Part shown: in pieces, positions 1 to 64,000 of the stretch
How positions within the stretch are numbered: the stretch's first letter is position 1
Layout: each line of letters begins with the position of its first letter
Assembly (NCBI RefSeq): GCF_041435055.1
Contig: NZ_CP108002.1
Location: 4,774,001-4,838,000, forward strand
Source of the DNA: Streptomyces sp. NBC_00341
Lineage (GTDB): Bacteria; Actinomycetota; Actinomycetes; Streptomycetales; Streptomycetaceae
Reading direction: 5' to 3'
Length of the DNA: 64,000 nucleotides
Notes under the pieces: generated by a model
The model's database searches: none
Told to the model about the DNA's origin: nothing
Seen by the model: only the letters and a program-made list of their open reading frames with translations
Made by a program: the position numbers and the translations under genes

Positions 1-113
1 CGGAGGCGGGGGCGGGCCCGGACCGCGGCGATACGGGAAACCGGACCGGGAACGAGGACCAGGGGCAGGACCGGGGCCAGGACCGGACGCCCCGCATCAC
101 CGGCGCGGAGTGA
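1..113 (+). CDS. 3' end of an unidentified gene (partial)
   Basis: One plus-strand frame stays open from the window edge to a TGA at 111-113. It encodes a charged, Gly/Asp/Arg-rich tail that includes a GQDRGQDR repeat and ends in PRITGAE. Such disordered tails are common at the ends of Streptomyces membrane or secreted proteins. The stop lies 9 bp before the convergent end of the next gene, which fits a real gene boundary. No domain is visible, so no function is proposed, and the frame could still be chance in such GC-rich DNA. Confidence 0.45.
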   Translation, partial: EAGAGPDRGDTGNRTGNEDQGQDRGQDRTPRITGAE

Positions 114-122
114 CGCGGCGGG

Positions 123-545
123 CTACTTCTCCAGTACGGAGGCGGAGCCGGCGGCAGAGGCAGGTACAGCTGCCTCGGCCGCGTCGGTTGCGTCGGCCGT
201 CCCGACAGGCTCGGCAGGTGTGGCAGTCGTTGACGTCGAGAGCGCGGCAGCTGTCGCCGTCGTCGCCGCCTCCGCGCGTGCGGTCGAGGAGACCTTGCGG
301 TGGTGCGCGAGGATTCCTATGAAACCTGCGAGGAAGCCGCTGACCAGGCCGGATACCGCGTGGTTGACCGCGTTGACGGATTCGCTGTCCGGCATTCCGA
401 TGATCGCGTAGTTCACTCCCGCGCTCATCACCGCCCCGATCACTCCGCCGATCACGCCACTGATGACGGCACCGCGCAGCGGTGATGCCGGAGTGGCCGC
501 AGGGGCGGAAGGGGAGGCAGGGACGGGCGTGAGCGGTGCGGTCAT
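123..545 (-). CDS. Small membrane protein, hypothetical
   Basis: This 140-residue protein has a Pro/Ala-rich N-terminus of about 20 residues. Two hydrophobic Gly-rich segments follow, at about 24-45 (GAVISGVIGGVIGAVMSAGV) and 62-80 (HAVSGLVSGFLAGFIGILAH). The C-terminal half is a low-complexity Ala/Thr region ending ASVLEK. The GxxxG-like pattern in the first segment suggests helix packing in a membrane. I do not recognise a family. It is convergent with the gene that enters the window and upstream of the initiator tRNA. Confidence 0.6.
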   Translation of the reverse strand: MTAPLTPVPASPSAPAATPASPLRGAVISGVIGGVIGAVMSAGVNYAIIGMPDSESVNAVNHAVSGLVSGFLAGFIGILAHHRKVSSTARAEAATTATAAALSTSTTATPAEPVGTADATDAAEAAVPASAAGSASVLEK

Positions 546-838
546 CGGCGGAGGCCCTCCAGACAGGCTGCGATGAGAGACCGGGAGCAGCCTGCGGGCA
601 CGACGAAACGCGCGCTCCGGGGGCCTGCTCGCACGGGCAGCCCACCGGTCCGGGGGATGCAGCAGATACCTTGCGGCAGAACACGGGTTCCCCGCAACAC
701 CTTCTCGATTTCACCACGTTGAGGCTTCCGGCGCGGTCGGTGAGCGACAGTCCGGCCGGTGAGGAGTGCGGAGTGGCCGGCGAGATGCGCGGGGTGGTCA
801 TGAGTGCGTCGAACATGCCGTAGAGTTGTGTTTACCGA

Positions 839-912
839 CGCGGGGTGGAGCAGCTCGGTAGCTCGCTGGGCTCATAACCCAGAGGTCGCAGGTTCAAATC
901 CTGTCCCCGCTA
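839..912 (+). tRNA. Initiator tRNA-fMet (CAU)
   Basis: The cloverleaf is complete. The acceptor arm is CGCGGGG/CCCCGC, the anticodon CAU lies in the loop CTCATAA, and the T arm contains GGTTCAAATCC. Two initiator hallmarks are visible: the 1:72 pair is a mismatch (C and T), and the anticodon stem carries three consecutive G:C pairs (GGG/CCC). The CCA end is not encoded. A TAGAGT -10-like hexamer lies at 821-826, though no good -35 is visible. A strong hairpin follows immediately. Confidence 0.95.
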
Positions 913-917
913 CTGAA

Positions 918-958
918 GAATCAGACCCGGCACGCATAGCGCGTGCCGGGTCTGATTC
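918..958 (+). terminator. Hairpin terminator after tRNA-fMet
   Basis: An 18-bp perfect inverted repeat (918-935 with 941-958) with a 5-nt loop sits 5 nt after the tRNA. There is no long T tract, as is usual in Streptomyces. It probably forms the 3' end of the tRNA transcript and shields the following phosphatase gene. Confidence 0.85.
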
Positions 959-1093
959 GTTTCCGTACGAGCCGCGCCGCGCGCGTCATCCCATTGGCCG
1001 TCGAGCACTCGCCCCGCGACCGTGCTCCGGGAAGTCTGGGAGTGGTGCGCGGTACCGTCCGCGGCCCTGAGCGCACCGGGCAGGAGAGCAAAG

Positions 1094-2257
1094 GTGGGGA
1101 AGCGGGAGCAGCGGCGGGGGACGCGCACCTACGAGGTCCGCAACCGCCGGTTCGTCCGGGTACTGCCCGGGGTGATGCTCATCGGCGGGCTGCTGTTCGA
1201 CTTCTTCACTCCGCCCGCCTTCACCGCTGTTCCCCTGTTCGCCGCGGCCCCGCTGATCGCCGCACCGTTCTTCTCGCGGGCCGGCACGATCCGGGTCGGG
1301 GCCGGTGCGCTGCTGTGCGTGGCCGCGCTGCGGCTCCACAGCGGAACGCTGATCCGGGTCGTGCCGTTCATCGAGCTGCTCACCGTCCTCACCGTCTCGG
1401 TCCTCGCGGTCTTCATCAACGGGGTCGTACGGCGCAGCAACGAGCAACTGGCCTCCGCCCGGGTCATCGCGGCGACCGCCATGCGCGCGGTGCTGCCGAC
1501 GCCGTCCGACCGGATCGGCGGGCTGTACGTGGCCGCGCGGTACGAGGCGGCGCAGGCGGACGAGTTCGTCGGCGGTGACCTGTTCTCGGTCACGGACACC
1601 CCGTACGGGGTGCGGCTGGTCGTCGGGGACGTGCGCGGCAAGGGCCTGGACGCGGTGGAGGCGGTGGCGGTGATCATCGGGGCGTTCCGGGAGGCCGCGG
1701 AGCAGGAGCGGTCACTGGAGGGGGTGGCCCAGCGCCTCGAGCGTGCGCTGGCGCGGGAATCGAGCAGGCGCGGCGGGCTCGACGCGGTGGAGGGGTTCGT
1801 CACCGCCGCGCTGGCGGAGATCCCGCAGGGCTCCGGCCGGGTGCGCGTCGTCAACCGCGGCCATCCCGAACCGCTGCTGCTGCACTCGGACGGGGCGCTG
1901 GAGCAGCTGCGGCCCACGCTGCCCGCGCTGCCCCTCGGGATGGATCTGGGCGTGTGGCCGGACCGCGCCGACGAGTGGGAGCTGCCCGCCGGGTCGACGC
2001 TGCTCCTCTATACGGACGGCCTCTCCGAGGCCCGCGACGCCGACGGGGTGTTCTACGACCCCGCCGAGCGGCTGCGCGGACGGATCTTCCAGGGGCCGGA
2101 GGAGCTGCTGTCGGCGCTGACCGATGACGTCCGGCTGCACACCGGTGGGGTGACGACCGACGACATGGCCCTGGTCGCGGTCGTGCGCCCGACCGAGGGG
2201 CAGCCGGACCGGCGTACGACCGTGAAGATCGTGGGCCTGGACGGCGGATCCGGGTGA
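1094..2257 (+). CDS. Membrane-anchored PP2C/SpoIIE-type serine phosphatase
   Basis: This is a likely RsbU-like protein phosphatase acting on partner-switching (anti-anti-sigma) proteins. The N-terminal ~115 residues form about four hydrophobic segments (PGVMLIGGLLFDFF through VLTVSVLAVFING). A PP2C/SpoIIE domain then carries the metal-binding signatures VGGDLFSV, VGDVRGKGLDA, NRGHPEPLL, LYTDGLSEA and TDDMALVAV. No sensory PAS/GAF domain or kinase-like ATPase is fused, so the signal probably enters through the membrane part. The GTG start is chosen because AGGAG (1082-1086) lies just upstream; the frame also stays open upstream. No partner anti-sigma gene is adjacent. Confidence 0.88.
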   Translation: MGKREQRRGTRTYEVRNRRFVRVLPGVMLIGGLLFDFFTPPAFTAVPLFAAAPLIAAPFFSRAGTIRVGAGALLCVAALRLHSGTLIRVVPFIELLTVLTVSVLAVFINGVVRRSNEQLASARVIAATAMRAVLPTPSDRIGGLYVAARYEAAQADEFVGGDLFSVTDTPYGVRLVVGDVRGKGLDAVEAVAVIIGAFREAAEQERSLEGVAQRLERALARESSRRGGLDAVEGFVTAALAEIPQGSGRVRVVNRGHPEPLLLHSDGALEQLRPTLPALPLGMDLGVWPDRADEWELPAGSTLLLYTDGLSEARDADGVFYDPAERLRGRIFQGPEELLSALTDDVRLHTGGVTTDDMALVAVVRPTEGQPDRRTTVKIVGLDGGSG

Positions 2258-2564
2258 AGGCGAGGGGCCAAACGCGGGAGAACGCGGATGGATGTGGGGG
2301 AGGGCGTGGGCGGATGTGGGGGAGAGGTGCGGCCGATGCCACCGTGCGTAACCGTAAGGAACCCCTCCGCATAACATTTGACGCAACGTCAGAAAACGGC
2401 TGACGATTGAGGGGCGATCAACTCGCCCGATTCCACCCGGTTGTGTCCCGTAAAGTCCAGGCCAAGGATCGGAACGATCAGTTGGAACGGCTTGGAATCG
2501 GGCCCGTGTGTCTATTAACGTTCGATAACGCAGCGCGGTTGTCCCAGCCGCCGCCCAGTGGCGG
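2258..2564 (+). other. Intergenic region before the riboswitch
   Basis: No gene is supported here. The stretch must contain the promoter for the riboswitch leader. TTGGAA (2492-2497) with TAACGT (2516-2521) at 18-bp spacing is a weak candidate. Short G/T-rich repeats around 2285-2325 (gatgtgggggag twice) follow the phosphatase stop. Confidence 0.4.
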
Positions 2565-2707
2565 CACCGTGCGCGAGCGCCGAATTCCGCAAGGGAACCG
2601 GGGAACCACCTACATGGGGTGAATCGGGCATCTCTGTCTCGTTGAGAGGCGGAGGAACCCGTAGGAGACCTTCCTGCTCCGAACCCGTCAGCTAACCCGG
2701 TAGGCGA
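2565..2707 (+). ncRNA. c-di-AMP riboswitch (ydaO-yuaA type)
   Basis: The leader carries the conserved blocks of the ydaO class in order: GGGAACCGGGGAACCA (2593-2608), GGGGTGAATCGGG (about 2617-2629), GGAGGAACCCG (2651-2661), and the 3' signature CAGCTAACCCGGTAGGC at about 2689-2705. It ends about 25 nt before the start codon of a peptidoglycan peptidase gene. In Streptomyces this riboswitch class is known to sit before rpf and M23 wall-hydrolase genes and to turn them off when c-di-AMP is high. The boundaries are approximate. Confidence 0.93.
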
Positions 2708-2732
2708 GAAGGAAGGAAAGGAGCGCGCCCCA

Positions 2733-3932
2733 GTGGCGTCCAACAAGCCTGCCCCCGAAGCCCCCTCCCGGTTCGCACCCGAACACGGAAACGACTTCGG
2801 AACCGGGCCCGGTGCCGCTTATGGCGCCAACCACGGAACCGCTTACGGAACCGATCACGGGGCCGACTACGGAACCGTTTACGGAACCGAGCGGGGCGGC
2901 GGGTTCGGGAGCGACTTCGGCAGCGGCCTCCGCGCCGACGAGCCCGAATCCGACCGGGCGTGGGAGGAATGGAACCCCACGGAGGAGTCCATCCGCCCCG
3001 TGCGCGGCAAGCACCGCGTCGCCAAGCAGCGCAACGGGCTCGCCCGCAGCTCCACCGTTCTCGGCGTCGGTGTCATCGCGGCCGTCGGCGCGGGTGGCAT
3101 GGCCTCCGCCCAGAGCAAGCCGCCCGTGTCTATCTCTCTTCCCGACGCCATCTCGGACAAACTTCCCGAGGCCAAGTCCCTTCCTGGCGTAGGCGCGTTG
3201 TTCTCGGGTGAGTCCGAGGCGGAGAAGACCGAGGTCGCGGCCGCCACCGCCCCGCTGACGACGGCCGGCATCACCACCACAGAGGCCGAGCAGGGCACGA
3301 CGGACGCGGGCGAGGCGCTCCGCGCCCGCATCCTCCAGCAGGCCGAGCAGCAGCAGGACTCCGCCGACGCCGAGGCCAGGGCGGCCGAGGAGAAGGCCGC
3401 GGAGGAGAAGGCCGCCGCAGAGGCGAAGAAGCAGCAGGACGCCGCGGAGGCCAAGGTCGCCGCCGCCAAGAAGAAGGCCGCGGAAGAGGCGAAGAAGAAG
3501 GCGGAGGCGGTACGGCTCGCCAAGCTCGCCGCCAGCTACGCCATCCCCACCTCCTCGTACACGATCACCTCGACCTTCGGCGAGGCCGGTTCGATGTGGT
3601 CCTCCGGCTACCACACGGGCCTCGACTTCGCGGCGCCGACCGGCACCCCGATCAAGGCCATCCACAGCGCCACCGTCAAGTCCGCAGGCTGGTCCGGCGC
3701 GTACGGCTACCGCACGGTCCTGGAGCTCGACGACGGTACGGAGCTGTGGTTCTGCCACCAGTCCTCGATCGGTGTCAGCGTCGGCCAGCAGGTCACCACC
3801 GGGGACACCATCGGACGCGTGGGCGCGACCGGCAACGTGACCGGCCCGCACCTCCACCTGGAGGTCCACACCCAGGACGGCACCGGCATCGACCCGATGC
3901 CGTGGCTGCGCGCCCGGGGCCTGACGGTCTGA
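2733..3932 (+). CDS. M23 family peptidoglycan metalloendopeptidase
   Basis: This 399-residue protein is predicted to cleave peptidoglycan peptide bridges outside the cell. It begins with a Gly/Tyr/Phe-rich tail (repeated AYG, TYG, DYG units). A hydrophobic segment at about 108-125 (VLGVGVIAAVGAGGMASA) serves as anchor or late signal. An Ala/Glu/Lys coiled coil spans about 205-260, and a C-terminal M23 domain follows. Zn ligands are visible as H294 and D298 (YHTGLDF) and the HxH pair H373/H375 (PHLHLEV). The GTG start follows AGGAAGGAAAGGAG. The c-di-AMP riboswitch immediately upstream implies control of wall hydrolysis by that nucleotide. Confidence 0.93.
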   Translation: MASNKPAPEAPSRFAPEHGNDFGTGPGAAYGANHGTAYGTDHGADYGTVYGTERGGGFGSDFGSGLRADEPESDRAWEEWNPTEESIRPVRGKHRVAKQRNGLARSSTVLGVGVIAAVGAGGMASAQSKPPVSISLPDAISDKLPEAKSLPGVGALFSGESEAEKTEVAAATAPLTTAGITTTEAEQGTTDAGEALRARILQQAEQQQDSADAEARAAEEKAAEEKAAAEAKKQQDAAEAKVAAAKKKAAEEAKKKAEAVRLAKLAASYAIPTSSYTITSTFGEAGSMWSSGYHTGLDFAAPTGTPIKAIHSATVKSAGWSGAYGYRTVLELDDGTELWFCHQSSIGVSVGQQVTTGDTIGRVGATGNVTGPHLHLEVHTQDGTGIDPMPWLRARGLTV

Positions 3933-4088
3933 GTGCACCGAACCCCGGCAGTCCTGGCGCTCACCCCCCGACGCCAGGGCTGCCGGTCTTCGTCTGTTCC
4001 GGTCGGCCCTGTCGGCCCCGGCCGTGGCGTACGGGGTAGCTGTAGCTGCCATGGAATAGCGCGTGCGGTGCCGTGGGTTGTTCCGCAT

Positions 4089-5033
4089 ATGACTTCTCTC
4101 CGCAAACTCGGTTCCTCCGACCTCCAGGTCTCCACGCTCTCCCTCGGCGGCAACGTCTTCGGCTGGACCGCCGACGAGGCGCAGTCCTTCGCCGTTCTCG
4201 ACGCGTACACGGCGGGCGGCGGCAACTTCGTCGACACGGCCGACACGTACTCCTCCTGGATCCCCGGCAACGTGGGCGGCGAGTCGGAGACCCTCATCGG
4301 CAAGTGGTTCGCGGCGCGGGGCAACCGCTCCGACGTCGTCCTGGCCACCAAGGTCGGCTCCCACCCCCAGTTCAAGGGGCTCGCCGCCGCCACCATCAAG
4401 GCCGGGGCGGAGGAGTCGCTGCGCCGGCTCGGCACGGACTACATCGACCTCTACTACACGCACCACGACGACGAGACCGTCCCCGTCGAGGAGATCATCA
4501 CCGCCCTCGACCAGTTGGTGAAGGAGGGCAAGGTCCGCGAGATCGCCGCCTCCAACATCAGCCCGGCGCGGCTCCGCGCCTCGCTGGACTTCTCCGAGCG
4601 CGAGGGCCTGGCCCGTTACGTGGCGCTCCAGCCGCACTACAACCTCGTCTCGCGCGACACCTACGAGGGCGAGCTCCAGGACCTGAGCGCAGAGGCCGGG
4701 CTCGCCGCCGTCCCGTACTTCGCCCTCGCCTCCGGATTCCTGACCGGCAAGTACCGCGCGGGCACGACCGTGGACAGTGCCCGCGCCGGTGGCGCCGCCC
4801 AGCACCTGGAGACGGAGCGCGGCCAGAAGGTCCTCACCGCGCTCGACGCGATCGCGCAGGAGCGGGACGCCGAGATCGCCACGGTGGCGCTGGCCTGGCT
4901 GGCCTCCCGGCCGACCGTGGTCTCGCCGATCGCCTCCGCCCGTACGGTCGAACAGCTTCCCGCGCTGCTGGCCGTCGACGATCTGCGCCTGACGGACCAG
5001 GAACTGACCGCGCTCACCGAGGCGTCCGCCTAG
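4089..5033 (+). CDS. Aldo/keto reductase
   Basis: This 314-residue NADPH-dependent oxidoreductase has the AKR (beta/alpha)8 fold. The catalytic tetrad is visible: D49 and Y54 in VDTADTY, K88 in LATKVG and H125 in YYTHHDD. The C-terminal cofactor-binding region ends with SPIASARTVEQL. The length suits the yeast-type AKR (YghZ/Tas-like) subfamily. The ATG at 4089 is preferred because it begins the conserved MTSLRKLGSSDLQVS segment; the frame is open upstream but not AKR-like. The TAG stop overlaps the stop of the convergent protease gene in a shared CTAG. Confidence 0.92.
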   Translation: MTSLRKLGSSDLQVSTLSLGGNVFGWTADEAQSFAVLDAYTAGGGNFVDTADTYSSWIPGNVGGESETLIGKWFAARGNRSDVVLATKVGSHPQFKGLAAATIKAGAEESLRRLGTDYIDLYYTHHDDETVPVEEIITALDQLVKEGKVREIAASNISPARLRASLDFSEREGLARYVALQPHYNLVSRDTYEGELQDLSAEAGLAAVPYFALASGFLTGKYRAGTTVDSARAGGAAQHLETERGQKVLTALDAIAQERDAEIATVALAWLASRPTVVSPIASARTVEQLPALLAVDDLRLTDQELTALTEASA

Positions 5034-6733
5034 GACGAGGACTGCGGCCCGCCGCCGTACGGCTGTTGTCCGTACGGCTGTTGTCCGTACGGCTGTTGTC
5101 CGTACGGCGGCGGGTTGTAGGGCTGCTGGCTGTAGGGCTGGGGGTTGTAGGGCTGTTCCCCGTACGGGTATGCGGGGTAGGGCTGTTGGCCGTACGGGGC
5201 CGGGCCCTGGTGCGGGGCGGGGCTGCCGTACGGCTGGTACGGGCCGTACCCCGGGTACGCGTCCGGCCCGGTACCGTACGGCCCGTGCGCCGGGCGCACG
5301 TGCCGGGGGCGCAGGCGGCCCGTCGCCTGCGCCGCGTACGCGAGGGCGGGTCCGGCGACCTCGCGGCGCTGCCACAGGTGGTGCAGCAGCTCCAGCTCGC
5401 GTTCGGCCAGGTCCGGGCCGGCCGTGCCGCGGCGGGCCTGTCGGCGCAGAAACGCGAGTGACGTCGCGAACGACTCGTACTCGGCGACCGCGCGCGCCGC
5501 CGCTTTCCCCCGGGCCTTGGCCTCGGCCTTCGCCTGGGCGCCGGCCACGCCGCTGACCTGAGCGGTGATCTGTGCGGCGACCGGGGCCGGTACGTAGCCC
5601 TGGAGGCCGTACGGGCTGTACGGGCCGCTCCCCGCCGGCACCGCCTGCCACCGGCGTGCCGTGTCCCTGGCCATGCCGCGGGCCCGCATCGACGAGAGGG
5701 CGAGCGGCTCGGTGGGGGAGAGCCAGCCGGCCGCGGCGTAGGCGGGCAGCTCGATGGCCAGGGTGCGCAGCTCGCGCAGCCGGGACCAGATCGCCAGCCA
5801 GGTCACCAGACCGAAGGCGGGCATCATGAACACGCCGTACACCACGTAGAAGCCGTACGGGCCGAACGTCGCGGAGCCGTTCCACAGGGCGTGCATGCCC
5901 ATCGCGAGGACCAGGCCGAGGAACGGCAGCGCGATGCGGCGGAACCGCTGGTGGCGTGCGCTGCTCGCGGCGATCCCGAAGCCGATGCCGGTCATGACGG
6001 TGAAGAGCGGATGCGCGAACGGCGACATCACCGCCCGGACGAAGAACGTCGCGACGGTCACGGAGGCGAACCCCGAGCCCATCTGCTGGTCCTCGCCGAA
6101 GGCGTTGCCCAGATAGAGGATGTTCTCGGTGAAGGCGAAGCCCGTCGCGGCGAATCCGGCGACGACCAGGCCGTCGACGATTCCGTTGAAGTCCCGTCTT
6201 CGGAACAGGAAGAGGAGCAGTACGGCCGCGCCCTTGGCGCTCTCCTCGACGACGGGCGCTATGACGGTGGCACCCAGCGTGTCCGCGCTGCCCGGGTCGG
6301 CGGTGGCCGTGGCGATCCACTGGGTCGCGAAGGAGTTCGCGAGGATCGCGACGAGCGCGGCCGCGCAGGCACCCCAGGCGAAGGCGAACAGCATGTTGCG
6401 CCACGGGCCCGGCTCCACCCGGTCCAGCCAGCGGAACGCCGTCATCAGCAGCGGGACCGGCAGCACCGCGAGCCCCAGCCCGACGAGGAACCCCTGAGTG
6501 CCCGTCTGGTCCCGGACCAGCGCGAGGATCACCAGGCCGCAGAGGGCCAGCACGGTGAAGACGGCGACGACGCGGAGCGTCCTGCTCCGCCACAACATGC
6601 CGACGCGGCGCGGCCGGTAACGCCACTGGCCCCGCTCCGGCACGGCAGCCAGGATCTCGCCGACCCGCTGCTCCTCGAGCACCGGGACGGCCGGCTGCGA
6701 CTGCCGCTGCTGCGGAACAGAACCGTCGGACAC
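5030..6733 (-). CDS. PrsW-family intramembrane metalloprotease
   Basis: This 567-residue polytopic membrane protein is predicted to cleave membrane substrates such as anti-sigma factors, the role of B. subtilis PrsW. The family signatures are all present: APVVEESAKG (the EExxK motif), GFAFTENILYL, HPLFTVMTGIGFG and GMHALWNG, spread over about eight hydrophobic segments between residues 50 and 325. A cytoplasmic tail follows, ending in Tyr/Pro/Gln repeats (YGQQP units) and SSS. This tail is unlike B. subtilis PrsW and typical of actinobacterial versions. The substrate is unknown. The stop overlaps the aldo/keto reductase stop. Confidence 0.9.
   Translation of the reverse strand: MSDGSVPQQRQSQPAVPVLEEQRVGEILAAVPERGQWRYRPRRVGMLWRSRTLRVVAVFTVLALCGLVILALVRDQTGTQGFLVGLGLAVLPVPLLMTAFRWLDRVEPGPWRNMLFAFAWGACAAALVAILANSFATQWIATATADPGSADTLGATVIAPVVEESAKGAAVLLLFLFRRRDFNGIVDGLVVAGFAATGFAFTENILYLGNAFGEDQQMGSGFASVTVATFFVRAVMSPFAHPLFTVMTGIGFGIAASSARHQRFRRIALPFLGLVLAMGMHALWNGSATFGPYGFYVVYGVFMMPAFGLVTWLAIWSRLRELRTLAIELPAYAAAGWLSPTEPLALSSMRARGMARDTARRWQAVPAGSGPYSPYGLQGYVPAPVAAQITAQVSGVAGAQAKAEAKARGKAAARAVAEYESFATSLAFLRRQARRGTAGPDLAERELELLHHLWQRREVAGPALAYAAQATGRLRPRHVRPAHGPYGTGPDAYPGYGPYQPYGSPAPHQGPAPYGQQPYPAYPYGEQPYNPQPYSQQPYNPPPYGQQPYGQQPYGQQPYGGGPQSSS
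5056..5107 (+). repeat. 15-bp tandem repeat in the PrsW tail
   Basis: The unit CGTACGGCTGTTGTC occurs three times in a row (5056, 5071, 5086) with a partial fourth copy. On the minus strand it encodes the repeated YGQQP pentapeptide at the protease C-terminus. Copy number is likely to vary between strains by slippage. Confidence 0.9.
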
Positions 6734-6828
6734 CCCATGACCCTAACGAGGAGGACTGACAACGGCCATGGCGTATCCGCCTCGCGGAAGCGGCCGGCGC
6801 GGGGTGACCGGGGCCCTGGAGGAAGGGA

Positions 6829-7728
6829 TCAGCAGCGGGCGAAGAGCAGATCGTGCACGACATGGCCCTTGTCCAGGCCCTGTCCCTCGAACCGGGTCAG
6901 TGGCCGGAACTCGGGCCGTGGCGCGTAACCGCCGTCCGCCGCCGTGTTCTCGAAGCGGGGGTGCGCGGTGAGCACCTCCAGCATCTGCTCGGCGTACGGC
7001 TCCCAGTCGGTCGCGCAGTGCAGGACCGCTCCGGGCTTGAGTCGCTGTGCCACCAGGTCGAGGAACTCCGGCTGGATCAGCCGGCGCTTGTGGTGGCGGG
7101 ACTTGGGCCACGGGTCGGGGAAGTAGACCCGGAGCCCGTCCAGCGAGTCCGGCGTCAGCATCTCCCGCAGCAGGATGATCGCGTCACCGTTGGCGACCCG
7201 GATGTTGGACATGCCGTTCCGGTCCGCGAGACGGAGCAGATTGCCCTGGCCCGGGGTGTGCACGTCGACGGCGAGGATGCCGGTGCCCGGATCGTCGGCG
7301 GCCATCTGCGCGGTGGCCTCGCCCATTCCGAAGCCGATCTCCAGGACCACCGGCAGTCCGTCGAACAGCTCGGGCAGATCGAGGACGCGCAGTCCGTCGA
7401 TGTCCAGGCCCCACTTCGGCCAGAGCCGCTCCAGGGCGTCCTGCTGGCCGGGCGAGACCCGGCTGCGGCGCGGCTGGAAACTGCGGATCCGGCGCTCGTG
7501 GTGCGAACCTGCGGGATCGGCCGCCGGGCCGCCGGGGAAGCGGGGCGCCTGACGCAGTCGGCGCTGGCGGTCCAGGGCCGCCGCGCGCAGCTCGTCCGGG
7601 ATTCCGGCGGTGGCGGATGCGCCGGTCGCGGTCGCCGTCGGCTCCGTTCCGGTCGCGTCCGCTGTCGGTTCGGCTCCGGGCGCGGCGCCGCCGGGCGTCG
7701 TGGGGGAGGGGTTCATGGGCTCAGACAC
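6829..7728 (-). CDS. trmB: tRNA (guanine-N7-)-methyltransferase
   Basis: The protein forms m7G at position 46 of the tRNA variable loop using S-adenosylmethionine. The SAM-binding motif I is VLEIGFGMGE. The substrate and catalytic region is FPDPWPKSRHHKRR, diagnostic of TrmB. The core starts at about residue 80; the first ~65 residues are a Pro/Ala/Thr-rich extension seen in Streptomyces versions. The GTG start overlaps the stop of the upstream lhgO-like gene by 8 bp; an ATG four codons inside (7716) is an alternative. The overlap suggests translational coupling. Confidence 0.93.
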   Translation of the reverse strand: MSEPMNPSPTTPGGAAPGAEPTADATGTEPTATATGASATAGIPDELRAAALDRQRRLRQAPRFPGGPAADPAGSHHERRIRSFQPRRSRVSPGQQDALERLWPKWGLDIDGLRVLDLPELFDGLPVVLEIGFGMGEATAQMAADDPGTGILAVDVHTPGQGNLLRLADRNGMSNIRVANGDAIILLREMLTPDSLDGLRVYFPDPWPKSRHHKRRLIQPEFLDLVAQRLKPGAVLHCATDWEPYAEQMLEVLTAHPRFENTAADGGYAPRPEFRPLTRFEGQGLDKGHVVHDLLFARC

Positions 7729-8977
7729 AATGCCCTGATTCTACGGCGGGCGGCTTCCACCCCGTCCCCTGTGCCCGTAGGAGCGCCCTGCGCGCCACCT
7801 CGCGTCCGATGGGCAGCGACGCCGTGGCGGCGGGCGACGGCGCGTTCAGCACGTGCACGGTGTGCGGGGCCTCGCGGATCAGGAAGTCGTCCACCAGGGT
7901 GCCGTCCCTGAGGACCGCCTGGGCCCTGACCCCGGCCGGGGCGGGCCGCAGATCGGCCTCCGTGACCTCGGGCAGCAGCCGCCGCACCGCCGTCGTGAAG
8001 GCGTGCTTCGACAGCGAGCGGTGCACCTCGCCCGCCCCGTACCGCCAGTGTCTGCGCGCTATCCGCCAGGAGCCGGGCCAGCTCAGCGTGTCCATCAGCT
8101 CGCGGGGGCGCACGACCGGCCAGCCGTAGCCCTCGCGGGCCAGCGCGGGCACCGCGTTCGGCCCGACGTGCACACCGCCGTCGTGGCCGCGGGTGAGGTG
8201 CACGCCGAGGAACGGGAACGCCGGGTCCGGCACCGGATAGACCAGGCCGCGCACCAGATCGGGCCGGGCCAGCTCGTAGTACTCCCCCCGGAACGGCACG
8301 ATCCGCATCCCCGGCTCGTCGCCCGCCAGCCGGGCCACCCGGTCGCAGTGCAGCCCCGCGCAGTTGACCAGCACCCGGGCCCGCACCACCAGGCCGTCCG
8401 CCGTCCGCACCGCGACGCCCCACGGCCGCCGGTCGATGGCGGTCACCTCTGCGCCGAACCTGATCAGCCCGCCACCGGCCCGCACCTCGGTGGCGAACCG
8501 CTCGGTGACCGCCGCGAAATCGCACACCCCCGTCGTGCCCACCCGGATCGCGGCGAGACCGCGCACCCGGGGTTCGTACTCCGCGATCTGCGCAGGACCC
8601 AGCTCGGCCACCGGCAGCCCGTGCTCGCGGCCGCGCTGCACCAGCGCGTGCAGCCGGGGCAGCTCGGAGCGCCCGGTCGCCACGATCAGCTTGCCGGTCA
8701 CCGCGTGCGCGATGCCGTGCTCCCGGCAGAAGTCGACCATCTCGGCGCCGCCGCCCAGCGCGTACCGCGCCTTGAGCGAACCCGGGCGGTAGTAGATGCC
8801 GCTGTGGATCACCCCGCTGTTGCGGCCCGTCTGGTGGCGCGCCGGGCCGCGCTCCTTCTCCAGCACGGTCACCCTGGTGCCCGGAGCGCTCCGCGTGATC
8901 GCATACGCGGTCGACAGACCGACGATCCCGCCGCCGATCACCAGCACATCGCAGTCGTACGCCGCGTGCGTCATCAT
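7721..8977 (-). CDS. lhgO: L-2-hydroxyglutarate oxidase (DAO family flavoenzyme)
   Basis: The protein is predicted to oxidise L-2-hydroxyglutarate, a metabolic by-product, to 2-oxoglutarate using FAD. The N-terminal dinucleotide motif is VLVIGGGIVGLSTAYA. It is followed by the LhgO-typical stretch HQTGRNSGVIHSGIYY and, further on, VNCAGLHCDRVA. The ATG at 8977 is chosen because GGAGGT lies 6 nt upstream (8984-8989); the frame extends further without conserved sequence. The 3' end overlaps trmB, so the two are probably co-transcribed. Confidence 0.9.
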   Translation of the reverse strand: MMTHAAYDCDVLVIGGGIVGLSTAYAITRSAPGTRVTVLEKERGPARHQTGRNSGVIHSGIYYRPGSLKARYALGGGAEMVDFCREHGIAHAVTGKLIVATGRSELPRLHALVQRGREHGLPVAELGPAQIAEYEPRVRGLAAIRVGTTGVCDFAAVTERFATEVRAGGGLIRFGAEVTAIDRRPWGVAVRTADGLVVRARVLVNCAGLHCDRVARLAGDEPGMRIVPFRGEYYELARPDLVRGLVYPVPDPAFPFLGVHLTRGHDGGVHVGPNAVPALAREGYGWPVVRPRELMDTLSWPGSWRIARRHWRYGAGEVHRSLSKHAFTTAVRRLLPEVTEADLRPAPAGVRAQAVLRDGTLVDDFLIREAPHTVHVLNAPSPAATASLPIGREVARRALLRAQGTGWKPPAVESGHCV

Positions 8978-9134
8978 CACGCCACCTCCCACCCCGATAG
9001 TGCACTGACCCACTGACAACGCACTCAAACCTGAGAGGGCCAGCGTGGCGCCCGCGATCCCGGCGGCGCGGGGCGCCGGACGGGGCGCCCGACCGGGGTG
9101 ACCGGTCCGGCGGCGCCCCGGCCGCGCGCTCCGG

Positions 9135-10775
9135 TCAGGCCGGTGCGACCAGCAGCGGGCGGGCGCGTTCCCGCAGCTCCGCGACGCGCGGCTCGTCCCC
9201 GTAGGGCTCCAGCCGGTGCAGCAGGTCGCGCACGTACTCGGTGGTCCGCGCCGACGAGATGCGGCCCGCCACCTCCACGGCGCGGGTTCCCGCCGCGCAG
9301 GCGGCGTCCAGATTCCCCGATTCCAGTTCCGCGACGGCCGACACCACGAGGCGCAGCCCGTGCGAGCGGACGAACTCCTCGGTCGGTCTGGACAGCGCCT
9401 GCTCGGTGAACCTCCGGACCTGCCGGGGCGCCTTCAGGTCGAGGTGGCACTCCGCCGCGTCGGCCGCGAACCTGTCGTACGAGTAGAAGCCCAGCCACGA
9501 CGGGTCCGCGTCCCCGTCCCGGGAGCGCTCCAGCCACCCCTCGGCGGCCTTCAGAGCGGCCCCCGCGGCCGGTGCGTCGCTCGCCTTCGCATGGGCCCGC
9601 GCCTCCACGAGGCGGAAGAAGCTCATGGTGCGTGCCGTCGCGAGCCCGCGGTTGCGCTCCACGGCCGCCTGGGCGAGGTCGACCCCCTCGTCGGCGAAGC
9701 CGCGATAGGTCGCCTGGAGCGACATGGAGGCCAGGACGTAGCCGCCGAGCGGTACGTCGGCCGCGGCGCGCGCCAGGCGCAGCGCCTGGATGTAGTACCG
9801 CTGCGCGGCCTCCTGCTGGCCGGTGTCGAAGGCCATCCAGCCGGCGAGTCTGGTCAGTTCGGCCGCGGCTCCGAAGAGCGCCCGGCCCACCTCGTCGCTG
9901 TACGAACCCAGCAGCAGGGGTGCGGCGTCGACCCGTAAGCACTCCGGGACCATGGACGAACGCCAGTCCCCGCCGCCGTACTTCGAGTCCCAGCGCCGTG
10001 CGTCCTGGGCGGCTTCGCGCAGCTTGGACACATCGCTGTGGCCGACCCGCAGCGGCGAGACACCGTGCGCGGAATCCGGACCCGGCTGGGCCGGAATCGA
10101 CACGCTGTGCCCGTGCACCGGCGGCGAACCGTGCCCGTGCGCCGGCGGCGCCCCCGCCTGACCCGGTACGAGCGGTGTACGGGACAGGAGGTGCTGCCCG
10201 GACACGCCGGGCGGCGCCGGGGCCCCCGGTGCACCCTGCGCCCCCACTGCGCCCCGTGCGCCCTGTGTGCCGAGCACCGCCGCCTCCGCGGCGGCCGACG
10301 CGCGGGCGACCGACGGATCGGCGGGGGATATCAGCCAGCGGGACGCGGGAGTGGCGTACGCACTCACCGAGAACGAACCCGCGAGCGACTGCCAGATGCC
10401 GCCGCTGCCGGCCCGGCGCCCGGCCAGATCCAGCCGGTACAGCTCGGTCGCGGAGCGCACCGCCTCACCCACATCGCGCGGGAACGTCAGACCGACCTCC
10501 GGCGCGGGATCGGCGTCGGCGAGCCCGATCTCGTGCAGCGGGACCGGCCGGCCGAGCTTGGCCCCGATCGCCGCCGCGATGAGATGGGGCGCGGCGCCCT
10601 GCGGCACCATGCCCTTGGAGACCCATCTGGCCACCGAGGTCTTGTCGTACCGAAGTGTCAGTCCGCGCTGCGCCCCGAGGTCGTTGACCCGCCGGGCGAG
10701 CCCGGCGTTGCTGATTCCCGCGAGGGCGAGAACGGTTCCGAGCTTGTCGTTCGGTCCGCGTTGCTCCCTGGACAT
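9135..10775 (-). CDS. HTH/TPR sporulation-associated regulator (NsdA-like)
   Basis: This 546-residue soluble protein begins with an XRE-like helix-turn-helix region (about 10-65, [14 protein letters not shown]...[12 protein letters not shown]). A variable Gly/Ala/Pro linker lies at about 155-240. The rest is a helical region that looks like degenerate tetratricopeptide repeats (for example [20 protein letters not shown]). This architecture matches NsdA and related Streptomyces regulators that repress sporulation and antibiotic production. Orthology to a given member is inferred from order and layout. The ATG follows GAGGGGTGG. A very long non-coding region lies upstream. Confidence 0.8.
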
Positions 10776-12243
10776 GCGCCACCCCTCGACACACAGACGG
10801 CAGCCGCGACACCGTTGAGGCGCGCGGCATTCGTACCGTGTTCTCCCCAGGGACGAACCCTCGCACTCCGACCGCACACGCATTTGGCCGAGCCCCGAGG
10901 AATATGCCGCTCTGCTGAGAACATCAGTAAACCCAGCGTAGTTCGCCGCATCCCTACCGTTAAGGGGCGGACGTCCGTATGGCGGGATTGTTGTCCGCCC
11001 GGAGCCTTCGGGTGGCGAAGCGCGTCGAGCGGCGGCCGGCGGCCGCCAACGACGGCGAACAGAGGCGAACAGCGGTGAGCTATCGAGGCCTCTGAGGTGT
11101 GAGTGGCCCGCGTGACGGACGTGGCGGGCGGCCGGGGGAGGAGACGTGAAGGCGGAGCGGAGGGAAAGCGGGGGGAAGGGGGAGACGGGGAGAGGGTGGA
11201 CGGGGGTGGACCGGACGGCGGAGGGGCGGAAAGGGCGCGGACGGGGAGTGCCGGGGCGGCGCGGACGGGGAGTGCGGGGACGGCGCGGACGGAGCGCTCG
11301 GATCGGGCGCGAGCTTGCGGGCCGCGACCCTTGTCCACCCGCTGACCAGGCCGGATACGCGTTCCGGGTGGCGCGGAAAGCCATGGTTCGCAGCCCCGGG
11401 CCGACCCTTGTGAGAGCCCCGTTCCGGGTGTCCCGGCGTGCTCCTCGTGTGTGGCCGTGCGCCCGGCCGTGCGCTCTGGCCCGGTCCGTACGGGAGCGCT
11501 TCCATGGGTGCTGCGTGGGTCGGCCCGCTGCACTGGACACTGCGGGCTGGGGGAAACCGCCGCCTCATTCCCCGCAGGCGGTGGACCGGTCCGGGAGGCC
11601 AACCGCGTCTCCCGGACCGTACGTCGAGCCGTACGCCTGGCCGGGGTGGACGAGGACGCGTGCGTTCGTGTGGGAGTTCGTGTGAATGGTGGCCCGGGAG
11701 TTGGTGCGGGAGGGCCCGCCGCCCGGCCGAACCGTCCCAGGGTCTTGAGGCGGTCCGCGGCGGTCCGTGACCTTGTCCGACGCGGCGTCGATGCGGCGTG
11801 GAGCAAAAGGGCGGAAAAGCGGATGAAGGCAGTCGGGGACTTCTGGTGATCCGGTTCCAAGGCGCTCCGAGAATGGCCGAATGTCGCCGGTCGAATGAGG
11901 TTGGGCCGGCAGGTTCGCGGACATCCGGTCGGCGGTCCGGGCGAGAGCGCGCACCGTGGCCGGATCGGGGTCGTGGAGGCGGTACGCACGGGAGAGGCAA
12001 CACACGGAATCCGTAACTCCGTTGCCGCCGGGAACGACGCGCGCGGGCGACGTACCCGCCGACGCGGCCGGTAGTCCCGCTCCGGCCTTTGCCAGGGGCG
12101 CATGCGCTCACGACGTGCGCCGTCCGTAGCCACTCCTGCACGCCGTTGTCGTGGCAGCATGTCCGCAACGGCGCCGCGCGTTACCGGAGTTCTCCCGATA
12201 CCGCCCTGCTGCGCCGTTTTGTCCACAGCCTGTGGAGGCGGCG
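10776..12243. other. 1.47-kb region without a supportable gene
   Basis: Open frames on both strands here have compositions typical of out-of-frame GC-rich DNA, so none is called. A possible minus-strand promoter sits at its right part of the first 200 bp. Between 11100 and 11340 the plus strand is strongly purine-rich with runs of 3-6 G, and the 16-mer GCGCGGACGGGGAGTG is repeated at about 11258 and 11282. The far end holds the ribosome-binding site of the next gene (GTGGAGGCG before 12244). Confidence 0.6.
10935..10963 (-). promoter_or_regulatory. Candidate promoter for the NsdA-like gene
   Basis: Read on the minus strand, TTAACG and TACGCT are separated by 17 bp, a reasonable vegetative-type promoter about 160 bp before the start codon at 10775. 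The -35 is only a partial match. Confidence 0.35.
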
Positions 12244-14355
12244 ATGCGTTGGTTGGTGGGATGGAGCAGTATCGCCGCGAGCTTCGGCACGGCCGGAGCG
12301 GTCGGCGCGAGTGACGAGGGGCGCACGATGCACCCCGTGGGATCCCAACTCCTTTGGGGAGACCCGGATCCGCTCTGGGCGGTCGGGGACTGGCGGCCCG
12401 ACGAGATCCGCACCGTCCGGGTCGACACGGCCGAGGGGGCGCCCACGGTCCGGCTCGCCGTACTCGGCTGCTGCGGCGCCACCGACGAACAGCTGCGCGT
12501 CGGGCTGCTCGCCGCACGCGGCGGAGCCCTGCGCCACCTCACCGCATGGACCGGCAGCTACACGGCGGTCGTTCAGATAGGCCGCCGGATCACCGTGGTG
12601 GGCGACCTCGCAGGCGCCCGCCCGGTCTTCTACACGCCCTGGGCCGGAGGGACGGCGTACGCCACCGCCGCGCTGCCGCTCGCCGACCTCATCGAGGCGC
12701 AGCTCGACATCGGCCACCTCGCCGCGCTGCTCGCCTGCCCCGAGACCCCGGAGGCGCTGCGCGACGGCACCCCGTACGCCGGGGTGAAGCGCATCCCGCC
12801 CGGACACGCGCTGATCCTCCGCGAGGGCTCGCGGGAGATCACCGGGTACGAGGCGGTGGCCTCCCTCGCGGTGGCCGCACCCGAGCTCGATCCGGTGAGC
12901 GCGGTCGACGGGGTGCGCGACGCCCTGGTCGAAGCCGTACGCGCCAGGCTGCTCGCGCCCCGCCACGCCCCGGAGACCGCGCCGCCCGACCCGGGCCCCG
13001 TCCCCGGCATGGGCCCCGCCGAACGCCGGGCCGCACGGGGAGCGCCCGTACCCGGCATCGGCTCCGACCTCTCCGGAGGCAGCGCGTCCGCCACCCTCGC
13101 CCTGCTCGCCGCCGGGCTCCCCGGACTGCCCGGCACCCTCCTGGGCCACGGCACGGGGGCGGGCGAACGGCTGCTCGCCGTCACGTTCAACGACCTGACC
13201 ACCCGCGATCACGAGGACGAACTCGAACGCGCCCGCGTCATCGCCGCCAACCCGCGACTGCACCACGTCGTCGTCGCGGCCGGCGAGGAGGCGCTGCCGT
13301 ACGCGGAACTGGCGAACGGCCCCCTGACCGACGAGCCGGCCCCGTCCCTCGTCGTCGTCGAGCGCCATCGCCGCCGGCTCGCCGCGGGCAGCGCCGACCA
13401 CTTCGTGGGCGACGGCGCCAGACAGGTGCTCGACGCCCACCCCGCCCGCCTTGCCGACCTGCTGATCGACCGCCGCCGCCGCCATCTGCTGCGCCCGGTC
13501 GCCGCGCTCGCCAAGGCCGAAGGCCCCTCCGCGCACTCCCTGTTCGTCCCGCTGACCGTCTACCGGGCGGCCCGCCGCCTGGCCCGTACGTCGTACCGCA
13601 CCGGCCTCGAAGCGGCGGCGGAGCGCCTTCCCGACGCCAACCGGCTCACCCCGGATCTCGACAGCCCCACCGATGCCTCGCTCGCCGCGCTGACCTGGTC
13701 GCGTCCGGGGCCCGCCGCCCGCTGGCTGACCGGGGAGGCGCTCGCTGAAGTATCGGTTCGTCTTCAGGAGGCGGCGATCCGCCCCACCTCCGTCCAACGC
13801 CCCGGTGAGGCCCGCGCCAGGGCCGCGCTCGCCCGGAACGCCGCCGACCACCGGATCCTGGAGCAGGCCGCGGAGGTCCGCAGCCAGCGCCTGCACGCGC
13901 CCTTCCTCGACAACCAGGTGGTACGCGCCGCCCGCGCGCTCCCCGAGTCCCTCCGGGTCCAGCCGGGCGCCCGCGCGGCGGTCCTGCGCCGGGTCCTGGC
14001 GGGCACCGGCATCCACGAGCTGCCGCCCGGCTGGGGCGCGCCCTCCCAGGCCACCTCGACCGAGGTCACCCGTACCGGCCTGCGCGCCTCGCTGCCCGAG
14101 CTCATCGCCCTCTTCGACGCCCCGCTGCTCGCCGACGCGGGCCTGGTCGAGGCCCGCGTCGTACGCAAGGCCCTGCGGGCGGCCGCGGAGGGTGAACCCC
14201 TCCCGCTGGACGGCCTCGCGGACCTCGCCTCCACCGAACTGTGGCTGCGCCGCCTCGTCTCGCGCCGCGGCACCTGCTGGACGGGCACGGCGGCACCGCG
14301 CCAGCGAGCCGTCGCCGGCGGGGTGGTCCCGGCACGACGGACGCTCCAGCCGTAA
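12244..14355 (+). CDS. Asparagine synthase/lasso-cyclase-like protein
   Basis: This 703-residue protein starts MRWLVGWSS, like lasso-peptide cyclases. It has a glutaminase-like N-terminal fold that lacks the Cys2 nucleophile (about 1-220), then an Asn-synthetase ATP-pyrophosphatase domain. The nucleotide loop is DLSGGSASATLALL, whereas the family consensus is SGG-x-DS. The Asp is therefore replaced by Ala. A second conserved block (LEQAAEVRSQRLHAPFLDNQVV) is well kept. The start is supported by GGAGG at 12234. No lasso precursor, leader peptidase or PqqD-like gene is visible nearby. An amide-forming or purely regulatory role are both possible. Confidence 0.8.
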   Translation: MRWLVGWSSIAASFGTAGAVGASDEGRTMHPVGSQLLWGDPDPLWAVGDWRPDEIRTVRVDTAEGAPTVRLAVLGCCGATDEQLRVGLLAARGGALRHLTAWTGSYTAVVQIGRRITVVGDLAGARPVFYTPWAGGTAYATAALPLADLIEAQLDIGHLAALLACPETPEALRDGTPYAGVKRIPPGHALILREGSREITGYEAVASLAVAAPELDPVSAVDGVRDALVEAVRARLLAPRHAPETAPPDPGPVPGMGPAERRAARGAPVPGIGSDLSGGSASATLALLAAGLPGLPGTLLGHGTGAGERLLAVTFNDLTTRDHEDELERARVIAANPRLHHVVVAAGEEALPYAELANGPLTDEPAPSLVVVERHRRRLAAGSADHFVGDGARQVLDAHPARLADLLIDRRRRHLLRPVAALAKAEGPSAHSLFVPLTVYRAARRLARTSYRTGLEAAAERLPDANRLTPDLDSPTDASLAALTWSRPGPAARWLTGEALAEVSVRLQEAAIRPTSVQRPGEARARAALARNAADHRILEQAAEVRSQRLHAPFLDNQVVRAARALPESLRVQPGARAAVLRRVLAGTGIHELPPGWGAPSQATSTEVTRTGLRASLPELIALFDAPLLADAGLVEARVVRKALRAAAEGEPLPLDGLADLASTELWLRRLVSRRGTCWTGTAAPRQRAVAGGVVPARRTLQP

Positions 14356-14467
14356 GAGCTGTCGCGCAGGCGCAGGGTGAGGAGTGGGGAGCGGGAAGCA
14401 GGGAGCGGGCTGAAGCGCGTTGCGCCGCCCGCGTCCGGTTGTCGTACCGGCGGGACACAATGGCGGG

Positions 14468-17400
14468 GTGCGGTATCTGATCCTGGGCGTCACGGAGGCG
14501 CGAGACGAGAAGGGCGCGGCGCTGCCCCTCGGCGGCCTGCGCCTGCGCGCCCTTCTCGCGTCCCTGGCCCTGCGGCCCGGCCGGTCCGTCCCGATCACCG
14601 AGCTGGTCGACGACGTGTGGGCGGACGATCCCCCGGCGGACGCCCCCGCCGCGCTCCAGGCCCTGGTGGGCCGCCTGCGCCGGGCGCTGGGGCGGGTGGC
14701 GCTCGCCAGCACCCCGGGCGGCTACCGGCTGGAGGCCACCCCGGCGGACGTGGACCTGCACGTGTTCGAGCGGCTCGCCCGGCAGGGCGCGGCCGAGCTG
14801 GAGGCGGACGCGCCGCAGGACGCCGCCCGCACGCTCCGTACGGCACTCGCCCTGTGGCGCGGACCCGCCCTGGCCGACCTGCCCGACCGCGACCACGCGC
14901 TGCGTCCGCAGGCCCACCGGCTGGCCGCACTGGAGCACCGCATCGAGGCCGACCTGCGATGCGCGGCGCCGGACGGACCCACGGGTCCGGCGGCCGTCCC
15001 CCGAACGGCCTCACCGACACCCCTTCCCGCCGCTCTCGTGCCCGAGCTGGTGGAGCTGACCGCGGCGCACCCGTACGACGAGCGCTTCCGCGCCCAGCTC
15101 ATCCGCGCCCTGCGCGCCGCCGGACGGCAGGCCGACGCGCTCGCGGCGTACGAGGACGCGCGCCGCGCCCTCGCCGAGGGGCTCGGCGCCGATCCAGGGC
15201 CCGAGCTGGCCGCCCTCCACCGCGCACTGCTCAACCCCGCACCACCCGAACCAACCGCACCATCCGCATCCGGGACCGAGACGGCGGAATGCCGGGGCAA
15301 CCTCCGCCCCCGGCTCACCTCCTTCGTCGGGCGCGAGCCCGAACTCCGTGCCATCCGGGACGACCTGACCCGCTCCCGGCTGGTCACCCTCACCGGTCCG
15401 GGAGGCTCGGGGAAGACCCGGCTGGCCGAGGAGTCCGCGGCGCACAGGGGCCGTGCCACCGCCGGTGACGTCTGGCTCGCGGAACTCGCCCCGGTGGAGG
15501 ACCCCGAGGCCGTCCCCGGAGCCGTACTCTCCGCGCTCGGGCTGCGCGAGACGGCCCTGCTGCGGGACAGCGCCCACGAAGGAACGTATCCGCGCACCGA
15601 TCCGGTCGACCTGCTCGCGGACCACCTGGCGCACTGGTCCAGGTCCCGCCCCTTCCTCCTCATCCTCGACAACTGCGAGCACGTCATCGGCGCGGCGGCC
15701 ACGCTCGCCGAGACCCTGCTGACCCGCTGCCCCCGGCTGCGTATCCTCGCCACCAGCCGCGAACCGCTCGGCGTGCCCGGCGAATCCGTACGCCCGGTGG
15801 ATCCGCTCCCGGCCGATCTCGCCCACCGTCTCTTCACCGAGCGGGCCCGTGCCGTGCGGCCCGGGTTCGACCCCGCGCGGGAGACCGCACACGACGCGGC
15901 CGCCGTCGCCGAGATCTGCCGCCGGCTGGACGGGCTGCCGCTCGCCATCGAGCTGGCCGCCGCCCGGCTGCGGATGCTGAGCCCGCGCCAGATCGCCGAC
16001 CGGCTGGACGACCGTTTCCGCCTGCTGACCAGCGGCAGCCGGACCGTACTGCCGCGCCAGCAGACCCTGCGCGCGGTCGTCGACTGGTCCTGGGACCTGC
16101 TGGACGAGGACGAACGCACCGCCCTGCGCCAGGTCTCGGTCTTCGCGGGCGGCTGGGACCTGCCCGCAGCCGAGGCGGTGATCACGACGCCCGGCAGGCC
16201 TGCCGGGCACAACGCCGCCGGTACGGCCGGCACCGCCCGTACCGCGCACCTCGCCGCCGACACCGCGAACCTCATCGGGGCGCTCATCGACAAGTCCCTC
16301 GTCGTCGCCACCCCGGCCCCCGACGGCGGCATGCGCTACCGCCTGCTGGAGACCATCCACGAGTACGCCATCGAGCGCTGCGCCGAGACCCCGGACGTAC
16401 GGGCCGAGGCAGGGCGGGCACACACCGCGTACGTCCTCTCGCTCGTCGAGGAGGCGGAGCCGAAGCTGCGCTCCGCGGAGCAGCTCCCCTGGATCCAGCG
16501 CCTGGAGACGGACCTCGACAACATCAGGGCCGCGCTCCACCGCACCACCGCCCCTCACACCGGCCGGTCCGGTCCGTCGACCGCTTCCGCCGAATCGGAC
16601 GCGGCGCGTCTGGTGCTGGGCATGGGCTGGTTCTGGTGGCTGCGCAACTACCGCGCCGAGGGCCTCAACTGGACTGCTCGGGCACTGTCGTTCGGCCCGG
16701 AGCCCGCAGACGCCACCGACCCCCGTTACTGGCCCTGGATGAATCTGCGCATGCTGCGGTTCTTCCTGGAGGCGGAGAGCGGCCCGTCGGAAGCGGACCG
16801 CGACGGTCAGCCGGACGAGGCGTTGGTGCGACGGCTGGCCGACGCGTTCATGTCGTCCGGGCCCCAGGCGGCCCAATTCCCCGGGCTGCTCTGGCCGATG
16901 ACCTCGTTCATCACGCTGGGCACGAAGGACATGGGGGACGTGCACCGGAAGATCGACGCCGTCGTCGACAACGCCCGCGTCCACGGGAACGACTGGGGGT
17001 ACGGCGTCTCGCTGATGTTCCGTACGCACATGGTCGTCGACATGCCGGGCGGCATGCCCGGGGTCGACGACGACCTGGTGGAACTGCGTGATCTGAGCCG
17101 CCGCGTCGGGGACCGCTGGATGCGCGCACAGGTCGAGAGCGCCGCGGCGGAGGCGGCCATGATGCGGGGCCGGTACGAGGAGGCGCGTCCGGCGTACGAG
17201 GAGGCGCTGCTGCTCGCCCGTGAGGTCGGCGCCCACGCCGAGGCCCCGTTCCTGCTGGCCCGGCTGGCCGAACTCGCCTACCGCACCGGCGACGTGGCCG
17301 CCGCCGAGCGGGGCCTGGGCCGCTCGGAGGACGAGGCGGAGCGCTACCAGACGCACGACGCGATCTCGTACGTCCAATACCTGCGCGCCACCATCGCCCT

Positions 17401-17926
17401 GGACCGGGGCGACATCGCCGTCGCCCGGCGCAGGCTCACAGAGGCGCGGGGGACGGACGACGAGAACAGCCCGCCCACGCAGATGCCCGCGCTGCTGGAC
17501 GGACTCTCCGCCCGCATCGCCGCGTACGAGCCGGAGCCCCACGGCGGCCCGGCCGTCGCTCTGCGCGGGCTGGCGGCGGCCCTGGTCGCGGCGCGGGACG
17601 GCCAGTACGCCGAGGCCATCACCGGATACCTGGCGGACGCCCTCGCGACCGTGCTGCCGAAGCTGGGCCACCACGCGGCCGCCGTACGCGTCCTGGCCGC
17701 CGCCGACAGCTGGCGGCTCTGCGGTCCCAGGACCGCGGTGGAGCAGGCGGCGGTCGACGAGGCCGGGCAGCTGGCCCGCGAGGCGCTGGGGGAGCGGAGT
17801 TACGAGCAGGAGCGCGCGGCGGGCCGCGGACTGACCATCGACGACGTCGTCGGCCTGCTCGCGGAGATCACCGGCCCGGAGATCACTGCCCCTGGGGTCG
17901 GCGGCCCGGCGGTCAGCGGCAACTGA
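14468..17926 (+). CDS. SARP/BTAD-NB-ARC-TPR transcriptional regulator
   Basis: This large (1152-residue) AfsR-like activator has an OmpR-type winged-helix DNA-binding domain (about 1-90, with GLRLRALLASLALRPG) and a bacterial transcriptional activation domain (about 95-255, ending LGADPGPELAALHRALL). An NB-ARC ATPase follows with P-loop GPGGSGKTRL (K316) and Walker B FLLILDN. The C-terminal half is TPR-like helices. The GTG start is where similarity begins (VRYLILGVTE). It probably governs secondary metabolism or development, but targets cannot be read from sequence. Its 3' end overlaps the convergent sigma-factor gene by 14 bp. Confidence 0.9.
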   Translation: MRYLILGVTEARDEKGAALPLGGLRLRALLASLALRPGRSVPITELVDDVWADDPPADAPAALQALVGRLRRALGRVALASTPGGYRLEATPADVDLHVFERLARQGAAELEADAPQDAARTLRTALALWRGPALADLPDRDHALRPQAHRLAALEHRIEADLRCAAPDGPTGPAAVPRTASPTPLPAALVPELVELTAAHPYDERFRAQLIRALRAAGRQADALAAYEDARRALAEGLGADPGPELAALHRALLNPAPPEPTAPSASGTETAECRGNLRPRLTSFVGREPELRAIRDDLTRSRLVTLTGPGGSGKTRLAEESAAHRGRATAGDVWLAELAPVEDPEAVPGAVLSALGLRETALLRDSAHEGTYPRTDPVDLLADHLAHWSRSRPFLLILDNCEHVIGAAATLAETLLTRCPRLRILATSREPLGVPGESVRPVDPLPADLAHRLFTERARAVRPGFDPARETAHDAAAVAEICRRLDGLPLAIELAAARLRMLSPRQIADRLDDRFRLLTSGSRTVLPRQQTLRAVVDWSWDLLDEDERTALRQVSVFAGGWDLPAAEAVITTPGRPAGHNAAGTAGTARTAHLAADTANLIGALIDKSLVVATPAPDGGMRYRLLETIHEYAIERCAETPDVRAEAGRAHTAYVLSLVEEAEPKLRSAEQLPWIQRLETDLDNIRAALHRTTAPHTGRSGPSTASAESDAARLVLGMGWFWWLRNYRAEGLNWTARALSFGPEPADATDPRYWPWMNLRMLRFFLEAESGPSEADRDGQPDEALVRRLADAFMSSGPQAAQFPGLLWPMTSFITLGTKDMGDVHRKIDAVVDNARVHGNDWGYGVSLMFRTHMVVDMPGGMPGVDDDLVELRDLSRRVGDRWMRAQVESAAAEAAMMRGRYEEARPAYEEALLLAREVGAHAEAPFLLARLAELAYRTGDVAAAERGLGRSEDEAERYQTHDAISYVQYLRATIALDRGDIAVARRRLTEARGTDDENSPPTQMPALLDGLSARIAAYEPEPHGGPAVALRGLAAALVAARDGQYAEAITGYLADALATVLPKLGHHAAAVRVLAAADSWRLCGPRTAVEQAAVDEAGQLAREALGERSYEQERAAGRGLTIDDVVGLLAEITGPEITAPGVGGPAVSGN

Positions 17927-19922
17927 TCCTGGATTCGGCCCAGTTCGCGAGGGCCACCCCGCCGAACGGGGTGGTCGGCTCCACGACGAGCCGGATCCGG
18001 TCCTGGCCCTCGATGCCGACGGCGACCGGTACGGCCGGATCGTCGCCGTTCATCACCGGTGACTGCCACAGCCGCGCCCCGTCACCGTTGAACACGGAGA
18101 AGCGCACGGATCCCAGCCCCATGGTCAGATCGTCGACGCCGACCTTCGCCTCGTAACGGGTGCACTGGCGGTTCAGCTGGATGACGACCGACGAACGGCT
18201 GTGGACGGTCACTCCGTGGGCGTACCGCGTGCCGCCGATCGACATCCCGGAACGCTGCCAGACCCAGCTGCTCTCCCCGAGCACCACCTCGGGGCCGGAG
18301 TGGTCCCCGAGGAGGCTGTAGCTCAACTCGTTGACCTGGTAGACCTCCGGCGCAGGTGCGGGCGGCGGCGGGGGAGGCGGGGTCGGCGTCGGCGTGGGTG
18401 TGGGCGTGGGCGTGGGAGTGGGAGTCGGCTTCGGTGCGGGCGGCGGCGGTGCTGGCGCCCGCGGCGTGGGCTTCGGTGGCGGTGTGGGGGTGGGCGTGGG
18501 CGTCGGGGTGGGCTCCGGCTCCGGCGGTACGGGAGCGGGCGGCGCCGGCTTCGGGGGCGGGGTGGGCTTCGGCTTCGGCGGTGCGGGCGACGGCACCGCG
18601 GGCGCCACGGCCGGCGGCCTGGCCACCGGCTTCGCCTCCGGCCGCGGCTGGTCGTCGCCGACCAGCGCCCACACCAGCCCGGCCGCGGCCGCGACGGCGA
18701 CCGCCGCCGCGATACCGGCCTTCGCCGGAGCGCCGAGCCCCTCGGAGGCCGCGGCGCCACCGGCAGAGCCCGCGGACGAACCCCCGCCGGTCGCCGCGGC
18801 CGCGGCGCCCGCGCCCGCCGCACCGGCCGCTCCGCCCGCCACGATCCCGGCGGCCTTGAGCGCGTATCCCGCCGCGAACCAGCCGATGACCGCGACCGGG
18901 AGCAGCGCGGGAATCCCGGCATTCACATGGGCCAGTTCGCCCGCCGCGAGCCGGCATTTCGCGCACTCGTCCAGGTGTCCGCGCAGCCCGCGCTCTGCAC
19001 GCATCCGCAGCCCGCCACGGGCGTAGGCGCCCAGCCGGTCCGCGTAGCGGGCGCAGTCGCCGCCGGAGGTGAGCGCCTGGCTCACGTGGGCCTGCAGATA
19101 CGCCTGCTTGAGCCCTTCGCGGGCCCGGCTGGCCAGCACAGAGGTGGCGTTGGGGGTGAGCCCGAAGAGCGGGGCGATGTCGCTGGGCGACTCCTCCTCG
19201 ACGGTGGTGTGCCACAACACCGCCTGCCAGCGCTCCGGGAGGCTGCGGAAGGCCTGCATCGCCATCGACTGCTCGGCCTCGTGCATCGCCAGCACATCGG
19301 CGCCGAGATCGAGGGTGTCCGCGTCCGAGACCTCGAAGGAGCGCGAGGCCTGCGCGGCGAACGCCGCGAAGTCGTCGACCAGTTGCTCCCGCCTGGCGGT
19401 CTTCGTCCATGCGGCGCCGACGTGCCGGACCGCTGTCATCAGGTAGGCGCGCACCGCCTCCTGCGGACCCTTGCCGCCCCGTACGGCCTGCAGCGTCCGG
19501 GCGAAGACCTCGGCCGTCAGGTCGTCGGCGGTGTGCGCGTCCCGGCAGCAGGTGCGCGCGTACCGGCGCACCGCTTCCGAGTGCCGGCGGAACAGCTCGT
19601 CGTACGCGAGGTCGTCGCCGTCCCGCATCCGCTGGATCAACTCGGCGTCGGCGAGGGCCGTTCCGGAGGCATCGGCAGCGTTCCGGCCGCCGCCCACCCG
19701 TTGCATGGGGACCGCTTCCGCGCCCGCCGGTGCCGGGTTCCCGACCGGTGCGGGGGGCCACGGTCCGGGCAGGACCGTGCCGCCGTCCTCGTCGCCCGAG
19801 CCCTGGCGCCCGGGTCCGGCCTGGCTCGGCACCTGCTCGGAGGGCAGGCCGTCCGTGCCGGAGCCGCCGCCCGTGGTGGAGACACCGTCGAACGACTCTT
19901 CTTGCTGCCCGTCACCGCTCAT
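17913..19922 (-). CDS. ECF-type sigma factor fused to anti-sigma, membrane and NPCBM domains
   Basis: This 669-residue protein carries sigma region 2 (about 95-170, with AYDELFRRHSEAVRRYART) and region 4 (about 225-280, with SPSDIAPLFGLTPNATSVL). A zinc-binding anti-sigma motif follows (H316-x3-C320-x2-C323 in GHLDECAKC). Hydrophobic segments lie at about 338-362 and 402-422, then a Pro/Thr-rich spacer (about 430-525). A C-terminal NPCBM-like carbohydrate-binding domain (530-669) has YEAKVGVDD and ANWAESRISC. Sigma and anti-sigma are thus one membrane protein with a probable extracytoplasmic sensor. Release would need proteolysis or a conformational change. The ATG at 19922 starts MSGDGQQEES. 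Confidence 0.88.
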   Translation of the reverse strand: MSGDGQQEESFDGVSTTGGGSGTDGLPSEQVPSQAGPGRQGSGDEDGGTVLPGPWPPAPVGNPAPAGAEAVPMQRVGGGRNAADASGTALADAELIQRMRDGDDLAYDELFRRHSEAVRRYARTCCRDAHTADDLTAEVFARTLQAVRGGKGPQEAVRAYLMTAVRHVGAAWTKTARREQLVDDFAAFAAQASRSFEVSDADTLDLGADVLAMHEAEQSMAMQAFRSLPERWQAVLWHTTVEEESPSDIAPLFGLTPNATSVLASRAREGLKQAYLQAHVSQALTSGGDCARYADRLGAYARGGLRMRAERGLRGHLDECAKCRLAAGELAHVNAGIPALLPVAVIGWFAAGYALKAAGIVAGGAAGAAGAGAAAAATGGGSSAGSAGGAAASEGLGAPAKAGIAAAVAVAAAAGLVWALVGDDQPRPEAKPVARPPAVAPAVPSPAPPKPKPTPPPKPAPPAPVPPEPEPTPTPTPTPTPPPKPTPRAPAPPPPAPKPTPTPTPTPTPTPTPTPPPPPPPAPAPEVYQVNELSYSLLGDHSGPEVVLGESSWVWQRSGMSIGGTRYAHGVTVHSRSSVVIQLNRQCTRYEAKVGVDDLTMGLGSVRFSVFNGDGARLWQSPVMNGDDPAVPVAVGIEGQDRIRLVVEPTTPFGGVALANWAESRISCR

Positions 19923-20221
19923 CACGGTCGCCCCCGTTATGCGCTTTCGGACCCGAATACCGGGCAAGCGTGCCACAGAGGGCGGCAGCGGCGACCCCTC
20001 AGCCCCGCCAACCACTCATCCGGGGCGTTCTCCCGAATATGAGCACTAGCGGACACTCGTTCGGGGAAGGGGTAACAGGTTGTGCTGATGGGGCAGTTGA
20101 GCGCCATGAGTACCGTCGAGCCGAAAGCGCCCCCGGAGTCCCCGGAGTCCCCGGAGTCCGCTGAGCCCACGCCGGGCCGGGGGCGGTCCGCCGGCCCGGC
20201 CGACAGCCCCCGCGCCCCCGC

Positions 20222-21124
20222 TCACGCAGGCCGTGAGCGCAGCCCCTCCAGCAGGATGTCCAGCAGCCGGGCCGAGGCCGCCGCCTGCTGAGCCGCGTCC
20301 GGCAGCGAGGGGGCCGCCGTCGCGATGACCAGCAGCACATCGGCCACCGTCACATCGCGGCGCAGCTCACCCGACGTCCGCGCCCGGTCGACCAGCCGGC
20401 CCACGACCTCCAGCAGCTCGACCGATCCGCTGCCGACGCCGTCGATCTCCGAATCCGCCGCCTGCGGCTCCTGCCGGGGCTCCGCGACCCGCAGGCCACC
20501 GCCCTGGCCGGTCTCCTGCCGCTGCTGCGGCACCCGGGGCTCGTCCCGGGCGGTCCCGGGATCGCCGACCACCGTCGAGTCGTCGGCGTCCACCCCGACC
20601 CGCAGTATCTGCGGAGGCAGCAGCCGCCCCGCGCCGGAGGCGACCGAGGTCCGCAGGAAGCGCGACAGCGCCGACCACGGCTCCTCCTCCTGACCCAGCG
20701 CGGACCGGGCCTGGTCGGTCAGCCGGGAGGTCTCCTCCTCGGCTATCCGCCGGACCAGCACGTCCTTGCTGGGGAAGCGCCGGTACACCGTGCCGACACC
20801 GACCCGGGCGCGACGCGCCACGTCCTCCATCGGAGCGCCGTACCCGAGCTCACCGAACACCTCGCGGGCAGCCCGCAGCACGTGTTCCAGATTGCGCTGC
20901 GCGTCCACCCGCAGCGGCGCCGAGCGGCCGTGCGCTCCCGCCCCGACGGTGCCCGAGCCGAGTGCGGCACTCAGCGTGCTCACTGCTCCCGGTGAAACGG
21001 GGGTCCCTGATGACCCGATGCCGCTCACCGTTCCGACTGCACCGACCGCTCCGACTGCGCCGATTCGCCCGTTTCCTTCGGGCGCGACAGCAGCAGTTGG
21101 CCAATGAGATTCCTGAATATGCAT
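20222..21124 (-). CDS. atrA: TetR-family global regulator, AtrA-like
   Basis: This 300-residue protein has a low-complexity N-terminus (GAVGAVGAVG repeats). A TetR DNA-binding domain follows at about 75-130 (VLRAAREVFGELGYGAPMEDVARRARVGVGTVYRRFPSK). The C-terminal ligand domain is interrupted by a Gln/Arg/Glu-rich insert near 185-220. The start follows GGGGGAACAGTT. Position between the sigma-factor gene and a divergent NADH dehydrogenase matches my memory of S. coelicolor atrA. That regulator activates actII-ORF4 and links N-acetylglucosamine to antibiotic synthesis. The symbol rests on this synteny and fold, not on an alignment. Confidence 0.75.
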   Translation of the reverse strand: MHIQESHWPTAAVAPEGNGRIGAVGAVGAVGTVSGIGSSGTPVSPGAVSTLSAALGSGTVGAGAHGRSAPLRVDAQRNLEHVLRAAREVFGELGYGAPMEDVARRARVGVGTVYRRFPSKDVLVRRIAEEETSRLTDQARSALGQEEEPWSALSRFLRTSVASGAGRLLPPQILRVGVDADDSTVVGDPGTARDEPRVPQQRQETGQGGGLRVAEPRQEPQAADSEIDGVGSGSVELLEVVGRLVDRARTSGELRRDVTVADVLLVIATAAPSLPDAAQQAAASARLLDILLEGLRSRPA

Positions 21125-21460
21125 AACTGTTCCCCCGGTTATGACGTCTCCCCCCGGAGACTCCCGCCGTGTCTGCCGGGTTGAGCGATGATCTCACCCG
21201 TCACCCCGACGACACACGAACATAGTTGAGCCAGGGGCAATTCAGAAGGGGGCAGTTCCGCCCGGAGCGCCCCCCGATCGGAACAAGGACCGGTTGATCA
21301 CCGATTCGCCCTCTGCCCGTACCTCCCACCGCAACCCCTGACCTGCGGGGCGTCCGTATTGCCGGGACGATCAACCGGAGCGGCCCGTTCGGAAGCTCCG
21401 GTCACACAATTTGCCGGGGCTGTGGACAAACTCCGGAGCGCGTTGCGTCATGGGGTGGTG
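21125..21460. other. Divergent control region between atrA and ndh
   Basis: No gene is supported. The 336 bp should hold the promoters of both neighbours. I see GTTCCG and CGGAAC half-sites about 22 bp apart near 21255-21284, but no compact palindrome of the AtrA type that I would call. Confidence 0.4.
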
Positions 21461-22858
21461 ATGGCTTCAGATTCCGGGGGAACACCCCCCGGCCCCCCGC
21501 CCGGCGTGCGCATTCTCGTCGTCGGCGGCGGCTACGTCGGGATGTACACCGCGCTGCGTCTCCAGCGGAAGCTCAAACAGCGGCTGAGAAGCGGCGAGGC
21601 GGAGATTGTTGTCGTCACCCCTGACCCCTATATGACGTATCAGCCGTTCCTCCCGGAAGCCGCCGCCGGTTCGATCTCACCGCGCCATGTGGTCGTCCCG
21701 CTGCGCCGGGTCCTGCCCGGCTGCACGATCCTCATCGGTGAGGCGCAGCGGATCGATCCGGTCAAACGCATCGCGACCGTCACCACGCTGGCCACGGGCG
21801 AGGACGGCACCGGAGCCGTCGAGATCCCGTACGACGAGATCGTCATCGCGCCCGGCTCCGTCTCGCGCACCCTCCCGGTCCCCGGTCTCGCCGACCACGG
21901 CTTCGGCTTCAAGACCGTCGAGGAGGCCATCGGGCTGCGCAACCACGTGATCGAGCAGATGGACATCGCCTCCGCCACCCGCGACCCCGCCATCCGCGAC
22001 GCCGCCCTCACCTTCGTCTTCGTCGGCGGCGGCTACGCGGGGGTGGAGGCGCTGGCCGAGCTGGAGGACATGGCCCGCTACACCGCGCGGTACTACCACA
22101 ACATCAAGGCCGAGGACCTGAAGTGGATCCTCGTGGAGGCCACCGGCCGCATCCTGCCCGAGGTCGGTGAATCGATGGGCACGTACGCGGTCCGGGAGCT
22201 GCGCGGCCGCAATATCGACGTACGGCTCGAAACCCGGCTGGAGTCCTGCGAGGACCGGGTGGCCGTGCTCAGCGACGGCTCCCGCTTCCCGACCCGCACC
22301 CTCGTCTGGACGGCCGGCGTGAAGCCCGCGCCGCTGCTCGCCGCCACCGGCCTCCCGCTCAACGAACGCGGCAGGCTCGTCTGTACGGCGAAGCTCACCG
22401 TCGAGGGCGCCGAGCACACCTGGGCCGCCGGTGACGCCGCCGCCGTCCCCGACCTGACCTCCGACGAGCCCGGACGGGAGACCGCGCCCAACGCCCAGCA
22501 CGCGGTCCGCCAGGCCAAGGTCCTCGCGGAGAACATCGTCGCGTCCATGAACGGCGAACCGCTCACGGAGTACCGGCACAGCTATGCGGGCTCCGTCGCC
22601 TCGCTCGGCCTGCACAAGGGTGTCGCGCATGTCTACGGACGCAGGCTCAAGGGCTACCCTGCGTGGCTGATGCACCGCGTGTACCACCTGAGCCGGGTAC
22701 CCACGTTCAACCGCAAGGCCCGCGTCCTCGCCGAATGGACCCTCGCGGGCCTGTTCAAGCGCGAGATCGTCTCCCTCGGCTCGCTGGAACACCCTCGCGC
22801 CGAGTTCGAACTCGCCGCGGGAAGGCGTCCCGGCGGCGACGGCGACGACTGTCAGTAG
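21461..22858 (+). CDS. ndh: Type II NADH dehydrogenase (FAD-dependent)
   Basis: This 465-residue monotopic flavoenzyme should pass electrons from NADH to menaquinone without pumping protons. The FAD motif is RILVVGGGYVGMYTA, the NADH-binding Rossmann motif is FVFVGGGYAGVEALAEL, and the second flavin contact is HTWAAGDAAAVPD. The C-terminal amphipathic region (about 400-450) typically binds the membrane. The ATG at 21461 is chosen over upstream in-frame codons because it follows GGGGTGG and begins a compact N-terminus. It is divergent from atrA. Confidence 0.9.
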   Translation: MASDSGGTPPGPPPGVRILVVGGGYVGMYTALRLQRKLKQRLRSGEAEIVVVTPDPYMTYQPFLPEAAAGSISPRHVVVPLRRVLPGCTILIGEAQRIDPVKRIATVTTLATGEDGTGAVEIPYDEIVIAPGSVSRTLPVPGLADHGFGFKTVEEAIGLRNHVIEQMDIASATRDPAIRDAALTFVFVGGGYAGVEALAELEDMARYTARYYHNIKAEDLKWILVEATGRILPEVGESMGTYAVRELRGRNIDVRLETRLESCEDRVAVLSDGSRFPTRTLVWTAGVKPAPLLAATGLPLNERGRLVCTAKLTVEGAEHTWAAGDAAAVPDLTSDEPGRETAPNAQHAVRQAKVLAENIVASMNGEPLTEYRHSYAGSVASLGLHKGVAHVYGRRLKGYPAWLMHRVYHLSRVPTFNRKARVLAEWTLAGLFKREIVSLGSLEHPRAEFELAAGRRPGGDGDDCQ

Positions 22859-23160
22859 GGTCCGACAGACTGGACGTGTGACCATAGGTTGGCTCACATC
22901 TGCACAGAGTGACCCGGCAGGCGGCAACCGAAAGTAACCGGCAGGCGGCGACCGACAGTAACCAGCAGCGGCGGGTTCCGGCTGCGCCCTCCCGGCGTTC
23001 CGGCCCCGGACCGGCGGGGAGAAACAGCCCGGCAGAAGCACAGTCTGCGGCGGAAGCAGCCGGGCAGGAGAACAGGCAGAGGACCGGCAGAGGAAGCAGC
23101 CCGGCAGAGGAAGCAGCCCGCCCGAGCGGACCAGACCGACACCACGAGGCCAGAAATTCC
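22859..23160 (+). other. Leader of the PAS/SpoIIE gene with short direct repeats
   Basis: Between the two coding regions the sequence holds near-copies of GGCAGGCGGC(A/G)ACCGA(A/C)AG at about 22917 and 22940, and GGCAGAGGAAGCAGCCC at about 23088 and 23104. An open frame runs through it into the next gene, but its Ser/Arg/Ala composition is not protein-like. I therefore read it as a leader or promoter region. Confidence 0.45.
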
Positions 23161-24825
23161 GTGAACTTCACGCGCTGGAGCGCCCGCCTACCCGGTACGC
23201 AGCGTCGAGCCGCCCGGGACGACCACAGTGCCGTACCGGCGGCCCGCGCCGAGTACGCACAGGACGAAACCGGATCCGGCCCGCCGCAGGACGGACCGGA
23301 CGCCCCGACGACCCGGCCCCCGGCGCCCGCCCTGGAGGATCTCTCCGCCCGCGACATCCTCGGCCAGCTGCCGGCCCTCGTCGCCCTGCTGCACGGACCC
23401 GAGCACCGCGTCGCGTACGTCAACGACGCCTACGCCGCGGCCTTCGGCCCCCGCCCCTCCGGCGTCCCGGCCGCCGAGGCGATGCCCGAGCTGACCGAGC
23501 TGAGCCTGCTCCCCCTCATGGACCAGGTCCTGCGCAGCGGCACACCCCGCACGGTCAAGTCCCGCAAGGTGGCCGGCGGCAGCTCGTACACCGTCACCTG
23601 CACCCCGGTCCGGCACGACAAGGACCAGGGGCAGGAGGGCGGCGTGCTCGTGTACGCCGCCGATGTCACCGACCACGCGGAAGCGGCGGAGCGGCTGCGC
23701 ACCAGCGAGCGGCGCCACCGCGAAACGGCCGTGACCCTCCAGCGCTCGCTGCTCCCGCAGGAGCTGGAGCAGCCCGACGACCTGCGGATCGCCGCCACCT
23801 ACCAGCCCGGCGGCACGGACGCCGCGGTCGGCGGCGACTGGTACGACGTCATCACCCTCGGCGCGGGCCGCACCGCCCTGGTCATCGGGGACGTGATGGG
23901 GCGCGGGGTGCGTGCCGCCGCCGTGATGGGCCAGCTGCGCACCGCGGTCCGGGCCTACGCCCGCCTCGACCTCCCGCCGCACGAGGTGCTCCAGCTGCTC
24001 GACGGGCTGGCCGCCGAGATCGACGCCAGCCAGATCGCCACCTGCGCCTACGCGGTCCACGACCCCAACGAGGGCCTGCTCGTCTACGCCTCCGCCGGCC
24101 ACCTGCCGATCCTGGTGCGCGACGAGGACGGCACGGTGCACCGCGCCGAGGGCCCGACCGGTCCCCCGCTCGGCACCGGTGGCTGGACCCACACCTCCGG
24201 CACGATCGCGCTGCCGCCCGGCTCCACCGCCGTCCTCTACACGGACGGCCTGGTCGAGCGCCGGAGCGAGGACATCGACGAGGGCGTGGCCGCCCTCGAG
24301 CGGGCGCTCTCCGGTGCGAAGGGCGCGCCGCAGGTGGTGTGCGACCGCCTGATGCGCTCCCTCAACATCACCGCGGAACACGACGACGACGTCGCGGTCC
24401 TGGTGGTCCAGCACCCCGCCCGCACCGGACCGGTAGCGGAGCTGTTCCACAACGCCTCGCTCGATCTGCTCGGCGGCATCGAGGCGGCCCCGCGCGCCCG
24501 CGCCTTCGCGACGGGCGTCCTGACGTCGTGGCGGTTCCCGGTGGAGCTGTGCGACCTGGGTGTCCTCGCCGCCGGTGAGCTGGTCGCCAACTCCCTCCAG
24601 CACGGCACACCGCCGATGCGCCTGGGCCTGCGGCGCACCGACCGCCGCCTGATCATCGAGGTCACGGACGGCGACGACCACCTGCCGCGCCGCCGCCGCG
24701 CCGAACCGGCGGACGAGGCGGGCCGGGGCATCTCCATCGTCGCGACGATCGCCACGTCCTGGGGCAGCCGCCGCACGCCGGGCGGCGGCAAAGCGGTCTG
24801 GTGCGAATTCGCCCTGCCCCGGTAG
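23161..24825 (+). CDS. PAS-SpoIIE phosphatase-HATPase three-domain regulator
   Basis: This 554-residue cytoplasmic protein couples a PAS sensor (about 60-175, LPALVALLHGPEHRVAYVND), a PP2C/SpoIIE phosphatase (about 200-405) and an RsbW-like ATPase (about 420-554). The phosphatase shows VGGDWYDV, IGDVMGRGV, SAGHLPIL, LYTDGLVE and HDDDVAVLV. The ATPase shows ELVANSLQHG and GRGISIVATI. Having kinase-like and phosphatase modules in one chain is a common Streptomyces partner-switch design that sets the phosphorylation of STAS proteins. The GTG at 23161 (VNFTRWSARLPG) is preferred by conservation; GAGG lies 11 nt upstream. Confidence 0.88.
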   Translation: MNFTRWSARLPGTQRRAARDDHSAVPAARAEYAQDETGSGPPQDGPDAPTTRPPAPALEDLSARDILGQLPALVALLHGPEHRVAYVNDAYAAAFGPRPSGVPAAEAMPELTELSLLPLMDQVLRSGTPRTVKSRKVAGGSSYTVTCTPVRHDKDQGQEGGVLVYAADVTDHAEAAERLRTSERRHRETAVTLQRSLLPQELEQPDDLRIAATYQPGGTDAAVGGDWYDVITLGAGRTALVIGDVMGRGVRAAAVMGQLRTAVRAYARLDLPPHEVLQLLDGLAAEIDASQIATCAYAVHDPNEGLLVYASAGHLPILVRDEDGTVHRAEGPTGPPLGTGGWTHTSGTIALPPGSTAVLYTDGLVERRSEDIDEGVAALERALSGAKGAPQVVCDRLMRSLNITAEHDDDVAVLVVQHPARTGPVAELFHNASLDLLGGIEAAPRARAFATGVLTSWRFPVELCDLGVLAAGELVANSLQHGTPPMRLGLRRTDRRLIIEVTDGDDHLPRRRRAEPADEAGRGISIVATIATSWGSRRTPGGGKAVWCEFALPR

Positions 24826-24854
24826 GCCGGTAGGAGCGTGCAGCGGTCCCGGCC

Positions 24855-26177
24855 TCAGTGCACCGCGGTGACCGGGACCGGCGCCTCGGCCGCCGCACTC
24901 TCCGGCACCGACACCGCCACCACCCGCGACGGCACCGCCGCGAGCGAGGGCTGGTCCTGTACGGGGGTGAGCCGCCGGCCGAGCCGCAGCGCGAGCACCG
25001 TGATCCCGAGCGAGAACAGTACGAACGTCACGATGTACGGCCCGTGCAGCGAGGCCCCCATGGGCCCGCCGACGGCGGGACCGACCGCCAGCGCGAGCTG
25101 CTTGCACAGGGCGAACGCCGAGTTGTACTGCCCGACCATCGACTCCGGCGCCAGATCGGCGACCAGCGGCGCGACGGTCGGCGAGAGCATCGACTCACCG
25201 AGCCCGAACAGCGCGTACGTGGAGATCATCGCGGCCGTCGCCATGGTCTGGCTGCCGTGCCCGAGCCCGGCGTACCCCGCCACGATCCAGGCGAAGGCCC
25301 AGATCAGCCCGACCGCCGCGATCACCCGGCTGCGACGGCGGCGTTCCACCAGCCGCAGCACCACGAACTGGGCGACGACGATGACCGCGGTGTTGGCGGC
25401 CAGCGCGATCCCGAGCGTGGAGGGCTCGATCCCGGCGGCCTCCGTGCCGTACGCCGCGAGCCCGGACTCGAACTGTCCGTAGCAGGCGAAGAACACCACG
25501 AACCCCAGCACACACAGCTGCACCATGGCCCGGTGCGAGAGCAGCGCCCGCATCCCGCCGCCCCCCGCGCCACCACCGGCACCGGACACCCCCGCCGCGA
25601 CGGCGGACGTACGAGGCATCCGCACGGTCGCCGTGATGGCGCCGAGCACGAGGAACATCACCGCTTCGATCAGGAACAGCAGGGTGAAGGACGCCGGCCG
25701 CTCGGTGTCGACGATCTGCCCCCCGACCAGTCCTCCGATGCCGAGGCCCAGGTTCTGCAGGAAGAACTGCATGGCGAAGGCCCGGGTGCGGGTGCCGCTG
25801 TCCGAGCACTGCACGAGCATCGTGGCGAGGGCCGGCTGCATGACGGCCGTCCCCGCGCCGAGCACCGCGGCCGACAGGACGGCAGCGGTCACCTGCGAGG
25901 AGAAGCCGAGCGCGACCGCGCCCAGGGAAGCGACGACCGAGGCGACGAGCAGGACGGGCAGCGGCCCGCGACGGTCGATGACCCGCCCGGTGAACGGCAG
26001 TACGGCGAGCGCTGCCATGGCGAAGACCGCCAGCACGACGCCCGCCGTACCGGCGCCCAGATCCCGTACCTGCGCCACATAGACGTACAGATACGGAACG
26101 GTGAACCCGAGCCCGAACGCGCTCAGCGCGCTCCCCAGCTGGATCCGCCGCAGCGCTGCACCCATTTCCCTGGTCAC
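24855..26177 (-). CDS. MFS efflux transporter
   Basis: This protein of about 440 residues has twelve hydrophobic segments and MFS loop motifs (FTGRVIDRRGPLPVLL between helices 2 and 3). It is likely a drug-proton antiporter. The start is uncertain: three in-frame codons lie within 20 bp (26183, 26177, 26165), and 26177 has the best spacing to GAGG at 26187-26190. It is divergent from a marR gene with a palindrome between them. The S. coelicolor pair at this position (SCO4121/SCO4122, from memory) has been linked to multidrug resistance, so it is probably derepressed by toxic ligands. Confidence 0.88.
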   Translation of the reverse strand: MTREMGAALRRIQLGSALSAFGLGFTVPYLYVYVAQVRDLGAGTAGVVLAVFAMAALAVLPFTGRVIDRRGPLPVLLVASVVASLGAVALGFSSQVTAAVLSAAVLGAGTAVMQPALATMLVQCSDSGTRTRAFAMQFFLQNLGLGIGGLVGGQIVDTERPASFTLLFLIEAVMFLVLGAITATVRMPRTSAVAAGVSGAGGGAGGGGMRALLSHRAMVQLCVLGFVVFFACYGQFESGLAAYGTEAAGIEPSTLGIALAANTAVIVVAQFVVLRLVERRRRSRVIAAVGLIWAFAWIVAGYAGLGHGSQTMATAAMISTYALFGLGESMLSPTVAPLVADLAPESMVGQYNSAFALCKQLALAVGPAVGGPMGASLHGPYIVTFVLFSLGITVLALRLGRRLTPVQDQPSLAAVPSRVVAVSVPESAAAEAPVPVTAVH

Positions 26178-26240
26178 ACTCACCTACCTCAAGGTCTCGA
26201 AGCCATGTGATCGAGCGAACCGAACGACTCGAACCCGAAG

Positions 26241-26256
26241 ACTTTAGCACTAAAGT
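26241..26256. promoter_or_regulatory. MarR operator between MFS and marR genes
   Basis: ACTTTAGCACTAAAGT is a perfect palindrome of 7-bp arms around 2 bp, in an AT-rich patch between the divergent MFS and marR starts. The size and TTAG-N-CTAA core match known MarR-family sites. It lies 64 bp from the transporter start and 66 bp from marR, so one dimer could control both. Confidence 0.8.
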
Positions 26257-26321
26257 TAGAAGCTCAACAATACAGATTGAAGGACTTCGACGGCTATGGG
26301 CGGCGTGCCATACTGCCCGCC

Positions 26322-26876
26322 ATGTCTGACACCACCGAGCCCGGTATCCAGGAGCCGAGCCTCGACGAGCAGATCGCCGCCTACCAGCGCGAGTACCGAG
26401 ACCTGGACCCACAGGTCGAGCAGGTCGTCTCCGCGCTCGGCCGGCTGAACCGCCGGATGAACGTGGCGTACGGACGCCAGGTCGCCGCCCTCGGCATCAG
26501 CAACGCCGAGTGGGAGGTCCTCAAGACCCTCGTACTGGCCGGCACCCCGTACCGGCTGGGTCCGGGGGAGCTGGCGAAGCGGCTCGGACTCACCCCTGCC
26601 GCGATGACGCACCGCATCGACCGGATGGCGGGCGAGGGCCTCGTCACCCGCGACCGCGACGAGAACAACCGGGTCCGCGTCATCGTCGAGCTGACGGACG
26701 AGGGGCGGGCGAAGTGGTTGGAGGCGATGCGGATGGCCACGGACTTCGAGGAGGAGCTGCTCCAGGACCTCTCGGGCGACGAGCGCGGGGTCCTCGGCGA
26801 GATGCTGATCCGGCTGCTGCGCCGGGTGGAGCATGCCCAGCCGGACGCCGGCGGCCGCCTCACCGACCTGGACTGA
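26322..26876 (+). CDS. MarR-family transcriptional regulator
   Basis: This 184-residue winged-helix regulator has a dimerisation helix at the N-terminus (SLDEQIAAYQREY). The recognition region is ELAKRLGLTPAAMTHRIDRM, and the wing is GLVTRDRDENNRVRVIVELTDEG. The ATG at 26322 (MSDTTEPG) is preferred to an upstream in-frame codon. It probably represses itself and the divergent MFS gene through the palindrome between them, with a drug or oxidant as inducer. Confidence 0.92.
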   Translation: MSDTTEPGIQEPSLDEQIAAYQREYRDLDPQVEQVVSALGRLNRRMNVAYGRQVAALGISNAEWEVLKTLVLAGTPYRLGPGELAKRLGLTPAAMTHRIDRMAGEGLVTRDRDENNRVRVIVELTDEGRAKWLEAMRMATDFEEELLQDLSGDERGVLGEMLIRLLRRVEHAQPDAGGRLTDLD

Positions 26877-26907
26877 TCCGCCCCTGCGCGGGCGGGGCCG
26901 GGGAGGG

Positions 26908-26936
26908 TTGACACGCCCCACCGCGATCCGTAAGGT
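26908..26936 (+). promoter_or_regulatory. rRNA operon promoter with full -35/-10
   Basis: TTGACA (26908-26913) and TAAGGT (26931-26936) are separated by exactly 17 bp, an excellent vegetative sigma (HrdB) promoter. It is the most upstream of at least four promoter-like sites before the 16S gene. Confidence 0.8.
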
Positions 26937-27090
26937 TCTTCGAGTTGTCACGGAGCCGGAACGGTTCTGTGGCGACCGATCCCGCCGCGAATGCGGCAAC
27001 CAAAACTCAGCACGATCTCCCACTCGGGAGAATTTCGGTATGCCGAAATTGATTTCGAAGGCTCGATTATGAGCCGCCGGGAAGATCCGC

Positions 27091-27096
27091 TAGAGT
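27091..27096 (+). promoter_or_regulatory. rRNA operon promoter, TAGAGT -10
   Basis: CGCTAGAGTTTGA resembles the -10 hexamers of the two downstream repeat copies, but the surrounding sequence differs. The -35 is weak (TTATGA at 18 bp). It is 80 bp upstream of the next TAGAGT. Confidence 0.55.
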
Positions 27097-27145
27097 TTGA
27101 GACGTCGGAACGGCCCAACAGCCGGGAAGACAAACCCCACTGACT

Positions 27146-27180
27146 GGGAATCGGGCCCGAAAGGATCTGATAGAGTCGGA
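27146..27180 (+). promoter_or_regulatory. rRNA operon promoter, first copy of a 35-bp repeat
   Basis: The 35-bp block starting GGGAATCGG and ending TCTGATAGAGTCGGA carries a TAGAGT -10 at 27171-27176. It recurs exactly 100 bp downstream with few changes. Tandem rRNA promoters of this kind, lacking a recognisable -35, are typical of Streptomyces. Confidence 0.7.
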
Positions 27181-27245
27181 CTCGCCGGAAAGGGAAACGC
27201 GAAAGCGAAGAACTGGAAAGCGAAAATGCGAGGCCCGCTTCGACC

Positions 27246-27280
27246 GGGAATCGGACACGAAAGAGTCTGATAGAGTCGGA
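27246..27280 (+). promoter_or_regulatory. rRNA operon promoter, second copy of the 35-bp repeat
   Basis: This copy has the TAGAGT -10 at 27271-27276, about 290 bp before the 16S gene. The TCTGATAGAGTCGGA core is identical to the first copy. Confidence 0.7.
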
Positions 27281-27339
27281 AACGCAAGACCGAAGGGAAG
27301 CGCCCGGAGGAAAGCCCGAGAGGGTGAGTACAAAGGAAG

Positions 27340-27371
27340 CGTCCGTTCCTTGAGAACTCAACAGCGTGCCA
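27340..27371 (+). promoter_or_regulatory. rRNA leader antitermination (box) element
   Basis: The leader sequence CTTGAGAACTCAACAGCGTG at about 27349-27368 is the conserved actinobacterial nut-like element. A related copy, TTTGAGAACTGCACAG, appears before the 23S gene (about 29359). It should recruit Nus factors and let RNA polymerase read through the structured operon. Confidence 0.75.
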
Positions 27372-27558
27372 AAAGTCAACGCCAGATACGTTGATACCCC
27401 GACCTGCTTCGGCAGGTTCGAGGTTCCTTTGAAAGTCCTGGCAGACCCACTTGTGGGTTCTACCAGGCAATGCACATAGCGAGGACACAGTGAACAGTCG
27501 GTCTTATTCCGACTCGACTGTTCCGCTCTCGTGTTGTGATCCCGATTACGGGAAAACA

Positions 27559-32515
<4,957 letters not shown>

Positions 32516-32593
32516 CAGTTGCTCGCGTCCACTGTGTTAGTTCTGAAATAACGAACGGCCGTGTTTTGTTCCGGTGTTGGTTAATTTCATAGT

Positions 32594-32712
32594 GTTTCGG
32601 TGGTCATTGCGTTAGGGAAACGCCCGGTTACATTCCGAACCCGGAAGCTAAGCCTTTCAGCGCCGATGGTACTGCAGGGGGGACCCTGTGGGAGAGTAGG
32701 ACGCCGCCGAAC
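32594..32712 (+). rRNA. rrf: 5S ribosomal RNA
   Basis: This 119-nt gene starts GTTTCGGTGGTCATTGCG and ends GGACGCCGCCGAAC, with the conserved CATTCCGAACCCGGAAGCTA inside. Its ends pair as the terminal stem (GTTTCGG with CCGAAC). It is about 79 nt after the 23S gene. Confidence 0.96.
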
Positions 32713-32729
32713 TCCTTTTAAATAGTTGA

Positions 32730-32758
32730 GCCCCGTGCCCTTGTGGCACGGGGCTTTT
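32730..32758 (+). terminator. Rho-independent terminator of the rRNA operon
   Basis: A 10-bp perfect stem, GCCCCGTGCC (32730-32739) with GGCACGGGGC (32745-32754), encloses a 5-nt loop and is followed by TTTTCT. It lies 17 nt after 5S. Confidence 0.93.
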
Positions 32759-32803
32759 CTGCGTTCCCCACCAGACCACCAGACCAGAAGGCCCTTACCT
32801 TTC

Positions 32804-33469
32804 TCAGCCCGCGGTGACCAGGTGGGTGTCGTACGCCAGGATCACTGCCTGGACGCGGTCCCTGGCACCGGTTTTCGCGAGGATGCGGGAGACGTGGGTC
32901 TTCACGGTTGATTCGGCCAGGTGCAATCGCTCCGCGATCTCCGAGTTGGTCCAGCCCTGGCCGATGACGGTGAGGATCTCCCGTTCCCGGCCGGTGAGGG
33001 TCCCGATGCGCGAATCGGGCGTCGCGGGTCCGCCGGGGGTCGTCGGCAGATGCTGGACGTACGCGTCCAGGAGGCGGCGGGTCAGGCTGGGGGCGACCAC
33101 CGCGTCGCCGCTCGCGACCGCACGGATGCCGGAGAGCAGCTCCTCCGGCATCGCGTCCTTGATGAGGAAGCCGCTCGCGCCGGCCCGCAGCCCGTCGTAC
33201 GCGTACCGGTCCAGGTCGAACGTCGTGACGATGAGGACGCGGGTGCGGGAACCGGTCCTGATGATGCGGCGGGTCGCCTCGATGCCGTCGAGCAGGGGCA
33301 TGCGGATGTCCATCAGGGCGACGTCCGGCTGGTGCCGGGCGACGAGTTGGAGGGCCTCGTGGCCGTTGGCGGCCTCGCCGACGACCGTCATGTCGTCCTG
33401 GCTCTCCAACAGCATGCGGAATCCGAAGCGTTGCATCGGCTGGTCGTCCGCGATGAGCACGGTCGTCAC
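32804..33469 (-). CDS. NarL/LuxR-type response regulator
   Basis: This 221-residue protein has a receiver domain with the phosphoacceptor Asp in PDVALMDIRMPLLDG and the conserved Lys in ASGFLIKDAMP. A LuxR helix-turn-helix follows (LTGREREILTVIGQG, EIAERLHLAESTVKTHV). Its ATG overlaps the stop of the kinase gene by 4 bp (ATGA), so the pair is translationally coupled. The partner and the upstream ABC transporter genes suggest the target is the transporter operon. Confidence 0.94.
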   Translation of the reverse strand: MTTVLIADDQPMQRFGFRMLLESQDDMTVVGEAANGHEALQLVARHQPDVALMDIRMPLLDGIEATRRIIRTGSRTRVLIVTTFDLDRYAYDGLRAGASGFLIKDAMPEELLSGIRAVASGDAVVAPSLTRRLLDAYVQHLPTTPGGPATPDSRIGTLTGREREILTVIGQGWTNSEIAERLHLAESTVKTHVSRILAKTGARDRVQAVILAYDTHLVTAG

Positions 33470-34737
33470 GAGGGGGAGTCCTCCAGAGGGAGCCGGAGCC
33501 GTACCCGCCAGCCTGTGCCGGTGGGCCGGCCCGTTTCTACGGTGCCGTCGTACAGGGAAGCGCGTTCACGCATGCCCGTGATGCCCTGCCCGGTGCCGTC
33601 CGGTGCGGCGGCGCCGTGAGCAGGTGTTCCGTTGTCGGTGATCACGGCCTCCAGCTCGTTCGGCCGGTAGGTCAGGGTGACCTCGGCGGCCAGGGCGGAG
33701 TGTCCGCCGCCGTGCTTCAGCGTATTGGTCAGCGCCTCCTGTACCACCCGGTAGACGGTCAACTGCCGTCCTGCGGTGGGCGGGACGGCCGGTGGGGTGC
33801 CACGGCTGCTGAGTCGTACGGGAAGACCTGCCGTCCGTACGCCGGTGAGCAGGGTGTCCATGTCGTCGAGGGTCGGTTGCGGGGTGCGGTCGGCGCGGTC
33901 GGGGGGATCGCGCAGGACTCCGAGCAGGCGGCGGAGTTCGGCGAGGGCCTGGCGGCTGGTGGTGCCGATCGCGTCGAGGGCCTGGGCGGCCCGTTCCGGG
34001 CTCTTGGCCGCGGCGTACGCGCCGCCGTCGGCCAACCCCGTGATGACGGACAGGTTGTGGCCGATGATGTCGTGCATCTCCCGGGCGATCCGGGTCCGTT
34101 CGGCGACGGCGGCCAGCTGGGCCTGCTGGTCCCGTTCGAGTTCGAGCCGGTTGGCGCGGTCGACGAGGGCCTCCGTGTACTCCTTGCGGGTCCGGAAGAC
34201 GATGCCGAACAGGGACGCCAACACGAACGCGTACAGGTGGGGGACGATGAGCTGGTTCCAGTGCTCCGGGAAGTGGGCAGAGCCGATCGCCAGCGGGGCG
34301 AGCACGATCCCGCCGGACAGGGCCAGGGTGCGCAGCGGCAGCCGGAGCGCGATGTTGAAGACCACGATCTCCTGGAGGAAGGCGGCCTGGATGACCGCCC
34401 CCGTCCAGACGTTGACCAGTGCGAACGGGGTCATGAACAGCAGGACGGCCAGCGGGTGGCCGCGGCGCCACAAGAGTGGCGCGGAGAACGCGGCGCTCAG
34501 CAGCAGCACCAGCCGGGGGGACACGCTCGGGTCGATGGCGACGGTGCGCCAGCCGCGCGAGGAGACGTCGAGCACGGCGAACAGGATCCAGAACGTGGTG
34601 AGCAGTCCGTCCCAGACGGCCGGCCTGCGGCGGTCGGCCGCGCGGATGCGCTGGAGTTGTCGCTGAATGTGCCCGGTGAGCGGGCTGGGGCGCGGTGTCC
34701 CCGCGCGGTCGGTGGCGGTGTCCCTGTCGCCCGTCAT
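33466..34737 (-). CDS. Membrane sensor histidine kinase (HisKA_3 type)
   Basis: This 423-residue kinase has five or six hydrophobic segments at about 40-175. A coiled linker (LVDRANRLELERDQQAQL) leads to the HisKA_3 box IAREMHDIIGHNLSVI with the phosphorylated His. An HATPase_c domain at about 310-415 has DNGTP and GQGITGMRERASL. There is no large extracytoplasmic sensor loop. Such intramembrane-type kinases often sense transporter activity or envelope stress, which suits the ABC genes 70 bp upstream. Confidence 0.93.
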   Translation of the reverse strand: MTGDRDTATDRAGTPRPSPLTGHIQRQLQRIRAADRRRPAVWDGLLTTFWILFAVLDVSSRGWRTVAIDPSVSPRLVLLLSAAFSAPLLWRRGHPLAVLLFMTPFALVNVWTGAVIQAAFLQEIVVFNIALRLPLRTLALSGGIVLAPLAIGSAHFPEHWNQLIVPHLYAFVLASLFGIVFRTRKEYTEALVDRANRLELERDQQAQLAAVAERTRIAREMHDIIGHNLSVITGLADGGAYAAAKSPERAAQALDAIGTTSRQALAELRRLLGVLRDPPDRADRTPQPTLDDMDTLLTGVRTAGLPVRLSSRGTPPAVPPTAGRQLTVYRVVQEALTNTLKHGGGHSALAAEVTLTYRPNELEAVITDNGTPAHGAAAPDGTGQGITGMRERASLYDGTVETGRPTGTGWRVRLRLPLEDSPS

Positions 34738-34807
34738 GTCCGCGTCCCCCCGATCGTCCTTCGTCTCCCCTGCGATCCTGACACCCTCCTTTGTGGCCCC
34801 GTCCGCC

Positions 34808-35599
34808 TCATGCGTCGCGGCGGCGCAGGAGGGCGGCTGCCGCGAGGAGTGCGGCCGAGGCCCAGAGGACGAGGGCGAGCAGGGCGGCGCCGTTGGAGGC
34901 GGCGTCGGGGAGCGGGGTGGCGGAGCCGAGTACGCCGGCGGCCTGGGTGGGGAAATAGCGGACGGCGGTCTCCACCGCTTCGTAGGGAAGCATGGAGAGC
35001 ACCTCCGGAAGGACCATCACGCCCCCGATGAACGCGCCGATGGCGCCGGGGGTCGAGCGGAGCAGGGCGCCGAGGCCCAGGGCGATCAGGCTGAGGAGTG
35101 TGGTCCCGGCGGCGTTGCCCGCTATGGCGCGCAGGACGCCGGGGTCGGTGAGGGAGGCGGCCTGGTCGGTGTCGTCGAGGAAGAACTGGGCGACGACGAA
35201 GGTGACCAGCGAGGTGGCGAGCATGACGGTGAACACGGTGGCGGCGAAGACCGCGGCCTTCGCCCAGAGGACCGGGAGCCGTCGGGGTACGGCGGTGAGC
35301 GAGGCGCGGATCATGCCTGTCGAGTACTCGCCCGCCGTGACCAGGATGCCCAGCACGACGGTGCAGAGCGTGCCGAGCGTGGTGCCGTAGAGGACCATGA
35401 CGACCGTGTCGACGTCCGAGTCGCCGCCCCCGGACGTATAGGTCGTGCCCATGAGGATCCCGACGGCGAGGACGAGAGCGGCGGCTGATCCCAGAGTGAT
35501 CCAGGTCGAGCGCAGGGACCGGAGTTTGTGCCACTCGGAGCGCAGTACCCGGGCCGGGGTGACGCGGTAGGGGTGCGGGGTGACGGCCACGGTGGTCAT
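34808..35599 (-). CDS. ABC transporter permease
   Basis: This 263-residue protein has six hydrophobic segments (ABC-2 type). It opens with a short cytoplasmic tail (RVLRSEWHKLRSLRSTWITLG), a signature of streptomycete antibiotic and lantibiotic-export permeases. The TAGEYSTGMIRASL loop is also typical. The ATG overlaps the ATPase stop by 4 bp (35596-35599). It likely forms the membrane half of the transporter with the upstream ATPase. The gap to the kinase gene is 70 bp. Confidence 0.9.
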   Translation of the reverse strand: MTTVAVTPHPYRVTPARVLRSEWHKLRSLRSTWITLGSAAALVLAVGILMGTTYTSGGGDSDVDTVVMVLYGTTLGTLCTVVLGILVTAGEYSTGMIRASLTAVPRRLPVLWAKAAVFAATVFTVMLATSLVTFVVAQFFLDDTDQAASLTDPGVLRAIAGNAAGTTLLSLIALGLGALLRSTPGAIGAFIGGVMVLPEVLSMLPYEAVETAVRYFPTQAAGVLGSATPLPDAASNGAALLALVLWASAALLAAAALLRRRDA

Positions 35600-36534
35600 G
35601 CGAGGGCTCCGGTCGGTTCGGGGGCGGTGATCCGGTAGTCGACCGATTCCTGGGTGAGGTCCATGAAGGCCTGTTCCAGTGAGGCGGTGCGCGGTGTGAG
35701 TTCGTACAGCGGGATGGCATGCGCGGCCGCGATCCGGCCGATGTGGGCGGCGTCCGCGCCGCGGACCTCCAGCTCGCCGATGTCGGTGGCGGCAGGGCCC
35801 GTGACGTCGATGCCGGGGCCCTGGAGGAGGTCGCGCAGGGCGGGGGCCTGTGGGGTGAGGACGCGGACCGAGGCGCCGCCGGCCATGGCGACGAAGTCGT
35901 CGACGGTGGTGTCCGCGAGGAGGCGGCCGCGTCCGATGATGACGAGGTGGTCGGCGGTCAGCGCCATCTCGCTCATCAGGTGCGAGGAGACGAGGACCGT
36001 GCGGCCTTCCCCGGCGAGGGACCTGAGCAGGTTTCGGATCCACAGGACGCCCTCGGGGTCGAGGCCGTTGACCGGTTCGTCGAGGATGAGGACGGCCGGG
36101 TCGCCGAGCAGTGCGGCGGCGATCCCGAGCCGTTGGCCCATGCCGAGTGAGAATCCCTTGATCCGCTTCCCTGCGACCGAGGTCAGTCCGGCCAGGTCGA
36201 GGACGTGCTCGACGCGGCTGCGGGGGATGCCGTGGGTGTGGGCGAGGGACATCAGGTGGTGGAAGGCGGTGCGGCCGGGGTGGACGGAACGGGCTTCCAG
36301 CAGGGCGCCGACTTCGGTCAGCGGTGCGCTGTGGCCGGCGTACGCGCGTCCACCGATCGTCGAACGGCCTCGGGTGGGGGCGTCCAGGCCGAGCAGCATG
36401 CGCATGGTGGTCGATTTCCCGGCGCCGTTCGGGCCGAGGAAGCCGGTCACGATGCCGGGGCGGACCGTGAAGTCGAGGTCTTGGACGACGGTGGTGTCCC
36501 CGTACCGTTTGGTGAGTTCGTATGCCCTGATCAT
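35596..36534 (-). CDS. ABC transporter ATP-binding protein
   Basis: This 312-residue ATPase has Walker A GFLGPNGAGKSTT, signature GFSLGMGQRLGIAAALLG, Walker B AVLILDEPVNGLDP and switch His LVSSHLMSE. In place of the usual LSGGQ it has FSLGMGQR, the form common to bacitracin/daunorubicin-type exporters. The C-terminal ~80 residues end EQAFMDLTQESVDYR, typical of that class. The ATG at 36534 starts MIRAYELTKRYG. It is the first gene of a four-gene operon: ATPase, permease, kinase, regulator. Confidence 0.93.
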   Translation of the reverse strand: MIRAYELTKRYGDTTVVQDLDFTVRPGIVTGFLGPNGAGKSTTMRMLLGLDAPTRGRSTIGGRAYAGHSAPLTEVGALLEARSVHPGRTAFHHLMSLAHTHGIPRSRVEHVLDLAGLTSVAGKRIKGFSLGMGQRLGIAAALLGDPAVLILDEPVNGLDPEGVLWIRNLLRSLAGEGRTVLVSSHLMSEMALTADHLVIIGRGRLLADTTVDDFVAMAGGASVRVLTPQAPALRDLLQGPGIDVTGPAATDIGELEVRGADAAHIGRIAAAHAIPLYELTPRTASLEQAFMDLTQESVDYRITAPEPTGALA

Positions 36535-36676
36535 GCGGTCGACGCTACGGAGCGGGCGGGCGCGGAACGTCGGACCGGGGGTGGCAGGTGGCGGCGCGCG
36601 TAGTACCGGGGTACGACTCCGGGGTCGGGGCGGGAACTCGTTTGCACGGCCGTCGGCGGCAGGTGAGGATCGGCGC

Positions 36677-37234
36677 ATGGACTACGTGATACGGCCGGTG
36701 CGGGCCGAGGAGTGGCAGCTGGTGAAGGAACTCCGGCTGGCCGCGCTGCGGGACCCGGTGGCGCCGCTGGCGTTCCTGGAGACGTACGAGCAGGGCGTGG
36801 AGCAGCCCGACGCGTTCTGGCAGGAGCGGGCGGCCGGTTCTTCGGAGTCGGGCGACGGTGAGAAGCGGCAGTTCGTCGCGGTGGCGCCGGACGGAAGCTG
36901 GGCGGGTTCGGTGACCGTGCTGGTCGAGCGGCCGGACGGGGAGGTGGCGTTCGGTGCGGCGGCCGACGTCCACCAGGCGCATGTGGTCGGGGTGTTCGTA
37001 CGCCCCGAGGCGCGGGGCGGGCGCGTGGCCGGGGAACTGTTCCGGGCCGGTCTGGACTGGGCGTGGTCGCTGGGCGGGCCGAGGATCGAACGCGTACGGC
37101 TGTACGTGCACGAGGACAACCTGCGTGCCTCCGCGTTCTACCGCCGGATCGGGTTCGTGCCGACCGGCGAGACGGTGCCGGTCCTGGGCGACCCGACGGC
37201 TCGTGAACTGGAGTACGCGGTGGCCCGGCCGTAG
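36677..37234 (+). CDS. GNAT-family N-acetyltransferase
   Basis: This 185-residue protein has the GNAT fold. Motif A is VVGVFVRPEARGGRVAGELF, which binds the acetyl-CoA pyrophosphate (R-x-x-G-x-G/A pattern). Motif B is YVHEDNLRASAFYRRIGFV. The substrate is unknown. The ATG follows AGGTGAGG. It is divergent from the ABC operon, with 142 bp between the starts. Confidence 0.92.
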   Translation: MDYVIRPVRAEEWQLVKELRLAALRDPVAPLAFLETYEQGVEQPDAFWQERAAGSSESGDGEKRQFVAVAPDGSWAGSVTVLVERPDGEVAFGAAADVHQAHVVGVFVRPEARGGRVAGELFRAGLDWAWSLGGPRIERVRLYVHEDNLRASAFYRRIGFVPTGETVPVLGDPTARELEYAVARP

Positions 37235-37262
37235 GGGTGGGGCGGGGGCGGGCCCGGGTGGG

Positions 37263-38813
37263 TCAGGGGGCGGTCGGCGTCTGGAGTTGCTGGGTCCAGC
37301 GGGCGCGGCCCTGTTCGGGGGAGCGGAGCAGGGCGACGGTGGGCAGGCCCAGGTTGTTGCCGGTCGCGAGCAGTTCGGGGAGTCGGGGCAGGGGTGCGAC
37401 GGCTGCGACGTCGTCGAGGACGAGCGTCATTGGTGGGTCGAGCCGACCGTCGGATGACCGTGCGGCCATGCGGCGGCCGTGCTCGACCACGTCTGAGGCG
37501 AGCGCCGTGAGCAGGGGCATGGCTCCGGGGCTCGATCGCGGATTCTCGATGGGTTCACCCACCACATAGAGCGTGCCCCCTTCGTCCGCGAAAGATTCCA
37601 GCGCGAGCGCATCGGCCCGATTGGGGGTGCAGGCGTCGCGGACGTGGACCGAGGAGAGTGCGCCGAAGGCCCGGACCGTCAGTTCCTGCGCCATCTCGCG
37701 GCGTTCGGGGTGCGCGGTGAGCGCGGACTCCAGGAGTCCGGCGAGTCCGGACGCGGCCTTGGGGTGGGTACGCAGCAGCCGCACCGGTTCGTGGGCGGCG
37801 CCGCCCAGGGCCCAGCGGTGGACCTGGCGGAAGGGGCGGCCGTCGATGGCCGCGGCGTGCAGCCAGCACTGGAGGAGCGTCTCTGCGGTGTCGGCCGTCG
37901 CCGCGTCGATGCGGGCCTGCGGGCGGACCGGGGCGAGGAGGGCGGCGGAGCGGGCGGCCGCCCGCTCCGGCTGTTCGCAGCCGGCGGTGGGGGCCCAGTG
38001 GAGCCGGGCCGGGGTGTCGCAGAGGTGGCCGGGGTCGTAGATGAGGACGGGGCCCAGTTTGGCGCGGGCGTCCTTGGTCTCGGCCCAGACGCTGGGGTCC
38101 GAGGTGACGACGAGCACGGGCCCGTCGGCTTCGCTGATCGCCTGGACGACGGTGGGCCTGCGGGTGGCGGCGGGGCCGTAGACGACGAGGGGGGCGCGGG
38201 GGGAGGGCACGGTGAGCGGGGCGGCGGTCGCGAGGAGCTCGGTGGTGGTGGCGGGGGTGGTGGCCGGGGTGGTTGTGGCCTGTTGTTGTTGCGTTGCGGG
38301 GAGGCGTTCCGTGGGGGCGGGGCTCGGGGCCTGGTGTTCGTACCCCTGGCCCTTCTCCAGGTTGGGGAGCTGCTGGGCCGCTCGCTCCGGTCGGCGTTCC
38401 TCCAGCTGTTCCAACCGGTCCAGCCGTTGGGCGCGTTGCCGGGACCGTACGTCGCGCCAGCGTGCGACCACGCCCATGACGAAGATGGTCAGCACCACGA
38501 GCACCATCAGTTCACCGATGAACAGGCCCCAGAACAGACCGAATCCGGAGAGCGCCCCCGCCGGGGTGGTCGGCCAGGCGGCCGGCAGGTCGTGCGGGGC
38601 CTCCACCAGGCGCCGCATGGCCAGCGGGGTCTCGGCGAGGGTGACGCCGTGCGGCCAGGCGCCGTGCGAGAGGAGCCCGGACAGGCCGGTGGCCGTCCAG
38701 GCCAGCAGCGTCAGCCCGAGCAGGAAGGCCAGCAGGGCGATCAGCAGTCCGTCGGGGATGCCGCCGCTGCCGCCCCCGTTGCCGCCGGACCGTGCCTCGC
38801 CGCGCCCTGCCAT
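37263..38813 (-). CDS. VirD4/TraG-like coupling protein with degenerate P-loop
   Basis: This 516-residue protein has two N-terminal hydrophobic segments (about 22-45 and 88-115). A Glu/Gln/Thr-rich linker leads to a coupling-protein-like domain at about 205. Where VirD4 has the P-loop (GPTxxGKT), this protein has VVYGPAATRRPTVV, so the catalytic Lys is missing. The following region (DPSVWAETKDARAKLGPVLIYDP) still aligns by eye with VirD4, and a Walker-B-like TLVLDDVAAV remains. It ends soon after the RSPEQGRARW segment, shorter than usual. It starts 1 nt after the VirB4-like stop and is last in the T4SS-like operon. Confidence 0.8.
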   Translation of the reverse strand: MAGRGEARSGGNGGGSGGIPDGLLIALLAFLLGLTLLAWTATGLSGLLSHGAWPHGVTLAETPLAMRRLVEAPHDLPAAWPTTPAGALSGFGLFWGLFIGELMVLVVLTIFVMGVVARWRDVRSRQRAQRLDRLEQLEERRPERAAQQLPNLEKGQGYEHQAPSPAPTERLPATQQQQATTTPATTPATTTELLATAAPLTVPSPRAPLVVYGPAATRRPTVVQAISEADGPVLVVTSDPSVWAETKDARAKLGPVLIYDPGHLCDTPARLHWAPTAGCEQPERAAARSAALLAPVRPQARIDAATADTAETLLQCWLHAAAIDGRPFRQVHRWALGGAAHEPVRLLRTHPKAASGLAGLLESALTAHPERREMAQELTVRAFGALSSVHVRDACTPNRADALALESFADEGGTLYVVGEPIENPRSSPGAMPLLTALASDVVEHGRRMAARSSDGRLDPPMTLVLDDVAAVAPLPRLPELLATGNNLGLPTVALLRSPEQGRARWTQQLQTPTAP

Positions 38814-38814
38814 G

Positions 38815-40233
38815 TCATGCCACCGTTGACTCGGACGACTCGTTGAGCCGCTGCTGGTTCTCGATCCGGGCCGCGCGCTGCTCGGCCTCCAGTTCGGCGG
38901 CGCGTACGTCCTCCGGGAGCAGGTCGATGGCGGAGGACTCGGTCATGGCGCGGTCGGTGAAGACGAGGGGGCGTTCGGCCTCGGTGATCAGGTGTTTGAC
39001 GACCTGTACGTTCCCGTTGACGTCCCAGACGGCGATGCCCGGGGTGAGCGTGGGGATGATCTCGACCGCCCATCGGGGCAGCCCGAGGACCCGGCCGGTG
39101 GCTCTGGCCTCGTCGGCCTTCTGGGCGTAGATCGTGCGGGTCGAGGCCATCTTGAGGATGGCCGCCGCTTCCCGTGCCGCGGCTCCGTCGACGACATCGC
39201 TGAGGTGGTGGACGACGGCGACGAAGGACAGCCCGAGCCGTCGGCCGAACTTCAGCAGACGCTGGAAGAGCTGGGCGACGAAGGGGGAGTTGATGATGTG
39301 CCAGGCCTCCTCGACCAGGAAGATGCGTTTCTTCCGGTCGGGCCTGATCCAGGTGTGCTCCAGCCAGACGCCGACGATCGCCATCAGGATCGGCATGGCG
39401 ATCGAGTTGCGGTCGATGTGGGAGAGGTCGAAGACGATCAGGGGGGCGTCCAGGTCGATGTCGGCGGACGTCGGCCCGTCGAACATGCCGCGGAGGTCAC
39501 CGTCGACGAGCCGGTCCAGGACGAGGGCGACGTCCAGGCCCCAGGCCCGTACGTCGTCTATGTCGACGTTCATCGCCTCGGCCGACTCGGGTTCCGGGTG
39601 GCGCAGCTGGTCGACGATGTCCATCAGGACGGGCTGGCGGTCGTTCTTCGTCTCGTTCACGAAGGCGTGCGCGACCTTGAGCGCGAAGCCGGACCGTTCG
39701 TCGAGGCCGTGGCCCATGGCGACTTCGATGATCGTGCGGAGCAGGGCGAGCTGTCCGGTGGTGGTGATCGCGGGGTCGAGCGGGTTGAGCCGGATGCCGC
39801 CGTTGAGCGCGGAGGTGGGGTCGAGGCGGATGGGGGTCAGGCCCAGTTCCTGGGCGATGAGGTTCCATTCGCCGACACCGTCCTCGCCCTGGGCGTCCAG
39901 GACGACGACCTGGCGGTCGCGGAAGCGGAGCTGGCGGAGCACGTACGTCTTCTCCAGCGCGGACTTGCCGTTGCCGGATTCACCGAGCACCAGCCAGTGC
40001 GGGGCGGGGAGCTGCTGTCCGTACAGCTGGAAGGGGTCGTAGATGTAGCCCTTGCCGGAGTACACCTCACGGCCGATGATCACGCCGGAGTCGCCGAGGC
40101 CGGGGGCGGCGGTGGGCAGGTAGACCGCCTGCGCCTGTCCGGTCGAGGTGCGGACGGGCAGCCGGGTCGTCTCCACCTTCCCGAAGAGGAAGGCGGTAAA
40201 GGCGTCCGACAACGCGGACAGCGGATCTCGCAT
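38815..40233 (-). CDS. VirB4/TraC-like T4SS ATPase (C-terminal domain protein)
   Basis: This 472-residue soluble ATPase has Walker A LGESGNGKSAL (K90), the RecA-like VVLDAQGEDG, Walker B KRIFLVEEAWHI and sensor FVAVVHHLSDV. It corresponds to the C-terminal half of VirB4, the motor that energises pilus and channel assembly. The N-terminal half appears to be the separate gene just upstream. The ATG at 40233 follows GAGGGAGG about 10 nt back. Confidence 0.88.
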   Translation of the reverse strand: MRDPLSALSDAFTAFLFGKVETTRLPVRTSTGQAQAVYLPTAAPGLGDSGVIIGREVYSGKGYIYDPFQLYGQQLPAPHWLVLGESGNGKSALEKTYVLRQLRFRDRQVVVLDAQGEDGVGEWNLIAQELGLTPIRLDPTSALNGGIRLNPLDPAITTTGQLALLRTIIEVAMGHGLDERSGFALKVAHAFVNETKNDRQPVLMDIVDQLRHPEPESAEAMNVDIDDVRAWGLDVALVLDRLVDGDLRGMFDGPTSADIDLDAPLIVFDLSHIDRNSIAMPILMAIVGVWLEHTWIRPDRKKRIFLVEEAWHIINSPFVAQLFQRLLKFGRRLGLSFVAVVHHLSDVVDGAAAREAAAILKMASTRTIYAQKADEARATGRVLGLPRWAVEIIPTLTPGIAVWDVNGNVQVVKHLITEAERPLVFTDRAMTESSAIDLLPEDVRAAELEAEQRAARIENQQRLNESSESTVA

Positions 40234-40261
40234 GGCGTGACCGACCTCCCTCTCGTCTCTC

Positions 40262-40296
40262 TCGGTGCTCGGTGCTCGGTGCTCGGTGCTCGGTGT
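40262..40296. repeat. 7-bp tandem repeat upstream of the VirB4-like gene
   Basis: The unit TCGGTGC occurs four times with a fifth copy ending in T, immediately followed by further TCGGTG and TGCGGTGG runs to about 40329. It occupies most of the 96-bp gap between the two VirB4-like genes and lies upstream of the ribosome-binding site. Slippage there could alter spacing or mRNA structure. Confidence 0.85.
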
Positions 40297-40329
40297 TCTC
40301 GGTGGTGCGGTGGTGCGGTCGTGCGGTGG

Positions 40330-41880
40330 CTAGCGGCGGATGCCGGTGGCGAACGGCAGGGTGTTGACGAACGCGCGGTGGTGCTCGCGGTCGCACCACT
40401 CCAGCTTCAGGTACGACTTTCCGGCCGAGGCCCGGATCGTCCGCTTGTCGCGGGCGAGGGACTCGGGCGAACGCGACGACACGGTGATGTACCCCACCAG
40501 GTTCACCCCGGCCGCGCCGCTCGCGAGATCTTCACCCCGCTGGTCGAGCCGGCCGTGGGCGGCGATGTCGCGGGGGTCGACGGTGCGGTTCATCTTGGCC
40601 TGGCGGCTGGCCTCGGCCTCGTCGTTGGTCTTCTCGGTGAGCATCCGCTCGATGGCGATCTCGGTGGGTTCGAGGTCCATGCAGACCGCGACCGTACGGA
40701 TCACATCGGGCGTGTGGACGAGGAGCGGGGCCAGGAAGTTGACGCCGACGGGTGTCATCGGCCACTCCTTCACCCAGGCCGTGGAGTGGCACCAGGGGGC
40801 ACGGGTGGACGATTCGCGGGTCTTGGCCTGGAGGAACGTCGGCTCGACCGCGTCCAGTTCGGCGGGCCAGGCGTTGCGCTTGGTCATGGCCTGGATGTGG
40901 TCGATGGGGTGGTCGGGGTCGTACATCGAGTGGACGAGGGAGGCCAGGCGGCTCTGGCCGAGCGGCTGGCGTACCCGGATGTCGGCCTCGGCGAGGCGGG
41001 CGCAGATGTCGGTGAGCTCGCGGGCCATGACGACGGCGAGGCCCGCGTCCCGGTCGAGCTTGCGGCCGCCGTGGGGGCGGGCGGCGCGGGCCATGGCGTT
41101 GGCCTCCGCGGCGAGCTCGCGGTCGAACTCCATGCAGGCGACCAGGTAGGCGCGGTGCTGTTCGCTGGAGGTGGAGACCATCGACTGGAGCTGCTCGTAG
41201 GACTCCTGGAGCCAGCCCGGGGAGGCCTTGTCGCCGCGCTGGGCGACGTCCTTCGCGTGGGCGTCGGGGTCGGCGGGCAGGGTGCGGGCGAGCATCTGGA
41301 TGCGGGTCACGAAGCCGTCGCCGTTGGCGACGTGCTTGAGCAGGGTGCCGAAGCGGTCGACGAGCGCTTCCTGGTCCTCGCTGTCGCGCAGCCCGACGCC
41401 GGGCCCCTCGATCTCGATCGCGGCGGTGACGGTGCGGCGGTCGGCGTGCAGCAGTACGGCGATCTCGTCGGGTCCGAAGGGTGCGGCCAGCCAGTTGATC
41501 CGGCCGATGCCGGGGGGCGGGCCGATCTCGACCTCGCGGCCGTCGGCGCTGGTGCCCGCTTCCATGGCGGCGGACTGGTAGGTGGCGCCTCGGCGCAGGG
41601 AGCGCTTGTAGCTGCGGTTGATCTCGAACCACTTGTAGAACGTCCGGTGCTTGTACGGGACGTAGACGATCGCCAGGGCGAGCAGCGGGAAGCCGGTGAG
41701 CAGCACGATCCGCATGGACAGGACCGGTACGAGCAGCCCGCTCATCATGCCGAGGAACGCCCCGCCGATGATCAGGGCGATCTCGCCGGTCTCGCGGTTC
41801 TTGCCGACCATGGCGTTGGGCCTGGCCCGGCCGATGAGATACGTACGGCGGGGCGCGATCGGATGGGACTGCGTGCTCAA
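40330..41880 (-). CDS. SCO6880-family T4SS protein (PrgI/VirB4 N-terminal-like)
   Basis: This 516-residue protein has two membrane segments near the N-terminus (ALIIGGAFLGMMSGLLVPVL and a second at about 57-72). A long soluble part resembles the N-terminal VirB4 region (LLKHVANGDGFVTRIQMLAR, TNDEAEASRQAKMNR). I recognise the family from the NCBI name SCO6880, found beside VirB4-like ATPases in actinobacteria. It probably joins VirB3-like anchoring and the VirB4 N-domain. The TTG start overlaps the upstream stop by 4 bp (TTGA), implying coupling. Confidence 0.8.
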   Translation of the reverse strand: MSTQSHPIAPRRTYLIGRARPNAMVGKNRETGEIALIIGGAFLGMMSGLLVPVLSMRIVLLTGFPLLALAIVYVPYKHRTFYKWFEINRSYKRSLRRGATYQSAAMEAGTSADGREVEIGPPPGIGRINWLAAPFGPDEIAVLLHADRRTVTAAIEIEGPGVGLRDSEDQEALVDRFGTLLKHVANGDGFVTRIQMLARTLPADPDAHAKDVAQRGDKASPGWLQESYEQLQSMVSTSSEQHRAYLVACMEFDRELAAEANAMARAARPHGGRKLDRDAGLAVVMARELTDICARLAEADIRVRQPLGQSRLASLVHSMYDPDHPIDHIQAMTKRNAWPAELDAVEPTFLQAKTRESSTRAPWCHSTAWVKEWPMTPVGVNFLAPLLVHTPDVIRTVAVCMDLEPTEIAIERMLTEKTNDEAEASRQAKMNRTVDPRDIAAHGRLDQRGEDLASGAAGVNLVGYITVSSRSPESLARDKRTIRASAGKSYLKLEWCDREHHRAFVNTLPFATGIRR

Positions 41881-43232
41881 CGCCCGCCACCTCCTGTGCT
41901 GCTGTTACCTGAACTTCCTGACCCGCGGCGCGGGCTGCGGCTGCTGTGCGGGGTACCTGAGGTGGGGCCTGATCCGCTGCGGGGCGGAGGTGCGGCGGAG
42001 GGGACAGATCCGCCGCCGACCCCGCTCCCGGAGTTGCGGGAGCTGTGGGCGGCGACTCCGCCGCTGACCGGATTGGCGGGGCGTCCGCCGCCGCTGTTGC
42101 CGCCGCCGTTGTCCTGGCCGCCGCCGCGGCTGCTGTGGGTCTTGATGCCCTGGGAGACGAGTGCGGCGGGCGAGCTGATCATCGCGGCGGCCTGGGAGCC
42201 GTCGGTGGCCTGCTTGCGGTTGGTACGGGCGCCCTGGATCTCGTCGCCGAAGCCGGGGACGAAGCGGTAGATCATGCCGGAGGCGAAGATCGCGAGCAGG
42301 ATGATCGCCAGCCCGGAGACGACGGCGGAGAACGCGTCCGGCCCGTCGTCGGAGGAGAGCGCGCCGGCCAGGCCGAGCACGATGACGATGACCGGTTTCA
42401 CCATGATCACGGCGATCATGATGCCCGCCCAGCGGCGTACGTGCCCCCACATGTTCTTGTCGACGAGCCCCGCGTACACGGCGGTTCCGAGCAGGGCGCC
42501 TACGTAGAGGAGGGCGGCCCGGATCACGAGTTCCAGCCAGAGGATGCCTGCGGCGAGGATCGACACCAGGGACACGACGATCAGCATGATCGGTCCGCCG
42601 CCGATGTCGGAGTCCTTCTTGAGCGCTTCGGCGAACGACCCGAAGAAGACGTCCGTCTGCCCGCCGGAGGACGAGGAGATGACCTCGGTGACGGCGTCGG
42701 TGGCGGAGACGATCGTGTACAGGATCAGCGGGGTGAACGCGGACGCGAGGACCGTCAGCCACAGGAACCCGATGGCCTCGGAGATGGCGGTGGTGAGCGG
42801 TACCCCGCGGATGGCGCGCTTGGCGACGGCGAGCAGCCACAGGACGAGCGTCAGCACGGTGGAGGCGGCGAAGACGATCGCGTACTGCTGGAGGAAGCGG
42901 GTGTTCGTGAAGTCGACGTTCGCGGTGCCCTTGACGGCGTCGCTGAGCTTGCCGACGATCCACGCGGCGGCGTCGGCACAGCCGCGGCCCAGGGAGGTCA
43001 GGGGGTCCAGGGCGGGGTCGACGCTTTTGGGGGCGTTGGACTTGGAGGTGCCTGCGCCGCCTTCGCAGTAGTCCTTGGCGGGGCCGACGATGAGCGAGCA
43101 GTTTCCATTCCCGGAGGGAGAGGGGGAGGGCGTCGGTGCCGCCGCAGCGCGGGTTGCCAGAATCACCAGAGTTGCCTGGACGCTCGCCAGGGACGCACTC
43201 AACTTGAGTGCGTGCCGTGATTTAGCGCGCAT
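41877..43232 (-). CDS. VirB6/TrbL-like polytopic T4SS membrane protein
   Basis: This 451-residue protein has an N-terminal signal-like segment ending in ATRAAAAPTPSPSPS. A Cys-containing extracytoplasmic stretch follows (CSLIVGPAKDYCEGG), then about seven hydrophobic segments between 95 and 330. It ends in a Gly/Ser-rich disordered tail (repeated HSSR motifs). VirB6/TrbL proteins form the inner-membrane channel base. The ATG at 43232 is preceded by GGAGGG at 7 nt. The start overlaps the upstream gene by 11 bp. Confidence 0.82.
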   Translation of the reverse strand: MRAKSRHALKLSASLASVQATLVILATRAAAAPTPSPSPSGNGNCSLIVGPAKDYCEGGAGTSKSNAPKSVDPALDPLTSLGRGCADAAAWIVGKLSDAVKGTANVDFTNTRFLQQYAIVFAASTVLTLVLWLLAVAKRAIRGVPLTTAISEAIGFLWLTVLASAFTPLILYTIVSATDAVTEVISSSSGGQTDVFFGSFAEALKKDSDIGGGPIMLIVVSLVSILAAGILWLELVIRAALLYVGALLGTAVYAGLVDKNMWGHVRRWAGIMIAVIMVKPVIVIVLGLAGALSSDDGPDAFSAVVSGLAIILLAIFASGMIYRFVPGFGDEIQGARTNRKQATDGSQAAAMISSPAALVSQGIKTHSSRGGGQDNGGGNSGGGRPANPVSGGVAAHSSRNSGSGVGGGSVPSAAPPPRSGSGPTSGTPHSSRSPRRGSGSSGNSSTGGGGR

Positions 43233-44091
43233 AGGTAAACCCTCCGTACTCCTCGACGGCCTTGGCGATGTCATCGGCGTTGGAGGCCGTACGGTCGGTA
43301 TTGACCGGTGCCGGTCCGTCTTTCTGGGAGAAGCTGTCGACCTTCCAGTCGTTGCTCTCCCACTGGAGCTTCAGCGTCATGGTGAACCAGTCGTTGCTCA
43401 CGGGATTGGTGGAGCCGACCCCAGCCGTTCCGAAGACTCCTGTGCACCACACCTCGACAGTGGCGGAAGAGCCAGAGAGCTGCGTCACCTTGGTCCCGAC
43501 GGGCGCGGTCCTTGAGACGTACGTCATGCCTTCAGCGGCTTTGCCGCTCTCGTCGAGGCCGACCTTGGCAAGGAAGTCCTTGCTGTATGCCTGGTTGAGC
43601 TTGGTCTCAAGCTCGTCGACTCGGCCCGTGGCGAAGACGCGCCGTACGATCTGCGTCCGGCGATCTGGCCTGAGGATGTCTGCCGATACGAGCGCCACGG
43701 AATAGTTCGCCGCCGCGCTCTGCGCCCCCTGCTCGTCATGCGCGTACCCCGAGGGAATCGAGCCGTTCTTCCCCGTCACCGGCTTCGTCCCCGTGGCCGC
43801 GGTCGGTGCCGAGCCGGCCTTCTTGGCGTCGCTTCCGCGCGCACCGTCGCCGCCGTTGTCCCCGCCGCCTCCGCCCATGTTCGCGAAGGCGATGGCGGCC
43901 AGGAGCAGGATCACCACGCCGAGGACGGTGAAGAGCGAGCGGGAGTTGCGGGCCGGGCGGCGGGGGCCGTAGCCGTCGCCGCCCTGGCTGTCGGGGAGGC
44001 GGGTGCGGGTCTGGCGCGTGCCGCCGAGGGTGCTGTAGCCGTCGTTCGAACGGCCGGAGTCGTTGCCGTAGCCGTCGTCGTCGGGACTCAT
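43222..44091 (-). CDS. VirB8/TcpC-like bitopic T4SS protein
   Basis: This 289-residue protein has an Asp/Gly/Arg-rich cytoplasmic tail (1-50), a single membrane segment at about 52-72 (LFTVLGVVILLLAAIAFANM), a Gly-rich linker and a C-terminal extracytoplasmic domain. The domain (SAAANYSVALVSADILRPDRR, VEVWCTGVFG, LQWESNDWKVDSF) has the look of the NTF2-like fold of TcpC and VirB8. Assignment to VirB8 is by topology and context rather than by strong motifs. It overlaps the VirB6-like gene by 11 bp. Confidence 0.72.
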   Translation of the reverse strand: MSPDDDGYGNDSGRSNDGYSTLGGTRQTRTRLPDSQGGDGYGPRRPARNSRSLFTVLGVVILLLAAIAFANMGGGGGDNGGDGARGSDAKKAGSAPTAATGTKPVTGKNGSIPSGYAHDEQGAQSAAANYSVALVSADILRPDRRTQIVRRVFATGRVDELETKLNQAYSKDFLAKVGLDESGKAAEGMTYVSRTAPVGTKVTQLSGSSATVEVWCTGVFGTAGVGSTNPVSNDWFTMTLKLQWESNDWKVDSFSQKDGPAPVNTDRTASNADDIAKAVEEYGGFTYAR

Positions 44092-44273
44092 GCCGCGTAC
44101 GCCCCCTCAACCGTTGCCTGAACCGCGTCGTAGTACGACGGTAGCCGTGCTGGTTCCCGCGCGGGCGCGGTGTGGTGACTCGACATCAGGGAGACGCAAC
44201 CTCTGCCGGTGGGCACGACGGGCGGATGGTGGGGACGGGGCGGGAGTGCCCCCGGACGCGGGCTGACGGTCGG

Positions 44274-44582
44274 TTAGACAGCCATCCCGTAGACGATGGT
44301 GAACAGGGTTCCCAGGGATCCGATGATGAATACACCGGTGAGACCGGCGACGATCAGTCCCTTGCCCTGCTCCGCGCTGAACGTGTCACGCAGAGCCGTC
44401 GCGCCGATCCGCTGTTTCGCCGCTCCCCAGATCGCGATGCCGAGGCAGAGCAGGATGGCGATCGCCATCACCACTTCGATCATGACGCGGGCCTCGTTGC
44501 CCAAGGTCCCGAACGGCCCCCAGTTCGGGGCGATTCCGCCGATGATGGTGGTGATGTCGCCCTTTTCAGCTGCCAGGATCAT
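44274..44582 (-). CDS. VirB2-like small pilin/membrane protein
   Basis: This 102-residue protein has two hydrophobic helices: IEVVMAIAILLCLGIAIWGAA and GLIVAGLTGVFIIGSLGTLF. They are separated by a short basic-polar loop (KQRIGATALRDTFSAEQGKG), the layout of VirB2-type pilins. It has little signal-peptide character, so it could instead be an accessory membrane protein. It is the first gene of the T4SS-like operon, 182 bp before the VirB8-like gene. Confidence 0.75.
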   Translation of the reverse strand: MILAAEKGDITTIIGGIAPNWGPFGTLGNEARVMIEVVMAIAILLCLGIAIWGAAKQRIGATALRDTFSAEQGKGLIVAGLTGVFIIGSLGTLFTIVYGMAV

Positions 44583-44898
44583 TTAAGTCACCGCCCTTGC
44601 TGGGTAGTTCGGTGCCCGCACCGCACGGCACGAGTCACCCTCTATCTTCGCTGATGAAACTGCGTTCGCACGACGACTTGGCAGCTCTCTTTACCCGGAT
44701 CTCGTACATTTGACCGGTCTGACCGCCCTGACCTGCGGATCGAATCGGTGTGTGACCGAATTACATATCGTTACTCTGTGTATCACGGAGGGTGACGCCG
44801 GGCAATGATCGCCATCGCGCCACCCTGGCCGAGACCGACATCAAATGCCTGAACCGCACCTATCGGCGCATGTATGGCGAGGTGGAGGTGTGCGTCGT
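44583..44898. other. Region upstream of the T4SS-like operon
   Basis: No gene is supported. Expected contents are the operon promoter and the 3' end of the DUF402 transcript. A short AT-richer patch lies at 44640-44780 (for example ATTACATATCGTTACTCTGT). I see no convincing -35/-10 pair. Confidence 0.4.
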
Positions 44899-45618
44899 TC
44901 AGAGGAGCGAGCGGCGGGGGTTGGGTGGACGGGGTGGTGTCGTCCAGGCCGACGGTGGCTTGAAATCGCACCAGGAGCCGTCGAAGGGAAACGTTCCGGC
45001 CTCGGCGAGCCGTGCGACCGCGTCCCCCTCGGAGCGGATGGCGACCGCTTCCTCGGCGGTCCAGTACGCGGGGTGGCCGGTCTTCTCCGCGAAGGACTGC
45101 TCGTCCTTCCACCGCCAGGTACGGTCCGGCGCCACGTTGAGGTCCAGCTCGTGGTCCGCGATGTCGATGTCGTCGCCGTGATGGAGCCGACGTTCCAGAT
45201 TGACGTACCAGCCGCGGAACTTCTGTCTGCGCCCGAACAGCCACAGGACGGAGTGGGCCGCGCCGGTCGGCTGGTAGAAGAGGGCGTTGCCCATCGGCCA
45301 CCGGTCCGGAACCACGGGGTACCCGTCGGCGGGGCGTTCGTGTGGGGCGATGTCCCGCAGATGCGTGGTGCCGCGCGGCAGGGCGGTCCGCCACATCGGC
45401 GTGCCGGTCTCCATCCACAGCAGCTGACCCGCGGTCGTACGTTCGACGAGGCGGACGGGAACGGAGGCGCTCAGGTGTCCGCCTATGAAGAAGTTCCATT
45501 GCAGGATCTGCCCCGGACCCGGTTCTGTGCCTGCTCGGCCACCCGTACGGCCGCCCGTGTCGAGCCTCGTGCTGTTGGTCGCGACGTCCCTCTTGCCCGC
45601 TTTCATGCGATTGATCAT
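44899..45618 (-). CDS. DUF402 domain protein
   Basis: This protein of about 239 residues has a DUF402 domain occupying most of it. Family blocks include KFRGWYVNLERRLHHGDDID and the acidic metal-binding segment DHELDLNVAPDRTWRWKDEQ. DUF402 includes FomD-like and nucleoside-diphosphate phosphatases, so phosphoanhydride or phosphonate hydrolysis is possible. The start is uncertain: ATG codons at 45618 and 45606 and a GTG at 45642 all lack a clear ribosome-binding site. Confidence 0.8.
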   Translation of the reverse strand: MINRMKAGKRDVATNSTRLDTGGRTGGRAGTEPGPGQILQWNFFIGGHLSASVPVRLVERTTAGQLLWMETGTPMWRTALPRGTTHLRDIAPHERPADGYPVVPDRWPMGNALFYQPTGAAHSVLWLFGRRQKFRGWYVNLERRLHHGDDIDIADHELDLNVAPDRTWRWKDEQSFAEKTGHPAYWTAEEAVAIRSEGDAVARLAEAGTFPFDGSWCDFKPPSAWTTPPRPPNPRRSLL

Positions 45619-45890
45619 GCCCGCGTCGAGGTCTTCGGACACGTGCCCGTACCTGTCAGGCGCTCGCACTCCCGGAGGGGGCCCGCATCCAAGTGGCGTT
45701 CGTGGGCGGTCGTCACCTGGTGAGGTGCCTGCGGGCGAACGGTGCTGTTCCCAGTACGAGCACGGTGAAAACGGTGAGCCGTTGCAGACCGGGCTGCACC
45801 GTGAAGTGGCCCCACGAGGAGGAGGCCGGTCGCGTACGCGCAGACCAGCGCTACCGCGTGGCGTGGGGTCCGGGACATCCATCCGGTCAT
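45615..45890 (-). CDS. Possible small membrane protein (weak)
   Basis: This 91-codon frame has one hydrophobic segment near its N-terminus (HAVALVCAYATGLLLVGPL) followed by Arg/His-rich sequence. It fills the gap between the DUF397 gene and the DUF402 gene, just touching the DUF402 start, as an operon member would. The C-terminal half has no protein-like character, so it may be a decayed or spurious frame. Confidence 0.3.
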   Translation of the reverse strand: MTGWMSRTPRHAVALVCAYATGLLLVGPLHGAARSATAHRFHRARTGNSTVRPQAPHQVTTAHERHLDAGPLRECERLTGTGTCPKTSTRA

Positions 45891-45899
45891 GGCGCCCCG

Positions 45900-46151
45900 T
45901 CAGTCAAAAACCCGCGCGGGCGCCGAGCCGGTCGCGGGTTCGGTGAAGTGGTCGAACTCGCCGGCCCGGACGCCCTTGGCGAAGGCCTCCCACTTGGTGC
46001 GGGTGGTCGTGACCACGTTCTCGGGGTCGCTGGTCTCGCGCAGGTGGACGAGATCGCCCTCGCCGAACGCGATCTCGATCCAGGGGCCTGGTCCGGGCTC
46101 GTCCTCGGGGGCGGCGCGGATCCAGGTGAGGTCGGCGGGCTGGTCAATCAT
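45900..46151 (-). CDS. DUF397 domain protein
   Basis: This 83-residue acidic protein shows the DUF397 core: IEIAFGEGDLVHLRETSDPE and TKWEAFAKGVRAGEFDH. DUF397 proteins act with XRE-family DUF5753 regulators in Streptomyces; the BldB-related and WhiJ systems are examples, and some behave as toxin-antitoxin-like modules. The start overlaps the upstream DUF397 gene by 8 bp. The matching full-length HTH regulator is missing here. Confidence 0.85.
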   Translation of the reverse strand: MIDQPADLTWIRAAPEDEPGPGPWIEIAFGEGDLVHLRETSDPENVVTTTRTKWEAFAKGVRAGEFDHFTEPATGSAPARVFD

Positions 46152-46332
46152 GGAGCCGGTCCTCCTTGAGCGTGCGGAGGAGGGCGTCGAGGGCGGCAGG
46201 GGTGGTCCGGAGTATCGCGCCGCTGGGGTCGCCTGATTCGGTGCGTCTCACCCTGCCCTTGTGGGCGGCCACGTGGAGGCAGGCTTCTCCCTGCGCGCAG
46301 TAGGACGACCTCTGCCAGGTGTGTGCGGGCAT
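46144..46332 (-). CDS. Short DUF397 domain protein
   Basis: This 62-residue protein keeps the family start WQRSSYCAQGEACLHVA and end ILRTTPAALDALLRTL. The ATG at 46332 is set by similarity; AAAGGA lies a few bases upstream, inside the end of the preceding reading frame. It overlaps the second DUF397 gene by 8 bp. Two adjacent DUF397 paralogues after a truncated regulator suggest duplication within a partner-regulator locus. Confidence 0.8.
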   Translation of the reverse strand: MPAHTWQRSSYCAQGEACLHVAAHKGRVRRTESGDPSGAILRTTPAALDALLRTLKEDRLHD

Positions 46333-46343
46333 CAGGGTTCCTT

Positions 46344-46505
46344 TCACAGGCCTTGGGCGATCTTGTGGATGAGTTCCTGGAACTGTTCGACGTTCAGGGA
46401 AGCGGCGTTGAGGCGCTCCAGCAGAAGTCGGTACTGGGCCAGTTGGCGGCCAGCGTGCCATCTCGAACTCCCCTTGCAATGCAGCTGGGTTGGACTGTCA
46501 CTCAC
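46344..46505 (-). pseudogene. C-terminal remnant of an XRE/DUF5753 regulator
   Basis: The minus-strand frame ending at TGA 46344 encodes RQLAQYRLLLERLNAASLNV then EQFQELIHKIAQGL. This matches the usual C-terminus of DUF5753 regulators (a RL-x-AAL-S-x-E-x2-x-LI-x-I pattern). The HTH and most of DUF5753 are absent. A GTG at 46505 could start a 53-residue protein, but no ribosome-binding site is seen. It ends 11 bp before the first DUF397 gene, exactly where the intact regulator would end. Confidence 0.6.
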
Positions 46506-46592
46506 ACGATTGGTTCAGATCAACACGCTCCGTCGCGTACTCCGCGTTCATGGTATGTCCGAACTCCTCGAAACCGCCGGTGGAGTGAGCAG

Positions 46593-46760
46593 GTGCCTGC
46601 GGAGCTCGCCGAGAGAGGGCGGGGGCTGTATCTCGTCACGCCCTACGCGTCGTGCTGGGGCGCGTACCCGATGCGTGGCGGGCTTCCGGGGCAGGGCGGC
46701 AAGCTGCTCCGGGTGGAACGCGCGGCGAAGCCGGACTGCCGGTCGGGTGAGCTGCCGTAG
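46593..46760 (+). pseudogene. C-terminal remnant of an RsbW-like ATP-binding protein
   Basis: The plus-strand frame encodes VPAELAERGRGLYLVTPYAS then CWGAYPMRGG and GGKLLRVE. This is the G-box end of Streptomyces HATPase_c proteins (consensus E-x-GRGL-x-LV-x2-x-A-x-x-WG). The N-box and the rest of the fold are missing. Such ATPases are often encoded divergently from XRE-DUF397 pairs, so this appears to be the other half of one deleted locus. Confidence 0.6.
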
Positions 46761-46877
46761 CCGTGTGCGGAGAGGTGCCGGATTCCCGGTGGCTGACGAT
46801 AGGGCCTTTCGGCGGGATCAGGCCGCGATGTGCGGCGATCCCGCGCGGAGCCTTGCGTGTTGAGTGATTCCGTCTGA

Positions 46878-50102
<3,225 letters not shown>

Positions 50103-50106
50103 CCCC

Positions 50107-50167
50107 CGGCCGGACACCCGCCGACCCGGGGCCTTGGCGGTGCCCCGGGTCGGCGGGTGTCCGGCCG
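50107..50167 (+). terminator. Terminator after the beta-galactosidase gene
   Basis: A 26-bp perfect inverted repeat (50107-50132 with 50142-50167) and a 9-nt loop starts 5 nt after the stop codon, without a T tract. It is one of the strongest hairpins in the window. Confidence 0.9.
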
Positions 50168-50221
50168 CAGCCGTGGGAGGCCGTGGGGCGGACGCCGTTC
50201 TCGGGCATCATGCAACTTGCC

Positions 50222-50318
50222 CGTCACGACGTGACGACGGGACGATGTGAGGTCATCAGGTCATCAGGTCGTCACGTCGTGAGGTCGTCACGTTGTGATG
50301 TCGTGAGGTCGTTGCCCG
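50222..50318. repeat. Cluster of TCGTGA/TCACGA-type repeats and a palindrome
   Basis: The block begins with GTCACGACGTGAC (6-bp arms, 1-bp centre, 50222-50234 approximately). Overlapping variants of GAGGTCRTCA and ACGTCGTGAGGTCGTCACG follow, each about 10-20 bp apart. It ends about 35 bp before a start codon. The regular spacing suggests multiple operator half-sites or a small satellite. Confidence 0.6.
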
Positions 50319-50351
50319 TGTCCTCGACGGCCGCCCCGCGTTAGGAGAGAT

Positions 50352-51524
50352 GTGCCCAAGACTGTCATCTCGCAAGAGACCGCCGCCTCGTCGCCCGTCG
50401 AACCCGCCCTGCCGCCGTTCCTGCTGACGAACCGGCAGGGTGAGGCCGCACGTGCGCTCCTGTCGTACGTGGCCGGGCTGCCGCTCGCGTCCGTCGACGC
50501 GCAGTTCCTCGCCGTCGTCGTGGCCATCAGGGCCGCACGGGGTGGTGTCGGCAACGTCACCGGCACCGACGTGCGCTCGTTGCGGCTGGAGGACCCGCGC
50601 CGGGCCGTGGCCGATCTGGAGGCCGCCGGATGGGAGGTGCCCGGTCCGCTGGTCGACGGGGAGCAGGACGTCCCGGTGGGGATCAGGGTGCCGGAGATGA
50701 GCCGGGAGGCGGACCACCCGCTGCCCCTGGGCAAGGGCACACGGTCGCGGGTGTCGGGATGGGCCCTGCGCGCACGGATCGCGAAACCGGTCAAGAAGGC
50801 GCCGCCGGCCACCCGGCTGGCCGCCCTGTTCCTGGCCGCCCACAGCAACTCCGAGCTGCACGGCCGGATCCCCGGCCACCTGCCGGAGGCCTGCCGCGCC
50901 GCCCTGCCCGAACTCGCCGCCAAGGGGTTCCTCGCGGACCTCTCCGGCGACGCCTACCGCCTCGACCCGGTGGTACGCCACCTCGCGGGCAGGTTCCGTA
51001 CCCCTGAGGAGATCGCGGAGGAGGCGCGCGTGGAGGCGAGCCGCCCGCCTGCCGACCCCGACCCGGACCAGATCACCCCGGCGGCGTGGGACGCGTGGAA
51101 GTCCGGTACGAGTCCGGCCCTGCGGCGGCACGTGGAGGCGGTCGAGCACTGCGCCCTGTGCCGGTTCTCCATGGGCCGGGTGGCCAAGGCGTTCATGTAC
51201 CCGCCGGCCGACGTCCCCGCCCCCCGGTCCGTACTCACCGCCTACGACGCCTGGGAGGAAGGCCATCCCGACCGAGGCCCGCAGGCCGCCGGCTTCGCCG
51301 CCGCGTTCCGCGCGGAACACGGGCACGGCCCCTCGTACGGCCAGCTGTGCAAGGGCCTCGGCTGGAAGCTGTCGCGCTCGCTGCGCGGCTTCGTCGTGCA
51401 TGGGATCGTCGCGGAGGACTGGCTGACCGACACCTCACCGGTGCCGTGGACGCTGCGTCCGGGGCGGGTCGCCCAGGCCCACGGGATCGCCCTGCCGGGG
51501 CAGGCGGCGCGCAGTATTCGCTGA
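50352..51524 (+). CDS. Unrecognised cytoplasmic protein
   Basis: This 390-residue protein is one I do not assign to a family. It is mainly helical, with winged-helix-like stretches: RGGVGNVTGTDVRSLRLED near 65-85, and a repeat-like GPSYGQLCKGLGWKLSRSL near 335-355. A single CxxC (HCALCRF, about 265) could bind metal. There is no signal peptide or membrane segment. The GTG start follows AGGAGA closely. The TGA stop abuts the convergent ltrA stop inside TGATCA. Upstream lies a dense repeat cluster that could be its operator. Confidence 0.75.
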   Translation: MPKTVISQETAASSPVEPALPPFLLTNRQGEAARALLSYVAGLPLASVDAQFLAVVVAIRAARGGVGNVTGTDVRSLRLEDPRRAVADLEAAGWEVPGPLVDGEQDVPVGIRVPEMSREADHPLPLGKGTRSRVSGWALRARIAKPVKKAPPATRLAALFLAAHSNSELHGRIPGHLPEACRAALPELAAKGFLADLSGDAYRLDPVVRHLAGRFRTPEEIAEEARVEASRPPADPDPDQITPAAWDAWKSGTSPALRRHVEAVEHCALCRFSMGRVAKAFMYPPADVPAPRSVLTAYDAWEEGHPDRGPQAAGFAAAFRAEHGHGPSYGQLCKGLGWKLSRSLRGFVVHGIVAEDWLTDTSPVPWTLRPGRVAQAHGIALPGQAARSIR

Positions 51525-52712
51525 TCATCGGTCAGCCGTCCTGACGCCGCGTGCGGAGAGGGTCAGCTTCGCCGCGATGAGGAGTGCGGCGAGGATGCCC
51601 GTGACGAGGACGGGCGAGGGGGCGAACGTCGCGGCGAGGATGGCGGCGACCGCGACCGGGTGCACGGCGTCGGCGGCGTCGATCCGTACCGGGGTGGGGT
51701 GGTGCAGCAGCCATACGAGGGTGACGAAGAGCGCGACCGGAACGGTGTAGACCGAGGCCGCCGCATGGTCGGAGAGACGGCCGTGGCCCGTGGCGTGGGC
51801 GACGTTGAGCGCGAGCGCGGCGCCGACGGCGGCTGCGGAGGCGAAGACGAAGTAGTGCCCGTAGCCCCAGAGGAGCGCGACGCGCAGGGTGGTGAGCCGC
51901 CGGGGCGCGCTCTGTGCGAAGTACAGCCACCACAGGGCGAACACGGTCAGGATCCCGCCGACGACGAGTGCGGCGAGGTCACCGAGCGCCGCGTGGGTGT
52001 CGAGGGAGACGCGTACGGCACCGGTGGCGGCGGTGATCGACTCACCGAGCACGATCAGCGTGAACAGTCCGTACCGCTCCGCGATGTGATGCGGGTGCCA
52101 GGTGGTGGTGGCCGCCCGCTCGGCCCATACGGGGACAGCGATCTCCGCGACCACGAGGACCGCGAACGTTGCGAGTCCGCTGCCTTCGGGCAGGGCGAGG
52201 CGTACGACCCAGCCGGCCTGCACCACGAGGATCCCCACGGCGTAGCGCAGGCAGCTGCGGCGCCGTTCGGGATCGGCGTGGGCGGCGCGCAGCCACTGGG
52301 CCACCATGGCCAGCCGCATGATGACGTAGCCCCAGGTGATGACCGTGAAGTCCTCGTGCTGAACCGCCTCGGTCGCGCCGGCGGCCAGGACGAGTGCGCC
52401 GGTGATCTGTACGAGGGTGAGCAGCCGGTACGGCACGTCGTCGGTGTCGTACGCGGAGGCGAACCACGTGAAGTTCATCCAGGCCCACCAGATCGCGAAG
52501 AACACCATCGCGTAGCCGAGTACGCCGTGGCCGATGCGCCCCTCCGCCAGTTCGTGCTCGAAGGCCGTCGCCGCCTGGGCGACGGCGGTGACGAAGCAGA
52601 GGTCGAAGAAGAGTTCCAGCATGGTCGCGGTGCGGTGCTGCTCGTCGGCCGGGCGGGCGACCATCGGCCGGAGCCACGCGGACGCGTTGCGGACGGGTTG
52701 CGAATGGCTCAT
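51525..52712 (-). CDS. ltrA: Low temperature requirement protein A (LtrA) family membrane protein
   Basis: This 395-residue protein has about eleven hydrophobic segments. The family signatures at the N-terminus are TATMLELFFDLCFVTAVAQ and FFAIWWAWMNFTWFASAYDT. The central block ERYGLFTLIVLGESITAATG is also diagnostic. The biochemical role is unknown; Listeria mutants grow poorly in the cold. The ATG at 52712 (MSHSQPVRNAS) is preferred over an open upstream extension of low-complexity sequence. It is convergent with the unrecognised gene, with zero intergenic bases. Confidence 0.9.
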   Translation of the reverse strand: MSHSQPVRNASAWLRPMVARPADEQHRTATMLELFFDLCFVTAVAQAATAFEHELAEGRIGHGVLGYAMVFFAIWWAWMNFTWFASAYDTDDVPYRLLTLVQITGALVLAAGATEAVQHEDFTVITWGYVIMRLAMVAQWLRAAHADPERRRSCLRYAVGILVVQAGWVVRLALPEGSGLATFAVLVVAEIAVPVWAERAATTTWHPHHIAERYGLFTLIVLGESITAATGAVRVSLDTHAALGDLAALVVGGILTVFALWWLYFAQSAPRRLTTLRVALLWGYGHYFVFASAAAVGAALALNVAHATGHGRLSDHAAASVYTVPVALFVTLVWLLHHPTPVRIDAADAVHPVAVAAILAATFAPSPVLVTGILAALLIAAKLTLSARGVRTADR

Positions 52713-52861
52713 GGGGGCGCATTCTTCCCGCTGGTGGGCGGCGGGGGCGTACAGCCACGCCCCGGCCGCCGGACGCGGGTCCGGCGGCTCAGGTGTGAGG
52801 CACCGGGGTGCGGCGTGACCCGTCCACCGTTCGGGTGATCCCCGGGCGGGGGCCCGGCCTG

Positions 52862-52905
52862 AGAGGCCCGGGTGAGCAGGGGATTTCCCGCTCACCCGGG
52901 CCTCT
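52862..52905. other. Strong hairpin in a divergent intergenic region
   Basis: A 16-bp perfect inverted repeat (AGAGGCCCGGGTGAGC at 52862-52877 with its complement at 52890-52905) has a 12-nt loop that can pair further. Both flanking genes point away from it, so it is not an ordinary terminator of an intact gene. Confidence 0.75.
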
Positions 52906-52976
52906 GCGCGTTGTTCGGCCCGGCGTGTCGCGGTCGCCCGTTTTGGCACAGTGCCGCTCCACGATCAAGGAACGGG

Positions 52977-53426
52977 GTGAGCGGGGTGAGCGGTATGGCC
53001 GTGGTGGGGCAGCCCGGAGGGCGGCAGAGGCTGAGCGACCTGGTCGGTGGGTCCGGTGGGCCTGGTGGGTCTGACAGGTCCGGTGCGGTGGATGGGTCTG
53101 CTGGGGATCAGCTTCGGCATAGCGGAGGGGTGTGGGCTCGGGCTGCCGGGGGCGCGGAGGGGATGGTCGCGCACCTCGGGCCGGTGAAGTCGGAGCTCGC
53201 GGCGGCGCACGAGGGCCTGCTCGCCGGTACGGCCGGGCTGAGCGCCCTTGCGGAGCTGGGGAGCGTACGGGAGTCGTGGGAGCGGCGCTTCGAGTCCGCG
53301 CGCCGGGAGTGCGGGTCCCTGGCGGGGAACCTGCGGGGCGTCGCACGGGCCCAGGGCGAGACGAACGAGACCGTGAAGTCGTCCTTCACACCCGTGGCGA
53401 GGCCGGAGTGGGGAGTCGTACGTTGA
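52977..53426 (+). CDS. ESX/WXG-like helical small protein
   Basis: This protein of about 149 residues has a Gly-rich first 50. A helical region of roughly 90 residues follows (MVAHLGPVKSELAAAHEGLLAG, then ESWERRFESARRECGSLAGN). The pattern of two amphipathic helices with a central turn resembles LXG/WXG100 partners encoded before DUF1023 hydrolases. No WXG motif is obvious, although SVRESWERR sits near the expected turn. The GTG at 52977 follows AAGGA at 5 nt. The next gene starts inside its 3' end, in a +/- frame overlap of 19 bp. Confidence 0.75.
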   Translation: MSGVSGMAVVGQPGGRQRLSDLVGGSGGPGGSDRSGAVDGSAGDQLRHSGGVWARAAGGAEGMVAHLGPVKSELAAAHEGLLAGTAGLSALAELGSVRESWERRFESARRECGSLAGNLRGVARAQGETNETVKSSFTPVARPEWGVVR

Positions 53427-55225
53427 CGCCGCCGCCGAGTTCCACGCTGACCTGGGCACAGTTACGGGACCTGAGGTGCGCCGAGCTGGAGGGCGCGGCC
53501 GACGGATGGGGAAAGGCGAGCAACCGCGCCGACGCCGGACGGGACCGGATCGAGAAGCAACTGCTGAACGGCCTGCGCGAGACCCAGCGCGGCGCGGCGG
53601 CGGACGCGGCGGTGGGCAGGCTGCGGCAACTGGGCCAGAACCTGCAGTACGTGTACACGGAGTGCGGTCTGGTCCGTACGGCGCTGAACAGCCTCGCCCA
53701 CGAGATGAGGGCCCAGCAACGGGCGTTGCGGGAGGCACTGGACGACGCGGAGGCGCTGAGGTTCACCGTCCACGCGGACGGCTCGGTGACGTACCCGGAG
53801 GCCGGGGAGGGCCTGGTCGACGGTAAGCCGTTGCCGGGTGGCACGGCCTCGGTGACGGCGTCGCCGGGACTGCTGCCGCCGTCGGGGCTGGTGGCGCCGA
53901 ACCCGAACGCGGGCAAGGCCCAGGACATCGCGGACCGGGTGACGAAAGCCGTACGGACAGCCGCCGAGATCGACTGGCGGTTCGCCGGAATCCTGCGGGA
54001 CCTGAAGGCCGAGGAGGGCCTGAAGGTCCCGGACCGGACTTGGACGGACGCGGCGGGCGACGCCGCAGCGGTACGGGACGCGGCGCGCGGCTACCTGAAG
54101 TCGGGCATCCCGCTCGACGCGAGCCCGGCCGCGCGCAAGGCGTGGTGGGCGGGCCTGACGGACGAACAGCGCGAGGAGTACCTCGCGGTGTACCCGGACC
54201 AGATCGGCAACCTGGACGGCATCCCGGCCCTGGTCCGCGACACGGCCAACCGCGACAACCTCCAACTGCTGATCGGCAAGCTGGAGGGGCAGGACGATGA
54301 GGACGCGGAGACGAAGCTGGCGGGGCTGCGAGAGATCGACCGGCAACTGAAGGAGGGCCGGCAACCGCCGATGTACCTGCTCGGCATCGGGGACGAGGGG
54401 AACGGCCGCGCGATTGTCTCGTACGGGAACCCGGATACGGCGCGAAATGTTTCGGCATACGTTCCTGGGTTGAATACGTCGTTGGATGAGGACTTCGCGC
54501 AAAATGACCTCAAGCGGGCGCGGGATACGGCTATTGGGATGCAGCAGCATGATCCGTCGAGTGCTGGCATCGTTTGGCTTGGGTACGATGCGCCGCAATC
54601 GGTGGACGGATTTGACAGTCTCGACGTAATGGGAGATGAGAGGGCTGAGAGAGGTGGAGGTGCCTTCAATCAGTTCATGGATGGAGTTTCGGTTACGAAT
54701 GAGGATGACGATCCGCATATGACAGCAATCGGTCATTCGTATGGATCACGCACTGTGGGGGCGGCCACTCAGCAAGGAGGTGGGATTCCAGGGGTCGACG
54801 ACATCGTTCTGGTCGGAAGCCCCGGCGTTGGTGTGGATCGAGCGGAGGACCTTGGAGTTGGCAAGGAGCATGTTTTTGTAGGTGCGGCAGAGAACGATAT
54901 CGTGACCAAGCTTCCATCGAAGCAGCAGGCTGCTTTCGGTGCCGCTGCTTTCGCCTTTGCAGGACCGGCGGGTTCGTACCTGGTCGGCGATGTCGCAGAC
55001 CAGGGGGATGACGAACTCTGGTTTGGTAAAGACCCGGCGAGCGAGGCATTCGGGGCTAAGCGTTTTCCCGTGGAGGATGGCCCGAAGGTCGTTGGCGGCA
55101 ATGGTCTATCGATTGATGCGCATTCTCAATATTTCGATCCAGATCGAGATGCTTCATCGGCTAACAGCATCGCACTCGTCGCTGCTGGGCAATCGAATCG
55201 GCTTAAGGCGGAGGAGCATCGATGA
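53408..55225 (+). CDS. ESX-associated DUF1023 alpha/beta hydrolase
   Basis: This protein of about 605 residues has an N-terminal helical part (about 1-300) like ESX substrates, then a DUF1023 hydrolase. The nucleophile elbow is AIGHSYGSRTVG (S444). A likely catalytic Asp lies in GVDDIVLVGSPGVG or the following NDIV region, and the His is in SIDAHSQYFDP. Possible roles are a secreted lipase/esterase or an effector. From about 54410 onward, third codon positions become much richer in A/T (gat, att, ttg, tcg mixed), unlike the first 1 kb. The GTG at 53408 has GAGG at 5 nt; a TTG at 53423 overlaps the upstream stop. It overlaps the lipoprotein gene by 4 bp. Confidence 0.82.
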   Translation: MGSRTLTPPPSSTLTWAQLRDLRCAELEGAADGWGKASNRADAGRDRIEKQLLNGLRETQRGAAADAAVGRLRQLGQNLQYVYTECGLVRTALNSLAHEMRAQQRALREALDDAEALRFTVHADGSVTYPEAGEGLVDGKPLPGGTASVTASPGLLPPSGLVAPNPNAGKAQDIADRVTKAVRTAAEIDWRFAGILRDLKAEEGLKVPDRTWTDAAGDAAAVRDAARGYLKSGIPLDASPAARKAWWAGLTDEQREEYLAVYPDQIGNLDGIPALVRDTANRDNLQLLIGKLEGQDDEDAETKLAGLREIDRQLKEGRQPPMYLLGIGDEGNGRAIVSYGNPDTARNVSAYVPGLNTSLDEDFAQNDLKRARDTAIGMQQHDPSSAGIVWLGYDAPQSVDGFDSLDVMGDERAERGGGAFNQFMDGVSVTNEDDDPHMTAIGHSYGSRTVGAATQQGGGIPGVDDIVLVGSPGVGVDRAEDLGVGKEHVFVGAAENDIVTKLPSKQQAAFGAAAFAFAGPAGSYLVGDVADQGDDELWFGKDPASEAFGAKRFPVEDGPKVVGGNGLSIDAHSQYFDPDRDASSANSIALVAAGQSNRLKAEEHR

Positions 55226-55761
55226 GAATTCGTTTTCTGGTGTGTGGGATCACGGCGATTTTGGGCTTGGTACTTTCTGGCTGCGTAAGCAGCGACAAGA
55301 GGGCTGATATGGACATGCAAGACGCCGCAGGGCATGCCGACGAAATTATGGATGCGACGTTGGCGAGCATTGATCCAGTCGTTCAATGGACTCACGGCCC
55401 CACGACCACAGGATCCTGTGCTGTAACACGCCGCAGAGCCGTAATGACTATTGTTTCCGATGGGCGGCGAGGTAGCTTCTTAGGATTGGTCGAGAGGGCC
55501 TGGAGGAAGCGTGATTACAGGATCAAAGGTGTTAATAATGATCGGGACTCACCCGCTATCTACGCCCAATCGGGCGGCGGTTTCGGAGTGAGCCTGGTCT
55601 TTGGGGGCGGCCAAGCCTTCTTCGAGGTGGACAGTCCCTGCGTGGAAGAGTCCGAAGTGGCGGAGTCGACGACGCCGCCCAACGGTCCGTCCTACGAGGG
55701 TGTCTACCCTCTGCCCCGCCCCAACGTCCGCTCCGACTTCTGGTCCGCCGGAGCGCCCTGA
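55222..55761 (+). CDS. Lipoprotein encoded with the DUF1023 hydrolase; contains a TTA codon
   Basis: This 179-residue protein has a lipoprotein signal (ITAILGLVLSGC, lipidated C21). The mature domain has two further Cys (C66, C150 region) and ends in a conserved-looking Pro-rich tail (YPLPRPNVRSDFW). Codon 87 is TTA (55480-55482), the rare codon read by the bldA tRNA, so full translation may wait for development. The ATG overlaps the hydrolase stop (ATGA). The first two thirds share the lower GC of the hydrolase 3' part, then GC rises. It is a plausible immunity or accessory partner, but no family is recognised. Confidence 0.8.
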   Translation: MRIRFLVCGITAILGLVLSGCVSSDKRADMDMQDAAGHADEIMDATLASIDPVVQWTHGPTTTGSCAVTRRRAVMTIVSDGRRGSFLGLVERAWRKRDYRIKGVNNDRDSPAIYAQSGGGFGVSLVFGGGQAFFEVDSPCVEESEVAESTTPPNGPSYEGVYPLPRPNVRSDFWSAGAP

Positions 55762-55842
55762 TGCTCCATCAGTGACCCCGATGACTCGCACACACCGTCG
55801 AAAACACCCATGAACCCGTCCCCGATGGGGGAAGGTTGAGGG

Positions 55843-56850
55843 GTGCGGAAATTCTGGTTGGTGGGTGGGATCGGCGTCGGGGCCGCCATGTGCTTCGTGG
55901 CGTTGCTCGTTGTCGGTACGTACTCCGCCGCAGCCGGCCTCGGGGGCGGCGGTGGCGGGGCTGTCGGGCTGGCCAAGGGGGCGGTGCCGGCCAAGTACCA
56001 GCCCCTCGTGGAGAAGTGGGGCAACCTCTGTCCCGCCATCAACCCCGCCCTCCTGGCCGCCCAGCTGTACCAGGAGAGCGGCTGGGACCCGGGCGCCAAG
56101 AGTCCGGCCGCCGCGCAGGGCATCGCGCAGTTCATCCCCGGGACCTGGGCCGGACACGGCATCGACGGGGACAACGACGGCGACCGGGACGTCTGGGATC
56201 CCGCCGACGCGATTCCGTCCGCCGCGTCGTACGACTGCGAACTGGCCGGGTACGTGAAGAAGGTTCCGGGGGACGCGACCGACAACATGCTGGCCGCCTA
56301 CAACGCGGGCGCGTACCGGGTGATCAAGGCGGGTGGGGTCCCGGGCATCTCGGAGACCGAGAACTACGTCAAGATCATCCGGTCCCTGGAGAAGAGCTTC
56401 GCCAAGCCCGTGGGCCGGGTGCAGCCCTCTCAGCAGGCCGCGGGTGCCATCTACTTCGCGCAGAAGAAGCTCGGGACGAAGTACCTGTGGGGCGGCAACG
56501 GCACGGCGGAGCAGGGCGGGCGGTTCGACTGCTCGGGGCTGACGCAGGCCGCGTACCGGACGGTGGACATCGAGCTGCCTCGGGTGGCGAACGACCAGTA
56601 CAACGCCGGACCGCACCCCTCGCGCGACGAGTTGCTCCCCGGTGACCTGGTGTTCTTCTCGGACGACCTGGCCAACTCGCGCGCCATCCACCACGTGGGC
56701 CTGTACGTTGGCGGCGGGTACATGATCAACGCGCCGTACACCGGTGCCGTGATCCGGTTCGACAAGATCGACTCGCCCGACTACTTCGGTGCGACACGCG
56801 TCACAAAGGACGGTGCCGCGGCCCTTCCGACCACGCGGCCGGCCGCCTGA
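55843..56850 (+). CDS. Lytic transglycosylase + NlpC/P60 peptidoglycan hydrolase (VirB1-like)
   Basis: This 335-residue protein has an N-terminal membrane anchor (about 5-32). An SLT-like domain has catalytic E78 in AAQLYQESGW and the motifs QGIAQFIPGTW and MLAAYNAGAYRV. A C-terminal NlpC/P60 cysteine peptidase has C230 in RFDCSGLTQAAY and H284 in IHHVGLYVGGGYM. Both glycan and peptide cleavage are thus in one enzyme, the layout of Gram-positive T4SS wall hydrolases. The GTG follows GAAGG. It probably opens the wall for the T4SS-like complex encoded at 37-44 kb. Confidence 0.92.
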   Translation: MRKFWLVGGIGVGAAMCFVALLVVGTYSAAAGLGGGGGGAVGLAKGAVPAKYQPLVEKWGNLCPAINPALLAAQLYQESGWDPGAKSPAAAQGIAQFIPGTWAGHGIDGDNDGDRDVWDPADAIPSAASYDCELAGYVKKVPGDATDNMLAAYNAGAYRVIKAGGVPGISETENYVKIIRSLEKSFAKPVGRVQPSQQAAGAIYFAQKKLGTKYLWGGNGTAEQGGRFDCSGLTQAAYRTVDIELPRVANDQYNAGPHPSRDELLPGDLVFFSDDLANSRAIHHVGLYVGGGYMINAPYTGAVIRFDKIDSPDYFGATRVTKDGAAALPTTRPAA

Positions 56851-57119
56851 CCGGTGGGCGGCGGTGGCCGGAACTCTCTGTGAAGCCTGGGCCCTGAGCT
56901 GCGACGATGAGTCACTCTTCGATAACGTCATGGTGATCATTCGGTGGAGAGTGGAACGTACGCACGGAACGCGTCGTTCTCTGGTTGGACCGGGGTAGCG
57001 GCCACTGACCGAGCGTCGTCCCACGTACGTGATCGAAGCGAACACGGGGGTTCGTCAATGCGGTGCACATGGGTGTGTGCCGCGGTATCAGCAGCAGACA
57101 AGGCAAGGGGCCGCGGCAG

Positions 57120-57854
57120 ATGGCTGGACTCGCACTGGATGGGTCAAACCCCGACGTCAGCCTGCTCTACGACATCAACGGGCTCGCCAAGTCCGCTCCC
57201 ACCTGGTTCGACAAGGTCATGGAGTTCATCGGCGAGTACGGGATCATGCTCGGCATGGTCCTGGTGGTCCTTTGGTGCTGGTGGAGTGCCCGTCGGCGCG
57301 GGACCCCCGAGGACTCGGTGACGGCTGTCGCCGGAATCGTGTGGGCGCCGCTCGCCGCGGGCATCGCCCTGCTGATCAACATCCCGATCCGCGGATTCGT
57401 CGAACGGCCGCGGCCGTTCAAGGACCACCAGGGCCTCGAAGTCCTGGTGGACGGGAAGAACGACTTCTCCTTCGTGAGCGACCACGCCACGATGGCGATG
57501 GCCCTCGGCGTCGGGCTCTTCGTGGCGAACCGCAAGTACGGCATCGCGGCGATCGGGCTCGCGTTGCTGGAGGGTTTCTGCCGGATCTACATGGGCGTTC
57601 ACTACCCGACCGACGTCATCGGCGGATTCGCCCTCGGCACGGCTGCGGCGCTGCTGCTCGCCCCGCTCGCGATGATGCTGCTGGCTCCCCTGGTGGGTGC
57701 CGTCTCCCGGTCTCCCCGGGCGGCCAGGCTCGTACGGTCGCGCCGGGCACTGTCCGCGGCGGGGACCGAGAGCCGGGGCGACGCGCTCGGGATCCCCGAG
57801 CCGCGGCCGGGCTCCGGCGGCGGCGGTGACGGCGAGAAAGGGCTCGCGGCGTAG
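57120..57854 (+). CDS. PAP2-family membrane phosphatase
   Basis: This 244-residue protein has about five membrane segments and the three PAP2 motifs: RGFVERPRPF (KxxxxxxRP-like), FVSDHATM (in place of PSGH) and CRIYMGVHYPTDVIGG (SRxxxxxHxxxD-like). It is likely an undecaprenyl-diphosphate or lipid phosphate phosphatase. The SDH in place of SGH is also seen in other actinobacterial members. The C-terminal 50 residues are basic/Gly-rich and cytoplasmic. The ATG at 57120 follows AAGGGG. Confidence 0.9.
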   Translation: MAGLALDGSNPDVSLLYDINGLAKSAPTWFDKVMEFIGEYGIMLGMVLVVLWCWWSARRRGTPEDSVTAVAGIVWAPLAAGIALLINIPIRGFVERPRPFKDHQGLEVLVDGKNDFSFVSDHATMAMALGVGLFVANRKYGIAAIGLALLEGFCRIYMGVHYPTDVIGGFALGTAAALLLAPLAMMLLAPLVGAVSRSPRAARLVRSRRALSAAGTESRGDALGIPEPRPGSGGGGDGEKGLAA

Positions 57855-57859
57855 GAACG

Positions 57860-57947
57860 CGGAGTCGCGACGCGAGCTGTGACGTGGAGCCTCGACGCCG
57901 AGCCGCGACGCGGAGTTGTGACGCGGAGCTGTGACGCCGAGTTGTGA
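57860..57947. repeat. Imperfect 13-15-bp repeats after the PAP2 gene
   Basis: Variants of GACGCGGAG(T/C)TGTG occur about six times with small changes (for example ACGCGGAGTTGTG and ACGCCGAGTTGTG). They lead directly into the shared terminator. They look like a small degenerating satellite. Confidence 0.75.
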
Positions 57948-57988
57948 GGGGCCTCCGGGCGGGGCTTTCCGCCCCGCCCGGAGGCCCC
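57948..57988. terminator. Bidirectional terminator between PAP2 and the flavin oxidase
   Basis: An 18-bp perfect stem (57948-57965 with 57971-57988) with a TTTCC loop sits between convergent genes, 7 bp from the oxidase stop. Confidence 0.92.
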
Positions 57989-57995
57989 CGGCCGT

Positions 57996-59600
57996 TCAGA
58001 GCGACTGCGGGTACGTGAAGGCGCCGTCCGGGTCGTACCGCTTCTTCACCTCGGCCAGTCGGGCGGCCCCCGTGCCGTAGTAGGCGTTCCGCCAGTCCGT
58101 CAGTGCCGGGTCCGCGTAGTTCTGGTAGGCCGCTCCGGATGCGTACCGGCGCAGCGCGGAATGGGTGTCTTTCAGCCAGTTCTGTTGCGGGCTGCCCGAT
58201 GTGCCGGGGCGCCAGGCGCCGATGTACTGGGCGAGCACCCGTGAGCGCCGGTGGACGAACGCCGTGGCCTTCGGGTCCACCCGGTTGATGGCCCCGCCCA
58301 GCGCGGTGAGCGCGATCGATCCGCCGCCGCCCTGGGCCGTGTCGAGCCGGGTGAAGGCCTCCGTCCGGTCGAGGAGGGCCTGGACGCCGGCCGGGGGCAG
58401 CGCGTGGTCGTAGAAGTCGGACGCGGCGGCGTACGTCTCGCGCTGGAGCGTGCCCTGCGAGGTGCGGCCGGGGGTGGTGCCCGGGAGATGGCACTGGGCG
58501 TCGGTGATGCCCGAGCAGCCCGCGTACACGAGCATCGCCTCCTGGTAGCTGCGGCGGCGCAGCGAGACGGAGGAGGCCGGGGCGCCGATCTTGTCGGCGA
58601 GGCGGTCGACGGCGTTCTGCAGATCGCCGTACGTGCCGAGGCTGAAGGCCGAGACCGTCACGGTCGGGTTTCCGCCGCCGGGGCCCGCCGCGAGGTGTGC
58701 GGAGGACCAGATCTCGTCCGGCTGGTCCGGCCCCCACTCCTGCCAGGCGGTGACGACGGACCGGGCGCGCGACCAGGGCCAGGACATGTACGCGGTGACG
58801 GTCTGTGGGGCCGGGCGGGTGCGGAAGCGGAGTTCGGTGACGACGCCGAAGTTGCCGTTGCCCGCTCCGCGCAGCGCCCAGAAGAGGTCCGAGTGGTGTT
58901 TGGCGTCGGCGGTGAGGGTCTTGCCGTCGGCGGTGACGATGGTCGCGGCGGTGAGGCTGTCGCAGGTCAGGCCGTATGCGCGGGCCGCGACACCGTGGCC
59001 GCCGCCCAGGGTGAGGCCGGAGATGGCGACCGTGGGGCAGGAGCCGCCGGGGATGGTGACGCCGTGCGCGGCGAGGCCCTGGTAGACGTCGAGGAGCCGG
59101 GCGCCCGCGCCGATCGTGCCGTCGCCGCCGACGCGGGAGAGTGACGAGACGTCAATGACGAGCCTGCCGTTGCCACTCGACCAGCCGCCGTAGGAGTGGC
59201 CGCCGCTGCGGATGGCGACGGGCGTGGAGCTGCGCCGGGCGAAGGCCAGGCACTCGCGGATGTCGGCCTCGTGCCGGACGTAGGCGACCCCGGCCGGTTT
59301 CTGGTTGTCGTAGCGGGTGTTGTAGAGCTGACGGGCGGTCGGATAGGCCGCGTCGTCGGGGCGTACGACGGAGCCGTCGAGGCTCTTGGCCAGCGCGGGC
59401 CAGTCCGCCGGGCCGGAGGGCGCGGTCGTCGACGGGGACGCGGAGGCGCCGGTGGGTGTCGGTCCGCCCGTCGTCGTGGCCGGGGTCGAGCCGCCGGTGG
59501 GTGTGGAGGAGCCGGTGTCGTCGCAGGCGGTGGCGGTGACGCCGGTGAGTACGGCTGCGGCGCCCGCGGTCAGGACGGTGCGTCGGTTCGGCAGGGTCAT
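57996..59600 (-). CDS. Secreted BBE-like FAD oxidase
   Basis: This 534-residue protein has an NRRTVLTAG Tat motif followed by a possible lipobox (VTATAC, C26) and a Thr/Gly/Ser spacer. The FAD-binding PCMH domain has H135 in RSGGHSYGGW and C188 in GGSCPTVAISG. These are the two residues that bind FAD covalently in berberine-bridge-type oxidases. The C-terminal BBE domain ends NYADPALTDWRNAYYG and KKRYDPDGAFTYP. It should oxidise an alcohol or sugar with O2, releasing H2O2. The ATG at 59600 follows GGAGG at 5 nt. Confidence 0.9.
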   Translation of the reverse strand: MTLPNRRTVLTAGAAAVLTGVTATACDDTGSSTPTGGSTPATTTGGPTPTGASASPSTTAPSGPADWPALAKSLDGSVVRPDDAAYPTARQLYNTRYDNQKPAGVAYVRHEADIRECLAFARRSSTPVAIRSGGHSYGGWSSGNGRLVIDVSSLSRVGGDGTIGAGARLLDVYQGLAAHGVTIPGGSCPTVAISGLTLGGGHGVAARAYGLTCDSLTAATIVTADGKTLTADAKHHSDLFWALRGAGNGNFGVVTELRFRTRPAPQTVTAYMSWPWSRARSVVTAWQEWGPDQPDEIWSSAHLAAGPGGGNPTVTVSAFSLGTYGDLQNAVDRLADKIGAPASSVSLRRRSYQEAMLVYAGCSGITDAQCHLPGTTPGRTSQGTLQRETYAAASDFYDHALPPAGVQALLDRTEAFTRLDTAQGGGGSIALTALGGAINRVDPKATAFVHRRSRVLAQYIGAWRPGTSGSPQQNWLKDTHSALRRYASGAAYQNYADPALTDWRNAYYGTGAARLAEVKKRYDPDGAFTYPQSL

Positions 59601-59655
59601 CGGACCTCCGGGGTGGGGGGAGCGGGGCCTCGTGGGGTGCGGCCGGTGGTCCGGG

Positions 59656-59841
59656 TCAGGGGGCGGCGCGGTGTGCGTCGGCGTCGGCGCGGGCCCGGTC
59701 GCGGGATCTGCGGGCCGGTCCGGACCAGCCGCAGCCGCATCGTGCGGTGCAGAAAGAGCCGCGTTCGACGGTGGTGGGTTCGTGGGCGGGCCGGGCCGGT
59801 GGGACGGCCGGTGGAACCTCTGCGGTGTGTTGGTCATACAC
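59656..59841 (-). CDS. Small Cys-containing protein (hypothetical)
   Basis: This 61-residue frame has a Pro/Ala N-terminus and a compact motif SFCTARCGCGWSGPARRSRD. It holds three Cys and a Trp, as in small zinc-ribbon-like Streptomyces proteins. It ends 55 bp before the oxidase start on the same strand. The start codon (GTG) lacks a clear ribosome-binding site. The Cys/Trp pattern argues for a real gene, but no family is named. Confidence 0.5.
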   Translation of the reverse strand: MYDQHTAEVPPAVPPARPAHEPTTVERGSFCTARCGCGWSGPARRSRDRARADADAHRAAP

Positions 59842-59974
59842 GCGTCCACGGTACTGGGCGGGGCCGTCCGGCGGTGAGGGGTGGGCGGGCGGCGTTACGG
59901 GGGACAGGGGCAGTCGTTATCCGGAACGGGTGGGGGGCTCGGGCAAGCGGCACGGCGTTGGGGGTTGGCAGGCG

Positions 59975-60967
59975 ATGGTGGTGCAGCAGCACAGATCCGG
60001 AGGCGGGGCGCGCGCTGTGTGCGCCCTCGCCGCGATGGGCGTGATGGCGGCGGCCGCCGGCTGCTCCGGCGGTGGCGGCGACCGGGCCGCGGCCGACGAC
60101 CGGGCCGGGCCCGGAGCCGTCGAGGCGGTGCGGCAGGCGGCCGCGGTACTCACCGGGGCGGACGCCGGTGACGCGTCCTCCGCCCGTGTCACCGGGAAAC
60201 CCGGCGGCAAGGACGGGGCCGAGGGCTCGCCCGCCCAGGCTGGGGCAAGAGCCGGCGCGGGCACGAGGGCCGGTGCGGGCCGGAAGGCCGGTGCGGGCAC
60301 CACCGCCAAGGTGAACACGTCGATGGAGACGGCGGCGGGCGGTACCCGGGTGACGATCAGGGGCCGGGGGACGTACGACTTCCGCAGCCGGTCCGGGCGG
60401 CTCAAGGTGGTGCTGCCGCAGGACGCCGTGGGCAAGGAGGAGCACCTGCCCATCACGGAACTGCTGGCCCCCGGCGCGCTCTACATGATGAACCGCGGCG
60501 CCGGGGTGCCCAAGGACAAGTGGGTCCGGATCGACACGACGGCCCTGGCCGACGGCAACCTGGTGACCGGCGGGGCGACCGATCCGATGGCCGCGGCCGA
60601 GCTGCTGCTCGGGGCGCGTGCGGTGACGTACCTGGGCGAGAGCGATCTCGCCGGGGTGACCGTGCGGCACTACCGGGGGACCACCGACATCGGGCGGGCC
60701 GCGCGGCAGGTGCCGGCCGCCTCACGGGGCGCGCTGACGGCGGCGGCGAAGGGGTTCCGTACGGACACCGTGCCGTTCGACGCGTATCTGGACGAGCAGG
60801 GGCGGCTGCGCAAGGTGCGGCACCGGTTCAGCTTCGCCAACGAGGGGCCCGCGGTGGAGGTGGTGTCGACGACCCTGCTGTACGGGTTCGGGGGCCCGGT
60901 GTCCGTGAAGATCCCGGCCGGGCGCGATATCTACACCGGTGAGATCCGGCAGGGGCAGCAGCCGTGA
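59975..60967 (+). CDS. Lipoprotein with LppX/LprG-like fold (hypothetical)
   Basis: This 330-residue protein has a signal ending AAMGVMAAAAGC (lipobox AAGC). An Ala/Gly-rich disordered stretch follows (about 30-110, with GARAGAGTRAGAGRKAG repeats). The beta-rich domain has RVTIRGRGTYDFRSRSGRLK, APGALYMMNRG and GVTVRHYRGTTDI. That order of strands resembles the LppX/LprAFG lipid-carrier lipoproteins of actinobacteria. It may bind a lipid or act as a surface sensor. The ATG at 59975 is chosen to begin the signal peptide. It is divergent from the flavin oxidase. Confidence 0.75.
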   Translation: MVVQQHRSGGGARAVCALAAMGVMAAAAGCSGGGGDRAAADDRAGPGAVEAVRQAAAVLTGADAGDASSARVTGKPGGKDGAEGSPAQAGARAGAGTRAGAGRKAGAGTTAKVNTSMETAAGGTRVTIRGRGTYDFRSRSGRLKVVLPQDAVGKEEHLPITELLAPGALYMMNRGAGVPKDKWVRIDTTALADGNLVTGGATDPMAAAELLLGARAVTYLGESDLAGVTVRHYRGTTDIGRAARQVPAASRGALTAAAKGFRTDTVPFDAYLDEQGRLRKVRHRFSFANEGPAVEVVSTTLLYGFGGPVSVKIPAGRDIYTGEIRQGQQP

Positions 60968-61132
60968 CCGCCACGGACGGGACCGCGGTGGAAGGGACCT
61001 CGCCGGAGGCGGCGGACGGAGTCGGCCAGGGGCTGTTCCGTAGGCATCTCGCTGAGGCGAAATGGTCCGTCCGTGCCATGCGCGGTGTGTGGTGCGCTCC
61101 CTACCCTAGGAAGTCGGCGACGGCAGTGAGAG

Positions 61133-61336
61133 GTGAGTGACGTGGTGACGCTCAGCGCACGGACCGTATCGGACCATGTGGCACTCGCCGAGATCGAGCT
61201 GTGCGGGGAGCTGATGATCGCGGCGTCGGCGGCGATCGGGGAACGCCTCAGTGCGGACCGTATCGACGAGGTGCTCGATGTGAAGGTGGTCACTGAACGC
61301 ACCACCGTCCCCCGGCAGGGAGAACACCGGGGCTGA
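61133..61336 (+). CDS. Small conserved-looking hypothetical protein
   Basis: This 67-residue protein is acidic and helical (VALAEIELCGELMIAASAAI, GERLSADRIDEVLDVK). Starts at 61133 or the GTG at 61142 are both possible; AGAGG lies just upstream. The codon usage and even hydrophobic spacing look like a real protein. It is placed before the convergent csoR gene. No function is proposed. Confidence 0.6.
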   Translation: MSDVVTLSARTVSDHVALAEIELCGELMIAASAAIGERLSADRIDEVLDVKVVTERTTVPRQGEHRG

Positions 61337-61444
61337 CGGGGGGCGGACAGGCAAGGCGGGGGCGCGGGGGCAGTACCCCGCGGGGCAGCGCGCCGGTAAG
61401 TACGCGGGAGTGCGCCAGGGTGCGCGGGAGTACGTGGCAGTGGC

Positions 61445-61840
61445 TCAGGTGCGCAGCAGCCGGGCGATGGCCTTGGTGGCCTCCTCGACCTTCGCGTCGA
61501 TCTCCTCGCCGCCCTTGACCGCCGCGTCCGCGACGCAGTGCCGCAGGTGCTCCTCCAGCAGCTGGAGCGCGAAGGACTGGAGCGCCTTCGTGGACGCGGA
61601 GACCTGGGTGAGTATGTCGATGCAGTAGACGTCCTCGTCGACCATGCGCTGCAGGCCGCGGATCTGGCCCTCGATGCGTCGCAGGCGCTTGAGGTGCTCC
61701 GCCTTCTGATGGTGGTAGCCGTGGATGCCCCGGTCGTGGTCGGTGACGATCTCGACCGCCGGAACGGTGGCGTCCGCCGGGGTCCCGGCGTCCGTGGTGT
61801 CCTGCGACCGGTCCGCCCCGGTGGCCTCGGTGGTGGTCAT
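61445..61840 (-). CDS. csoR: CsoR-family copper-sensing repressor
   Basis: This 131-residue four-helix DNA-binding protein releases its operator on binding Cu(I). The Cu ligands of the family are visible as C73 (VYCIDILTQV), H98 and C102 (EEHLRHC). An extended N-terminal tail (about 40 residues, with a GIHGYHHQKAEHLKRL stretch) is typical of Streptomyces CsoR. The ATG at 61840 follows GGGAGG. Position beside DUF47/pit matches my memory of SCO4136. No copper pump or chaperone gene is adjacent, so its targets lie elsewhere. Confidence 0.88.
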   Translation of the reverse strand: MTTTEATGADRSQDTTDAGTPADATVPAVEIVTDHDRGIHGYHHQKAEHLKRLRRIEGQIRGLQRMVDEDVYCIDILTQVSASTKALQSFALQLLEEHLRHCVADAAVKGGEEIDAKVEEATKAIARLLRT

Positions 61841-61874
61841 TGCTGCCTCCCGTTTTCCCTTTACCCTGCCGTTT

Positions 61875-61895
61875 ATATACCCCTGGTGGGTATAT
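61875..61895. promoter_or_regulatory. CsoR operator, autoregulatory
   Basis: ATATACCC-CTGGT-GGGTATAT has perfect 8-bp arms and lies 35 bp upstream of the csoR start in an AT-rich patch. The C-tract/G-tract inner bases fit known CsoR sites (TACCCC...GGGGTA). Repression of csoR itself is the likely effect; the plus-strand DUF47 gene starts 146 bp away. Confidence 0.82.
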
Positions 61896-62040
61896 CCTAA
61901 CGAATTCAGCTGAAACGTGACCGGGGTCCCGTGCTGATCACTGTGCCTGATGCGCGACACTGAAGAATGCCGGTTAGCCGTGGCCGGATGATGCGCCTAG
62001 CATCAGCCTGACCGAATCCAAAGCATCCCGAGGACCCCAC

Positions 62041-62661
62041 GTGCGCTTTCGTCTGACCCCCAGGGAGACGAGCTTCTACGACATGTTCTCCGCGTCTGCG
62101 GACAACATCGTCACGGGCTCGAAACTCCTGATGGAACTGCTCGGGGCGGATTCTGCCTCCCGAGTCGAGATCGCGGAGCGTATGCGGGCAGCGGAGCACG
62201 CGGGGGATGACGCCACCCACGCGATCTTCCACCAGCTGAACTCCTCCTTCATTACGCCGTTCGACCGCGAGGACATTTACAATCTCGCATCGTCGCTCGA
62301 CGACATCATGGACTTCATGGAGGAGGCAGTCGACCTGGTCGTGCTGTACCAGGTCGATGAGCTCCCGAAGGGTGTCGAGCAGCAGGTCGAGGTGCTGGCA
62401 CGGGCGGCGGAACTGACCGCCGCGGCGATGCCGAACCTGCGGACCATGGACAACCTCACCGAGTACTGGATCGAGGTCAACCGCCTGGAGAACCAGGCCG
62501 ACCAGATCCACCGCAAGCTGCTCGCGCAGCTCTTCAACGGCAAGTACGACGCCATGGAGGTGCTGAAGCTGAAGCAGATCGTGGACGTGCTGGAAGAGGC
62601 TGCCGACGCATTCGAGCACGTCGCGAACACGGTGGAGACCATCGCGGTCAAGGAGTCCTGA
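62041..62661 (+). CDS. DUF47/PhoU-like phosphate transport accessory protein
   Basis: This 206-residue helical bundle of the DUF47 (PhoU-fold) family is usually encoded just before Pit. Family blocks include RETSFYDMFSASADNIV and FITPFDREDIYNLASSLDDI, whose acidic residues bind metal. It likely gates or stabilises the transporter. The GTG start lies after GAGGACCCC. It ends 5 bp before pit. Confidence 0.92.
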   Translation: MRFRLTPRETSFYDMFSASADNIVTGSKLLMELLGADSASRVEIAERMRAAEHAGDDATHAIFHQLNSSFITPFDREDIYNLASSLDDIMDFMEEAVDLVVLYQVDELPKGVEQQVEVLARAAELTAAAMPNLRTMDNLTEYWIEVNRLENQADQIHRKLLAQLFNGKYDAMEVLKLKQIVDVLEEAADAFEHVANTVETIAVKES

Positions 62662-62666
62662 ACCAC

Positions 62667-63665
62667 GTGGACACCTTTGTACTGGTCGTGACCATCGGCG
62701 TCGCGCTCGGCTTCACGTATACGAACGGCTTCCACGACTCCGCGAACGCCATCGCCACCTCGGTCTCCACCCGGGCGCTCACCCCGCGTGCGGCGCTGGC
62801 CATGGCGGCGGTGATGAACCTCGCCGGTGCGTTCCTCGGCAGCGGGGTCGCCAAGACCGTCAGCGAGGGCCTGATCGCGACGCCGGAGGGCGACAAGGGG
62901 ATGGGAATCCTCTTCGCCGCGCTGGTCGGCGCGATCATCTGGAACCTGGTCACCTGGTACTTCGGCCTGCCGTCGTCGTCCTCCCATGCCCTGTTCGGCG
63001 GCATGGTCGGCGCGGCGCTCGCGGGCGGGACGCTGGTGCACTGGGACGGGGTGCTCGACAAGGTCGTCATCCCGATGTTCATCTCGCCGGTGATCGGCCT
63101 GGTGGTCGGTTATCTGGTGATGGTCGCCATCATGTGGATGTTCCGTAGGTCCAACCCGCACAAGGCCAAGCGCGGTTTCCGGATCGCGCAGACGGTGTCG
63201 GCCGCGGGCATGGCGCTCGGTCACGGTCTCCAGGACGCGCAGAAGACGATGGGCATCGTGGTGATGGCCCTGGTCATCTCCGGCCACGAGACGTACAGCG
63301 ACCCGATCCCGGTCTGGGTCAAGCTCGTCTGCGCGCTGATGCTGTCGCTCGGTACGTACGCGGGCGGCTGGCGCATCATGCGTACGCTCGGCCGCAAGAT
63401 CATCGAGCTGGACCCGCCGCAGGGCTTCGCCGCGGAGACGACGGGGGCGTCGATCATGTTCGGCTCCGCGTTCCTGTTCCACGCGCCGATCTCGACGACG
63501 CACGTCATCACCTCGGCGATCATGGGTGTGGGCGCCACGAAGCGGGTGAACGCGGTGCGGTGGGGTGTCGCGAAGAACATCATCCTGGGGTGGTTCATCA
63601 CGATGCCGGCCGCGGCGCTTGTCGCCGGCGCCAGCTACGGGGTTGTCGTCCTGTTGTTCGGATGA
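62667..63665 (+). CDS. pit: Low-affinity inorganic phosphate transporter, PiT family
   Basis: This 332-residue transporter has about ten membrane segments. PiT signatures are TYTNGFHDSANAIATSVSTR near the start and FLFHAPISTTHVITSAIMG near the end, which carry the substrate-binding Asp and the ST(T)H repeat. It takes up metal-phosphate with protons. The GTG follows AAGGAG at 11 nt. It is co-transcribed with DUF47 and convergent with pstB, so low- and high-affinity phosphate uptake genes sit side by side. Confidence 0.95.
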   Translation: MDTFVLVVTIGVALGFTYTNGFHDSANAIATSVSTRALTPRAALAMAAVMNLAGAFLGSGVAKTVSEGLIATPEGDKGMGILFAALVGAIIWNLVTWYFGLPSSSSHALFGGMVGAALAGGTLVHWDGVLDKVVIPMFISPVIGLVVGYLVMVAIMWMFRRSNPHKAKRGFRIAQTVSAAGMALGHGLQDAQKTMGIVVMALVISGHETYSDPIPVWVKLVCALMLSLGTYAGGWRIMRTLGRKIIELDPPQGFAAETTGASIMFGSAFLFHAPISTTHVITSAIMGVGATKRVNAVRWGVAKNIILGWFITMPAAALVAGASYGVVVLLFG

Positions 63666-63720
63666 CGGTGGTGGGCGGGTGCCGGGTGCGTCCGGCCGAC
63701 GCTTTGTCCTCAATCGCCGG

Positions 63721-63777
63721 ACGGGCTTGAGGGTGCTGGACGGGCTTGAGGGTGCTGGACGGGCTTGAAGGTGCCGG
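63721..63777. repeat. 19-bp tandem repeat downstream of pit
   Basis: ACGGGCTTGAGGGTGCTGG occurs twice exactly (63721, 63740), once with two changes (63759) and decays at 63778. The sequence just before it (TCAATCGCCGGACGGGCTTG) resembles a short intergenic motif I recall as widespread in Streptomyces. Confidence 0.85.
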
Positions 63778-63803
63778 ATTGGCTTGATCTGGCTTGGTCA
63801 TGT

Positions 63804-63842
63804 GGGTCCGCCCCGCTCTCTTGTGGAGAGCGGGGCGGACCC
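63804..63842. terminator. Bidirectional terminator between pit and pstB
   Basis: A 17-bp perfect inverted repeat (63804-63820 with 63826-63842) with a TTGTG loop lies between the convergent genes. Confidence 0.93.
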
Positions 63843-63902
63843 TTCGCCTTGTGGTGGCACCGCCATGCAGCACCCCAAGGCCGTCTGTGGGAGTGGTCCG
63901 GC

Positions 63903-64000
63903 TCAGCCGAAGCGGCCGGAGATGTAGTCCTCCGTGGCCTGGACCGACGGGTTGGAGAAGATCCGCTCCGTCTCGTCTATCTCGATCAGCTTGCCGGGCA
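63903..64000 (-). CDS. pstB: Phosphate ABC transporter ATPase PstB, C-terminal end (partial)
   Basis: The minus-strand frame from the window edge to TGA at 63903-63905 encodes [20 protein letters not shown] then [11 protein letters not shown]. The DYI(S/T)GRFG ending and the preceding G-x-(L/I)-(V/I)-E-x-x-x-T-x-x-(I/L)-F-x-x-P pattern are specific to PstB. Only about 31 codons lie in the window; the rest, with the Walker motifs, is outside. Confidence 0.93.

Follow-up and report, generated by a model that had tools for sequence, protein, structure and literature searches.

The module described here lies in Streptomyces sp. NBC_00341 (assembly GCF_041435055.1), within a window of 64,000 nucleotides that corresponds to positions 4,774,001–4,838,000 of the forward strand of contig NZ_CP108002.1. 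All coordinates are window positions and the module itself spans 52,977–55,761. As the sequence-only reading had proposed, it consists of three overlapping genes, which encode a small ESX-like protein, a DUF1023 protein and a lipoprotein; the second gene overlaps the end of the first through TTGA and the third overlaps the end of the second through ATGA. The first gene has an alternative in-frame ATG start at 52995. The features of the locus are as follows.

52977–53426, + strand: ESX-like partner gene (149 aa, small, predicted helical protein), GTG start
53423–55225, + strand: DUF1023/Abhydrolase_8 gene (600 aa; PF06259), TTG start
53423–54412, + strand: N-terminal half of the DUF1023 protein (codons 1–330), a conserved flank of the exchanged block
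53462–53464, + strand: TTA (bldA-type) codon 14 of the DUF1023 gene, present in 32 of 42 and in 42 of 55 orthologs
54434–55615, + strand: low-GC3 exchanged block, covering the hydrolase domain and the signal peptide and core of the lipoprotein, delimited by GC3 and identity borders and by tree tests
54737–54739, + strand: predicted nucleophile Ser439 (GHSYGS), invariant; role from the α/β-hydrolase family
54896–54898, + strand: predicted catalytic Asp492, invariant
55121–55123, + strand: predicted catalytic His567, invariant
55222–55761, + strand: lipoprotein gene (179 aa), proposed immunity protein
55282–55284, + strand: lipobox cysteine Cys21, following LSG (LSGC)
55417–55419, + strand: Cys66, proposed disulfide partner, present in 53 of 55 orthologs
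55480–55482, + strand: TTA codon 87 of the lipoprotein gene, not conserved (4 of 42 orthologs)
55639–55641, + strand: Cys140, proposed disulfide partner, present in 53 of 55 orthologs
55843–56850, + strand: NlpC/P60 and SLT gene (Pfam), the conserved 3′ flank outside the cassette, with a history close to that of the DUF1023 N-terminal half

The DUF1023 protein comprises an N-terminal half and a C-terminal hydrolase domain. PF06259 matches residues 326–499 with an E value of 6.3e-34 and a score of 117.6 bits (curated cut-off 20.5), and Ser439, Asp492 and His567 are retained without exception in all 55 orthologs and throughout an alignment of 71 rows. The N-terminal half is probably helical, as suggested by weak WXG100 matches that lie under the cut-off (E = 0.036 in NCBIfam and 0.71 in Pfam). 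Of 76 non-duplicate, full-length modules, 73 have a relative of the upstream gene in front of the hydrolase; the name ESX-like that it was given from the sequence is a weak label, with no Pfam match for the protein of the window and only two of 49 homologs touching WXG100_2 (best E = 0.013). The corresponding gene of a second module in the same genome matches WXG100 with an E value of 0.0028, likewise under the cut-off. The genome carries three EccC matches above the family cut-off, compared with none in 14 control genomes, and a type VII secretion system (T7SS) is therefore present. We know of no test of the role of the DUF1023 hydrolase family, and on DUF1023 in Streptomyces the open-licence literature yielded only a classification paper.

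The lipoprotein of the window has no match in Pfam, NCBIfam or PADLOC, and a PDB sequence search gave no lead either for it or for one distant relative. Among the Pfam families matched by 80 lipoprotein homologs (E values up to 0.1) there is neither DUF576 nor any Imm family; six of the 80 weakly match the family of mycobacterial LppA lipoproteins (PF16708; best E = 3.4e-4), which is matched neither by the window protein nor by four distant lipoproteins that were scanned. Mycobacterial LppA-type lipoprotein genes may lie beside DUF1023 genes, an arrangement on which no open-licence paper came up. In other actinobacterial families, a distant relative of the lipoprotein adjoins a DUF1023 gene in three of five genomes. 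Cys66 and Cys140 are missing together in two orthologs only (L051 and L012), both of which also lack the signal peptide.

Hydrolase and lipoprotein are tightly linked. A DUF1023 match lies at most 400 bases upstream in 57 of the 58 loci found through the lipoprotein and, conversely, the lipoprotein follows in 30 of 30 hydrolase loci among the matches listed. The hydrolase is found in 70 of 150 genomes, and all 45 genomes with the lipoprotein fall within these 70. Copy number varies on the lipoprotein side: two further modules of the NBC_00341 genome each carry two lipoproteins behind the hydrolase, another genome (G116) carries three, and one locus (L080) holds an orphan lipoprotein, so that both extra and orphan copies of the proposed immunity gene occur. 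Such groupings resemble antidote arrays. The genome has three other DUF1023 genes; these are accompanied neither by an ESX-like match nor by a match to the lipoprotein family.

Strains exchange the hydrolase domain together with most of the lipoprotein as a single block of DNA. The N-terminal half and the downstream NlpC gene share one history, and the hydrolase domain and the lipoprotein core share another. For 32 genomes, exchanging trees costs about 7 lnL per 100 bp between the N-terminal half and NlpC and 11–33 between hydrolase and lipoprotein, compared with 52–141 between flank and core; for 42 genomes, imposing the N-half tree on the hydrolase alignment costs 1182 lnL, and imposing the lipoprotein tree costs 113. 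In the five-segment run, the first hydrolase segment gave an AU value of 0.167 on the first N-half tree at a loss of 152 lnL per 100 bp, which is taken as a failed estimate. The gene directly downstream of the hydrolase domain varies with it, the two trees being close and not identical: the AU test rejects each on the other's data (p = 8e-5 and 2e-3), so the pairing is not strict, whereas the SH test keeps them (0.10 and 0.07).

Among the closest pairs, 15 of 17 are conserved outside the block and divergent within it, as are nine of ten further pairs, and several pairs have similar exchange borders. Compared with its nearest relative (L046), the window has 2% of residues changed in the N-terminal half and in NlpC, whereas the figures for the two core segments are 23 and 34%. 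Given the flank, the core segments co-vary with a partial r of 0.73 over 55 genomes, a value reached in none of 2000 permutations. One divergent hydrolase–lipoprotein allele pair (L168, L171 and L068) is found on three flank lineages. Counting against strict pairing, the nearest alleles of the window are not the same for the two genes, being L157 and L044 for the hydrolase and L037 for the lipoprotein. Core identity is 52–99%, and the variable parts belong, as alleles, to a single hydrolase family rather than being unrelated toxin folds; a conserved putative delivery part is joined to a variable C-terminal putative toxin part. The sequence-only reading had expected exchange by recombination in conserved flanks, and the alignment bears this out: the flanks are kept, the core segments of the two genes vary in concert, and the core is neither equally conserved nor vertically inherited. 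Adjacency by itself could make two genes travel together.

We consider it probable that the module is a polymorphic toxin–immunity system composed of a hydrolase toxin, probably delivered by the T7SS, and an immunity lipoprotein; the earlier interpretation of the module is overall partly supported. Delivery by T7SS export would fall to the helical ESX-like protein together with the helical N-terminal half of the DUF1023 protein, and the C-terminal serine hydrolase would be the toxic part, probably acting on a lipid or other envelope ester outside the cell. The downstream lipoprotein, anchored on the outside of the membrane, would inhibit the hydrolase encoded by the same allele. Hydrolase domain and lipoprotein core would move between strains as a unit through homologous recombination in the conserved flanks, by which toxin and antidote would stay matched.

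The lipoprotein could instead serve an envelope-remodelling hydrolase as an accessory, whether foldase, activator or surface anchor, the two proteins being swapped together because they must fit and diversity arising from phages or predators that recognize surface proteins. Adjacency and co-exchange suit any obligate partner, the locus adjoins an NlpC/SLT cell-wall gene, and the two orthologs without signal peptide and cysteines fit a partner working inside the cell. However, two or three lipoproteins per hydrolase and an orphan lipoprotein fit antidotes better, and the three DUF1023 genes of this genome that lack an ESX-like match lack a match to the lipoprotein family as well. We therefore regard an accessory role as unlikely, if deserving of consideration. 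In the lineage of L051 and L012, a lipoprotein with neither signal peptide nor the two cysteines would be ill-suited as an extracellular antidote.

The exchanged block also stands out in composition. A three-segment fit to the codons of the window gives GC3 values of 0.91, 0.55 and 0.91 (log-likelihood gain 85), with borders at DUF1023 codon 338 (about 54434) and lipoprotein codon 132 (about 55615); the sharp drop and recovery placed at 54410 and 55560 from the sequence are thereby confirmed with slightly shifted positions. A low-GC3 segment was fitted in 40 of 42 orthologs, with median borders at DUF1023 codon 331 and lipoprotein codon 132, and the stretch of high divergence coincides with it. 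This coincidence would be expected if the block were inherited vertically and merely mutated faster towards AT under local hypermutation or relaxed constraint. One same-allele pair (L037/L038) does show more silent change in the core (0.34) than in the flank (0.13); low-GC3 sites may evolve faster and so account for some of the silent excess, and silent divergence is therefore not taken as the sole proof of exchange. Against such a process, silent divergence in two other same-allele pairs (L044/L156 and L053/L061) is about as high in the N-terminal half as in the hydrolase core, one allele class sits on three flank lineages, and a tandem paralog has no such block. The topologies differ, beyond branch lengths, which disfavours pure hypermutation and makes this account improbable. 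A one-off, recent import of a toxin cassette from a low-GC donor, which the sharp borders in the window might suggest, is ruled out for practical purposes, because the GC3 step (a drop of more than 0.15) is common to 52 of 55 orthologs and, within the block, the hydrolase part uses TTA less often than CTA (9 versus 33), as for a long-term resident; on the same grounds, the supposition that the lower GC marks a single exchange event is not supported.

Low GC may tentatively be seen as a consequence of the polymorphism of the block, although we hold this to be rather less than an even prospect. Alleles too divergent to recombine inside the block would escape a recombination-linked process that maintains high GC3 elsewhere in the Streptomyces genome (GC-biased gene conversion or recombination-aided selection for GC), while the freely recombining flanks would stay at a GC3 of about 0.91. 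This possibility is raised because the low-GC3 borders lie near the exchange borders and the tandem paralog, which shares the locus in 15 of 17 cases, has neither exchanged block nor low GC3. L051 and L012 likewise have high GC3. In some group-B rows GC3 falls by as much as 0.17 although no clear exchange block is visible, which weakens a clean contrast between exchanging and non-exchanging loci. If true, the block would be a rare natural experiment, within single genes, on what keeps bacterial GC high.

A secreted hydrolase with an immunity lipoprotein had been put forward as a new arrangement; PMC10730906 already describes one in TslA/TilA, a T7SS phospholipase A toxin of Staphylococcus aureus with its immunity lipoprotein. 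As described there, that system shares with the present module a hydrolase with active-site Ser, Asp and His, a helical domain with small helical partner proteins, a polymorphic toxin domain and an adjacent lipoprotein in variable copy number. It differs in belonging to Bacillota and T7SSb, in its DUF576 lipoprotein and in its N-terminal lipase and C-terminal helical domain, neither of which is found here, where the hydrolase is C-terminal; a further difference is the joint exchange of hydrolase domain and lipoprotein core in the present module. The predicted Tox-ABhydrolase-3 toxins with Imm66/Imm69 also have a GHSxG hydrolase and are listed for actinobacteria, with T7SS (WXG) among their routes (PMC3482391); we set them beside DUF1023 by description. 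PF06259 is not mentioned in the portion of that paper at hand, and no Imm family is matched by our 80 lipoprotein homologs. For the T7SS immunity gene families EsaG and TipC, PMC9484751 reports remodelling by recombination that uses conserved blocks, there among tandem immunity paralogs rather than in a two-gene block moving between strains and species. Nothing joining a polymorphic toxin with DUF1023 was found in open-licence papers. The module is thus a candidate actinobacterial counterpart, from DUF1023, of the staphylococcal lipase toxins, which would explain the lipoproteins beside DUF1023 genes and offer natural allele swaps for the study of specificity.

The TTA codon noted earlier in the lipoprotein gene is present, but its suggested role in timing is not supported: codon 87 is TTA in four of 42 orthologs, which rules it out as a conserved signal, and any lipoprotein TTA occurs in nine of 42. 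The conserved TTA of the module is codon 14 of the DUF1023 gene, which had been overlooked. Taken over the orthologs, the N-terminal half contains 34 TTA among 1529 leucine codons, 32 of them at this position, and its retention in 42 of 55 orthologs is the conserved in-frame TTA expected of the bldA regulon. This suggests that the bldA tRNA would set the time of attack by way of the putative toxin gene. No open-licence paper was found that treats bldA or a TTA codon together with type VII secretion; PMC10327506 refers, by that description alone in its available text, to 'an alpha/beta hydrolase' with a conserved TTA.

The module in the window comprises three overlapping genes, followed by an NlpC/SLT gene. 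The three encode an ESX-like protein, a DUF1023 protein (PF06259) of 600 residues whose N-terminal half is apparently helical, and a lipoprotein of 179 residues. A DUF1023 search of 150 genomes of the genus (E up to 1e-20) gave a match in 70, and a lipoprotein scan yielded 58 loci with relatives of the window lipoprotein, all from Streptomyces. Full-length DUF1023 rows numbered 84, and again 84 when a lipoprotein relative was required within 700 bases downstream. The lipoprotein lies downstream of DUF1023 in 30 of 30 hydrolase-found loci (L007–L036), which is the independent figure for this linkage because L037–L094 were collected via the lipoprotein. Removal of eight duplicates left 93 modules, of which 76 are full and the other 17 differ in their N-terminus. 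Group A (n = 42) has at least 67% identity to the window and group B (n = 32) less than 60%; two further modules were excluded from the group tests. The tandem paralog M2 (17 modules; L040–L042, L052–L064, L092 and others) is a second DUF1023 gene ahead of NlpC; its N-terminus is longer and unrelated, it has a lipoprotein of its own, its GC3 (third-position GC) is high, and it shows no allele exchange. An extension set of 13 loci was obtained from 17 more that were fetched, minus three duplicates and L172 (64% identical).

Divergence of the core in group A is out of step with that of its flanks. Between the window and locus L046, amino-acid differences are small for the N-half (DUF1023 codons 1–330; 0.02), the lipoprotein tail (0.07) and NlpC (0.02) but reach 0.23 for the hydrolase domain and 0.34 for the lipoprotein core; the corresponding fourfold-site differences are 0.12, 0.18 and 0.08 for the first three and 0.52 and 0.81 (27 sites only) for the last two. 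Block identity is below 0.85 in 15 of the 17 pairs with N-half DNA identity above 0.93, pairs that are not independent because members recur among them. The left borders of these 15 fall at codons 355–369; the right borders of 14 lie between lipoprotein codon 130 and the NlpC start, and that of the fifteenth is at codon 589 of the hydrolase gene. The remaining two pairs are L064/L062, with a block identity of 0.86, and L053/L061, which carry the same allele. In the extension set, nine of ten close pairs (N-half above 0.92, at least one new member each) have a divergent block (0.58–0.78), with the right border well ahead of the lipoprotein tail in two of the nine; the tenth pair shares one allele.

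The clearest cases are L168, L171 and L068, whose hydrolases form a common divergent class (73–83% mutual identity, at most 61% to others) and whose lipoproteins are 75–80% identical to one another versus at most 60% to others. Their nearest N-halves are those of L038, L010 and L018, respectively, and the N-half difference is 0.18 for L168/L171 and 0.21 for L168/L068. Two strains named Streptomyces laculatispora (lipoproteins P0002 and P0053) share the same lipoprotein tail and differ in the core.

Trees of the 42 sequences separate flank from core. On the N-half tree, the hydrolase alignment is worse by 1182 log-likelihood units, versus 113 on the tree of the lipoprotein; for the lipoprotein alignment, the corresponding losses are 598 (N-half tree) and 85 (hydrolase tree). 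The N-half alignment fits the two core trees worse by 1791 and 2129 units. The AU test rejects every foreign tree, core-on-core included, which indicates that the hydrolase and lipoprotein have most, not all, of their history in common; the SH test does not reject the two core-on-core cases. With NlpC added (32 genomes), the cost per 100 bp is ∼7 for N-half versus NlpC, 11–33 among core segments and 52–141 for cross terms; among the minority of AU values recorded in this run, that of the hydrolase's first segment on the tree of the first N-half segment was 0.167, although the loss was 152 units per 100 bp. Segment costs throughout are at most 13 units per 100 bp in M2 and 23–58 in group B, where the flank/core split is absent. 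Controlling for N-half distance, hydrolase and lipoprotein distances remain correlated (partial r = 0.73, 55 genomes), a value that 0 of 2000 permutations reached. The sequence-only reading had proposed conserved flanks around a core varying in both genes, and the close pairs of both sets and the separate flank and core trees bear this out.

GC3 in the window is 0.91, 0.55 and 0.91, with borders at DUF1023 codon 338 and lipoprotein codon 132. The low-GC core noted earlier has sharp borders, but its reading as the mark of one exchange is not supported, since 52 of 55 group-A orthologs show a drop of more than 0.15, all but L051, L012 and, marginally, L025. Mean GC3 changes from 0.95 to 0.92 in M2 and from 0.87 to 0.81 in group B, neither comparable to the group-A step, and neither set has excess core divergence comparable to group A. 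Low GC3 therefore accompanies exchange at the group level, with the contrast between A and B blurred by individual group-B rows, which vary between a small increase and a 0.17 drop. Judged by its leucine codons, the block resembles a long-standing resident, TTA being rarer than CTA in its hydrolase domain (9 versus 33). We infer that the polymorphism itself may cause the low GC; the upkeep of GC in bacteria is described in one source as a matter of debate (PMC6867656).

The lipoprotein TTA, previously taken as a bldA-type timing signal, does not hold up in that role: TTA occurs at codon 87 in four of 42 orthologs, and the conserved TTA is a second one, unmentioned before, at DUF1023 codon 14 (TTA in 42 of 55, TTG in 10 and CTG in three). 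Among 1529 N-half leucine codons in 42 genes there are 34 TTA, 32 of them at codon 14. The window N-half has 28 A- or T-ending codons, with a clade share of 0.76 for codon 14 and 0.00–0.49 for 26 others. GAA at codon 248 (window 54164–54166; 0.88, 37 of 42) is the only other A-ending N-half codon as conserved as the TTA. Streptomyces TTA codons are reported to be mostly poorly conserved, with 11 kept in at least half of the species possessing the gene (PMC10327506). In 13 of 17 M2 modules the longest frame, whose start is provisional, carries a TTA among its first 104 codons. Group-A orthologs lacking the codon-14 TTA have a mean core GC3 of 0.69 versus 0.61 in those with it, relatedness being ignored.

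Ser439, Asp492 and His567 of the hydrolase are invariant (55/55), and the most diverse ten-residue stretches of its domain include 371–380, 401–430, 501–530, 551–560 and the C-terminal 591–600. We read the module as a putative toxin with a matched antidote, by analogy with the staphylococcal phospholipase toxin TslA and its immunity lipoprotein TilA, for which toxicity, 14-nM binding and protection have been published (PMC10730906). Membership of the TslA family is ruled out by the domain order, which differs, and by the absence of DUF576, the family of TilA, from the Pfam matches of 80 lipoprotein homologs.

The lipobox pattern matches 45 of 55 group-A lipoproteins. The ten failures are seven with a signal ending in GC by eye, L020, unassigned by the script, and two that begin directly at the core:
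L051:5992–6459, lipoprotein homolog lacking signal peptide, lipobox and both conserved cysteines
L012:3298–3756, the same
Neither the low-GC block nor the TTA codon is present in this lineage.

The genome harbouring the window (9.06 Mb) has six DUF1023 genes, three of which combine a helical N-half with an ESX-like gene on the upstream side and lipoproteins downstream: the window module has one lipoprotein, and each of the following has two.
L125:3269–6632 (this genome, 3.22 Mb), minus strand, second module with two window-family lipoproteins in tandem
L126:2140–5793 (this genome, 1.90 Mb), ESX/DUF1023/lipoprotein/lipoprotein module whose lipoproteins belong to another family of lower GC
The ESX-like gene at 3.22 Mb was identified from its position together with a weak match to WXG100. 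The 1.90-Mb lipoproteins were identified by eye and are barely similar to the window's family (profile-comparison probability 46%). The other three DUF1023 genes have neither an ESX-like match nor one to the window's lipoprotein family.

Lipoproteins also occur in excess or alone, a pattern resembling that of immunity genes. Genome G116 has one hydrolase with three lipoproteins behind it, L080 contains an orphan lipoprotein, and G030 and G092 have a lipoprotein match away from any listed hydrolase match. In other actinobacterial families, a distant lipoprotein adjoins DUF1023 in three of five genomes; no DUF1023 neighbour was seen within the short stretch examined in the remaining two. Three lipoprotein relatives lie in tandem in L113, where the 3.4 kb examined contain no DUF1023 match. 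At its contig end, L039 (1–413) carries hydrolase fragments on the other strand, perhaps an assembly artefact. In L115 a DUF1023 gene apparently split over two frames is followed by a lipoprotein; behind this come a second DUF1023 piece, which is truncated, and another lipoprotein.
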